Assembly: GCF_000226095.1 (NCBI RefSeq)
Contig: NC_016478.1
Location: forward strand, 62,001 to 126,000
Source of the DNA: Thermothelomyces thermophilus ATCC 42464
Taxonomy: Eukaryota; Ascomycota; Sordariomycetes; Sordariales; Chaetomiaceae
Reading direction: 5' to 3'
Length of the DNA stretch: 64,000 nucleotides
In this document: positions 1 through 64,000 of the stretch, in pieces
How the letters are laid out: each line of letters starts with the position of its first letter
Numbering within the stretch: the first letter of the stretch is position 1
The notes under the pieces: model-generated
What the model saw: the letters and a program-made list of their open reading frames with translations, nothing else
Told to the model about the DNA's origin: nothing
Databases searched by the model: none
Made by a program: the position numbers and the translations under genes

Positions 1-1902
1 CGACCTATCTAACGAAGAAGACGGCAAGCAGGGAAAAGAGTAGCCCCTAAGTAAAGTCTCGCGAGGGGGCTAGAAGACTATAACTACCTGGAAGACAAGT
101 TTATAGAGATTAGCAAAAGAATAGATAGACCTCCTTTTCTTATTCTAATCTTCCTTAACTCTACTAGCTTTATAAATACTTAAGTAGATAGTAGATATTT
201 TAGCTATAGCGTTATTAGTAAGAGAATATACTAGAAGCTCGGAATTAAGTAGATTAGTTTACCTACTATATGTACTCTTAGGACTATAACTAGGCTATAA
301 TAGAACCGGAAGATCACCTAGATAGCCTAGATTATAATGGATATCGATGGCTAGGAGAGTTAGGCCGCGTTTTATATAGTCCTAGGACTTATATATAACG
401 TTATACTAGATCTTCTATAGATAGAATACTAGGAGGTTAAACTAGATATATACGTAGGTATTCTTAAAATCGGGACGTAACCAGGATTACTTATCTATAA
501 GATCTCTTCACGGTCGAGATAGATAGGAATCTCCTAAATTATAGGTATAGTCTTTATAGGTATGGTTCGAAAGGTACAGAAGAAGAAGACTTCTGATACC
601 TTCCTAATTACTAGCATCTAGGAAATAATAACTATCCTAGAATCAAGACGCTAATTTGACAGAGAAGGTATAGGGAAGGGAGGTACCTAACTAGGGCCTG
701 GTACGGAGTCAGAGGTCACCTTACTAGACGAACTTTATAACTTTGCCGACCTCTTTAATAAGGAGAAAGCTAGTAGACTTCCCCTATATTACGGTACAGC
801 CGATCATTATATCAAATTAAAGGAAGGCCTAGACAGAAAGATCCCTAAACTCTCTTAGGAGCCTCTTTACAATATACCATAAGATCATTTATTAGAAGTC
901 CGAAAGCAAGTCGTTAACTTGCTAGATAAGGGATAGATCTAAGCTAGCTCCTCTTCGGCCGCTGCCCCTATCTTCTTGATAAAGAAAGCAGATAGAGGTT
1001 AGAGGTTCTATATTAACTATCGAGCGTTAAACAAGATTATAAAGTAAGATCGATACCCCCTCTTACTTATTAAGGAAACGCTTTGCTCCCTAGCTAGAGC
1101 TAAGTGGTTTATAAAGTTAAATATCTAGGTAGCCTTCTACTATATCCGGATCGTAGAGGGCTATAAATATTTAATGATATTCTAGACCTAGTTTAGCCTC
1201 TTTAAGTGGCTTATCTATCCTTTTAGACTTGTAAGTATACCTATAACCTTCTAATAATATATTAATAACGCTCTTAGCCTAATACTTAGGGACTTTATGA
1301 TAGTATACCTTAATAATATCTTAGTTTATACTTCAGGTAGTAGGAAAGACTATATAAGGTAAGTAAGGGATATATTCTAAAGGTTATAGAAAGTAGGACT
1401 TATACTAGACCTTAAGAAGTATATATTTACTATAAAAGAAGTTAAGTACCTTGGCCATATTATAGGAGTAGGGGCCTAGGTCTATCTAGACCCTGAAAAG
1501 CTAGCCGCTATCTACGAGTAGAAGGTACTATAGAAGGTTTGGGGAGTACGAAGCTTTCTAGGGTTTGCCAATTTCTACTAAGACTTTATCCCTAACTTTT
1601 CTAGGCTAATAGAACCCTTAACGTGGTTAACCTATAAGAATACCCTATTCTAGTAGGGGACTAAGGAATAGAAGGCCTTTGATGCCCTTAAAATAGCCTT
1701 TATATTAGAACCTATCCTTGTATAATAGGACCCTAAACAGGAGACAATACCTAAGGTAGATTACTCCGGGACGGTGCTAGGAAGGTACCTATCCTAATAG
1801 GGAGAAGACGAGGTCCTATACTCTATAGCCTATTACTCTACGAAACTAACCCTAGCTAAATAGAACTATATAATCTATAATAAGGAGTTACTTATAATTA
1901 TC
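1..1902 (+). pseudogene. Alpha-1 gag-pol, first segment: protease, reverse transcriptase, start of RNase H
   Basis: Read through its stops, this segment shows a retropepsin active site near 187-215 (V-D-S-R-Y-F-S-Y, where D-S-G is expected). A gypsy RT follows from about 780 to 1540. It includes the stretch around 960-1080 ending in RALNKIIK and the catalytic box near 1305-1320, which reads YLNNILVY instead of YLDDILVY, so both catalytic Asp have become Asn. Connection and early RNase H sequence (YSTKLTLAK, then KELLIII) run up to 1902, where beta-1 is inserted. More than 25 in-frame TAG/TAA codons sit at Trp or Gln positions. Upstream gag lies outside the window. It is non-functional. Confidence 0.88.
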
Positions 1903-2337
1903 TGTCACGGAAATATACATATAGGATGCCGCTAGAGCCGCCTCCCTAACAGGCCAATAGGACAGCAGGAATGATAGGCCAATTAGGATAGGATCACACT
2001 TAGCAAGAAATGATCCTAGCAGAGGATCACTAGCTTACGATATGAGCCAGGTAAGCTAGTACAAAGGATCACTACGACTATTAGTAATCCTAGGATTATA
2101 TATATATATATAGATAGTCACTTGTTATAGTAGACTCTAGGAGTTTACTAGTAATAGCAACCTAACCTATAATCATAGTACTTATACTAAGCATCACTAA
2201 CTACTATAAGAGATAACTCTAATGTTGTTATAAACCCTTTGGCTTCACCAAATCCCTTAGACAACCTGTACACTTGTCCCGCTTAATTTACCTCCGTCTA
2301 AACCCTTTTAGAAGAAGTCTAAGTTAGGTTTATTATA
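1903..2337 (+). repeat. Beta-1 5' LTR (subtype I)
   Basis: Direct repeat of 9039-9471, differing mainly by C/T and G/A. A TATA-rich run near 2099-2112 marks the likely U3/R border. The part after it (R/U5) is shared by all beta LTRs, while the U3 before it is specific to subtype I. I see no clear TGG primer-binding site directly after 2337. Confidence 0.9.
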
Positions 2338-2367
2338 TATTGCTATCACTCCCTTCGTTCCATTATA

Positions 2368-4821
2368 GCTCAGAACAGAGGTAATTTCGACCTTGATATC
2401 GATATAGCTATTAACGTTACAGCCGAATAGCTGCTTGCCTAGCTTGGTCAACTCTAGTAGCAGATCTAGGAGTTAGACTAGAGAGATAAGGTTACTTAAG
2501 CTTAGATCAAGGAACTCGAGAATGGCGAAAAGCACTTGTAGAAGCTAGTTAACGAGGCCTACGCCAAAATCAAGGCACTCGAGGGCGCTAAAGCGAGCTA
2601 TATTAAGATCGAACTACCTGGCAAATATAGAGAAACTAAGGAGGATCTCGTAGAATTCCTGACAAACCTCCGATCCTACTTTTAGCTTAATAATGACAAG
2701 TTTCCGGATAATAAAGCTAAAGTCCTCTATATAGCTACGAGACTAGAGGGCAAGGTACTTAGATAGTTTAAGCCTACGTGGAATGACTATCTTACTAAGG
2801 AAGACGAAGACGACCGAGACGCGTTTACGTAGGTAGTCTTTCGATCCTATAACTGGTTTAAAGAAAAGCTTTAGAAGGTTTTTAGCGACAAAGACGAGAA
2901 GATTTATACGTAAGAAAGACTTACTAATCTCTAATGGACTAAGTTAATAGCCTCTTATGCTATATAGTTTAGATAGAATATACTTAAGTCTTAGCTTAAT
3001 GATAAGGTATTAATATAATTGTTCTATAATAGCTTAAAGGAAAAGGTTAAAGATAAGCTATATAAGTATAACTAGCCTAAGACCCTAGATAAATATATTA
3101 TATAGGCTATTAGGATCGATAATTAACTCTATATATAAGAGTAGTAAAAACGAGGTTAGATAAACAGAACTACGGTTAAGGCTAATAATAAGAGAAAACA
3201 AGCATATATTAGCACCTTATATAGGATATATCCTAGAGCTATAGATATAGACGTAGCATAGAAGCAGGATGAGAAGAAGATGACTAAAGACAAGTCTAAC
3301 GTTACCTACTATAACTATAGAAAGAAAGGACACTATAAACAAGAATATCGAAATCTAAAGAAAGACTAGAAACTAGTCCTTAGAAAGGAAATTATAGCTA
3401 TTAACGAAACCACTAAGGATATTATCGAAGTAATAGCTATAAGCTACAAAAACAGGGATAGCGATATAGATAGTCTCGGACGCGATAGCGACGGTAGAGA
3501 CAAACAAGCACCGTACTCCGAACTGGTTACTATAGACCTAGAGATAGGTCTTGCTAAATAGGATATAGCAGGAGAGTATATACTACCAATTTCAATTCTC
3601 CTAGCCTTAAGGCAGTAAGGTTTTATAGTTACCTAGAGGTAGGATAGATTATAGACAACCGATACCTAAGGAATCGAAAGACCTAGACCTAATGTTCTAT
3701 TCCTCTAGGAACGAATCAAATAGTACCGTAACGAAGTTTTCCGGCTTAACACGGAACTATATAAATAGGATAGATGCTTGATTTGACTTGCCTAGTAGAG
3801 TAATGAGATAAGGGACGAGATAAGGGAACTCTGATATATTATAGAAACTATTAAAGGGGAATAGCCTATGACATATAATAGGCCTAATAGCTACGCCAAG
3901 TATTTTAATGATTAGTAACTTAGCTATGATATATAGAACCCCGAGTACTAGTTTATACGTGTAAACTATAGAAAAGACAAACGTATATAGGAAAACTATT
4001 GGAAGAAACACTCCTACCTTAGCATTAAAGTACTTATAGTCTACGTATAGTAGGAAGGATTTAGAAAAGAATTCTAATACCTTCTAGGCGACGTTATATA
4101 ACTATACCTATAATATGAGGTATATATATAAGTGCCCTAATTCTAGTATATATTATATAAATGCCGATATTACTTTTGTAACAAATTTAAAAACAATTAC
4201 TAGCCGACTTGATAAGGAAATGAGGATAGAAGCCTCTGCCTTATGGAATAGGTCCATAATATAGGAAATAGAGTAGCCAAATTGCTCTAGAAGATCGAAG
4301 CCCGCGATCTAGAAGGCATTATAGTAGTACTAAAACGAGCCTAGCCTAGGCACTATGGAATAGGACAAGATATATAAGACTTGTGCCAGAGTAACGACCA
4401 CCTCTACCACATAGACGAAAAGAAATCGCGAATCTAGGAGCTTTAGATAAAGCTATAGCACGTACGACGGAAAGTAGAACAGACCTAATAGTAAGAAGCT
4501 ACTAGCACTTAATGGCTTATAGAAATGAGTACGATCGACAAAGCCGCTATTAGCCGAACAACCGAAGAGGTTAACACTGACCTAGGAAACGGGTTAGGGC
4601 CCTCCAAGGGGCCTAAAAACCATTAACGTCTATATAGCGGCGAGTGGTAGCATAGTATAGGAGGAACTAGCGTAAGAGACCACTATATCGAGACCTCCTA
4701 GTAGAAACATGGGAAATCGCCGTAATCTTTGGGCAACGGTAGTAAGACAAGCGATTATAGATAATAGCACGATGGAAATAGCATAAAATGCTTGTACTAG
4801 TAGATAGTAGAGCAGAGATAA
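2368..4821 (+). pseudogene. gag: Beta-1 gag (capsid and CCHC knuckle), start codon and many codons mutated
   Basis: The start is ATA at 2368. The same position is ATG (M-V-stop-N-G-G) in beta-2 and beta-5, so this is a RIP-destroyed ATG. The frame runs 818 codons to TAA at 4819-4821. An N-terminal helical stretch includes IKELENGEKHL, followed by a capsid-like region (about 2610-3120). A zinc knuckle at about 3308-3355 reads YYNYRKKGHYKQEYR, a C-x2-C-x4-H-x4-C motif in which all three Cys became Tyr. About 500 codons follow the knuckle, long for a gypsy Gag. There are many in-frame TAG/TAA codons. Confidence 0.85.
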
Positions 4822-7800
4822 ACCTAATTTCGCTAACACTTGTAAATTAGCTATAGATACCCTAGAGAATAAAGCAAAAGTATAGTATAATTAAAGAGCT
4901 ATTTCTAATATAATAGGTATATAGGGAGACTAAACCGATTAACATCACTATAGTAAGGAAAACTATAGTAATTATATTTAGTATTATAGATATAGGCAAT
5001 GATAAAGATATAATATTAGGATTGCTATAGTATAAAGATTATAACCTAGACATTAGCTAGAAGAATAGTAGCTACCTATAACCCTAAATAGAGTCATATT
5101 TGACTAGCGAGATAGGGAGCGTACAAGGATCGCGAGCAGACGATGCTTAGGGGAAGGCATATCCTACGGATCTACCGTAAGAGACAGACAATGGCAGGTA
5201 GACTACTATAGACTCTAGAAGGAGCAGTATAACAATACCGACATTACGATAGGAGGAACGAGCTAAACTGCCGATAGTTATTCTCTCTATTGACAAATGT
5301 AGAGCATTGTAACTAGAGTAGTAGGTTAAGATAGGAGAAATCGCTAGTATCGCTATGGATAGAACTAAGTTCGTATACTATTAAAAAGCTAAGAGATAAG
5401 ATAAGACTAGGGAAGTATTAAAGGAATATAAAGGATACCTAGCATTCGAACCGAAGTATCTGGAAGGATTACTAGAGTATAGCCTATAGGATTATAAGAT
5501 TAAGCTTAAAGAAGGAGTATAACTAAAGTTCTTTAAGATTTACTATATAAGCTAGATATAGAATAAAGAACTTAAGTGATATTTAGAGGAAAATCTTCGA
5601 AGAGGATATATCTGCCTATCGACATTGCTAGTAGGCTACCTAATCCTATTTATACCTAAGAAAGATAGAAAGCTACGGTTATACGTCGACTATTGGCAAC
5701 TTAACGAATAGACCGTGAAAAACCGATACCTATTACTACTAATCTCACAGCTCCGAGATCAGTTAGCAGGAGCCTAATATTTTACACGTCTTGACTTGCT
5801 ATTGGCCTATAACTATATACAGATTAAAGAAGGCGACGAGTAGAAAACGGCCTTTAGGATACCCTATAGTTACTACGAGTACCTCGTCATGCTATTTAGA
5901 CTTACAAACACGTTAGCAACGTTCTAAGCCCTAATCGATTAAGCTATCCGACCCTTTCTTGACAAATTTACGGTATATTATCTCAATAATATACTTATCT
6001 TCTCTAAAACAATAGACGAACACTAGAAGTATATAAGAGTAGTACTAGACACATTATACGCGTATAAGCTATTAGTTAATAAGGAAAAGAGCGAATTCTA
6101 CGTTAGGAAGATAGTATTTTTAGGATACGAGATATCCCTAGGATAAATTCGGATAGAACCTTTAAAGGTTGAAGCTATTAAGAATTGGCTACGACCGACA
6201 TTAGTTATAGAAGTACAAAGTTTCATTAGGTTTACAAACTTCTACTAGATGTTTATTAGGAACTTTAGAGCAATTGTACGACCTTTATACGAACTTACTA
6301 AGAAGAACGCTAAATTCTAATAGGAAGAGTAATACGAGTAAGCATTTATATGGATCTGTGATACCATTACTAAAGATCTAGTACTAGTACTACCAGACCC
6401 TAAGAAGCTATTTAAGGTAGAAACGGACGCTTTAGACTACACTATCGGAGGACAGTTAGGACAATAAAACAAATAAGGGAAGCTATATCCTATAGCCTTC
6501 TTTTTAAAGAAGCTCGATAGACTACGTCTTAATTATCCGATCTATAATAAGGAACTACTTATAATCGTCAAAGCTTTTAAGGAATAATGACTATACCTTA
6601 GTAGTATAATCGAACCAATATAAGTATATACAGATTATAAGAATTTACAATACTTTATAATAACGAAGGAGCTTAATAGACGACAAATACGATAGGCAGA
6701 ATTCCTTATAGAATTCAATTTTGAGATCTACTATAAGAAGGGTAAAGAGAACGTATAAGCGGACGCCTTAAGTCGACGAACGGATTATACAAAAAAACAA
6801 ACAGAAACGACGCTACCGTTATTTAAGGAACGAATAGATAGAATGCTATATTACGAAACGTAGATACCTATAGAAGATAATCTACTCGACTTGTTCCTAG
6901 AATATTATATAATCTTTCGAGAAGAAAGGATTAACGAGACATAGTATCAAGTAGCACCCGGACTAGTAGTACCTAGCAAAGTAGAAGAAAAAGATAGGAA
7001 ACTCTAATACCAAGGCAAAGCGTATATCTATGATAAAGATCAATAGCTATAAATGATTTAAGGACTTTACAAATCGAAACTTAGAGGATATAAAGGAGTT
7101 ACGAAGACTATCGCACAAGTCTAGAAACACTATAACTTTCTATAGTTAACGGTATAAGTTAAGAAAGTCATATAGAACTGCGACATCTATAATCGAAGCA
7201 AAACGGTACAATATAAGCCGTATAGGCTACTTTAGCCACTGCTAACAGCTAATAAACTATAGAGTTTAGTTACGATAGACTTCATTACGAAACTACTAGA
7301 ATCTAAGGATACGGCTATAGGAGTAATCTACGATAGTATTCTTACTATAGTAGATTGCCTAACTAAATAAGTATACTTCTTTCCCTATAAGGAGTCCTAG
7401 ATAGCTAAACAGTTAGCAGACGTGATCTATCGGCAAGTCGTATTAGTATACGCTTAGCTATAGGAATAGATTACTAACAGAGATACTAAGTTTGTATCGA
7501 AGTTCTGGTAAGCGTTAATATAACGATTAGGCGTTAATAGTAAGCTGTCAACGGCATACTACCTACAGACTAACAGACAAACGGAGCGACTAAACTAAGT
7601 TATCGAGCAGTACCTCCGTTCTTACGTTAACTACTAGCAAGATGACTAGGTTATACTATTACTAACAGTATAACTCACTTATAATATAATGCTAACAGAA
7701 ACGACCAAAGTTATACTATTCTTCGCGAACTACGGATATAAAGCAGACCTTAGGTAAGGACTAGAGGTTATAGTGCCGAGAGCAGTAGTCAAAGTAAAAC

Positions 7801-8417
7801 AAATATACGTACTATATAAGAAGCTTAAAAAGGAACTCGAGTTTATTAGAACCAGAATAAAGAACTACTATAACAAATATAGGCTCGAGGGACCTTACCT
7901 AGAGAGAGGAGATAAAGTCTACCTAATTATATAAAACTTATAAACTAAATAACTAAGCATAAAGCTAGACTTTAAGAAGGTTAGACCCTTTGTTATCAAA
8001 GAACGAATCTCGACATCTAACTATTGACTATCGTTACCGTCATCTATATAACTATAGACAGACATTTTTTATATTTTACTTCTTAAACTAGCGCCAAAGA
8101 ACGCTAAAATCGCTACGAATATCGAAGCAAAGGACAAAGAGAAAGAATAGGACGTCAAAGAAATTCTAGATTTACGTATTATTAATAGGGAACTATAGTA
8201 TCTAGTTAAATAGCTCGATTTTAAACTAGAGGACAACTCGTAGGAACTAGTCAAGAATTTAAACTGCCCTAAGAAACTAGAACAGTTCTACTACTAGAAC
8301 CTGGATCGACTATAGGCACTAGCTTAGATAAAATAGCCAAGTCAGCCTCCGATAAATCTAGGCCTAAAGAGGACCAATCAAACGGGACGTCAGCACCCTA
8401 GGACCGTACGTTACTAA
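4623..8417 (+). pseudogene. pol: Beta-1 pol: protease, RT, RNase H, integrase, chromodomain
   Basis: This lies in the -1 frame relative to gag and overlaps it by up to about 200 bases; the start is approximate. Landmarks are: protease LVDSRAEINLIS at 4794-4829; RT box YLNNILIF near 5976-6000 (Asp pair lost); RNase H DALDYTIGGQ near 6429 and TDYKNL near 6631; ADALSRR near 6760 ending RNase H; integrase Asp in TIDFITKL (about 7273), a mutated TDRDTKF reading TNRDTKF (about 7474) and the Gln-Thr-Glu-Arg region (about 7578); and a chromodomain at 8154-8300 with VKEILDL and YLVK. It ends at TAA 8415-8417. Dozens of TAG/TAA codons make it dead. Confidence 0.88.
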
Positions 8418-8911
8418 CAACGCGTACCTTGGAATCCCGCACCCTCCGTTCTTCCACCTCTATTTCCTCTATAGACTATATACCTCGACGAAACAACTTA
8501 GAACCCTACTCCTTTAAGAAACGTTTCTAGTAACGAAGACGAGCTAATTGACCGATAGCCGTCTAAAGTTAAGTCTAAAGAACGAAAAGGGCCTCTTTAG
8601 CATTAGCCTCTTCTTATTCTACGCGTTTCTACTTAGATATAATCTTTGTCATTATAAAAGATTAGCTATAAACATTAAGGTAATAAACAAGGCTACGAAC
8701 AAGCAGACGCTATATTAGAACCATTATAAGAACGACCCTAACATATACACTTGCTATAGCAAGAAGAGCCTAACGCTATATGACAAGCTAAGTTTCGCTT
8801 AAAACACCACAAACACGGTATAATGTCTATACTAGAAGAATCAATAAAAGAAGCAAGCGCGGTGTGCTATTAGGATTTCGAAGATTGACGCTTAGAGATA
8901 CGATCTGCCAT
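8261..8911 (-). pseudogene. Beta-1 antisense gene, subtype I: six-cysteine plus helical protein
   Basis: Read on the minus strand from ATG at 8911 (M-A-D-R-I-S-K-R) to TGA at 8261-8263, this is 217 codons in one frame and ends antisense to the 3' end of pol. The same frame at the same length exists in beta-3 (651 nt after removing a solo LTR) and at 660 nt in beta-5. In beta-5 the N-terminal part shows C-x2-C-x6-C-x8-C-x2-C-x6-C spacing (two Cys mutated to Tyr). The C-terminal half is Lys/Glu-rich and probably coiled coil. RIP-type stops interrupt it. Function is unknown. The spacing matches the Zn2Cys6 binuclear-cluster consensus of fungal transcription factors, but no DNA-binding role is shown. 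Confidence 0.7.
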
Positions 8912-9038
8912 CTTATTAGTCATTAGTAGTACGGAAAAAAGGAAAAAATTACAAGGTATACGTGGAAAAGGACGTTAGCGCTATTTGAAACGGCCTAAGA
9001 TAGGCTTTCAGGTTGAAAGCCTTGAAGGAGGGGCATCG

Positions 9039-9471
9039 TATTACGGAAATATACATGTAAGATGCCGCCGGAGCCGCCTCTCTAACAGGCCAATAGGATA
9101 GTAAGAATAATAGGCTAATTAGGACAGGATTACACTTGGCAAGAAATGATCCTAGCAGAGGATTACTAGCTTACGATGTGAGCTAGGTAAGCTAATACGG
9201 AGGATTATCACGACTGTTAGTGATCCTAGGATTATATATATATATAGATAGTTACTCGTTATAGTAGACTCTAGGAGTTCACTAGTGATAGTAACCTAAC
9301 TTATAATTATAGTACTTATACTAAGTATCGCTGACTACTGTAAGAGATAACTCTAGTGTTGTTGTGAACCCTTTGGCTTTACCGAATCCCTTAGACGACC
9401 TGTACGCTTATCCCGCTTAATTTACCTCTGTCTGAACCCTTTTAGAAGAAGTCTGAGTTAGGTTTGTCATA
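9039..9471 (+). repeat. Beta-1 3' LTR (subtype I)
   Basis: Starts TATTACGG (mutated TGTCACGG), preceded by the purine tract AAGGAGGGG at about 9025-9033. Ends GTCATA at 9471, just before the TTATC duplication. It is the direct repeat of 1903-2337. Confidence 0.9.
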
Positions 9472-10139
9472 TTATCTTATACCTAAAGGCCTAGTTAGCT
9501 AAGCTTTATAAAATTATAGCTCTCTTTTAGATCTTAACTAACTATAAAAACCTTAAATACTTTTCCTAGCCTTATTTAATTAATAAGTGGTAAGCTTAAT
9601 AGGCCGAGATACTCTCCCTCTTTAACTTTAAGCTCTATTACTAACCTAGGTCGTAAGCGTCCTGCCCTAACGCCCTGTCCCGTCGCGAATAAGACTTTCC
9701 TAAAGATATATAGCGTATAGTATAACTTCTCCCTACTATCTAGATAGACACGACCGATTCCTTAACGTCATCTAAAGTATCCTACTTACTAAAGGGGAGT
9801 ACCATTTTTATAGATAAATAGCTAATAGCCTTATAGAATAAGGGAGTTATTAAGGATAAACATTATATATATTAGCTCTAGGCTATCTAGGACAAGGCCC
9901 GAAAATTTCCGAAGGAAGCGAATGTAACATAGACCTAGATTATAGACTACTCTCTTAATACGTAAGGTACTCTCTAGTTCCAGGGTAGACTTTAGCTCCC
10001 TATATAGAAACCACTTACCACTACTATCCTTTAATATATCTATAACTCCCCTATATCGGGTTACCTAGGGAGGAATAGGCTATTTAAAATGCTCTAATAG
10101 GACTACCATTAGGATTTTATATCCCTAGACGTAAAGAGG
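9472..10139 (+). pseudogene. Alpha-1 pol, second segment: RNase H end and integrase zinc domain
   Basis: Continues the alpha-1 frame after beta-1. The stretch around 9535-9690 reads LTNYKNLKYFS (TDHKNLEYF expected) and ends RNase H with PNALSRRE near 9670. It then runs through the linker into the integrase HHCC domain, with NSPISGYLGRNRLFKM near 10038-10095. The segment ends at LDVKR, where beta-2 interrupts it. The mutated Cys pair of the HHCC domain lies on the far side at 17726. Confidence 0.85.
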
Positions 10140-10587
10140 TGTGACGAACCCAACTCAGACTTCTTCTAAAAGGGTCCAGACAGAGGTAGATTAAGCGTGA
10201 CAGGCAGGCAGGTCATCTGAGGGATTCGGTAAAGCCAAAGGGTTTACAACAACACTTAGAGTTGTCTCTCATAGTAATTAGCAATGCTTAGTATAAGTAC
10301 TATAATTATAATTATTACTACTGGCGAACTCCTAGAGTCTACTATAACAAGTGACTAGCTAGCTATATATATATAATTGTCTGTCCTTCTTCAATAGTTA
10401 TCACTAGTACTACTTCTCCTTTCACTTCGTGATTCTGCGTTGTCGACGGTAACATGTTATTATCACTAGTAAAGACCTTAGTCTTGGCGGTGATAATCTT
10501 CTGATTGGTCTATCGAGTGATTGGCTGTCGGAATGTCCCGCGTCCTGGCTACAGCCTACTAGGCCGCCTATATGCTTATCCGTGACA
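10140..10587 (-). repeat. Beta-2 3' LTR (subtype II)
   Basis: On the plus strand it runs TGTGACGAACC to CCGTGACA, i.e. TGTCACGG...GTCACA in element orientation. R/U5 (to about 10370) is shared with all beta LTRs. U3 (about 10380-10587) is unlike subtypes I and III. Confidence 0.92.
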
Positions 10588-10714
10588 CGATGCCCCTCCT
10601 TTAAGGCTTTTGACCCGAAAGCCCTCTTAGGCTATTTCAAATAGCGCTAATAACCCTTCGCTTGTGAGTACTGTATTCTTCCTGTTTCTACATCGTAGTC
10701 GCCATGCTGACAAA

Positions 10715-11364
10715 ATGCCGATAGAGAAACGGAAGTTACATTCTACACATTACCGTGCTTCCCTTGCTTAGAACATCGCTAAGAACGGTTTTGTTGTTAT
10801 GCCTTGCTCTTAGTGTGCGTCACAAGGCCTTGTCTGCAAAATGATCGCGTGTATAAAGCGTTGTAAGGCCTATGTTCGTCAAGGTCGTTCTTACAATAGC
10901 TCTAGCATCTTACTTTCTTTCTATAAGCTTGTCTCCCCTTTTTTTTTTTTTTTTTACTATGATTCCTAATGTTTGTTCTAGTAGATTGTATTCTTTAGGA
11001 GCAGCGTCGTATCAAGGATACTAAATGTCGTGCCGAACTTGAGCTAGATAAGTCCTAATACCATCTAGAAGAAGCCTAGCACAAGTTGTCTAAAAAGCTT
11101 ATACGGCTCCGGCGTCTTTGTCAGTAAAAGGAGTTTTTGGTAGAGAAAGGTACCGATATAGTAGCATATAGTCTGTCGACCTTGGACAAGTTAGAGGAGG
11201 TTGAGCGGCAAGAGACGCTTACTATGCCCTTGTTACAGATTAATGATGCCGTCGATACTATCGACTAAGGCACTGTCTTTAGTTCTGTCCCGGGTTTTCC
11301 TTTAGTCGATCCGGGTTCTGCTAGTAGAACTGTTCTAGTTTCTTAGGATAGTTCAAATTCTTGA
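10715..11364 (+). pseudogene. Beta-2 antisense gene, subtype II: six-cysteine plus helical protein
   Basis: Starts at ATG 10715 (MPIEKRKLH) and reads in frame through the cysteine array at 10805-10895: C-x2-C-x6-C-x8-C-x2-Y-x6-Y, the last two being Cys to Tyr changes. A 17-T run at 10939-10955 follows. The charged C-terminal part (EEQRRIKDTK at 10999, then RLRRLCQ and VEKGTDIV) lies in a frame shifted relative to the start. The join is therefore either a length change in the T run or an intron ending near 10998. The stop is TGA 11362-11364, antisense to the 3' end of pol. The protein is clearly related in design, not in close sequence, to the subtype I and III versions. Confidence 0.7.
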
Positions 11365-14300
11365 TTAGTTCCTATAAGTTATCCTCTAGTCTAAAATCAA
11401 GCCATTTGACTAGATACTACAGTTCTCTATTAATAATGTATAAATCTAGAATTTCTTCGACGTCCTATTCTTCTTCCTTATCTTCTGCTTCAATATATAT
11501 AGCAACCTTAGCATTTTTCGGTACTAGTTCGAGAAGTGAAATATAAAAAACATCTGTCCGTAGTCATATAGATGACAGTAACGATAGTCGGTAGTTAGAT
11601 GTCGAAATTCGTTCTTTGATAGTAAAGGGTCCGACCTTTTTAAAGTCTAGCTTTGTGCTTAGTTACTTGGTTCGTAAGTTTCGTATAATTAGGTAGACTT
11701 TGTCTCCCCTCTCTAGGCAAGGTCCCTTAAGCCTATGTTTGTCGTAGTAGTTCTTTATTCTAGTCTTGACAAACTCGAGTTCCTCTTTGAGCTTTTCATA
11801 CAGTGTATACATTTGTTCTACTTTGACTGCTGCTCTCGGCACTATAACCTCTAGTCCTTGCCTAAGGTCTGCTTTATATCTATAGTTCGCGAAGAACGGT
11901 ATAACTTTGGTCGTTTCTGTTAGCGTCGTGTTGTAGGCGAGTTATACTATTGGCAGTAGCATGACCTAATTGTCTTGCTAATAGTTAACGTAAGAGCGGA
12001 GGTATTGCTTAATAACTTGGTTTAGTCGTTCCGTTTGTCTGTCGGTCTACGGGTGATATGCCGTTGACAGCTTGCTATTAATGTCTAATCGTCGCATTAA
12101 CGCTTGCTAGAACTTCGATACAAACTTGGTGTCTCTATTAGTGATCCATTCTTGCGGCTAAGCATACACTAATGTAACTTGCCGATAGATTACGTCTACT
12201 AGCTATTTAGCTGTCTAGGACTCCTTATAGGGAAAGAAGTATGCCTATTTAGTTAGGTAATCTACTATAGTAAGAATACCATTGTAGATTACTCCTATGG
12301 CCATGTCCTTAGATTCTAGTAGCTTTATAATGAAGTCTATTATAACTAAGCTCTATAGTTTGTCAGCTATTAGCAGTGGCTAAAGTAGCCTATATAGCTT
12401 ATATCGTGCCGTTTTGCTTTAATTATAGATATTGTAGCTCTATACGACTTCCTTAACTCGTGCCATTAACTATAGAAAGTCATAGTGTCTCTTGACTTGT
12501 GTAACAGTCTTCGTAACTCCTTTATGTCCTCCGAGTTTTGATTCGTAGAGTTCTCGAATCATTTATAACTATTAGTCTTTATTATAGATATACGCTTTGC
12601 CTCGGTACTAGAGTTTCCTATCTTTTTCTTCTACTCCGTCAGGTACCACTGGTCCGGGTGCTGCTTGATACTATGCCTTGTTAATCCTTTCTTCTTGAAA
12701 GATTATATAGCATTCGAGGAACGAGTCAAGTAGATCATCTTCTACAGGTATCTGTATTTCGTAATGTAACGTTCTATCTATTTGTTCCTTAAACAACAGT
12801 AGTATTGTTCCTGTTCGTCCTTTCGTATGATCCGTTCGTCAACTTAAAATGTCTGCTCGTACGTTTTCTTTGCCCTTCTTATAGCGGATCTCGAAGTTAA
12901 ATTCTACGAGGAATTCTACCTATTATATTTATTATCTATTAAGTTCCTTCGTCGTCGTAAAGTATCGCAGGTTCTTATAATCTATATATACTTATACTAG
13001 TTTAATCGTACTACTAAGGTATAGTTACCATTCCTTAAAAGCTTCGACAATCGCAAGTAGTTCTTTATTATAAATCAGATAATTAAGACATAGTCTGTCG
13101 AGCTTCTTTAAAAAGAAGGCTATAGAATATAGCTTCCCTTGTTCGTCTCGTTATCCTAATTGTCCTCCGATAGCATAGTCTAAAGCGTCCGTTTCTACCT
13201 CAAATAGCTTCTTAGGGTCTGGCAGTACCAGTACTAGATCTTTAGTAATGGCATTATGGATCTGTATAAATGCTTGCTCGTATTACTCTTCCCATTGGAA
13301 TTTAGCATTCTTCTTAGTAAGTTCATATAAAGGTCGTACAATCGCTCTAAAGTTCCTAATGAACATCTAGTAGAAGTTCGCAAATCCGATGAAACTTTGT
13401 ACTTCCGTGACTAACGTCAGTCGTAGCTAATTCTTGATGGCTTTAATCTTTGAAGGTTCCATCTAGATTTGTCCTAGGGATATTTTATATCCCAAAAAGA
13501 CTGTCTTCCTGACATAGAATTCACTCTTTTCCTTATTAACTAATAGCTTATACATATATAGCGTGTCTAGTACTACTATCACGTGCTTCTAGTGTTTGTC
13601 TATTATCTTAGAGAAGATAAGTATATTGTCAAGATAATATACTACAAATTTATCGAGAAAGGGTCAGATAGCTTGATCAATCAGGGCTTAGAACGTTACT
13701 AGTACGTTTATAAGTCCGAATAGCATAACAAGGTACTCGTAGTGGCCATAGGGTGTCCTAAAGGCCGTTTTCCACTTGTCGCCTTCTTTAATCTGTATAT
13801 AGTTATAGGCCAATAGCAAATCAAGACATGTAAAATATTAGGCTCCTGCTAACTAATCTCGGAGCTATAAGATCAGCGGTAACAGGTATCGATTTTTCAT
13901 AGTCTGTTCGTTAAGTTACCAATAGTCAATATATAACTATAGCTTTCCGTCTTTCTTAGGCACAAATAGGATTAGGTAGCCTACTAGCGATGTCGACAGG
14001 CAGATATATCCTCTTCGAAGGTTCTCCTCTAAATATCGCTTAAGTTCTTCGTTCTATGTCTAGCTCATATAGTAAATCTTAAAGAACTTTAGTCATACTC
14101 CTTCCTTAAGCTTAATCTTGTAATCCTATAGGCTATATTCTAGTAGTCCTTCTAGATGCTTCGGTTCGAATGTTAGGTATCCTTCGTATTCTTTTGGTAC
14201 TTCCCTAGTCTTGTCTTGTCTCTCGGTTTTCTGATAGTATGCGAACTTGGTCCTATCTATAGCGATACTAGCGATTTCTCCTGTCTTAACCTACTGCTCT

Positions 14301-14992
14301 AATTACAGTGCTCTACATTCGTTAACGGAGAGAACAGCTATCAGCAGTTTAGCTTGTTCCTCCTATCGCGATATCGATATCGTTATGCCGCCTCTTCTAG
14401 AGTCTGTAGTAGTCTGCCTGCCACTGTCCGTCTCTTGCGGTAGATCCATAGGATATGCCTTTCTCTAAGCATTGTCTGCTTGCGATCCTTGTATACTCCC
14501 TATCTCGCTAGTTAAATATAACTCTATTTAGGGTCGTAGGTAGCTACCATTCTTCTAGCTAATGTCTAGGTTATAATCTTTATACTATAGTAACCCTAAT
14601 ATTATATCTTTGTCGTTGCCTATATCTATAATACTAAATATAACTACTATAGTCTTCCCTACTATAGTAATGTCGATTAGTTCGGTCTCTCTATATACCT
14701 ATTATATCGGAAATGGCCCTTTAACTATACCATGCTTCCGCTTTATTCTCTAGGGTATCTATAGCTAATTTACAAGTATTAGCGAAATCAGGTTTATCTC
14801 TACTCTACTATCTACTAGTATAAGCATTTCGTGCTATTTCTACTATGCTGTTATCTACAATCGCTTGTCTTGCCACTATTATCTAAAGATTATAGCGATT
14901 TCCTATATTTCTACTAGGAGGTCTTGGTATAGTAGTCTCTTATGCTAGTCCCTCCTATACTACGCTACTACTCGCCGCTATACGGGCGTTAA
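11279..14992 (-). pseudogene. pol: Beta-2 pol: protease to chromodomain
   Basis: On the minus strand, the protease motif starts at 14824 (LILVDSRVEINLIS). RT follows, with YLDN at the catalytic box (RC of about 13622-13640; second Asp lost). RNase H, integrase and a chromodomain (RC of about 11370-11530) follow. The frame ends at TAA (11279-11281), 3,546 nt after the protease codon and divisible by three. Relative to gag it is in the -1 frame, as in beta-1 and beta-3. The 5' limit is approximate. In-frame TAG/TAA codons are numerous. Confidence 0.86.
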
Positions 14993-17250
14993 TAGTTTCT
15001 AGGCCCCTCAAAGGGCCCTAACCCGTTTCCTAGGTCAGTGCTAACCTCTCTAGTTATTTGGCTAATAGCAGCTTTGTCGATCGTGCTTATTTCCGTAAGC
15101 TATTAGGTGCTTACGGCTTCCTACTATTAGGTCCGTTCTACTTTCTATCGCGCGTGCCATAGCTTCATCTAAAGCTCCCGAATTTGCAATTTCTTTTCAT
15201 CCGCGTAATAGAGGCAATCGTTACTTTAGCACGAGTCCTATATATCTCGTCCGGTTCTATAGTACCTAGGCTAGGCTCGTTTTGGAACTACCGTAATGCT
15301 TTCTAGATCGCGGGCTTCGATTTTCCAGAGCAATTCAGCCGCTCTGTTTCCTACATTGTAGACCTATTCTATAGGGTACAAGCCTCCGTCCCTATTTTCC
15401 TATTAGGTTGGCTAGTAATTATTTTCAAATTTGTCGCGGAAGTGATATCGGCATTCATATACTACATACTAGAACCAGGGCACTTGCGCATATGCCTTGT
15501 ATCAAGGGTATAGTCGCGTAACGTCGCCTAGGAGGTATTAGAATTCTTCCCTAAATCCTTCCCACTATATATAGGCCGTAGGTACTCTAATGCTAAGATA
15601 AGAGTGTTTCTTCTAGTAGCTTTCCCATATATACTTGTCTTTCCTATGGTTTACTCGTATAAACTAGTATTCTAGGTTCTACACGTCGTTACTAAGTTGC
15701 TAATCGTCAAGGTACTTGGCGTAGCTATCAGGCCTATTATATATTATAGGCTGTTCTCCTTTAATGGCTTCTACGATACGTCAGAGTTCCCTCATTTTGC
15801 CCTTTATCTTATTACTCTACTAGGCAAGTCAAGTCAAGTGCCTATCCTATTTACATAGTTCCGTATTAAGTTAGAAAACTTCGTTATAGTACTATTCGAT
15901 TTGTTCCTAGAGGAATAGAGCATTAGGTCTAGGTCTTTCAATTCCTTAGGTGTCAGTTATCTACGATCCATCCCGCCTCTACGTGACTATAAAACCCTAC
16001 TGCCTTAAGGCTAGGAGAATCGAAATTAGCGGTACATACTCTCCTACCGTGTTCTATTTAGCGAGACCTATCTCTAGGTCCACGGTGACCAGTTCGGAGT
16101 ACGGTGCTTGTTCGTCTTCACCATTGCTATCGTGTCCGAGACTGTCTGTGTCACTATCCTTATCTTCGTAGCTTGTAGCCGTTACTTCGATAACGTCCTT
16201 AGTAGTTTCGTCGATAGCTATAATTTCCTTTCTAGGGGCTAGTTTCTATTCTTTCTTTAGGCTCCGGTATTCTTGCTTATAGTGCCCTTTCTTTCTATAG
16301 TTATAGTAGGTAACATTAGACTTGTCTTTGGTTGTCTTCTTCTAATCCTACTTCTATGCTATATCTATATCTATAGCTCCGGGGTATATCCTATACAAGG
16401 TACTAACATATATTTGCTTTTTCTTATCATTAGCCTTAACCGTAGTTCTATTTATTCGACCTTGTTTCTGTTACTCTTGTATATAGAGTCAATTATCGAT
16501 CCTAATAGCCTATATAATATATTTATCTAGAGTCTTAGGCCGATTATACTTATATAGCTTATCCTTGACCTTTTCCTTTAGGCCATTATAGAATAATTAT
16601 ATCAACGCCTTATTATTAAGCTAAGACTTAAGTATATCCTATCTAAACTATATAGCATAGGAGGCTACTAACTTAGTCTATTAGAGATTGGCAAGTCTTT
16701 CTTATATATAAATCTTCTCATCTTTGTCGCTAAAAACTTTTCAAAGCTCTTCTTCGAAACGGTTATAAGATTAGAAGACTGCCTATATAAACGTATCTCG
16801 GTCGTCTTCGTCTTCCTCTATAAGATAGTCATTCTATATAGGCTTAAACTATGTAAGTACCTTGCCCTCTAGTCTTATAGCTATATAGAGGACTTTAGCT
16901 TTATCGTCCGGAAACTTGTCATTATTAAGCTAGAAGTAGGATTAGAGGTTTATTAAGAATCCTATAAGATCCTCCTTAGTTCCTCCGTATTTGCTAGGTA
17001 GTTCGATCTTGATACGCTTCGCTTTAGTGCCCTCGAGTGCCTCGATTTTGGCGTAGGCCTCGTTAACCAACTTCTACGAGTACTTTTCGCGGTTCTCGAG
17101 TTCCTTGATTCGAGCTTAAGCAGCCTTGTCTCTCTAGTCTAACTCCTAGATCTGCTGCTAGAGTTGACTAAGCTAAGCAAGCAGCTATTCGGCCGTGACA
17201 TTGGTAGCTATGTCAATGTTAAGGTCGAGGTCACCTCCGTTCTAAACCAT
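14794..17250 (-). pseudogene. gag: Beta-2 gag, start ATG retained
   Basis: Minus strand from ATG 17250 (M-V-stop-N-G-G) to TAA 14794, 819 codons. N-terminal residues show the QLG and IKELEN helical region. The capsid-like region is antisense to about 16650-17000, and the CCHC knuckle (Cys eroded) is antisense to about 16265-16315. Most interruptions are TAG at Gln/Trp positions. The short plus-strand open frames over this region are antisense shadows. Confidence 0.85.
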
Positions 17251-17277
17251 AATAGAACAAAGGGAGTAGTAATAACG

Positions 17278-17725
17278 TATGACGAACCTAACTCAGACTT
17301 CTTCTAAAAGGGTCTAGACAGAGGTGGATTGAGCATGACAGGTAGGCAGGTCGTCTAAGGGATTCGGTGAAGCTAAAGGGTTTATAATAACACTTAGAGT
17401 TGTCTCCCACAGTAATTAGCAATGCTTAGTATAAGTACTGTGATTGTAATTATTACTACTGGCGAACTCCTAGAGTCCACTATAACGAGTAACTAGCTAG
17501 CTATATATATACAATTGTCTGTCCTTCTTTAATAGTTATTACTAGTACCACTTCTCCTTTCACTTCGTGATTTTGCGTTGTCGACGGTGACATGTTATTA
17601 TTACTAGTAAAGACCTTAGTCTTGGCGGTGATAATCTTCTAATTGGTCTATCGAGTGATTGGCTGTCGGAATGTCCCGCGTCCTGGCTGCAGCCTGCCAG
17701 GCCGCCTATATGCTTATCTGTGACA
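17278..17725 (-). repeat. Beta-2 5' LTR (subtype II)
   Basis: Direct repeat of 10140-10587. Starts TATGACGAACC on the plus strand and ends CTGTGACA at 17725, then the AGAGG duplication. Confidence 0.92.
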
Positions 17726-18960
17726 AGAGGTTTATAAGGAACTATTATATATATTAAAGGGCTAAGGTTTTACGTTAACTATAATAAGGACTCCTCTAGC
17801 CCCTACCTATTACCGACCGCTTCTAGAAATAGATTTCTATCGATTTTATGGTCGATCTCCCTATATAAGACAAGAATTTACCCTAATACCTTATAATGAT
17901 TACCGACCGGCTGTCAAAGTACGTCTAGCTCGAAGCTATATCCTTAATAGGAGCCGAGGCGTATACGCTCCGGTTCCGGGACATATAGTGGCGGTTTTAC
18001 AGATTTCCGACACAAATTATCACTAATCGTGGTTTGGACTAGCTTAGCTAGTTTTAGACCACTCTCTATAAGACTATTAGGATCGAGTAACTACTATTAA
18101 CAGCCTATTACCTATGGATAGATAGAGGTATAGAATATATAAATTAGGAGGTATAGACTATCTTATAGACTATAGTTTCCTTTGCCTAATACGATCAGCC
18201 TAAATATCTACTTATATACTAGCTTGCGATTAATAACTATAACTCGACGGTAACTAGGACAAGTGCGAGCTACCTCCTCTATAGTTATAATATAAGCCTA
18301 ATATAGTTCGCCGACCTGCTAGATACTCCTGCTTTAACCCTATAAGGAAGAGCTACTAATTTCTTATACTACCTAAGAGAAGGTATAGAATAGGCCTAGG
18401 CTGCCATCATATATATATAATAGCATTAGCAAGAAAATGCCAATCGTTCTTAATACCTAGCTAAGAGATTTAAAGTAAGGGATAAAGTATAGCTATCCTT
18501 ATATAATATTAAGACTAACTACCCTAGCTATAAACTTAACTAGGTTAACGCTAAGTATAAAGTAATTATAGTACTAACGCTACTAACAGTAACTCTAGAT
18601 GTTCCCTATAGTATCTACCTTACCTTCTATATTAACCTTATTAAGTATGCCATATCTAACCTACTACCTTCGTAATATATATTAGATTTCTAACTAGACC
18701 TAGTATTAGAACTCTCCTAGAAAGGACTACTATAGGAGGAATATAAAGTAAAAGCAATCCTTATAGCTAGGAATATAAAAGGGAGAGGAAATCGATATAA
18801 CGTACTAGTAAAATAGAAGGGATATAACACCCTAACTTAGGAACCGTTAGAGAATCTAGAAAATACTAAGGCGCTCGACGCGTTTAAGCAGGAGTAGGGA
18901 GACGTATATCACTATGACGGACCGGTCACGAACAGGAGGTAGGGGAGAGTATAAAAGCAA
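17726..18960 (+). pseudogene. Alpha-1 pol, third segment: integrase core and chromodomain
   Basis: Resumes at FIRNYYIY.RAKVLR, the end of the HHCC domain with Cys changed to Tyr. The DDE core is legible: ISIDFMVDLP (about 17833-17862), ITNRGLD for TDRG (about 18019-18040), and the Glu in DRGIEYIN (about 18121-18144). The C-terminal domain follows. A chromodomain closes the protein (about 18800-18890: KGYNTLT.EPLENLENTKAL), typical of chromoviruses that target heterochromatin. Stops at Trp/Gln codons inactivate it. Confidence 0.88.
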
Positions 18961-19121
18961 ACGATATAAATTTTTCACATAGGCAGACAAACCCGGGGCG
19001 AACGAGCAGCAGGCACGTCACGGTCGTATCACAGACACGTCATAGACACGTCATAGATACACCTATAGAGATAGTCTAATTATAAAAACAAAATAAATAT
19101 ACTAACTAATATATAATACGC

Positions 19122-20168
19122 TTACTTTATAACCTCCTCCTCCTTATCCTCCCCCTCTAAAATAATAGTTACAATAGCAAGGGTGGGGTCGTTACGGTTA
19201 CGGACTAGGCGCGCCACGCGCTCGACGGGCGAGGAAGAGCGGTAGGTATAGGAACGGCTGAAGTCAATCGGCACAGGTATAGGGCGTATAGAGGCGCTCG
19301 AGCAGGTATAGGAGGTAGGCGACAGGGTGCCTAGGACGTAGGTAACAAGGGTAGTATTAATGTTAACCAAAGTCGATATATTTTCGTTTATATACTATAT
19401 CTAGTATAGTATATTATCGTTCTATGCTATAGTATAGTATATAAGCTGCCTAGTAGCCTATAGGGTAGGGTTAGGGCTAGTAGTAGGCTAGACGATGTTA
19501 CTATGATAGGTAGGGGTGTTAGGGGCGGCGATAGTAGCGACTAGGGCAAAGTTGTTACTAGAACGATAAGAACTTATAGCTAGGGCAGGGGCGAAGGCGG
19601 CCTATCTAGGTAAATAGTTAGACTAGGTAGCCTTAAAGAGCGTAGAGAATGAATATATTAGTATAGAAAACTTAGGCATTAGGATAGCGTAATAGGCGCC
19701 CTAGTTAGTAGTCTTATAGTAGGCAGGGAAGGCAAGGGCAATATTAGTATTATAATAACCTATGATTTTCTTAATGCCTATATATAGGTAGGGGTTATTA
19801 GCCTAGAGCTATAGATCCTAAACGTAGCTCTTATAGCTCTTATAACATATTATATAGGAAGCGCCTTAACCCTAGATATACTCGACCTTATCGCCTTTTA
19901 GAAGATAGTTAATATATAGTAGGTAGTATTACTATTTCTTAGGCTATAGTTTAAACTCCTTATTAGAGGAGTTGCCTTTAACAATATACCTACTAAGGGA
20001 GAGGTTAGCATTCTTATACTATAAAATGAGGAGTTAGTCTATACCCTATATATATATATAATGGCCAAAATTAGTATAGGTAGGGGAAAAACTTATATAG
20101 CAATCTTCATTCTCGTTACTACTAGAGTAACGACTACTACTATTACTACCAAGTAAAGTAGCAGCTAT
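19122..20168 (-). pseudogene. Alpha-1 antisense gene: about 348-codon Cys-pattern protein with acidic C-terminus
   Basis: On the minus strand one frame runs from ATA 20168 (probable former ATG: stop-free A-A-T-L-L-G-S-N-S-S-S follows) to the stop at 19122, 349 codons. The last 83 codons (from 19370) are still uninterrupted and end in an acidic, Glu-rich tail. A central stretch reads Y-x2-Y-x11-Y-x7-Y-x2-C-x6-Y. If the Tyr are RIP-mutated Cys, this is a six-cysteine pattern. A TATA box lies about 167 bases upstream. The same gene is present, frameshifted, in alpha-2 at 27526-28559, and its C-terminal 82 residues are clearly alignable. It lies between the chromodomain and the 3' LTR, opposite to pol. 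Function unknown. Confidence 0.62.
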
Positions 20169-20334
20169 CAATATACTAGATAGATACTAACTAAAAAAAA
20201 AGAAAACTTAAAGGCGTAATAGGGGTATAGATAGTAAGTATAGTTATAGGAGGCAAGGGCGGTTAAAAGGTATAGAGGAGGAGAGTTAGTTATAGGTAAG
20301 AAAAAATTAAGAGGAGGAAGGAAGAGGAGGGGGG

Positions 20335-20342
20335 TATTTATA
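20335..20342 (-). promoter_or_regulatory. TATA box of the alpha-1 antisense gene
   Basis: TATAAATA on the minus strand, followed by a pyrimidine-rich leader, about 167 bases before the presumed start at 20168. An identical TATAAATA occurs at 27351-27358, about 168 bases before the matching start in alpha-2, so spacing is conserved. No RNA evidence is available here. Confidence 0.5.
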
Positions 20343-20619
20343 GGTATAGGAAGAGGGCGGTAGGGGAGCACGCCAGGCCTAAGTAGACTACTTGTCGCGC
20401 GCGTAACTTACTACTATACACGTAGGTCGTATTATTCTAACAATAAAGGGAAGGAGGTACGGGTTTCATCCGAACCCGAATAGCTGCCTGTTCGCGTATA
20501 ATACGCCATTATACGTATAGGTTACATTATTATAGTAACAAAGAAAGGAAGGCACGGCACCCGCTCGCAGGACCGACATATAGGGCGTAACGCGGGGCAG
20601 GTCGGCCCGACAACCGCGA

Positions 20620-20637
20620 AAGGAAAGAGGGGGGGTA
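20620..20637 (+). other. Alpha-1 polypurine tract
   Basis: A run ending in seven G (20629-20635) directly before the 3' LTR. The matching run precedes the alpha-2 3' LTR. This fits the primer site for plus-strand DNA synthesis. Confidence 0.7.
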
Positions 20638-20962
20638 TATTATAGGCCCGGGCTGCACCCGGGCTAGACAATGCCCGGGCTTTACCCGGGCACGGAACGG
20701 ACCTACCTTACCCTACTTACTTACGTCCTACGGGTCTGTGGAGCGTTCGTTGCTTGTTTGTAACTCGTCCGGTAGACGCGTGGCTAAGGCCCGGTTAGGG
20801 CCCGACCTGGAGCCTAACCGGGCCCTACCTAGGTTATAACGTATATACTTAAAAGGCACCCCTCTATATAACTCTTGTATTCTTTCTCTTTTTTCCTTCC
20901 TAAGGTAGTCGAATAGAATATTGTACGCTTATTTATAGTTACTATAAGGCTAGTACATTATA
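20638..20962 (+). repeat. Alpha-1 3' LTR
   Basis: Begins TATTATAGG and ends GTACATTATA. It is about 325 bp and matches alpha-2 LTRs (26870-27202 and the split 41636/63460 copy) in inverted orientation. It is much more GC-rich than those copies. It carries CCCGGG four times within 44 bases (20647, 20658, 20674, 20685) where alpha-2 mostly has CCTAGG-like remnants. The 3' flank is TGGCC, but the 5' duplication lies outside the window. Confidence 0.85.
20788..20824. repeat. Perfect 12-bp hairpin in the alpha-1 LTR
   Basis: GGCCCGGTTAGG (20788-20799) and its exact complement (20813-20824) are separated by 13 bases. It sits just before the region leading to the CT-rich 3' part of the LTR. In alpha-2 LTRs the arms are partly mutated. 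Confidence 0.6.
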
Positions 20963-21905
20963 TGGCCGCTAGTAGTATTACTAGGTATAGCTAAAGCTCT
21001 AATACTTATAGTACTACCTTAGCTCTAGAGTATCCTAGTAGGGCTTGTAGTCTAGTACCTAGGCATCTTAGACTACGCCTTTATTATGGGCCTTCTAGGC
21101 CTTTTTAAGGTCCTATAGGCCTAGGAGTACCATGGCCTACTTCCTCTATAGGCTCTTTAGTAACTAGAACTTGACTATTTCGATCGAGTATAGGCCTACG
21201 GCCCCTTTGAAGTCTTATTTACTAACCCCCTATAGCTCCTCTTTCTAGACTCCTTTAGCTAGGACTATATAGGCTCTACTAACCTCCCTAGCCTCCTCTC
21301 TAAAGGCTATAGCTACCTATTACTTATTAACCAAATACTAATCCTTAGTAGCTTTATCCTTAAAGACCATTATTATATCCCTGCTTAGAAGCTTTCTAGC
21401 TATAATAGCTCCTTAGCGGCTAGAAGCCCTATTAACTACTTAGACTATCTCGGCTAGGGTTTAGGCTTTAAGGTCTTCCTATAGGCTCGCGTTTTATATC
21501 GTGACCTCCTATAAGACCTGTAATAGTACCACCTTAGCTAACGGTAGGCCTCCTTGGGAGCTTGTTACCCTTTATTATAAGCCTATAGCTACCTACGCCT
21601 AGGTAGGGCAGGGGGTAGCCTTAAGGGCTTCTTTAAGCCCCTTTTTAACTTCCTTAGCTATAAGTTCCTATAGGTTCGGAACTAGGCCTATAATAGTAAT
21701 TATAAGGCCCTATAAGAGCCTATTGGCAAGGTCCTATACCTTGCCCTATTTAGGGCTTAGTATAAGGTCGACTAGCTATATAATAAGACCCCTTAGCTCC
21801 TTAATATCTAGGGCAGGATAGGCCTATAGTAGGCCCCCCTTTAATTAGTTTAAAGCTATAGGCCTCCCTACTTAATGGCTTAGCGTTAGGCCTTAAATCG
21901 ACGTT
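20963..21905 (-). pseudogene. LINE ORF1 (Gag-like, CCHC knuckle), RIP-mutated and truncated
   Basis: Read through stops, the minus strand gives ARKLLSRDIIMVFKD (about 21346-21410), then VSRAYIVLAKGV, EIVKF, and VVxDAxVLDYKPY. This order is characteristic of fungal Tad1-family ORF1 proteins. It ends with LELR.YYKY.SFSYT..YY at 20963-21010. That is a C-x2-C-x4-H-x4-C knuckle in which Cys became Tyr, Gly became Ser and His became Tyr. The family assignment rests on this motif order and was not verified by a search. Confidence 0.6.
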
Positions 21906-22130
21906 ACGTTTAGGGGCACTAGGTAGTCTATACGGTGAAAATTTTGACGGGCGTATAAGGTACGGTCGGATTACGGTTAGGTACGGTTCCTACGCCTGCG
22001 ATGCCTGTTGTACACCCGCAACGGCTTGTGCGTGGTTGAAAGTGGTACAGTTGGATAGCGTTTTTTGAGAGCTTTCTAGCGATGGTAGTTTCGTATGTTT
22101 TGGTAGGGTATTCGCAAAGATATAAGAGAA
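20963..22130 (-). mobile_element. 5' part of a Tad1-like LINE, cut by alpha-1
   Basis: Minus-strand non-LTR element. Its 5' leader is about 21940-22130 and ORF1 runs from there to 20963, where alpha-1 is inserted. The rest (ORF2 with endonuclease and RT) must lie left of the window. The border with delta at about 22130 is inferred from where delta pol similarity ends. The leader is noticeably richer in CA/TG than the DNA around it. Confidence 0.6.
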
Positions 22131-24300
22131 GTAGTATCCTTAAGGAGGAAATAGGGCTTCTCCCTCTAGTTAGGGGTATAAACTAGATTATCTTCCTAGT
22201 ATAGTTTCTAACTTCTAGTTTACTAGTCTTATAGCTATATATAAGTAAGTTAGTCTTACGTTTTTAGAGCGGCTTAGCGATCTTTATATAGTATAGAATT
22301 GAGTATTATAGGAAACTAGTAGTGCCTAAGTACTATTCTGATGCCTTTAATATATATAGAAAGGATAACTACTTAAATGTATCAACGCGTTAAGCTATAT
22401 CAGTAAGGCTAAGACTATCTATATAAAAGCTAAGTAGTTCTATATTTAGGTAGCTAATATATAATTTAGTAAGTAAGATAACGATATTCTTCTTCTAGAA
22501 TAGGGTAAAGATCGTCTGTAAGTACCGTATATAATCCTTGGCTATATCTAAGAAGATGATAATATTATTGATAAACGCGCGATAATGGAAGGAATATAGT
22601 TATAATACCTAATCTATAAACTATTATATATATATAGGCGAATTATAATATCTTATAAGTATTATAGTCGGCTATTCTGAATTATAAGGATTAATTAGTG
22701 TAAACTTATTATAGTATGGAGGATATATACTAAACTAATAGAAAAACGATATAGCGTCAATTACTATAATAAACGTCTTTCTATATGGAGCTATAATAAT
22801 CTCTAACTATAGTAGTAGTAGGTAGTTATTAAGAACTATAACCTTGTTTAGACTATATAGATTGATAACGACACGGCCCTTTATAATGCCTTTTATAGTA
22901 CGCCAGACTATAAAAATAGGATAGGCGAAAGGAGTAGTGTCCTTTGGGAACCGTAATTTGCCCTGTTAATAGAGGGTATCAAAGGTTTTATCTAGGACTT
23001 CCCTATCCCTCTAGCTTAATAGATATACGTAAGAGCGTACTTTCTAGTGTTACTAGCCTTCTATAAGTAGCACTTTCATCTATTTGTTTCATAATATATC
23101 GATTAGACTAGCATTGTCCTAGAGTTATAGGAATCTATTAACCAAGTTAGTAAACTTCTTGGCTAGTTTTACGTCGCCTATATATATATAGATACTATTA
23201 TTAGTAACGATCTTAGGTAGGGACCCCGATATCTTTAATCCTAGGGTAGAATGCTTCTTAGGTATATATGGCTTATATTCCGTTTCGCTAGGAACTTCGT
23301 TAGCTCCTAGGATCGCTTCTAGCGATATATCCCATAGTAGAAAAGGTTAAGATTGCTATATAAGTTAGAAGACGAAGTCGCTAATAGATATATCTAAATT
23401 AGCATTGTTAACGATATTTACGTTGCTAATAGCTATAAATAAGGCTATAGCTATAGGTGGCTTTATAGGGACGTAACTACCTTCGAGGATTACGTTTGAA
23501 TAGCGGTTTAAATTAAAGAAAGCATTAACTAGTATAATATCGTATTAATTAGCTACTACTAACGTAAGGTTAATGTCGTTTGCTACTATAGGTATAACTA
23601 TTATTAAAGTGATAGTTACGATTACTACTATATAGAAAGTGGTATTCTATAAATAGGCAAAGTAGTTATTATCTTCTATTTCTTTGATCCTTCTAATAAG
23701 GTACCTTTTTAGGATATATAGTGTTTCTTATATGGTATTTTCGGTAGGTACTACCTTTAAGGTCTTTATATCTATAATAAAGTCATAGATAGCTATATAA
23801 GCTAAGTTAAATATAAAGGTATAACTTGTTAGGAAAGGCTTATACTTAATAGGCATTATTACCTATTAGTTAGGCAGAAGAGTAATTTTATAAGTGGTTT
23901 TAACCTTCTATATATAGGGTATAAAGTATATATATATAGAAAAAGGAAAGCAGAAGTCGAATAACTATAATTTAATTTCCTTACGTTAATAGTCAATATT
24001 TATATCGTAAGAATCTAGGAATTTGTTACCTATCAAAGGATTTAGTGCTAGAGAATTAATAACCTACGCTATATAGGTAAACTTAGCTAGGGTAGGAGTA
24101 TCGTTTTCCATACCTAGCAAGTAGATATCGAAAGACACCTATTTGTTAAGGCTTAATATAGCGTTTCCTACGCCTTTAACCTTGCCCTTATATCATTTGA
24201 TCTGGTAATTTAATCGCTATAGGAACGTTTAGTCGATTAGGGAGCAGCTAGTACCAGGATCTAAGTATACCTCTATAGCTTTATGATCTATAGGTTCGTA
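22131..24300 (-). pseudogene. Delta protease and reverse transcriptase
   Basis: On the minus strand a retropepsin motif VYLDPGTSCSLID lies at about 24230-24270. The RT catalytic region reads FINNIIIF at about 22556-22585 (Asp pair changed to Asn), followed by YIRYLQTIF. The thumb-like stretch is at about 22330-22420, then KRKTNLL. The frame carries repeated TAG/TAA at Trp/Gln sites. RNase H and integrase are missing because the LINE interrupts near 22131. Confidence 0.68.
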
Positions 24301-24559
24301 GTATACCCTAATATGTAGGTAGGTATATCTTAGCGGTAAACTATAGCATTTAGGTATATGCCTAGGAGGTACGTCCCTAACCTAGTACACTTTTGCTATA
24401 ATGTCTATAATTAGCGTATCTATAGCTTAGTACGCGTTTTCTAGTGGTAAAGCAGGTAGATCTGACTACCTACTAGGAGTTTCTACTAGGCGGCGAATGT
24501 TACCAGATTTGGCGTTTTCGTATGCCTTTAGATACCGGAAGAGAGCATTTCACGTTACT

Positions 24560-26830
24560 AGAGTAGTATTATAGAAACTATAAGTATGGCAAGCTAAGTC
24601 TGTAATATTAGCTTTATAGTTATAGATAGAAGGAAGAGGACTAATTCTATAGTATTGCTTAATATAGGTATATAGTTCGATTTATAAGGTAAAGGATTTA
24701 TAGTACTTATAGCAAGTAAGTTATAAGTCTAGAACGAGGTACGTAATACTAGTATTACTGCCCGAAGATTTAGATCCTAATTTAGATTTAGGGGCGCTTT
24801 TGGCTAACTATATATTAGATTGATCTAGCTCGGAGCTATCGCTAGCTTCTTTAGTAAAGTAGGCATAGTCGCGATATTCCTTTTACTAGTGGTTATCCTT
24901 GCCAAATCTGACCTACTTTTGGCCACGATTACCTTACTTATAGTAATCCTAATTATAGCGATCCTAGTTATAACGATCCTAGTCGCGGTTATAGTTAAAT
25001 CTGTAATCGTAATTAAACTAGCAATTATAGTCAAATCCGTGGTTACACTAGTTATATTTAAGAGACTTATCATATTTATAGCTAAATTATCGAGGTCGAT
25101 TAGCGTTATAGTATATAGGTTTATATAAGCCCTTATCTTTAGCCCTAGGAGACTCTAATTTGCTATCTATAGATAACCTTTTCCATAGATATAGGTAGTA
25201 GTTAAGAGCGGCCACTAGAACAATAGATTAAAACTACTTAATATACTATATATATATACTAAGTAAGGAGTATCGCTAGGGAGGATCTAAATATTACTTG
25301 ATATAGAGGTCTATAGCTAACTAGACTTAAACTATAACTCCTTACTAGTTATCCTTATATTTATTAAGTATATATATTAAGCGTGCCTAATAAGGCATTT
25401 TCTAAATAAAGAAACTAAGCGCTTGCTTGTTTTTCGCGATATCCTTTAAATGTAGGCAGGCTTTATTAAACTTATAAGTGGCAGTTATAGCATCAGGTAT
25501 AAAGCATTTCTATAGTTAATCTATAATAGCTCGAAGACCTAGTTTGTATAATTATCCATATATAGAGCTATTTAACTTATTAGTCTACTAAATAATAGCT
25601 AGATTACTAAGAAGAGTTTAGAAGAAAGATAAAATCTACGTCTTAATACTACCGTTAGGGTCGCTTTCTAGGAAGGTTTTAATGTAATTAGCAAAGTAGT
25701 AGACGTTAGTAAATACCAGATTCTTACTATTGTTAATAATACCTAAGGAATGTAGGTTAGGGAAAGAAAGACTAAACTAGCTAATATCGTCTCTTTTAAT
25801 CTTAAAGTCTAAGCGGCTCTATATATTTATAGTAATATTATATATAAACTTATATCTATAATGTCTATTATTATTATTACTATTATTACTACTACTATTA
25901 CTACTATTACTATTACTACTACTACTATTACTAGGGTATAGAGTACCGTAATAGCATCTTAGATTCTAGTTACCTAAAGGTTAGTAATAGTTAGATAGCT
26001 TATCGTTACTATCGTCAGAGCTTAAGGAACTAGGTTCTTTACCTCTACTAGCTACAAAGTATAAGATCTCATATAAAGGCTATATACGTTTAGGGTAGCC
26101 AAGATTATAATAATACCTAATACTAACGCCCTTAAAGGGTATAAGGAAAGTACTACTATTATATTATATATCTTCCATAAGATCGTTAACTTATCATACT
26201 TCTTCTATAATAATATTAAGTCTAGTAGAGTTAAAAGAAGATCGCTAATAACTAGGTAGTTAATTGTCGATCTTGCTTTCTATACTATATATTATATCGA
26301 CTAATTCTTTTATTTAAGTCATCACTTAGCTAAATACGTTACTATACTAATTTATATAGATTTCTAGCCCTTCGATATGATCAGCTAATAATACTATCAT
26401 TTCTTCTATATATTTCTCTAGGCACTAGGAAATTTGTAAGCGAAGTTACAATCTATCCTAGTAAGATTCTTTTCAAGCGTTTATAATAGCTTATAGATAG
26501 CTCCTTTAGTCTTATTAGCAATATTATTAGTTTCTTCCTTTAGCTAATTAAACTAAAGATCTATTTTACTATTTAACTAAGCTAACGTTTCCTTATTAGT
26601 ATTAAACTTATTAGGTTTAGCTTACTATAATTTATATTTATTAGCAAATTTAAGTAGTAATTCTAGCTCCTATAAAGAAGCTTCTTCTTATAATTAATCT
26701 TTAGGATCATAATCTAATACCTATACCTATAGTATATAAGGTATCCTATCATACCTCCTTAGAATGCTTATAATATGGTTAGATAGTTCCCTAATATTTA
26801 GTTTTTTAATAGGAGTGTTTAAAGGATAAG
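24560..26830 (-). pseudogene. Delta gag with Arg-Asp-Tyr-Asn repeats and a C2H2-like finger
   Basis: Read through stops on the minus strand, the N-terminal part (about 26830-26400) is helical, with ELSNHIISILRRYD and FANKYKL. A Ser/Asn tract follows at 25861-25935. A charged repeat (NRD.DRYN.DRYN.DYY, where the dots are probably Trp) lies at about 24900-25000. Near 24660-24720 the frame reads CYKYYKSFTL, then IELYTYIKQYY. This matches C-x2-C-x12-H-x4-H if Tyr are mutated Cys/His. The two overlapping short open frames on opposite strands at 24825-25128 are shadows of the repeat. Confidence 0.58.
25861..25935. repeat. (TTA/CTA)n trinucleotide tract in delta gag
   Basis: About 75 bases of ATT/ACT triplets. 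On the minus strand it encodes an uninterrupted Ser/Asn tract in the delta gag frame. It looks like a coding microsatellite rather than a CRISPR or other array. Confidence 0.75.
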
Positions 26831-26869
26831 AAGATTAAGGAAGATCTTCTATAGGAAAAGATCCTAAGG

Positions 26870-27202
26870 TATAATATACTAGCCTTATAGCATCTACAGA
26901 TAAGCGTACAATGTTTTATTCGACTACCTTAGGGAGGAAAAAGAGGAAGAATACAAGAGTTATATAGAGGAGTGCCTTTTTAATATATATATATATAATC
27001 TAGGTAAGGCCCGGTTAGGCTCCGGGTTAGGCCCTAAGCAAGCTCTAACTACACGCCCTATAAACGACCTACAAATGTCTCGTAAACCAATTATATATAC
27101 TTAGGTAGGTTAAGTAGGTCCGGTCTATTGCTAGGTAGGTCTGGTCTGTTACTAGGCAAAGCCTGGTATTATTTAGCCTAGGTAAAGCCTAGGCCTATAA
27201 TA
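26870..27202 (-). repeat. Alpha-2 3' LTR
   Basis: In element orientation it starts TATTATAGG after a G-rich tract and ends TATATTATA next to TAAGG. About 333 bp. It is a direct repeat of the split 5' LTR and inverted relative to 20638-20962. Confidence 0.88.
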
Positions 27203-27350
27203 TACCCCCCTCCTTCCTAGGTTAATTACCAGGTAGGCCTACCCTATATTACCATAGTAACAAGACCTATACGTGCCGGTAAATTATATATAGGGCCTAG
27301 TCTTTATTTTAAGTTCCGCCTACGCCCTCCTAGCCTTACCTCTAAATAGG

Positions 27351-27358
27351 TATAAATA
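27351..27358 (+). promoter_or_regulatory. TATA box of the alpha-2 antisense gene
   Basis: TATAAATA followed by a pyrimidine-rich leader (27360-27425), about 168 bases before the presumed start at 27526. Sequence and spacing match the alpha-1 copy at 20335-20342. Confidence 0.5.
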
Positions 27359-27525
27359 CCTCTTCTCTCTCCCTCCTCCTTTTACTTCTTCCTTCTTTTT
27401 AACCGATACTCCCTCTACCTACTCCCTATCTACCCTCCCTTTATATTATATTTTTCTTATTACCTATGCCTATATTATATCTATAAGACTTTTTTTTTCT
27501 CTTGTATTTATTTAGGATATTAACT

Positions 27526-28559
27526 ATAGTTAGCTTATTTAATAGTAATAGTAATAGTTACCATTCTAATAGTAATAAGAATCAGGACTATTATATAAGT
27601 TTTTCCCTTTACTATTTTAACTATAGTTACCTTATATTTATATAGGACTTTAACTAGTCCCTTACTTATAGTATAAGAACTAGAATACTTCCTTTAGCAG
27701 GTTTACTATTAAGGGTAACTCCTCTAATAAAAAGTTTAAGTTATTACCTAAGAAGGAATAGTATTGCCTTAACTATATTTACTACCTCCTATATAGTAAC
27801 TAAGTTATATATATTTCTATCTATAGTACCTCCTATATAACCTACTATACTACCTATAACCCTTATATTTAGAATCTATAGCTCTAAGCTAATAACCCCT
27901 ACTTATATATAGGTATTAGAAAAATTATATACTATTATAATACTAGTACTACCCTTACCTCCCCTACCTATTATAAGACTACTACCTAAGATACCTATAA
28001 GGCTATCCTAATACCTAAGTTCTCTATACTAGTATACTTATTTATTATAGTCTTAGAGGCTATATAGGCTAACTATTCCCCTAGCTATACTACCTTCTCC
28101 CTTACTTAAGCTATAAGTTCCTACTACTCTACTAATAACCTAGGCCTAGTTACTACCCCTTATACCCTTACCTACTATAATAATATTATCTAGGCTACCA
28201 CTACCCTTACCCCTACCCTATATACTATTAGGTAGCTTATATACTACGCTATAGCATAGAACGATAATATACTATACTAGATATAATATATAAATAAGAA
28301 TATATTAACTTTGGTTAATACTAATATTACCCTCGTTACCTACGTCTTAGGTACATTATTACCTGCCTCCTATACCCGTTCGCACGCCTCTACATGCCCT
28401 ATACCTATACTAATTAACTTCGGCCGCTCTCGCACCCGCCACTCTTCCTTGCCTACCGACCGCGTGGTACGCCTAATCTATGACTATAAGGAGCTTACTA
28501 ATATCTCGGAGGAGGAGGAGGAGGAGGAGGAAGAGTTTAAGGAGGAACTTGTAAAGTAA
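27526..28559 (+). pseudogene. Alpha-2 antisense gene, frameshifted
   Basis: Starts at ATA 27526 (aligned to the presumed start in alpha-1). An Asn/Ser-rich N-terminus (NSNSNSYHSNSNKNQDYY) follows, then the conserved NSSNKKFKLLPKKE region (about 27716-27760) in a shifted frame. It ends with an uninterrupted 82-codon C-terminal part at 28311-28559 (MVNTNITLVTYVLGTL, then a Glu-rich tail). Total length is not a multiple of three, so at least one indel has occurred. The C-terminal part is alignable with the alpha-1 copy (19122-19370). Confidence 0.6.
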
Positions 28560-28739
28560 GCGTATAGTATATACTAGTTATTATATTTTTATCTTATAAT
28601 TAATAGGTTAGTACGTTTATAATATATCTATATACGTCTACTACCTGTTTGCCCTAGGTTTGCCTATATATATGAGAATTTTAAATCGTTTGTATTTATA
28701 CCCTTCCCTACCTCCTATTTATAACCAGTCTATCATTAT

Positions 28740-31700
28740 GATATATATCTCCCTACTCCTGCTTAAATATATCAAGCGCTTTAATATTTTCTAGATTTTC
28801 TAATAGCTTCTAAGTTAGGGTATTATATCCCTTTTACTTTACTAGTATATTACGTTAATTTTCTTTTCCCCTTATATTCCTAATTATAAGGATCGCTTTT
28901 ACTTTATATTCCTCTTATAATAGTCCTTCTTAGGAGAGTTCTAATATTAGGTCCGGTTAGAAATCTAATATATATTATAAAGGTAGTAGGTTAGATATAA
29001 TATATTTAATAAGGTTAATATAAAAGGTAGGGTAGAGGCTATGGGGAATATTTAGAGTTACTATTAATAGTATTAATACTATAATTATTTTATACTTAGC
29101 GTTAACCTAGTTAAGTTAATAGCTAGAGTAGTTAGTCTTAATATTATATAAAGATAGCTATACTTTATCTCTTACTTTAAATCTCTTAGCTAGATATCAA
29201 GAACGATTAACGTTTTCTTACAAGTATTACTATATATATATAATAGCGGCCTAGGTCTATTTTATACCTTCTCTTAGGTAATGTAAGAAATTAATAGCCC
29301 TTCCTTATAAGGTCAAGGTAGGAGTATCCAATAGGTTAGTAAACTATATTAAGCTTATATTATAACTATGGAAGAGGTAGCTTATACTTATCCCAGTTAC
29401 TATCGAATTACGATTATTAATTGTAAGCTAGTATATAAGTAGATATTCAGGCTAGTTATATTAGTTAAAGGAAACTATGATCTATAAGATAATCTATACC
29501 TCCTAATTTATATATTCCATACCTTCATCTATCTATAGATAATAGGCTATTAATAATAGCTACTTAATCCTAATAGTCTTATAGAGAGTAGTCTAAAACT
29601 AGCTAAGCTAGTCCGAACCGCGATTAGTAATAATTTGTATCAGAAATCTATAAAACTGCTACTATATATCCTGGAACTAGAGCACGTATGCCTTAGCTCC
29701 TATCGAGGATATAGCTTTAAGCTAGATATACTTTAATAGCTAGTTAGTAATTATTATAAGGTACTAAGGTAAATTCCTGTCTTATATAGGGAGATCGACT
29801 ATAAAATTAATAGAAATCTATTTCTAGAAACGGTTAGCGATAGGTAAGGGCTAGAAGAGTCCTTATTATAGTTAATATAAAACCTTAGCCCTTCGATATA
29901 TATAATAATTCCTTATAAACCTCTTTATATATAGGGATATAAAGTCCTAATAGTAGTCCTATTAGAGTATTTTAAATAACCTATTCCTCTCTAGATAAAC
30001 TAATATAAGGGAGTTATAGATATATTAAAGAATAGTAGTTATAAGTAGCTCCTATATAGAAAGCCAAAGTCTACCTTAGAACTGAAAGGCACCCTATATA
30101 TTAAAGGAGTAATCTATAATCCAGGTCTACGTTATATTTGCCTCCTTCGGAAATTTTTAGGCCCTATCTCGGACGGCCTAAAGCTAATATATATAATATT
30201 TGTCCTTAATAACTCTCTTATTCTATAAGGCTATAAGCTATATATCTACGAAAATAATACCCCCCTTTAGCAAGTAATATATTTTAGGTAATGATAAGGT
30301 ACTAGTTATATCTATCCAAATAGTAGGGAGGAGTTATACTATATATTATATATTCTTAGGGTAATCTTATTTATAGTAGGATAGGGCATTAAAATAGGAA
30401 GCTTATAATCTCGGTTAGTAACAAAGTTTAAAGTTAAAGAGGGAAAGTATTTTAGCCTATTAAGCTTACCATTTACTAATTAAATAAGGCTAAGAGAAGT
30501 ATTTAAGGTTTTTATAGTTAGTTAAGATCCAAAAGAGGGTAGTAATACTACAAAGCTTAGCCGACTAGGCCTTTAGATATAAGATGATTATAAGTAGTTC
30601 CTTATTATAGATTATATAGTTCTATTTGGCCAGGGACAGTTTTATGGAATAGTAGGCTATAGGATATAGGACCTTGTCTTCTCCCTATTAGGATAAGTAC
30701 CCTCCTAACGCTATCCTAGAGTAGTCTACCTTAAGTACTATCTCCTATTTAGGATCCTATTATACTAGGACAGGTTCTGATATAAAAGCTATCTTAAGAG
30801 CTTTAAAGGCCTCTTATTCCTTAGTCCCTTACTAAAATAGAGTATTCTTATAAGTTAACTATATTAAAGGTATAATTAACTCAGAAACGTTAGGGATAAA
30901 GTCTTAATAGAAGTTTATAAACCCTAGGAAACTCTATACTCTCTAAACCTTATATAATACCTCTTACCTATAGATAATAGCTAGCTTTTTAGGGTCTAGG
31001 TAAACCTAAGCCCTTACCTTAATAATATAGCTAAGATATTTAATTTCTTTTATAATAAATATATACTTCTTAAGATCTAATATAAGTCTTACTTTCTATA
31101 GCCTTTAGAGTACGTCCTTTACCTACCTTATATAATCCTTCTTATTACCCAATATATAGATTAAGATATTATTAAGGTATACCATTATAAAGTCTCTAAG
31201 TATTAAGCTAAGAGTATTATTGATATATTATTAGAAAGTTATAGCTATACTTATAGGTCTAAAAGGGTAGATAAGCTATTTAAAGAGGCTAAACTAGGTC
31301 TAAAATACTATTAAATACTTATAGCTCTCCATAATCTGGATATAGTAAAAGGCCACCTAGACGTTAAACTTTATAAACTACTTAGCTCCAGCTAAGGAGT
31401 AAAGTATCTCCTTAATAAGTAAAAGGGGGTACCAATCTTACTTTATGATCTTATTTAGTGCCTAATAGTTAATATAGAACCTCTATCCTCTATCTACTTT
31501 CTTTACTAGGAAGATAGGGGCAGCGGCCAAAGAGGAGCTAGCTTAGATCTATCCCTTATCTAGCAAGTTAACGACTTACTTTCGGACTTCTAATAAATGA
31601 TCTTATAGTATATTATAGAGAGGCCCCTAAAGGAGTTTGGGAATCTTTCTATCTAAGCCTTCCTTTAATTTAATATAATGCTCGGCTATATTATAATATA

Positions 31701-31787
31701 AGGGGAGTCTACTAGCTTTCTCCTTATTAAAGAGGTTAGCAAAGTTATAAAGTTTATCTAGTAAGGTAACCTCTAACTTTATATTAG
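28740..31787 (-). pseudogene. Alpha-2 pol: RT, RNase H, integrase, chromodomain
   Basis: Minus strand, mirror of alpha-1 segments 705-1902, 9477-10139 and 17726-18960, here uninterrupted. RT near 31800-31000 has catalytic box YLNNILIY (antisense to about 31150-31185). RNase H lies around 30850-30470, the integrase zinc region around 30250-29900, the DDE core around 29850-29450, and the chromodomain antisense to about 28770-28860. It begins at the beta-3 insertion at 31787. Numerous RIP-type stops. It serves as a reference that the alpha-1 splits are insertions. Confidence 0.85.
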
Positions 31788-32219
31788 TGTTACGGAAATA
31801 TACATATAGATACCGCCTAAGCCACTAGTACAAACAGGCTAATCAAGCTAAAGGAATGATAGACCAATCAGGATAGGATCACACTTAGCAAGAAATAATC
31901 CTAGCAGAGGATCACTAGCTCACGACATAAGCCAGGTAAGCTAGTATAGAGGATTACTACGACTACTAGTAATCCTAGGGTTATATATATATATGAATAG
32001 TTACTCGTTAGGTAGACTCTAAGAGTTCACTAGTAATAGTAACCTATCCTATAATCACAGTACTTATACTAAGCATTGCTAATTACTATAAAAGATAACT
32101 CTAGTATTATTATAAACCCTTTAGCTTTACCAAATCCCTCAAACGACCTACCTACTTGTCCTACTCAATCTACCTTCATCTAAACCCTTTTAGAAGAAGT
32201 CTAAGTTAGGTTCGTTATA
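31788..32219 (+). repeat. Beta-3 5' LTR (subtype I)
   Basis: Starts TGTTACGG, ends TTCGTTATA. Direct repeat of 39383-39814. Confidence 0.9.
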
Positions 32220-32246
32220 CATTGCTATCACTCCCTTTGTTCTATT

Positions 32247-34703
32247 ATAGTTTAGAATGGAGGTGACTTTGACCTTAATATCGACATGGCTACTAACGTC
32301 ACAGCCAAACAGCTGCTCGCCTAGCTTAGTCAACTCCATTAGCAAATCTAGGAGTTAGACTAGAGAGACAAGGCTACTTAAGCTCGAATCAAGGAACTCG
32401 AGAATGGCGAAAAGCACTTGTAGAAACTAGTTAACGAGGCCTACGCCAAAATCAAGGCACTCGAAGGCGCTAAAGCGAGCCGTATTAAGATCGAACTACC
32501 TAGCAAATATAGAAGAACTAAGGAGGATCTTATAGGATTCCTAACAAACCTCTAATCCTACTTCTGGCTTAATAATGATAAGTTTCCGGACGATAAAGCT
32601 AAAGTCCTCTATATAGCTATAAGACTAAAGGGCAAGGTACTTAGATAGTTTAAGCCTATATAGAACGACTATCTTACTAAGGAAGATGAAGACGACTAAG
32701 ACGTGTTTATATAAGTAGTCTTTTGATCCTATGACCGTTTTAAAGAAGAGCTTTAGAAGGTTTTTGGCGATAAAGATAAGAAGATTTATATATAAAAAAG
32801 ACTTATTAACCTCTAATAGACTAAGTTAATAGCCTCTTACGCTATATAGTTTAGATAGGACATACTCAAGTCTTAGCTTAACGATAAGGTATTAATATAA
32901 TTATTCTATAACGGCTTAAAGGAAAAGGTTAAAGATAAGTTATATAAGTATAATTAGCCTAAAACCCTGAATGAATATATTATATAAGCTATTAGAATCG
33001 ATAATTGACTCTATATATAAGAGTAATAGAAATGAGGTTAAATAAACAGAACTATAGTTAAGGCTAATAACAAGAACAAGCAAATATACGTTAGTACTTT
33101 ATATAGGATATACCTTAGAGCTATAGATATAGATATAGTATAGAAGTAGGACTAGAAGAAGATAACTAAAGACAAGTCTAATATTACCTACTATAACTAT
33201 AGAAAGAAAAGGCACTATAAGCGAGAATGTCAAAGCCCGAAGAAAGAGTAGAAAATAGTCTCTAGAAAGGAAATTATAGCTATCGACGAAACCACTAAGG
33301 ATGTCATCGAAGTAGCGGCTACGAGCTACAAAGATAGGAGTAGTAATAAGAATAGTCTCGGATACAATAGTAACAGTAAAGACAAACAAGCACCGTATTC
33401 CGAACTAGTCACTATAGACCTAGAGATAGGTCTTGCCGAATAGGACATGGCAGGAGAATACGTACTACTAATTTCGATTCTCCTAGCCTTAAGGTAGTAG
33501 GGTTTTATAGTTATATAGAGGTAAGATAGATTATAGACAACCGATACCTAAGGAATCGAAAGACCTAGACCTAATGTTCTATTCTTCTAGGAATAAATTA
33601 AATAGTACTATAATAAAGTTTTCTAACTTAATATAGAACTATATAAATAGGATAGACGCTTAATTTGACTTGCCTAGTAAAGTAATAAGATAAAGGACGA
33701 GATAAGGGAACTCCGACATATTATAGAAACTATTAAAGGAGAATAGCCTGTAATATATAATAGGCCTAATAGCTATACTAAGCACCTTAACGACTAGTAA
33801 CTTAGTAATGACGTACGGAACCTGGAATACTAGTTTATATACACGAACCACGGAAAAGACGAGTGTATATAGGAAAGCTACTAGAAGAAATATTCCTATC
33901 CTAGCATTAGGGTACCTACGGTCTATATATAATAGGAAGGATTCGGGAAAGAATTCTAATACCTCCTAGGCAACGCTATATAACTATATCCTTGACACGA
34001 GGCATATATATAAGTGCCTTGGTTATGGTATATAGTATATAAATACCAATATCACTTCTACGATAAATTCGAAAACAATTACTAGCTAACCTAACAAGGA
34101 AATAAGGACGGAAGCTTATACCCTATAGAATAGGTCTACGATATAAGAAACAGAGCGGCCGAATTGCTCTAGAAGATCGAAGCCCGCGATCTAGAAGGCA
34201 TTACGATAGTTCTAAGACAAGCCTAGCCTAGGTACTACGGAACAAGACGAGATATATAGGACTCGTGCTAGAGTAACAATTGCCTCTATTACACGGACGA
34301 AAAGAAATCGCGAATTTGGGAGCTTTAGATAAAGCTATAGTATATATGACATAAAGTAGAACGGACTTAATAGTAGGAAGCCGTAAGCACTTAATGGCTT
34401 ATAGAAATAAGCACGATCGATAAAGCCACTATTAGCCGAATAACTAAAGAGGTTAGTACTAACCTAGGAAACGGGTCAGGGCCCTTTAAGGGGCCTAGAA
34501 ACTATTAACGCCTATATAGTAGCAAGTAGTAGCGTAGTATAGGAAGAACTAATATAAGAGACTACTATATTAAGACCTCCTAGTAGAAATATAGGAAATC
34601 GCTATAATCTTTAGATAATGGTAGTAAGATAAGCGGCTATAGATAATAGTATAATGGAAACAGCACGAAATACTTGTACTAGTAGATAGTAGAGCAGAGA
34701 TAA
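32247..34703 (+). pseudogene. gag: Beta-3 gag
   Basis: Starts at ATA 32247 (mutated ATG; G-T-T-T-A-G-A-A-T follows as in beta-2) and runs 819 codons to TAA 34701-34703, the same length as beta-2. The CCHC knuckle lies at about 33188-33235, reading YYNYRKKRHYKRECQ with His and the last Cys retained. Apparent minus-strand open frames over 33099-33389 and 33660-33851 are shadows. RIP-type stops are common. Confidence 0.85.
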
Positions 34704-37700
34704 ACCTAATTTCGCCGACACTTGTAAATTAGCTATAAATACCTTAGAGAATAAAGCGGAAATATAACATAGTTAAAGGGCCATTTCCGATATAATAGGT
34801 ATATAGGAAGACTAAACCAATTAATATTACTATAGCAAGGAAGACTATAATAGTCGTATTTAGCATCGTAGATATAAGTAACGATAAAGATATAATATTA
34901 GGGTTACTATAATATAAAGATTATAATCTAGACATTAGCTAGAAGAATAGTAGCTACCTATAACCCTAAACGGAGTTATATTTAATTAGCAAGATAGGGA
35001 GTATATAAGGATCGTAAGCAGATAATACTTAGGGAAAGGCATATCCTATAGATCTACCGTAAGAGATAGATAGTAGTAGGCAGCCTATTACAGACTCTAA
35101 AAGAAGCGGTATAATAATACCGACATTATAACAGGAGGAACGAGCTAAACCGCTAATAGCTGTTCTCTCTATTGACGAATATAGAGTACTATAATTAGAG
35201 TAGTAGGTTAAGATAGGAGAAATTGCTAATATCGCTATAGATAGAACCAAGTTCGTATATTATTAGAAAACCGAGAGACGAGATAAGACTAGGGAAGTAC
35301 CGAAGGAATATAAAGAATATCTAGCATTTAAACCGAAGCATCTAGAAGGATTACCAGAATACGGCCTATAGGATCACGAGATTAAGCTCAAGGAAGGAGT
35401 ACGACTAAAGTTCTTTAAGATCTATTATATAAGTTAGATATAGAACGAAGAACTTAAGCGATATTTAGAGGAGAACCTTCGAAGAAGATATATCTGCCTA
35501 TTGACATTGCTAACAGGCTACCTAATCCTGTTTGTGCCTAAGAAAGACAGAAAGCTATAGTTATATGTCGACTATTGGTAACTTAACGAACAGATCGTGA
35601 AAAACCGATACCCATTACTGCTAATCTTATGGCTCCGAGATTAGTTAGCAGGAGCCTAATATTTTACGTGTCTTGACTTGCTATCGGCCTACAATTATAT
35701 ATAGATCAAAGAAGGCGATAAGTAAAAAACGGCCTTTAGGATACCCTATAGCTACTACGAGTACCTTGTCATGCCATTTGGACTTATAAACGCGCTAGTA
35801 ACGTTCTAAGCCCTAATTAATCAAGCTATCTGCCCCTTTCTCGACAAATTTGTGATATATTATCTTGACGATATACTTATCTTCTCTAAGACGATAGATA
35901 AACACTAGAAGTATATAAAGGTAGTACTAGACGTGCTATATATATATGAACTATTAGTTAATAAGGAAAAGAGCAAATTCTACGTTAGGAAAACGGTGTT
36001 TTTAGGATACGAAATATCTCTAGGATAAATTCAAATAGAACCTTTAAAGGTTAAAGCTATTAAGAATTAGCTATAACTAACGTCAGTTATAGAAGTATAA
36101 AGCTTCATCGGATTTATGAACTTTTACTAAATGTTCATTAGGAACTTTAGAGCGATTATATAACCTTTATATAAACTTACAAAGAAGAATATTAAATTCT
36201 AATAGGAAGAATAATATAAGTAAGCATTTATATAGATCTATAACGCTATTACTAAAGATCTAGTACTAGTATTACTAGACCCTAAGAAGCTATTTGAGAT
36301 AGAAACGGACACTTTAGACTACGCTATTAGAAGATAATTAGGATAACGAGACGGACAAGGAAAGCTATATTCTATAGCCTTCTTTTTAAAGAAGCTCGAT
36401 AGATTATATCTTAATTATCTAATCTATAATAAGGAACTACTTATAATTATCGAAGCTTTTAAGGAATAACGACTATACCTTAGTAGCACGATTAAACTAG
36501 TATAAGTATATACGGATTACAAGAATTTACGATACTTCACGATAACAAAGGAGCTTAATAGACAATAAATACGATAGGCAGAATTCCTCGCGGAATTCAA
36601 CTTCGAGATCTGCTATAAGAAGGGCAAAGAGAACGTATAAGCGGACATCTTAAGCCGACGAACGGATCACATAGAAGGACAAACAGGAACAATACTACCG
36701 TTATTTAAGGAACGAATAGATAGAACGCTATATTACAAAACGTAGATACCTATAGAAGATAATCTATTTAACTCGTTCCTAGAGTATTATATAATCTTCT
36801 AAGAAGAAAGGATTAACGAGGCATAGTATCAAGTAGTACCTAGACTAGTAGTACCTAACGGAGTGGAAGAAAGAGATAGGAAACTCTAGTACTAAGGTAA
36901 AGCATATATCTATGACGGGGATCAATAGCTACGAATGATTCGAGAACTCTACAAGTCGAAACTCGGAGGACATAAAGGAGTTATAAAGACTGTCGTACAA
37001 GTTAGGAAATACTACGACTTTCTATAGTTAACGGTATAAGTTAAGGAAGTCATATAGAACTACGACATTTATAATTAAAGCAAAACGGTATAATATAAGC
37101 TGTATAGGCTACTTTAGCTACTACTAATAGTTAACAAACTATAGAGTTTAATTACGATAGACTTTATTATAAAGCTACTAGAATCTAAGGATACGGCTAT
37201 AGGAGTAATCTACGATAGTATTCTTATTATAGTAGATTACCTGACTAAATAGGCATACTTCTTTCCCTACAAGGAGTCCTAGATAGTAGAACAGTTAGCA
37301 GACATAATCTATCGGCAAGTTACATTAGTATATACTTAGCTATAAGAATAGATTACCGACAGAGATACCAAGTTTATATCGAAGTTCTAGTAAGCGTTAA
37401 TATAATGATTAGGCGTTAATAGCAAGCTGTTAACAGCATATTACCTATAGACTAATAGACAAACGGAGCGACTAAACTAAGTTCTCGAGTAGTACCTCCG
37501 CTCTTACATTAACTACTAGTAAGATAACTAGGTCATGCTATTACTAATAGTATAACTCGCTTATAATATAACGCTAATAGAAACGACTAAAGTTATACCG
37601 TTCTTCGCGAACTACGGATATGAAGCAGACCTTAGGCAAGGACTAGAGGCTATAGTGCTAAGAGCAGCAGTCAAAGTAGAATAAAATACGCACTATATAA

Positions 37701-38298
37701 AAAGCTTAAAAAGGAACTCGAGTTTGTCAAGACTAGAATAAAGAACTACTATAACAAATATAGGCTTAAGGGACCTTGCCTAGAGAGGGGAGATAAAGTC
37801 TACCTAATCGTACGAAACTTATAAACCAAACGACTAAATACAAAGCTAGACTTTAAGAAGGTCAGACCCTTCGTTATTAAAAAATAAATCTCGACATCTA
37901 ACTACCAACTATCGTTACTATTATCTATATAACTATAGATGGATGTTTTTTATATTTCACTTCTCGAACTAGTACTAAAGAATGCTAAGGTTACTATATA
38001 TATCGAAGTAAAGGACGAAGAGGAAGAATAGAACGTCAAAGAAATTCTAGATTTACATATTATTAACGGAGAACTATAGTACCTAGTTAAATAGCTTGAT
38101 TTTAGACTAGAAGACAACTTATAGGAACCTATTAAGAACTTAAACTGCCCTAAGAAACTAGAACAGTTCTACTAGTAGAACCTAGATCGACCGTAGGCAC
38201 TAGCTTAGACAAAGCGGCCAAGTTAGCCTCTAACAAATCTAGGCTTAAAGAAGACTAGTTAAATAGGACATTAGCACCCTAGGACTATATATCACTAA
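34505..38298 (+). pseudogene. pol: Beta-3 pol with an intact YLDD box but a frameshift
   Basis: In the -1 frame to gag; start approximate. The protease LVDSRAEINLIS begins at 34676. The RT catalytic box reads YLDDILIF at about 35859-35885. It is the only copy in the window that keeps both Asp. RNase H, integrase and chromodomain (about 38030-38180) follow. The expected stop TAA (38296-38298) is out of frame with the protease, so at least one small deletion occurred. One lost base is visible near 37683 when compared with beta-1. Many TAG/TAA codons. Confidence 0.84.
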
Positions 38299-39256
38299 TA
38301 ATATATACCTCGGAATCCTACACCCTCTATTCTTCTGCTTCTATTTCCTCTAGAGACTATATACCTCGACGAAACAGCTCGGAACCCTGCTCCTTCAAGA
38401 AACGTTTCTAGCGACGAAGACAAGCTAATCGGCCAATAGCCGTCTAAAGTTAAGTCTAAAGAACAAAAAGGGTCTCTTTAGCATCGGCCTCTTCTTATTC
38501 TATACGTTTTTATTTAGATATGATCTTTGTTACTATAAAAGGTTAGCTACGAACATTAAGGTAACAAACTAGGTTATAAACAAGCAGACGCTATATTAGA
38601 ACTATCGTAAGAACGACCCTAATGTACGTACTCGCTATAGCAAGAAGAGCCTGACACTATACAACAAGCCAAGTTCTGCTTAAAACACCACGAACACGGT
38701 ATAACGTCTATACTAGAAGAATTAATAAAAGAAGCATATGACGAACCTAGCTTAGACTTCTTCTGAAAGGGTTTAGACGGAGGTAAATTAAGCGGGACAA
38801 GCGTGTAGGTTGTCTAAGGGATTTGGTGAAGCCAAAAGGTTCACAATAACACTAGAGTTGTCTCCTACAATGGTTAGTGATGCTTGGTATAAATACCGGT
38901 GATTATAGGTTGGGTTGCTATTACTGGTGAACTCCTAGAGTCTACTATAACGAGTGACTATTTATATATATATATACTTCTGCCGATCGCTTATGATCCC
39001 TTTCTATCCTGCCCTTGGATTGCCTTTGGTAGCTAGCTATCCTCTGCTATCTTTCCCTTTTTGGCAATCGTTCGCCTGTGGTAGCCCGCGCTCCCTAGCG
39101 ATCCCATGTCAGCCTCGCTTCGTGCCCTTCTTGATTGGTGGCTCATTTAGCCTTCTGTGCCCTACCGGGTCGCGGTATATGGTTGGCTCGTGACAAAGTA
39201 AGTATAACGTGCTATTAGGATTTCAAAGATCGGTGCTTAGAGATACGATCTACTAT
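38142..39256 (-). pseudogene. Beta-3 antisense gene (subtype I), split by a solo LTR
   Basis: Minus strand from ATA 39256 (mutated ATG, compare beta-1 8911) to TAA at 38142-38144. Subtracting the solo LTR and its 5-bp duplication leaves 651 nt, exactly the beta-1 length (217 codons). The insertion lies in the N-terminal part. RIP stops occur throughout. Confidence 0.65.
38737..39195 (-). repeat. Solo beta LTR (subtype III) inside beta-3
   Basis: 459 bp, running TATGACGAACC to CTCGTGACA on the plus strand, flanked by AAGCA (38732-38736) and AAGTA (39196-39200). These are the same duplication after one C-to-T change. U3 is subtype III, as in beta-4. No internal sequence remains, as expected from LTR-LTR recombination. 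The 79-codon open frame at 38954-39193 is simply U3 and not a gene. Confidence 0.9.
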
Positions 39257-39382
39257 CTTGTTAGCTACTAGTGGTATAGAAAAAGGGAAAAATTACAAGG
39301 TATATATAGAAAAGGATATTAGTGCTATTTAAAACGACCTGAAGAGGGCTTTTAGGTCAAAAGCCTTAGAGGGAGGGCATCG

Positions 39383-39814
39383 TGTCACAGAAATATATAT
39401 ATAGATACTGCCTAAGCTACTGGCATAAACGGGCTAATCAAGCTAAAGGAATGATAGACTAATTAGGATAGGATTACACTTAGCAAGAAATGATCCTAGT
39501 AGAGGATTACTAGCTTATGACATGAGCCAGGTAAGCCAGTATAGAGGATCACTACGACTACTAGTGATCCTAAGGTTATATATACATATAGATAGTTACT
39601 CGTTAGGTAGACTCTAAGAGTTCACTAGTGATAGCAACCTGTCTTATAATTATAGTACTTATACTAAGTATTGCTAATTACTATAAAAGACAACTCTAGT
39701 GTTATTATAAACCCTTTGGCTTTACTAAATCCCTTAGACGACCTGCCTGCTTGTCCCGCTTAATCTACCTTCGTCTGAACCCTTTTAGAAGAAGTCTGAG
39801 TTAGGTTTATTATA
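39383..39814 (+). repeat. Beta-3 3' LTR (subtype I)
   Basis: Starts TGTCACAG after a purine-rich tract and ends TTTATTATA before ATTAG. Direct repeat of 31788-32219. Confidence 0.9.
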
Positions 39815-41635
39815 ATTAGGCTTAGGTTAGGTACCCCCTTTTCCTAGGCTATCTCTATCAAATTAGCGTCTCGATTCTAGGATAATTATTATTTTCTAAA
39901 TATTAGTAACTAGGAAGGTATTAGAAGTCTTCTTTTTCCATACCCTTTATATTATACTTATAAAGACTATACCTATTATTTAGGAGATTCCTATTTATCT
40001 AGGCTATAAAGAGATCTTATAGATGAGTAGTCCTAGTTATATTCTAATCTTAAGAACGCCTATATATATATCTAGTGTAACTTCCTAGTATTTTATCTAT
40101 AGGAGGCCTAATATAATATTATATATAAGTCCTAGGACTATATAGAATGTAGCCTAGCTCTCCTAGCCATTAATATCTATCATAATATAGGTTATCTAAG
40201 TGATCTTCCGGTCTAATTATAGCCTAGTTATAGTCCTAAAGGTATATATAATAGGTAAACTAATCTACTTAATTCTAAGCTTTTAATATATTCTCTTACT
40301 AATAACGCTATAGTTAGAATATCTACTATCCACTTAAGCATTTATAAAGCTAATAGAGTCAAGGAAGATTAGAATAAGAAAAGGAGGTCTATCTATTCTT
40401 TTACTAATCTCTATAAACTTGTCTTCTAGGTAGTCGTAATCTTCTAGCCCCCTTATAAGACTTTACTTAGGGGCTACTCTTTTCCCTACTCCCTATCTTC
40501 TTTATCAGATAGGTTATTATCTTTCTTTTAATCCTTAGCCTCTAAGGTATTAATATTAATTCTTGACTAGTTCTACTATATTAGCTTTAAAGTAAAGGTA
40601 AAGTTACATTTAATAATAAAGTAACCTTTCTACCTATATTAGATATATACTCTAGCTATCTATTAGGCCATATATACTTCTAGACTAACCTATTTTACCT
40701 ATGAGGCATTACCTTCATATTTTCCTACCCTATCCTTATTAAATCTCTTCCTCTATAGGTTAGTATATAATAAATTAATTCTAGTTATTAGTATATCTCT
40801 ATCTATATCCTTCTCTCTCTATAGTTTAGGTACTATCTACTACCCTTATATCTACTAATACTTATTACTAAGCTAAAGAGCCTTAAGATCTATAGTAATC
40901 TTATAGTATTTCTTAACTACTATTATATAATTATCTTAAGGAATTCCTTATCTAACTACTATATATTTAAGTTTCAAAGAGAGGTATCATTATAATTTAA
41001 TTAGGTATAGCTTATTACCCTAAAGGAAGCTACCTACCTTTAATAGCTTAGCCTTAAACTAAATAATAAAGGTAGTAAACGGTTTATTATCTCTCTCTTA
41101 TAAGAATTCTAGTTTTAATAAGGCTACTATCTTCTTATAAAGGTTAGAGAAGATACTCTTTAGATATTAGAAGAACTAAGTCAGGTCATACCTAACTTTT
41201 AGGCCTATAGATTAATAGTAAGCTATAACTTAAGTCTATACCTAGTGTATAAGGTTTCCCTAGATAAAGACCTATTAGTTATAATTAGAGCTAATAAAAT
41301 CTCCATTAGCCATAAGGACATATTCTATTTTACTCTTCTATACTATAAAGAGTTCCTTTTTACCGTCGAAAGGTTATCCGGTTAGGAGACGCTTCTACTA
41401 CGGCCGTTAAGCTTTAAAGGGTACCCTAGCCGACTTAGGGGTCGGGATAGGTTAGGTTTAGGATACCTAGAGGGTGTCGATCGTAGCATTCTACTATTCT
41501 ATTATTACTTAAAGGGAGCAGATGAGCTCCTATAATTCTACTAAGCCTAAGGGCCTATATACTCCCAAATCTACTATAACTACGTTATTAATAACTCCCT
41601 TAAGGAGTTACTATTAGTAAAGAAGGTGGTCGAAA
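39815..41635 (-). pseudogene. Alpha-2 gag and protease region
   Basis: Minus strand between the 5' LTR and beta-3. The portion at 39815-40500 is the reverse complement of alpha-1 positions 1-700 with scattered transitions. The protease motif V-D-S-R-Y-S-N-Y lies antisense to about 40320-40350. Upstream (about 41500-40500) is gag, which I cannot subdivide because stops and substitutions are dense. A short palindrome (ACTCCTTAAGGGAGT type) lies just after the LTR near 41595. Confidence 0.78.
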
Positions 41636-41747
41636 TATGATATACCAGTCTTATAGCATCTATGGATAAGTATATAATGTTTTATTTAACTACTTTAAGG
41701 AGGAAAAAGAGAAAGAATATAAGAGTTATATAAAGGAGTACTTTTTT
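41636..41747 (-). repeat. Alpha-2 5' LTR, inner part
   Basis: About 112 bp matching the end of the alpha LTR (compare 26870-26985). It is interrupted at an oligo-T run by the beta-4 array. The outer part is 63235-63460. Confidence 0.85.
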
Positions 41748-42199
41748 TGTAACGAACCTAACTCAGGCTTCTTCTGAAAGGGTTCAGACGAAGGTAGATT
41801 AAGCGGGATAGGCATATAGGTCGTCTAAGGGATTTGGTAAAGCCAAAGGGTTTATAATAACACTAGGGTTATCTCGTACAGTAGTTAGCGATACTTGGTA
41901 TAAGTACTATAGTTATAAGTTACTATTACTAGTAAACTCCCAGAGTCCACTATAACGAGTGGCTATTTATATATATATATACTTCTACCGATCGCTTATA
42001 GTCCCCTTCTATCCTGTCCTTAGATCGCCTTTAGTAGCTAGCTATCCTCCGCTATCTTTCCCTTTTGGCAATTATTCGCCTATAGTAGCCCGTGCTCCCT
42101 AGCGATCCTGTGTTAGCCTTGCTTCGTGCCCTTCTTAATTAGTGGCTTATTTAGCCTCCTACGCCCTACCGGGTTATAGTATATAGTTAGCTCGTGATA
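41748..42199 (-). repeat. Beta-4 array 3' LTR (subtype III)
   Basis: About 452 bp from TGTAACGAACC to CTCGTGATA on the plus strand. U3 matches the solo LTR at 38737-39195. Confidence 0.9.
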
Positions 42200-42319
42200 C
42201 AATGCCCCCTCTTTAGGGCTTTCGACCTAAAAGCTTCTTATAACTTATTTTAAATACTATTAATACCCCCTTTTCTCTCCTTATAGGTAACGTCCTTCTT
42301 TTGCTAGCTTCCTTCTACT

Positions 42320-42997
42320 ATAGCTAATTGTATTCCTAGGAACTGTCGTGATCTTAAGCGCGAACAATATACTATTATAATTAAGATTAAGCGAGAGGGT
42401 TACGAGGTCGCTATACCTTACAAGCGTTGTTAGAATACAAAGCCGTAAAAGCATTATATGATAATAGAGGGTTTAAACAAGTATTAGAACTATATTTACA
42501 TAGGCAAGAAGTGTAGTAGCCTAAACGTTACAAATGCCTATAGGTTCCTTGTTATTTTCCTTTATAGTCCTAGGTTACTAACTATCTTAGTCCTTTTAAA
42601 TTTGTCGGAGCAGGAGAAGGTTTCGAAAGAGATTACTAAGACTAAGGCGCTTCTTACTTAGATACTAAGCCGTTTAAGTCGATTACGTCGTTTATAGCAA
42701 TCCCTGTGCGATCGTGGTACCAAGGTTTTTCGTCATGGTATAGCTCGTCTAGAGGAGGAGGAAGAACTAGATACTCCTCTGCCGATGTCGGAGATATAGA
42801 CCCTTGTAGGTTAGGCTTAGGCGTTAGGTGCTTTTAACGTACTCGATTAGGAGTTAATCGGGTTAGATCCTAGTCCTAATTCTAGTAGGTCCCTCTCTTT
42901 TTCTATTAGGGAATAGGCTTTAGAACCGGTTTTTATAGCTAGTTAGGATTCTACCGGTAGAACTACTCTAGTTTCTTAGGGTAACTTAGGTTCTTGA
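42320..42997 (+). pseudogene. Beta-4 antisense gene, subtype III: six-cysteine plus helical protein
   Basis: One frame of 226 codons runs from ATA 42320 (probable ATG; A-N-C-I-P-R-N-C follows) to TGA 42995-42997. The cysteine array at about 42416-42515 reads Y-x2-C-x8-Y-x8-Y-x2-Y-x6-C: the six positions are right and four Cys are changed to Tyr. After it comes a charged helical stretch (LSEQEKVSKEI at 42602, then ILSRLSRLRRL and FRHGIARLEEEEEL). The arrangement parallels subtypes I and II but the sequence is clearly different. It overlaps the 3' end of pol on the other strand. The partner internal copy (49371 onward) has lost this gene. Confidence 0.7.
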
Positions 42998-45900
42998 CTA
43001 GTTTCTATAAGTTATCTTCTAGTCTAAAATTAAGCTATTTAACTAGGTACTATAGTTCTCTATTAATAATATATAAATCTAGGATTTCTTTGATGTTCTA
43101 TTCTTCCTCTTTATCCTTTGCTTTAATATATATAGCAACCTTAGTATTCTTCGGTACTAGTTCGAGAAGTGAAATATAAAAAACATCCGTCTATAGTCGT
43201 ATAGATAATAGTAACGATAGTTAGTAATTAGATATCGAGATTTGTTCTTTGATAACGAAGGGTCTGACCTTTTTGAAGTCTAGCTTTGTGCTTAGTCATT
43301 TAGTTCGCAGGTTTCGTACGATTAGGTAGACTTTGTCTCCCCTCTTTAGACAAGGTCCCTTAAGCTTGTGTTTGTTATAGTAGTTCTTTATTCTAGTTCT
43401 GATAAACTCGAGTTCTTTTTTAAGCTTCTTATATAGTATATACATTTGTTTTACTTTGACTGCTACTCTCGGCACTATAACCTCTAGTCCTTGCCTAAGG
43501 TCTGCTTTATATCCATAGTTCGTGAAGAACGGTGTAACTTTGGTCGTTTCTATTGGCGTTATATTGTAAGCGAGTTATACTGTTAGTAATAGCATGACCT
43601 AGTCGTCCTACTAGTAGTTAATATAAGAACGGAGGTATTGCTTGACAACTTGGTTTAGTTATTCTGTTTGTCTATTAGTCTGTAGGTAGTATGCCGTTAA
43701 CAGCTTGCTATTAACGCCTAATCGTTATATTAACGCTTGCTAGAACTTTAATATAAACTTGGTGTCTCTATTGGTGATCTATTCCTATAGCTAAGTATAT
43801 ACTAATGTGACTTGCCAATAGATCACGTTAGCTAACTGTTCTGCTATCTAGGACTCCTCATAGGGAAAGAAGTATGCCTATTTAGTTAGGCGGTCTATTA
43901 TAGTGAGAATACTATTATAAATTACCCCTATAGCCGTATCCTTAGATTCTAGTAGTTTTATAATAAAGTCCATTATAACTAAACTCTATAGTTTATTAGC
44001 TATTAGTAGTGGCTAAAGTAGCCTATATAGCTTATATTATACTATTTTGCTTTAATTATAGATGTTATAGTTCTATATGACTTCCTTAACTCGTGTCGTT
44101 AACTATAGAAAGTCATAGTGTTCTTTAACTTATACGATAGTCTTCGTAACTCCTTTATATCCTCCGAGTTTCAACTTATAGAGTCCTTAAATTATTTATA
44201 GCTATTAATCTTTATTATAGATATACGCTTTGCCTTGGTACTAGAGTTTCCTATCTTTTTCTTCTACTCCGTTAGGTACCACTAGTCCAGGTATTGCTTA
44301 ATATTATATCTCATTAATCCTTTCTTCTCGAAAGATTATATAACATTCTAGGAACGAGCCGAGTGGGTCATCTTCTATAGGTGTCTATATTTTATAATAT
44401 AGCGTTCTATCTATTTGTTCCTTGAATAACGGTGGCGTTGTTTCCGTTTGTCCTTCTATATGATCCGTTTGTCAGCTTAAGGCGTCTGCTTATATGTTCT
44501 CTTTACCCTTCTTATAGCAGATCTTAAAATTAAATTCTATAAGGAATTCTACCTATTATATTTGTCGTCTGTTAAGCTCCTTTGTCGTTATAAAGTATCG
44601 TAAATTCTTATAATCTATATATACTTATACTAGTTTAATTATACTGCTAAGGTATAGTTACCATTCCTTAAAAGCTTTAATAATTGTAAGTAGTTCCTTA
44701 TTATAGATCGGATCATTAAGATATAGTCTATTAAGCTTCTTTAAAAAGAAGGCTATAGGATATAGCTTCCCTTGTTTGTCTTGTTATCCTAACTGTCCTC
44801 TAATGGTATAGTCTAAAGCGTCCATTTCCACCTTAAATGGCTTCTTAGGGTCTAGTAGCACTAGTACTAGATCTTCAGTAATGGCGTTACAGATCTACGT
44901 AAATGCTTGCTTATACTACTCTTCCTATTAGAATTTAGCGTTCTTCTTAGTAAGTTCGTATAAAGGTCGTATAATCGTTCCAAAGTTCCTAATAAATATC
45001 CGGTAGAAGTTTATAAACCTAATAAAACTTCGTACTTCCGTGACTGACGTTGGTCATAGCTAATCCTTAATAGCTTCGACCTTTAAAGGTTCTATTTAGA
45101 TTTGTCCTAGGGATATCTTATATCCCAAAAACACCGTTTTCCTAATATAGAATTTACTCTTTTCCTTGTTAACTAATAGCTTATATATATATAATATGTC
45201 TAGCACTACTCTTATATACTTCTAATATTCGTCTATCATCTTAGAGAAGATAAGTATATTGTTAAGATAACATACCGTAAATTTATCAAGAAAGAATTAG
45301 ATAGCTTAATTAATTAGGGCTTAGAACGTTACTAGCGTGTTTGTAAGTCTAAATAGCATGACGAGGTACTTATAGTAGCTATAAGGTATCCTAAAGGCCG
45401 TTTTCCACTTGTTGCCTTCTTTGATCCGTATATAGTTATAGGCCAATGGCAAGTCAAGACGTATAAAATATTAGGCTCCTGCCAACTAATCTCAGAGCCG
45501 TGAGATCAGTAGTAACAGGTATTGGTTTTTCACGGTCTGTTTATTAAGTTACCGATAGTCAATATATAACCATAGCTTTCCGTCTTTCTTAGGCATAAAT
45601 AGGATTAGGTAGCCTACTAGCAATGTTAACAGGCAGATATATCCTCTTCGAAGGTTCTCCTCTAAATATTGCTTAAGTTCTTTGTTCTATATCTAACTTA
45701 TATAGTAGATCTTAAAGAACTTTAGTTATACTCCTTCCTTAAGCTTAATCTTATAATCCTATAGGCCATGCTTTGGTAACCCTTCTAGATACTTTGGTTC
45801 GAATGCTAGGTGTCTTTCGTATTCCTCCGGTACTTTCCTAGTCTCGTCTCGTTTCTCGGTTTTCTAATAGTATACGAACTTGGTTCTGTCTATAGCGATA

Positions 45901-46625
45901 CTAGCGATTTCTTCTATCTTAACCTACTACTCTAGTTATAGTGCTCCGCATTCGTCGACGGAGAGAATAGCTATCGGTGGTTTATCTTGTTCCTCCTATC
46001 GTAATGTCGGTATTATTATACCGCTTCTTCTAGAGTCTGTAGTAGTCTGCCTATTACTATCAGTCTCTTGCGATGGATCTGTAGGATATGCCTTCCCCTA
46101 AGCATTGTCTACTTGCGATCCTTATATGCTCCCTATCTTGCTAGTTAAATACGACTCTATTCGGGGTCGTAGGTAGTTACCATTCTTCTAACTAATGTCT
46201 AGGTTATAATCTTTATACTATAATAATCCTAATATTATATCTTTATCGTTGCCTATATCTATAATATTAAATATAACTACTATAGTTTTCCCTACTATAG
46301 TAATATTAATCGGTTCGATCTCCCTATATACCTATTATATTAGAAATGGCCCTTTGACTATGCCATACTTCTGCTTCATTTTCTAGGGTATCCGTAGCTA
46401 ATTTACAAGTGTCGGCGAAATCAGGTTTATCTCTGCTCTACTATCCACTAGTACAAGCATTTCGTGCTATTTCTATTATGCTATTATCTATAATTGCTTG
46501 TCTTACCGCTGTCGTCTAAAGATTGCGGCAATTTCCTATGTTTCTGCCAGGAGGTCTCGATATAATGGTCTCTTACGCCAGTTCCTCCTATACTATGCTA
46601 CCACTCTCTGCTATATAGGCATTAA
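42906..46625 (-). pseudogene. pol: Beta-4 first internal copy: pol
   Basis: Minus strand. The protease (LVLVDSRAEINLIS) begins at 46457 and the frame reaches TAA at 42906-42908, 3,552 nt and in frame. The RT box reads YLNN (antisense to about 45255-45275). RNase H, integrase and chromodomain (antisense to about 43020-43160) are in the usual order. Heavily interrupted by TAG/TAA. Confidence 0.85.
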
Positions 46626-48883
46626 TGATTTTCGGGCCCCTCGAAGGGCCCTAACCCGTTTCCTAGGTTAGTGCTAACCTCTTTAGTCATTCGGCTAATA
46701 GTAGCTTCGTTGATTATGCTCATTTCTATAAGCCATTAAGTGCTAGTAGCTTCCTACCATTAGGTCTGTTCTACTTTCTGTTGTATATATTATAGCTTTA
46801 TCTAAAGCTCCTAGATCTGCGATTTCTTTTCATCTATATAGTAGAGGTAGTCGTTACTTTAGCACGAGTCTTATATATCTTGTGCTATTCTATAGTACCT
46901 AGGCTAGGCTTGTTTTAGTACTACTATAATGCCTTCTAGATCGCGGGCTTCGATTTTCTAGAGCAATTTGGCCACTCTATTTCCTATATTATAGACCTAT
47001 TCCACAGAGCAGAGGCTCCTATCCCTATTTTCTTATTAGGTTAGCTAGTAATTATTTTTAAATTTGTTACAAAAGTGGTATTAGCATTCGTATAACATAT
47101 ACTAGAACTAGGGCACTTATATATATGCCTTATATTATAGGTATAGTCACATAGCGTTGCCTAGAACGTATTAGAATTCTTTTCTAAATCCTTCCTACTA
47201 TATGTAGACTATAGGTACTCTAATGCTAAGGTAAAAGTATTTCTTCTAGTAGTTTTCCTACGTACATTTGTCTTTTCCACGGTTTGCGCGCATAAGCTAG
47301 TACTCTAGGTTCTGTACGTCATAGCTAAGTTGCTAATCGTCAAAATACTTGGCATAGCTGTCGGGCCTATCATATATTATAGGCTATTCCCCTTTAATAG
47401 TTTCTATAATATGTCAAAGTTCCCTTATCTCGTTCCTTATCTTATCGCTCTACTAGGCAAGTCGAATCAAACGTCTATCCCGTTCGTATAGTTCCGTGTT
47501 AAGCCGGAAAACTTCGTTACGGTACTATTCGATTCGTTCCTAGAGGAATAGAATATTAGGTCTAGGTCTTTTAATTCCTTAGGTGTCGGTCGTCTATAAT
47601 CTATCCTGCCTCTAGGTAACTATAAAACCCTACTACCTCAAGGCTAGGAGAATCGAAATTGGTAGTGTATATTCTCCTACCGTGTTCTATTCGGCAAGAC
47701 CTATCTCTAGGTCTATAGTAACTAGTTTAGAGTACGGTACTTGTTTATCTTTACTATCGCCGTCGCGTTTAAGACTATCTATATCGCTATCCCTATTCTT
47801 ATAATTTATAGCCGCTACTTCGATAGTATCCTTAGTAGTTTCGTTAATAGCTGTAATTTCCTTTCTAAGGACTAGTTCCTAGTCTTTCTTTAGGCTTTAA
47901 CATTCTTATTTATAGTGTCCTTTCTTTCTATAGTTATAGTAAGTAATGTTAGACTTATCTTTGGCTATCTTTTTCTTATCCTACTTCTATATTACGTCTA
48001 TATCTATAGCTCTAGGATACGTCCTATACAATGTGCTAATATATACTCGTTTTTTCTTATTATTAGCCTTAACCACGGTTCTATTTATCTAACCTCGTTT
48101 CTACTACTCTTATATATAAAGTCGATTATCAATTCTAATAGCCTATATAATATATTTATCTAAGGTCTTAGGCTAGTTATACTTATATAGTTCGTCTTTA
48201 ACCTTTTCCTTTAGGCTATTATAGAATAGTTACATTAATACTTTATTATTAAGCTAAGACTTAAGTATATCCTATCTAAACTATATAGTATAAAAGGCTA
48301 TTAACTTAGTCTATTAGAGATTAGTAAGTCTTTCTTATATATAAATCTTCTTGTCTTTGTCACTAAAAACCTTCTAAAGCTCTTCTTTAAAACGGTCATA
48401 AGATCGAAAGACTACCTACGTAAATACGTCTTAGTTATCTTTGTCTTCCTTAGTAAGGTAGTCATTCTACGTAGGCTCAAACTATCTAAGTACCTTGCCC
48501 TCTAGTCTTATAGCCATATAGAGGACTTTAGCTTTATCGTCTAGAAACTTGTTATCATTAAGCTAGAAGTAGGATTAGAGGTTTATCAAGAATCTTACAA
48601 GATCCTCCTTAGTTCCTCCGTATTTGCTAGGTAGTTTGATCTTGATACGGCTCACTTTGGCGCCCTTGAGTGCCTTAATTTTAGTATAGGCCTCGCTAAC
48701 CAGCTTCTATAAGTGCTTTTTGCCGTTCTCGAGTTCCTTGATCTGAGCTTAAGTAACTTTATCTCTCTAGTCTAACTCCTAGATCTGCTACTAGAGTTAA
48801 CCGAGCTAGGTAAGTAGCTATTTGGCCATAATGTTAGTAGCTATGTTAATGTCGAGGTCGAAATTACCTCTGTTTTGAGCTAT
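46427..48883 (-). pseudogene. gag: Beta-4 first internal copy: gag
   Basis: Minus strand from ATA 48883 (mutated ATG, A-Q-N-R follows) to TAA 46427, 819 codons as in beta-2. The eroded CCHC knuckle lies antisense to about 47890-47945. The plus-strand open frame at 47915-48163 is its shadow. Confidence 0.84.
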
Positions 48884-48910
48884 GATAGAATAAAGGGAGT
48901 GATAGTAACG

Positions 48911-49370
48911 TATGACAAACCTAACTTAGACTTCTTCTAAAAGGGTTTAGATAGAGATAAATTAAGCGGGACAAGCGTATAGGTCGTCTAAGGGATTTGG
49001 TAAAGCCAAAGGGTTTATAATAATACTAGAGTTATCTCTTACAATAGTTAATGATGCTTGGTATAAGTACTTGTGATTATAGGTTGGGTTGCTATTACTA
49101 GTAAACTCCTAGAGTCTACTATAACGAGTGGCTATTTATATATATATATACTTCTGCTAATTGCTTATAGTCCCCTTCTATCCTGTCCTTGGATTGCCTT
49201 TAGTAGCTAGCTATCCTCTGCTATCTTTCCCTTTTTTGGCAATCGTTTGCCCGTGGTAGCCTATGCTCTCTAGCGATCCTGTGTTAGCCTCGCTTCGTGC
49301 CCTTCTTAATTGGTGGCTTATTTAGCCTCCTATGCCCTACTAGGTCGCGGTATATGGTTGGCTTGTGACA
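48911..49370 (-). repeat. Beta-4 array middle LTR (subtype III)
   Basis: 460 bp from TATGACAAACC to CTTGTGACA. It serves the first internal copy as 5' LTR and directly abuts the truncated second internal copy at 49371. Confidence 0.9.
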
Positions 49371-52300
49371 CTCTGTTAATAATATATAAATCTAGAATTT
49401 CTTCGACGTCCTATTCTTCCTCTTTATCCTCTGCTTCGATATATATAGTAACCTTGGCGTTCTTTGGTATTGGTTTGAGAAGTAAAATATAAAAAATATC
49501 TATCTATAGTTATATAGATGACGGTAACGATAGTTAGTAGTTAGATGTCGAAATTCGTTCTTTGATAACGAAGGGTCCGACCTTCTTAAAGTCTAGCTTT
49601 GTACTTGGTCGTTTGGTTTGTAGGTTTCGTATGATTAGATAGACTTTGTCTCCTCTCTCTAGGTAAGGTCCCTCGAGCCTATATTTGTTATAGTAGTTCT
49701 TTATTCTAGTTCTAATAAACTCGAGTTCCTTTTTAAGCTTCTTATATAGTATATATATCTATTCTACTTTGACTACTACTCTTGGTACTATAACCTCTAG
49801 TCCTTACCTAAGGTCTACTTTATATCTATAATTTGTAAAGAACGGTATAACTTTGGTTGTTTCTATTAGTATTATATTATAAGCGAGTTATACTATTAGT
49901 AATAGTATGACCTAGTCGTCTTACTAGTAGTTGATATAAGAATGGAGATATTACTTGATAACTTGGTTTAGTTACTCCGTTTGTCTGTTAGTCTACGGGT
50001 GATATACTATTAATAGCTTGCTATTGACGCCTAATCATTGTATTAACGCTTACTAGAACTTTGATATGAACTTGGTGTCTTTGTTGGTAATCTATTCTTA
50101 TGGCCAAGTATATATAGATATAACTTGCCAATAGATTATATCTGTTAGCTGTTTAGCTATCTAGGACTCCTTATAGGGAAAAAAGTATACTTATTTAGTT
50201 AGGCGATCTACTATAGTGAGAATACTATTATAGATTACTCCTATAGCTATATCCTTAGATTCTGGCAGTTTTGTAATAAAGTCTATTATAACTGAGCTCT
50301 ATAGTTTATTAGCTGTTAGCAGTGGCTAAAGTAGCCTATATAGCTTATGCCGTGCCGTTTTGCTTCGATTATAGATATTATAGTTCCGTATAATTTCCTT
50401 AACTTATACCATTAACTATAGAAAGTTATAATGTTTCTTGACTTATATAATAGTCTTTATAACTCCTTTATATCCTCCGAGTTTCGATTTATAGAGTTCT
50501 CGAATCATTCGTAGCTATTGATCCCCATTATAGATATATACTTTGCCTTAGTACCAGAGTTTCCTATCTCTTTCTTCTACTCCGTTAGGTACCATTAGTC
50601 CGGGTACTACTTAATATTATATCTCGTTAATCCTTTCTTCTCAAAAGATTATATAATATTCTAGGAACGAGTCGAGTAGATCGTCTTCTATAGGTATCTA
50701 CGTTTCGTACTATAGTATTCCGTCTATTCGTTCCTTGAATAACGGTGGTATTATTTCCGTTCGTCCTTCCGTATAATCCGTTCGTCAGCTTAAGGCGTCC
50801 GCTTATATGTTCTCTTTGCCCTTCTTATAGCGGATCTCAAAATTGAACTCTATAAGGAATTCTACCTATTGTATTTGTCGTCCGTTAAGCTCCTTTACCA
50901 TCGTAAAGTACCGTAAATTCTTATAATCTATATATACTTATACTAGTTTAATCGTACCACTAAGGTATAGTTACTATTCCTTAAAAGCTTCGATAATTAT
51001 AAGTAGTTCTTCATTATAGATTAGATAATTAAGATATAGTCCATCAAGCTTCTTTAAAAAGAAGGCTATAGAATATAGCTTCCCTTGTTTATCTTATTAT
51101 CCTAACTGTCTTCTAATAGTATAGTCTGAAGCGTCCGTTTCTACCTCAAATGGCTTTTTAGGGTCTAATAATACTAGTACTAGATCTTTAGTAATGGCGT
51201 CACAGATCTATATAAATGCTTACTTATATTACTTTTCCTATTGGAATTTAGCGTTCTTCTTAGTAAGTTCGTATAAAGGTTATATAATTGCTCTAAAGTT
51301 CCTAATAAATATCTGGTAGAAGTTCGTAAACCCGATAAAACTTCGTACTTCCGTAACTAACATTGGTTATAGCCAATTCTTAATAGCTTTAACCTTTAAA
51401 GGTTCTATCCAAATTTGTCCTAGGGATATCTCGTATCCTAAAAATACCGTCTTCCTGACGTAGAATTTACTCTTTTCCTTATTAACTAATAGCTTATATA
51501 TATATAATATATCTAGTACTACTTTTATATACTTCCGGTATTTATCTATTATCTTAGAGAAGATGAGTATATTATCGAGATAATATATCGTAAATTTATT
51601 AAGAAAGGGTCGGATAGCTTGATTGATCAGGGCTTAGAACGTTACTAGCGCGTTTATAAGTCCGAATAGTATAATAAGGTACTTGTAGTAACTATAGGAT
51701 ATTCTAAAGGCCATTTTCTACTCGTTACCTTCTTTGATCTGTATATAATTATAGACCAATGGTAAGTTAAGATATATAAAATATTAGGCTCCTGCCAACT
51801 GATCTCGGAGCCGTAAGATTAGTAGTAACGGGTATCGGTTTTTCACGGTCTATTTATTAAGTTACCAATAATCGACATATAACTATAGCTTTCTGTCTTT
51901 CTTAGGCATAAACAGGATTAGGTAGCCTACTAATAATATCGACGGGCAGATATATCCTCTTCGAAGGTTCTCCTCTAAATATCGCTTAAGTTCTTCGTTC
52001 TATATCTAGCTCGTATAGTAAATCTTAAGGAACTTTAGTTATGCTCCTTCTATAAGCTTGATCTCGTAATCCTATAGACCGTGTTCTGGTAATCCTTCTG
52101 GATACTTCGGTTCGAATACTAGGTATTCCTTATACTCCTTTAATACTTCCCTAGTCTTATCTCGTTTCTCGGTTTTCTAATAATATACGAACTTGGTTCT
52201 ATCTATAGCGATGCTAGCGATTTCTCCTGTCTTAACCTACTACTCTAGTTACAGCGCTCCGTATTCGTCAATAGAGAGGACAGCTATCGGTAGTTTAGCT

Positions 52301-52938
52301 TATTCCTCCTATTATAATGTTAGTATCGTTATACTACTTCTTCTAGAGTCTGTAATAGTCTGCCTACTACTATCCGTCTCTTATAGTAGATCTATAGGAT
52401 ATGCCTTCCCTTGAGCATCGTCCGCTTGCGATCCTTGTATACTCCCTATCTCGCTAGTCAAATACGACTCTGTTTAGGGTTATAGGTAGCTATTATTCTT
52501 CTAGCTAATGTCCGGGTCGTAATCTTCATACTATAGTAATCCTAATATTATATCTTTATTGTTACCTATATCTATAATATTAAATATAACTATTATAGTC
52601 TTCCCTACTATAGTAATATTAATTAGTTTGGTCTCCCTATATACCTATTATATTAGAAATGGCCCTTTAATTATACTATATTTCTACTTTATTCTCTAGG
52701 GTATCTGTAGCTAATTCATAAGTATCGGTAAAATCAGGTTTATCTCTACTCTATTATTTACTAATATAAGCATTTCATACTGTTTCTATTGTATTATTAT
52801 CTATAGTCACTTATCTTGCCGCCATTGCCTAAAAACTATGGCGATTTCCTATATTTCTGCTAGGAGGTCTCGATATCATAGTCTCTTATGCCAGTTCCTC
52901 CTATACTACGCTACCACTTGCCACTATACGGGCGTTAA
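49371..52938 (-). pseudogene. pol: Beta-4 second internal copy: pol, 3' end deleted
   Basis: Minus-strand pol from the protease (52770) down to 49371, where it stops inside the chromodomain region at the exact end of the middle LTR. It lacks the equivalent of 42200-43057, i.e. the last part of pol, the antisense gene and the purine tract. The RT box reads YLDN (antisense to about 51560-51580). The 60-codon plus-strand frame spanning 49310-49492 is an accidental fusion of LTR and antisense pol. Confidence 0.85.
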
Positions 52939-55196
52939 TGGTTTTCGGGCCCCTCGAAGGGCCCTGACCCGTTTCCTAGGTTAGTACTAACCTCTTTGAC
53001 TATTCGGCTAATAGCGGCTTCATCGATTATACTCATTTCTATAAGCCATTAAGTACTTATAGCTTCCTACTATTAGGTCTGTTCTACTTTCCGTCGTACA
53101 TGCTATAGCTTCATCCGAAGCTCCCGAATTCGCAATTTCTTTTCGTCCGTGTAATAAAGATAATCGTTACTCTAACACAAGTCCTATATGTCTCGTCCTA
53201 TTCTATAGTACCTGGGCTAGGCTCGTTTTGGAACTATTATAATACCTTCTAGACTCCGAGCTTCGATTTTCCAGAGTAATTTAGCCGCTCTATTTCCTAT
53301 ATTATAGACCTATTCTATAGGGTATAAGCTTTCGTCCCCGTTTTCCTATTAGGTTGGCTAGTAATTGTTTTCGAATTTGTTATAAAAGTGATATTAGTAT
53401 TTATATACTATATACTAGAACTAGGGCACTTATATATATACCTTATATCGAGGGTATAGTTGTATAGCGTTGCCTAGGAGGTATTAGAATTCTTTCCTAA
53501 ATCCTTCCTACTATATATGGACTATAGGTACCCTAATACTAAGGTAGGAATGTTTCTTCTAGTAGCTTTCCCACGTATACTTATCTTCTCTATAGTTTGT
53601 ATATATAAACTAGTACTTAGGGTTCTATATATCGTAGCTAAGTTACTAGTTGTCAAAGTATTTAGTATAACTATTAGGCCTATTATATATTATAGGCTTT
53701 TCTCCTTTAAAGGTTTCTATAATATGTCGGGTTTCCCTTATCTTATGCCTAAGCTCTTTACTCTACTAAATGAGTCGAGTTAGGCATCTATCTCGTTCGT
53801 ATAGCTCCGTATTAAGTCAAAAGACTTTGTTATAATACCATTCGATTCGTTCCTGGAGGAATAAGACATTTGGTCTAGGTCTTTCAACTCCTTAGGTATC
53901 GGTTGTCTACGATCTATCCCGTCTCTATATAACTATAAAACCCTATTACCTTAGGGCTAGGATAATCGAGATCGGTAGTATATACTCTCCTACCATATCC
54001 TATTTAGTAATACTTATTTTTAGGTCTATAGTAACTAGTTCGGAGTATAGTACTTGTTTATCTTCACCGTCGCTATTATATCCGAGACTGTCCGTGTTAT
54101 TATCCCTATCTTTATAGCTTATAGCTACTACTTCGATAATATCCTTGGTAGTTTTGTTAATAACCGTAATTTCCTTTCTAGGGACTGGTTTCTACTCTTT
54201 CTTCAGGCTTTGATATTCTCGCTTATAGTGCCCTTTCTTTCTATAGTTATAGTAGGTAATATTAGACTTGTCTTTGGTCATCTTCTTCTTATCTTACTTT
54301 TATATTATATTTATATCTATAGCCTTAGGATATATTCTATATAAGGTACTAATATATACTTGTTTTTTCTTATCATTAGCCTTGACTATAGTTCTATTTA
54401 TTTAACCTCGTTTTTATTACTCTTATATATAGAGTTAATTATCGATTCTAATAGCCTATATAATATATTTATCTAGGGTCTTAGGCCAATTATACTTATA
54501 TAGCTTATCTTTAACCTTTTTCTTTAAGCTATTATAGAATAGTTATATTAATACCTCATTATTAAGCTAAGACTTAAGTATATCCTATCTAAACTATATG
54601 GTATAGGAGGCTACTAACTTAGTCTATCGGAGATTAGCGAGTCTTTCCTATATATAAATCTTCTTGTCTTTATTACTAAAGACCTTCTAAAACTCTTCTT
54701 CAAAACGGTCATAGGATCAAAAGACTATCTATATAAATATATCTTAGTCGCCCTTGTCTTCTTTAGTAAGATAATCGTTCTATATAGGCTCGAACCATCT
54801 AAGTACCTTGCTCTTTAGTCTAGTAGCTATATAGAGGACTTTAGCTTTATCATCTAGAAACTTATCGTCATTAAGCCAGAAGTAGGATCGGAGGTTTATT
54901 AGGAACTCTATAAGATCCTCCTTAGTTCCTTTATATTTGCTAGGTAGTTTAATCTTAATATAGCTTACTTTGGTAGTCTCAAGCGTCTTAATTCTAGTAT
55001 AGCCCTCGTTAACCAGTTTCTACGAATGCCTTTTACCATTCTCGAGTTCTTTAATTCGAGCTTAAGTAGCCTTATCTCTCTAGTCTAACTCCTAGATCTA
55101 CTATTAGAGTTAACCAAGCTAGGCGAGTAGCTATTCGGCTATAACGTTAATAGTTATATCGATATTAAGGTCGAAATTACCTTTGTCCTAAACTAT
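52740..55196 (-). pseudogene. gag: Beta-4 second internal copy: gag
   Basis: Minus strand, ATA 55196 (mutated ATG) to TAA 52740, 819 codons, same frame length as beta-2. The knuckle lies antisense to about 54205-54255. Dense RIP stops. Plus-strand open frames at 53517-53783 and 54054-54344 are shadows. Confidence 0.84.
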
Positions 55197-55223
55197 AATA
55201 GAACAAAGGGAGTAATAGCAATA

Positions 55224-55457
55224 TATAACAAACCTAACTTAGACTTCTTCTAAAAGGGTTCAGACAAAGGTAGATTAAGCGGGACAGGTATATAGGTCGT
55301 CTAAGGGATTTGGTAAAGTTAAAGGGTTTATAACAATACTAAGGTTATCTTATATAGTAGTTAGCGATACTTGGTATAAGTACTATAGTTATAAGTTACT
55401 ATTACTAGTAAACTCCTAGAGTCTACTATAACAAGTAGCTATTTATATATATATATA
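55224..55457 (-). repeat. Beta-4 array 5' LTR, inner part (subtype III)
   Basis: R/U5 part of the LTR, from TATAACAAACC to the TATA run where beta-5 is inserted. It continues at 63012. Confidence 0.88.
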
Positions 55458-55884
55458 TGTAACGAACCTAACTCAGACTTCTTCTAAAAGGGTCCAGACA
55501 GAGGTAGATTAGGCATAATAGGCAGGCAGGTCGTCTAAGGGATTCGGTGAAGCCAAAGGGTTTATAACAACACTAGAGTTATCTCTCATAGTAATCAGCA
55601 ATGCTTAGTATAAGTACTGTAATTGTAATTGTTACTACTAGTAAACTCCTAGAGTCCACCGTAACGAGTGACTATATATATATATTTATAATCCTAGGAT
55701 CACTAGCGGTCGTAGTGATCCTCTGTACTAGCTTACCTGGCTCACGTCGTGAGCTAGTGATCCTCTGCTAGGATCATTTCTTGCCAAGTGTGATCCTGTC
55801 CTGATTGGTCTATCATTCCTTTGGCCTGATTGGCCTGTTCGTGTCGGTAGCCTAGGTAGCAGCTGTATGTATATTTCCGTGATA
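55458..55884 (-). repeat. Beta-5 3' LTR (subtype I)
   Basis: TGTAACGAACC to TTCCGTGATA. U3 carries AGTGATCCTCTG twice (near 55714 and 55756), a third GTGATCCT near 55789, and two inverted AGGATCA copies. It also has the palindrome CTCACGTCGTGAG (55741-55753). These may be regulatory repeats. Confidence 0.9.
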
Positions 55885-56010
55885 CGATGCCCTCCCTCCG
55901 AGGCTTTCGACCCGAAAGCCCTCTTTAGGCCGTTTTAAATAGCGTTAACGTCCTTTTCTATATATGCCTTGCAATTTTTTCCTTTTTCCGTACTGCTAGT
56001 AGCTAACAAG

Positions 56011-56670
56011 ATAGCAGATCGTATCTCTAAGCGCCGATCTTCGAAATCCTAATAGCGCGCCGCGCTTGCTTCTTTCATTGACTCCTCTGGTGTAGACGTC
56101 ATGCCGTGTTCGTGGTGTTTCAAGCGGAACTTGGCTTGTCGTATGGCGTTAGGCTCTTCTCGCTATAGCGAGTGTATACGTCAGGGTCGTTCTTACAATA
56201 GTTCCGATGTAGCATCTGCTTGTTCATAGCCTAGTTATTACCTTAATATTTATAGCTAATCTTTTATAATAACAAGGATTATATCTAAACAAAAACGTAT
56301 AGAACAAAAAGAGGCCGATACTAAAGAGGCCCTTTTTGTTCTTCAAACTTAACTTTAGACAGCTATCGGTCGATTAGCTTGTCTTCATCGCTAGAAACGT
56401 TTCTTAAAGGAGCAGGGTTCCAAGCTGTTTTATCGAGGTATACAGTCTCTAGAGGAAATAGAGGCAAAAGAACAGAGGGTATAAGATTCCGAGGGTTGTG
56501 TCATTAGTGATGTACGGTCCTAGGGTGCTGACGTCCCGTTTAACTAGTCCTCTTTAGGCCTGGATTTGTTGGAGGCTAACTTGGCCGTTTTGTCCGAGCC
56601 AGTGCCTACGGTTAATCCGGGTTCTAGCGGTAGAACTATTCTAGTTTCTTAGGGCAGTTCAAATTCTTGA
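56011..56670 (+). pseudogene. Beta-5 antisense gene, subtype I: best-preserved six-cysteine plus helical protein
   Basis: One frame of 220 codons from ATA 56011 (ATG in beta-1) to TGA 56668-56670. Residues 33-62 (56107-56196) read C-x2-C-x6-C-x8-Y-x2-C-x6-Y, and restoring the two RIP changes fits the Zn2Cys6 spacing. Residues about 95-155 are Lys/Glu-rich (KRIEQKEADTKEALFVLQ, KRFLKEQGSK, SLEEIEAKEQ) and probably coiled coil. Only a handful of TAG/TAA/TAA-type stops break it. It runs against pol and overlaps its last codons. Possible roles include DNA-binding or Gag-associated protein, but nothing here proves one. Confidence 0.72.
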
Positions 56671-59600
56671 CTAGTTCCTATAAGTTGTCTTCTAGTCCGA
56701 AATTAAGCTATTTGACCAAGTACTATAGTTCTCTATTAGTAATACGTAAATCTAGAATTTCTTCAACGTCCTATTCTTCTTCCTTGTCTTTTGCTTTAAT
56801 GTACGTAGCAACCTTGGCGTTTTTCGGTGCTAGTTCGAGAAGCGAAATATAAAAAACATCTATCTATAGTCATATAGATAATAGTAACGATAGTCAGTAG
56901 TTAGATGTCGAAATTCGTTCTTTGATAATAAAGGGTCTGACCTTCTTAAAGTCTAGCTTCGTGCTTAGTCGTTTAGTTCGTAGGTTTCATGCAATTAGGT
57001 AGACTTTGTCTCCCCTTTCTAGGCAAGGTCCCTCGAGCCTATATTTGTCGTAGTAGTTCTTCATTCTGGTCTTGACAAACTCGAGTTCCTTTTTAAGCTT
57101 TTTATATAGTATGTACATTTGTTCTACTTTGACTGCTGCTCTCGGTACTATGACCTCTAGTCCTTGCCTAAGGTCTGCTTTATATCTATAGTTCGCGAAG
57201 AACGGTGTAATTTTAGTCGTTTCCGTTGGTGTCGTGTTGTAAGCGAGTTGTACTATTGGCAATAGTATGACCTAGTCGTCTTGCTAGTAGTTAACGTAAG
57301 AACAAAGATACTGCTTAATAACTTGGTTTAATCGCTCCGTTTATCTGTTAGTCTGTAGATAATATGCTATTAATAGCTTGCTACTAATGCCTAATCGTTA
57401 TATTAACGCTTGCTAGAACTTCGATACAAACTTAGTGTCTCTATTAGTGATCTATTCTTGTGGCTAAGTATATACTAATGTAACTTGCCGATAGATTACG
57501 TCTACTAGCTGTTTAGCTATCTAGGACTCCTTATAGGGAAAGAAGTATGCCTATTTAGTCAGGCGATCTACTATAGTGAGAATGCTGTCGTAGATTACTC
57601 CTGTAGCCGTGTCCTTAGATTCTAGCAGCTTTGTAATAAAGTCTATCGTAACTAAGCTCTATAGTTTGTCAGCTATTGGCAGTGGCTAAAGCAGCCTATA
57701 TGGCTTATATTATGCCGTTTTGCTTCGATTATAGATGTCATAGCTCTATATAACTTCCTTAACTCATACTGTTAACTATAGAAAGTCGTAGTGTTTCTTG
57801 ACTTATACGATAGTCTTCGTAACTCCTTTGTATCCTCTAAGTTTCGACTTATAGAGTTCTTAAATCATCCGTAGCTGTTAATCCCTGTTATAGATATATG
57901 CTTTGCCTTAGTACTAGAGTTTCCTATCTTTCTCTTCTACTCCGTCAGGTACCACTGGTCTAGGTGCTGCTTGATACTATACCTTGTTAATCCTTTCCTC
58001 TCGAAAGATTATATAGCATTCTAGGAACGAGTCAAGTAGATTATCTTCTACAGGTGTCTACGTTTCGTGATGTAGCGTTCTGTCTGTTTGTTCCTTAAAT
58101 AACGGTGGCGTTGTTTCCGTTCGTCCTTCCGTATGATCTGTTCGTCGGCTTAAGATGTCTGCTCGTACGTTCTCTTTGCCCTTCTTATAGCAGATCTCAA
58201 AGTTAAATTCTATAAGGAATTCTGCCTATTATATTTGTTGTCTATTAAGCTCTTTCGTTATTATAAAGTATTATAGGTTCTTGTGATCTATATATACTTG
58301 TACTAGTTTAATCGTATTACTGAGGTATAGTTACTATTCCTTGAAAGCTTTAATAATTGTAAGTAGTTCCTTGTTATAGATCGGATAATTGAGACATAGT
58401 CTATCGAGCTTCTTTAAAAAGAAGGCTATAGGATATAACTTCCCTTGTTTGTCTCGTTGTCCTAATTGTCCTCTAATGGTATAGTCTAAAGCGTCCGTTT
58501 CTACCTTAAATAGCTTCTTAGGGTCTAGTAGTACCAGTACTAGATCTTTAGTAATGGTGTTACAAATCTTTATAAATGCTTGCTCGTATCGCTCTTCCTA
58601 TTGAAATTCGGCGTTCTTCTTGGTAAGTTTATACAAAGGTCATACAATCGCTCTAAAGTTCCTAATGAACATTCGGTAGAAGTTTGTAAATCCGATGAAA
58701 CTTTGTACTTCTATAACTAACATTAGTTATAGCCAATTCTTGATAGCTTTAACCTTTAAAGGTTCTATCCGAATTTGTCCTAGGGATATTTCGTATCTTA
58801 GAAATACCGTTTTCCTAACGTGGAATTTGCTCTTTTCCTTGTTAACTAATAGTTTATATATATATAGTACGTCTAACACTGCTTTTACGTGCTTCTAGTG
58901 TTTATCTATCGTCTTAGAGAAGATAAGTATATTATCGAGATAATATACTACAAATTTGTCGAGAAAGGGTTGGATAGCTTGATCAATCAAGGCTTAGAAC
59001 GTTACCGGCGCGTTCGTAAGTCCAAATGGCATGACGAGGTACTCGTAGTGGCTATAGGGTGTCCTAAAGGCCGTTTTCCACTCGTCGCCTTCTTTGATCT
59101 ATATATAGTTATAGGCCGATAGCAAGTCAAGACGCGTGAAATATTAGGCTCCTACTAACTAATCTCGGAGCCGTGAGATTAGTAGTAATAGGTATCGATT
59201 TTTTACGGTCTGTTCGTTAAGTTGCCGATAGTCGATATATAACTATAGCTTTCCGTCTTTCTTAGGCATAAACAGGATTAGGTAGCCTGCTGGCGATGTC
59301 GACAGGCGGATATATCCTCTTCGAAGGTTCTCTTCCAAATATTGCTTAAGTTCTTCGTTCTATATCTAGCTTATATAGTAGATCTTAAAGAACTTTAGTC
59401 GTGCTCCTTCCTTGAGCTTGATCTTGTGATCCTATAGGCTATATTCTAGTAATCCTTCTAGATACTTCGGTTCGAATGCTAGGTATCCCTTATACTCCTT
59501 CGGTACTTCCCTAGTCTTGTCTCATCTCTTAGTTTTCTAGTAGTATACGAACTTGGTTCCGTCTATAGCGATACTAGCGATTTCTCCTATCTCAACCTAC

Positions 59601-60298
59601 TACTCTAATTGCAGTGCTCCGCATTCGTCAATAGAGAGAACAGCTATCGGCGGTTTAGCTCGTTCTTCCTATTACGATATCGATGTCGTTATGCTGCCTC
59701 TTCTAGAGTCTGTAGTGGTCTGCCTGCCACTGTCTATCTCTTACGGTAGATCTATAGGATATGCCTTCCTTTGAGTATCGTCTGCTTGTAATCCTTACAT
59801 ACTCCCTATTTTGCTAGTTAAATGCGACTCTATCTAGGGTTGCAAGTAGCTACCATTCTTCTAGCTAATGTCTAGGTTATAATCTTCATACTATAGTAAC
59901 CCTAATATTATGTCTTTATCGTTACCTATGTCTACGATACTAAATATAACTACTATAGTCTTCCCTGCTATAGTAATGTCGATCGGTTTAGTCTCCCTAT
60001 ATATCCATTACGTCGGAAATGGTCCTTTGACTATACCATGCTTCTACTTCATTCTCTAGAGTATCTGTAGCTGATTTATAAGTGTTGGCGAGATTAGGTT
60101 TATCTCTACTCTATTGTCTACTAGTATAAGTATTTCATGCTGTTTCCATTATACTATTATCTATAGTCGCTTGTCTTGCCACCGTCGTCCCAAGATTGTA
60201 GCGACTTCTTATACTTCTACTAGGAGGTCTCGATATAGTAGTCTCTTACGCCAGTCCCTCCTATACTACGCTACCACTTGCCGCTACGCGGGCGTTAA
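56504..60298 (-). pseudogene. pol: Beta-5 pol, near-complete
   Basis: Minus strand. The protease begins at 60130, the stop TAA is at 56504-56506, and the 3,627 nt between are in frame, identical in length to beta-1. The RT box reads YLDN (antisense to about 58930-58950). The integrase C-terminal part is uninterrupted over 91 codons at 56987-57262 (QLAYNTTPTETTK, FFANYRYKADLRQGLE, ERGDKVYL). The chromodomain lies antisense to about 56640-56780. Elsewhere TAG/TAA at Gln/Trp codons abound. The plus-strand frames at 58695-59122 and 59553-59774 are shadows. Confidence 0.88.
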
Positions 60299-62558
60299 TG
60301 GTTTCCAGGCCCCTCGAAGGGCCCTGACCCGTTTCCCAGGTCAGTGCTAATCTCTTTAGTTATTCGGCTAATAGCAGCTTCGTCAATTATACTTATTTCT
60401 GTAAGCTATTAAGTGCTTACAGCTTCCTACCATTAGGTCCGTTCTGCTTTCCGTCGTACGTACTATAGCTTTGTCTAAAGCTCCCGAATTCGCAATTTCT
60501 TCTTGTCCGTATGATAGAGGCAATCGTTGCTCTAGCACGAGTCCTATATATCTTGTCCGGTTCCGTAGTGCCTAGGCTAGGCTCGTTTTGGAACTATCGT
60601 AATGCTTTCTAGATCGCGGGCTTCGATCTTCCAAAGCAATTCGGCCGCTCTGTTTCCTATATTGTAGACCCATTCTATAGGGTGTAAGCTTCTGTCCTTA
60701 TTTCCTTGTCAGGTCGGCTAGTAATTGTTTTCGAATTTGTCGTAGAAGTAATATCAGCATTCGTATGCTATATACTAGAACTAGGGCACTTGTACATGTG
60801 CCTTGTATCGAGGGTATAGTCGTATAGTATTGCCTAGGAGGTATTAGAATTTTTTCCCGAATCCTTCCTACTATATATAGACTATAGGTACTCTAATACT
60901 AAGATAGGAGTATTTCTTCTAGTAGCTTTCCTATATACACTTGTCTTTTCTACAGTTCGTGTATATAAACTAGTATTCTAGGTTCCATACGTCATTACTA
61001 AGTTGCTAGTCATTAAGGTACTCGGCGTAGCTATTAGGTCTATTATATGTCATAGGCTGTTCTCCTTTAATAGTTTCTATAATACATTAGAGTTCCCTTA
61101 TCTTGTCCCTTATCTTATCGCTCTACTAGACAAGTTAAATCAAGCGTCTATCCCATTTGTATAGTTCTATATTAAGTCGGAAAACTTCGTTACAGTACTA
61201 TTCGATTCGTTCCTAGAGGAATAGAATATTAGGTCTAGGTCTTTCGATTCCTTAGGTATCGGTTGTCCACAATCTATCCTGCCTCTATATAACTATAAAA
61301 CCCTACTGCCTTAAGGCTAGAAGAATCGAAATTGGCGGTATATACTCTCCTGCCGTATCCCATTCGGCAAGACCTATCTCTAGATCCACAGTGACCAGTT
61401 CGGAGTACGGTGCTTGTTTGTCTTTACCCTTACTATCGTATCTAAGACTGTCTGTGTCATTGCCCTTGTCTTTGTAGCTCGTAGCCGCTACTTCGATAAT
61501 GTCTTTAGTAGTTTTGTCAATAGCCGTAATTTCCTTCCTAGGGGCTAGTTTCTTCTTTCTTTCTTTAGGCTCTAGCATTCTCGCTTATAGTGCCCTTTCT
61601 TTCTATAGTTATAGTAGGTAACATTAGACTTGTCTTTAGTCGTCTTCTTCTAGTCCTGCTTCTACGTTACGTCTATATCTATAGCTCTAGGGTACGTCCT
61701 ATACAAGGTACTAACGTACGCTTGCTTTTTCTTGTTATTAGCCTTAACTATAGTTCCGTTCATTCGACCTCGTTTCTACTACTCTTGTGTATAGAGTCGA
61801 TCATCGATCCTAATGGCCTATATAATATATTCGTCTAGAGTCTTAGGCTAATCATACTTATATAGCTTATCTTTAACCTTTTCCTTTAAGCTATTATAGA
61901 ATAATTATATTAATACCTCGTCGTTAAGCTAAGACTTAAGTATATCCTATCTAAATTATATAGTATAAGAGGCTACTAACTTAGTCTATCGGAGATTAGC
62001 AAGTCTTTCTTATATATAAATCTTCTTATCTTTGTCGCTAAAAACTTTCCAAAGCTCTTCTTCGAAATAGTTATAAGATTAGAAGACTGCCTATATAAAC
62101 GCGTCTTAGTTATCTTCGTCTTCCTTAGTAAGATAGTCATTCTATATAGGCTCGAACTATCTAAGTACCTTGCCCTCTAGTCTCGTAGCTATATAGAGGA
62201 CTTTAGCTTTATTATCCGGAAACTTGTCGTCATTAAGCCAGAAGTAGGATCAGAGGTTTATTAGGAATCCTACAAGATCCTCCTTGGTTCCTCTGTATTT
62301 GCTAGGTAGTTCGATCTTGATACGCTTCGCTTTAGCGCCCTCGAGTGCCTCGATTTTAACGTAGGCCTCGTTAACTAACTTCTATAAGTACTTTTTACGG
62401 TTCTCGAGTTCCTTAATTTGAGCTTAAGCAGCCTTGTCTCTCTGGTCCAACTCCTAGATCCGCTACTAGAGTTAACTAAGCTAAGCGAGCAGCTATTCGG
62501 CCGTGACGTTGGTAGCCATGTCGATGTCAAGGTCGAAGTTACCTCCGTTCTAAACCAT
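60100..62558 (-). pseudogene. gag: Beta-5 gag with a TTTC-repeat frameshift
   Basis: Minus strand from intact ATG 62558 (M-V-stop-N-G-G) to TAA 60100. The length is 2,459 nt against 2,457 in other copies. The extra two bases lie in a CTTT/TTTC run at about 61549-61568, just after the CCHC knuckle (HYKREC retained, antisense to about 61580-61620). The 91-codon open stretch 61303-61578 (KEITAIDKTTKDIIEV, KDKQAPYSELVT) is genuine gag sequence downstream of that point. Confidence 0.86.
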
Positions 62559-62585
62559 GATAGAACAAAGGGAGTGGTAATAACA

Positions 62586-63011
62586 TATAACGAACCTAAC
62601 TTAGACTTCTTCTAAAAGGGTCTAGACAGAGGTAGATTAGGTGTAATAGGCAGGTAGGTCGTCTAAGGGATTTGGTAAAGCTAAAGGGTTTATAATAATA
62701 CTAGAGTTATCTCTTATAGTAATTACAATGCTTAGTATAAGTACTGTGATTGTGATTGTTACCACTGGTAAACTCCTAGAGTCCACTGTAACGAGTGACT
62801 ATATATATATATTTATAATCCTAGGATCACTAGCGGTCGTGGTGATCCTCTGTACTGGCTCACCTGGCTTACGTCGTGAGCTAGTGATCCTCTGCTGGGA
62901 TCATTTCTTGCCAAGTGTGATCCTATCCTGATTAGTCTATCATTCCTTCGGCCTAATTGGCCCGTTCGTGTCAGTAGCCTAGGCGGCAGCTATATGTATA
63001 TTTCCGTGACA
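62586..63011 (-). repeat. Beta-5 5' LTR (subtype I)
   Basis: TATAACGAACC to TTCCGTGACA; direct repeat of 55458-55884, with the same AGTGATCCTCTG copies. Confidence 0.9.
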
Positions 63012-63234
63012 ATATACTTCTACCGATCGCTTATAGTCCCCTTCTATCCTATCCTTAGATTGCCTTTAGTAGCTAGCTATCCTCTGCTATCTTTCCCTTT
63101 TAGCAATTGTTCGCCTGTGGTAGCCTGCGCTCCCTAGCGATCCTATGTCAGCCTTGCTTTGTGCCCTTCTTGATTAGTGGCTTATTTAGCCTCCTACGCC
63201 CCACCGGGTCGTGGTATATAGTTGGCTCGTGACA
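63012..63234 (-). repeat. Beta-4 array 5' LTR, outer part (subtype III U3)
   Basis: Continues the LTR interrupted at 55457 after the ATATA duplication and ends GGCTCGTGACA before TTTTT. It matches the outer half of 38737-39195. Confidence 0.88.
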
Positions 63235-63460
63235 TTTTTAGTATATGTGTAGATAATCTAGGTAGGGCCTAGTTAGGCTCTAGGTTAGGCCGCAAGTAGG
63301 CCCTGATTACGTGCCTTACGAACGACCTATAAACGTCTCGTGAACTAATTATATATACTTAGGTAGGTCGAGTAGGTCTAGTCTATTATTAGGTAGGTCT
63401 GGTCTGTTACCGGGTAAAGCCTGGTATTGTTTAGCCTAGGTAAAGCCTAGGCCTATAATA
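63235..63460 (-). repeat. Alpha-2 5' LTR, outer part
   Basis: Completes the alpha LTR interrupted at 41747. It ends CCTATAATA on the plus strand, followed by TAAGG (63461-63465), the alpha-2 target duplication. Confidence 0.87.
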
Positions 63461-63465
63461 TAAGG

Positions 63466-64000
63466 TTAATATAAGATTTGCCTAGCTATTAGTTACTAAG
63501 TTACTAGGGTCAAATGAAGATAAGGTTAATAGATAAGAGGAGGATAGATAACTACTCTAGTTATGAAGTCACTAGGAATAGAGATTTCATGGTAGTTATA
63601 ATAGAATTGCCTAGTTTGGTTACTAAGGCGCCGAAACAGAGTGTAACTATTGTAAAAGTGATATTAGAATAATTATTAAAGCGATACGAATCTAGTTTTA
63701 ATGGTTAGAAGCAGAGTTTCTGCTACCATTTAATAGAAGATGGTTTCTAATTAATGGAAGATAGTAGTTCTAATAGATAGAAGAAGTTAATAAGTTATAA
63801 ATAGTTTAAAAGAGCAATGTCTCCTTTCTATATTAGCTAGCCCTATAGCTCTATATAAGTAAAGGATAAGAATAAAGAACCTTCTATTTACTAGCCTATT
63901 TACTAGATCTATAGGTCTTATCTTATCTAACCTTATATAATGAATATATCTATAGATAATATACTATATTATAAATAGACTTCTATTAGAAAATTTAAAT
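63466..64000 (-). other. Delta 5' leader and possible LTR
   Basis: Continuation of delta beyond the alpha-2 insertion. On the minus strand TGGTAGCAGA (63719-63728) resembles a tRNA primer-binding site and is followed by a small hairpin (GCAGA-AAC-TCTGC). If this is right, the delta LTR lies from about 63729 to beyond 64000 and the gag leader from 63718 down to 63466. No second LTR copy is in the window to confirm it. No gene is visible here. Confidence 0.38.

Follow-up and report, generated by a model that had tools for sequence, protein, structure and literature searches.

A spliced antisense gene beside the 3' LTR of a Thermothelomyces chromovirus varies together with the adjacent U3

The antisense gene and the element that carries it

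The window, by which we mean the whole stretch of 64,000 nucleotides analysed here (C7:62001-126000 of the Thermothelomyces thermophilus ATCC 42464 genome), contains at about 55458-63011 a Ty3/Gypsy chromovirus with a two-exon antisense protein gene between pol and the 3' LTR. The latter occupies 55458-55884 on the minus strand, with outer ends placed by eye from the terminal repeats, and the 5' LTR of the same element lies at 62585-63011, also on the minus strand (92% identical to its 3' counterpart, with the last 2 nt on the right extrapolated). Two parts can be distinguished within the 3' LTR, both on the minus strand: the type-variable U3 upstream of the TATA box (55686-55884), and the TATA box, R and U5 that are common to the element types (55458-55685). 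The antisense frame at 56011-56670 is on the plus strand and pol is on the minus strand, so that an earlier note on this DNA, made from the letters alone, had correctly placed the frame opposite to gag and pol, between the chromodomain and the 3' LTR.

The same note described an open frame of 220 codons, which does not hold. The window copy has 11 in-frame stops ahead of the terminal one, two of them within an intron, and begins with ATA; the gene is in fact composed of two exons around a 48-nt intron and has a spliced length of 203 codons. Exon 1 (56011-56221) starts with ATG in 25 of the 40 best genomic copies, the intron spans 56222-56269, and exon 2 (56270-56670) ends with a stop at 56668-56670 that is present in all 40 best copies; all three are on the plus strand. 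The end of the gene overlaps tail to tail with the 3' end of pol, which encodes the chromodomain tail (56504-56670, minus strand), with limits inferred from a sense stop column at 56504 found in 40/40 best copies. The genome search covered 38,744,216 bases on 7 contigs, and all DNA copy counts are lower bounds, at most 40 of 537, 442, 60 and so on candidates having been scored. Element types are referred to below as beta (the window type), gamma, delta and fourth, labels that were coined in this analysis.

The intron was located by comparison with the homologous protein P0001 (200 aa, 61% identity over 99% of the query), which lacks 16-17 residues in the middle. The corresponding sequence is missing from P0001 and from eukaryotic gene models of relatives. 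Among the 40 best copies, where the intron is 48-50 nt long, the donor is GT in 23 and AT in 17, a CTRAY branch-like site is found in every copy, and the acceptor is AG in 35 and AA in 5. Since the intron is present on the antisense strand only, the genomic RNA should never be spliced there, and the survival of such an intron through retrotransposition would be expected from established biology.

The pattern of decay in the same 40 copies argues for a protein-coding past. Stops occur in some copy at 22 exon codon columns, none of which is fixed in all copies, and the alternative codons at these columns (up to five printed per column) are CAA, CAG, CGA, CGG and TGG, which are separated from the stops by transitions only. 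This C:G to T:A decay is what we take to be RIP. In the antisense phase the only fixed stops are the terminal one and one within the intron, vs 2-7 fixed stop columns across the region in the other five phases (0-4 when counted by exon). Each of the six Cys positions reads TGY, or TAY as its transition product, in 40/40 copies, and the cysteines are largely conserved across genera. The exons contain no indel sites in 612 nt, vs three in the 48 nt of the intron (Fisher p 3.6e-4), these three being the only ones in the region; pol has none in 530 nt, and the LTR and leader have 21 indel positions in 511 nt, corresponding to about 15 events. The longest stop-free segment of the antisense strand is 141 aa (copy L015). 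A codon-position test on transversions in the 40 beta copies was uninformative, with just 13 variable exon sites.

Gamma is a recently active chromovirus family that carries the gene in intact form. Its pol (locus L061, 1264 aa) has aspartyl protease, RVT_1, RNase H, H2C2, SH3_Tf2-1 and Chromo domains above the Pfam cut-offs and an rve domain at 30.4 bits vs a cut-off of 32.6, and the pol of the window element differs from it by transitions and, over 3,726 nt, by just 7 transversions. The gamma LTRs are 448 nt long and 99.8-100% identical within pairs in the five elements examined, four of which have a readable 5-nt target-site duplication. The antisense start is 127 nt away from the 3' LTR (about 126 nt in the window), and the end of the antisense gene shares 122 nt with the end of pol, the two being arranged tail to tail. 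All 18 practically unmutated gamma copies encode a spliced protein of 196 aa; their intron varies between 66 and 80 nt owing to its T-tract, and the unspliced frame is broken in 18/18 copies. The earlier note had proposed that an accessory gene existed here before the point mutations set in. With exons free of indels and Cys codons preserved up to transitions in the 40 best beta copies, and the spliced gene intact in the gamma relatives, this proposal is upheld, and we regard the antisense gene as a real spliced protein gene with hardly any doubt.

As a separate observation, the gamma loci L061-L065, L069 and L078-L095 include eighteen near-identical copies with almost no point-mutation decay, beside many decayed relatives. 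Four gamma U3 copies at 100% identity (C4:2749515, C3:2433156, C3:250642 and C1:7069401) have no listed antisense neighbour or partner LTR and are perhaps solo LTRs.

Further antisense copies are found elsewhere in the 64-kb window. Copies of the beta antisense type lie at 8251-8911 and at 38134-38736 plus 39208-39256 (both minus strand), the latter with an insert of about 470 nt inside exon 1. A mutated gene of the gamma type (10715-11364, plus strand) is 83% identical to gamma copy L061, and a fourth, much diverged antisense type is found on nearly the same pol at 42332-42997 (plus strand). An element at about 49.4-55.4 kb has no match in its antisense-gene region. The earlier note reported one and the same frame in four of five beta copies and a disrupted version in the other; the copies that we take to be these five carry three different antisense types.

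A Zn2Cys6-like protein with homologues in many fungi

The gene encodes a protein of about 200 aa in which six cysteines have Zn2Cys6 spacing and a long helix is predicted behind them. The array C-x2-C-x6-C-x8-C-x2-C-x6-C maps to 56107-56196 (plus strand), where Cys 4 and Cys 6 are Tyr codons in the window copy, just as had been read from the raw sequence, together with the Lys/Glu-rich part that follows. Behind the six-Cys part, AlphaFold2 models predict a helix of about 90 residues (residues 64-154 of P0001), which transfers by alignment to 56200-56520 (plus strand), its DNA being split by the intron.

The exact six-Cys spacing is present in 50 of 83 homologues vs none of 16,600 shuffled sequences. 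A looser pattern (C-x2-C-x6-C-x5..12-C-x2-C-x6..8-C) fits 56 of the 83, and among the remaining 27 several are incomplete or have one Cys replaced. In 51 aligned sequences five of the six cysteines and most of the R-R-G-R between Cys 5 and Cys 6 are conserved fully or to at least 90%, and the whole Cys 5-Cys 6 loop, V-R-R-G-R-S, is nearly invariant among the homologues. Pfam searches with 51 homologues returned Zn_clus (PF00172) for 33 at E up to 10, with a best value of 1.7e-4, the next family being found for 8. All 12 Zn_clus bit scores seen were 7.5-18.1, below the gathering cut-off of 21 bits, and 11 further homologues in these bit-score searches had no Zn_clus row; the one member among the 51 with the best E-value may reach the cut-off. 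Because the bit scores seen are under the cut-off, we call the protein Zn2Cys6-like and not a member of PF00172. For the raw Cys segment of the window, Pfam listed Peptidase_M29 at E 0.34 and no Zn_clus match.

Some of the homologues bear UniProt labels that agree with this designation. In a Foldseek comparison of model 1 with the PDB all 14 rows were Zn2Cys6 proteins, every one at E 0.78 or worse; when the PDB was searched by sequence with the profile of the family, the matches were weak and fell mostly on the helix (best E 0.052), and a BFVD fold search found no match at E up to 0.001 (best 2.4). The Zn2Cys6 assignment of the earlier note thus stands on spacing, Pfam matches, UniProt labels and, weakly, on fold, and falls short on the Zn_clus bit scores seen. 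In its Cys spacing the protein is like the fungal Zn2Cys6 regulators PUT3, HAP1, Leu3 and Pho7, and its models place two short helices behind the Cys pairs and then a long helix, as in these regulators. It differs from these regulators in the Pfam scores seen, in being just about 200 aa long, and in having its basic residues mostly in the second loop instead of the first. In Zn2Cys6 clusters it is typically the loop from Cys 2 to Cys 3 that is basic; here two positions of that loop are basic in 26/50 and 29/50 homologues, vs three positions in the second loop that are basic in 46-49 of 50. On balance, the protein is probably a Zn2Cys6-like DNA binder.

Profile searches, in which the best-word-sharing 7,997 and 7,996 candidate proteins were scored, identified at least 40 and then at least 72 homologous proteins in overlapping sets. 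The matches listed include Parathielavia, Canariomyces, Corynascus, Staphylotrichum, Neoarthrinium, Apiospora, Thyridium, Xylariaceae, Verticillium, Fusarium oxysporum, Cordyceps, Rostrohypoxylon and Aulographum, as well as MYCTH_77342 of T. thermophilus ATCC 42464 itself, and in several species the homologues are annotated just as hypothetical protein. A scan of IMG/VR with the family gave 49 pattern matches, none of them confirmed. Eleven C-terminal tails, picked by eye from the 83 proteins and compared by short-query BLAST with three short frames, all match the antisense translation over the end of the L061 chromodomain, with Corynascus P0015 and Staphylotrichum P0017 having the longest. 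The position deduced from these tails suggests that the antisense arrangement is the same in other species. Two of the proteins, P0003 and P0008, each on a contig of 3,920 nt, are probably two exons of one antisense gene that were called as two.

Joint variation of the antisense gene and U3

The antisense gene and U3 differ jointly between elements that are near-identical in R-U5, leader, gag and pol. Gamma L061 was compared with delta (three loci, L066-L068) and with the beta and fourth types of the window. Pol transversions by segment are 0.000-0.005 between types, amounting to 7-8 per 3.7 kb, of which 5-7 are at third positions, and a single gap column appeared in one of four comparisons (two of the four being with delta). 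The values are 0.000-0.012 for gag and leader and 0.009-0.026 for R-U5, vs 0.26-0.32 for the antisense exons outside the pol overlap and 0.25-0.30 for U3. The mutated gamma-type element of the window, used as a control for decay, differs from gamma by only 0.000-0.005 in exons and U3. The divergence of the LTRs ends at the TATA box, where the common part starts. In 48/48 neighbour pairs from lists of at most 40 entries, which are copies that are not independent, the antisense gene and U3 are of the same type (18 gamma, 16 delta and 14 beta, with no cross-type pair among the matches listed); the other 72 of 120 antisense places have no U3 neighbour among these matches.

Divergence of the gene between types was accompanied by constraint. 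For gamma and the lightly mutated delta L066, the identity over 156 codons outside the pol overlap is 60, 67 and 35% at codon positions 1, 2 and 3, and the proteins are 51% identical; with pN 0.37 vs pS 0.75 (saturated), the antisense gene has been under purifying selection while diverging. In a tree of 52 rows (50 of the 83 homologues and two rows added here), whose bootstrap is not settled, gamma is placed with one protein each from Canariomyces (100/95) and Corynascus (99/93), delta with Corynascus and Staphylotrichum (100/99), and beta with Parathielavia and a second protein from Canariomyces (96/89). The antisense types are thus common to several genera, either by age or by transfer. Pol coalesced recently and the antisense gene long ago, a combination that calls for recombination, and we consider it very probable that the antisense/U3 region has been exchanged in this way.

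At the edge of the 3' LTR an island of ~70 nt (55878-55944) that consists of a purine tract on the element strand and a palindrome is common to beta, gamma and delta; given this island, exchange of gene and U3 in one step is likely, though not proven. The palindrome, GGCTTTCG-ACC-CGAAAGCC at 55902-55920, lies between the antisense start and the LTR, beside the purine tract. It is present in gamma and delta, altered in the fourth type and intact in 13 of the 40 best beta copies, the other printed forms differing by transitions, and is a candidate for a shared operator or an RNA hairpin. A search of the gamma LTR for CGG pairs found none, and scans for bacterial-type promoters (2 vs 1.8 in shuffles) and terminators (3 vs 1.0 in shuffles) are ill-suited to a fungus.

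Possible role of the protein and comparison with known systems

These observations could be explained by an exchangeable cassette of gene and U3 whose protein regulates its own U3, an explanation for which we find belief and doubt evenly balanced. The gene and U3 would be swapped as a 3' cassette if reverse transcription changed template once, close to the end of pol; a single switch suffices because U3 is present only at the 3' end of the RNA, beside the antisense gene, and is copied from there into both LTRs. The antisense strand would be transcribed from or near the 3' LTR and the intron removed from the transcript. The protein might then dimerize through a coiled coil and bind DNA, with its own U3 as the most likely site, and thereby set the transcription of the element, which would limit itself and leave elements of other types uncontrolled. 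A regulator of the own U3 is the simplest reading of a DNA-binding-like dimer that is encoded beside U3 and varies with it; taken separately, this target is a tentative assignment that we hold somewhat short of probable. Still more doubtful is a counterpart of phage immunity, by analogy with which each antisense dimer would repress or otherwise set just the U3 that travels with it. If that were true, new copies with a foreign cassette would escape the control of the residents, and old cross-genus cassettes would keep swapping on a young, uniform gag-pol under frequency-dependent selection.

Other readings place the selective advantage elsewhere. U3 may be exchanged because selection favours a promoter unseen by homology-based silencing, in which case the antisense gene would hitchhike while performing another task. 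The stop of LTR divergence at the TATA box, the many point-mutated copies in the genome and the retroviral copying rule, which makes the neighbouring gene and U3 move jointly, are all in line with such an escape, but escape alone fails to explain the conservation of the antisense protein across cassette types and genera, and we regard it as rather unlikely to be the full account. It is less likely again that the protein is directed at host chromatin or genes (integration site choice, anti-silencing or host regulation) and not at its own LTR. A Zn2Cys6-like cluster joined to a coiled coil is an arrangement known from fungal transcription factors, and the Cys 5-Cys 6 loop, unlike U3, is nearly invariant between types, both of which would suit a host target; the co-variation, however, is with U3, and nothing in this analysis points to the host.

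A role of the antisense RNA itself, through double-stranded RNA or transcriptional interference, would make the reading frame incidental. The tail-to-tail overlap with pol would allow it, and antisense transcripts of retroelements can be active at the RNA level, as described for HTLV-1 (PMC10186651), but the codon-position pattern, the indel-free exons, the splice sites and the six conserved cysteines make this reading very improbable. A chance frame or annotation artefact, as the 11 stops of the window copy might suggest, has next to no probability and is refuted by the 18/18 intact spliced gamma copies. Two further candidates were rejected: conservation due to the sense strand, as exon 1 and most of exon 2 are outside pol, and a host gene captured once, as the antisense types are old and several.

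Self-regulation through U3 would be of wider interest. To our knowledge, the self-limitation of LTR retrotransposons is understood in few cases. The family described here is found in many filamentous ascomycetes, antisense in chromoviruses and varying with the adjacent promoter, and as one genome holds both intact gamma and lightly mutated delta copies, type-specific self-control is directly testable.

Within the titles and abstract starts covered by a literature search, a limited negative, there was no zinc-cluster antisense gene and no exchange of an antisense gene together with U3. An antisense Zn2Cys6 gene in a chromovirus had been called unusual in the earlier note; an antisense gene in a fungal Gypsy element has a precedent in brtn of the Boty-like element of Botrytis cinerea (Zhao et al. 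2011, Virology 417:248), which, according to PMC7264820, PMC8365987 and PMC4227169, is antisense between pol and the 3' LTR of a chromodomain-bearing fungal Gypsy element. The two genes are alike in position and orientation as described in these papers, and the zinc cluster-like array, the intron and the probable cassette exchange set the present one apart from brtn as it is described there. No Botrytis name occurs among the 72 homologues listed, a candidate-limited set in which named rows are a minority. Plant Retand elements carry antisense ORFs with a TRP28 domain and predicted DNA binding (PMC11963269); as described, they resemble our gene in position, orientation and predicted DNA binding, and unlike the present element they belong to non-chromovirus retrotransposons of plants. 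HBZ of HTLV-1, which has a spliced form, is an antisense nuclear protein expressed from the 3' LTR that lowers sense transcription (PMC10186651). The likeness in layout and proposed action is one of analogy alone, HBZ being a bZIP protein and ours zinc cluster-like, with no bZIP family among the Pfam rows listed for the homologues (25 of 117 families in one listing). For exchange between related elements, a parallel is provided by Onsen, where pairwise recombinants between related members of an LTR retrotransposon family are described (PMC5668417); the present case differs from Onsen as reported there by its antisense gene and by old cassettes on a uniform backbone.
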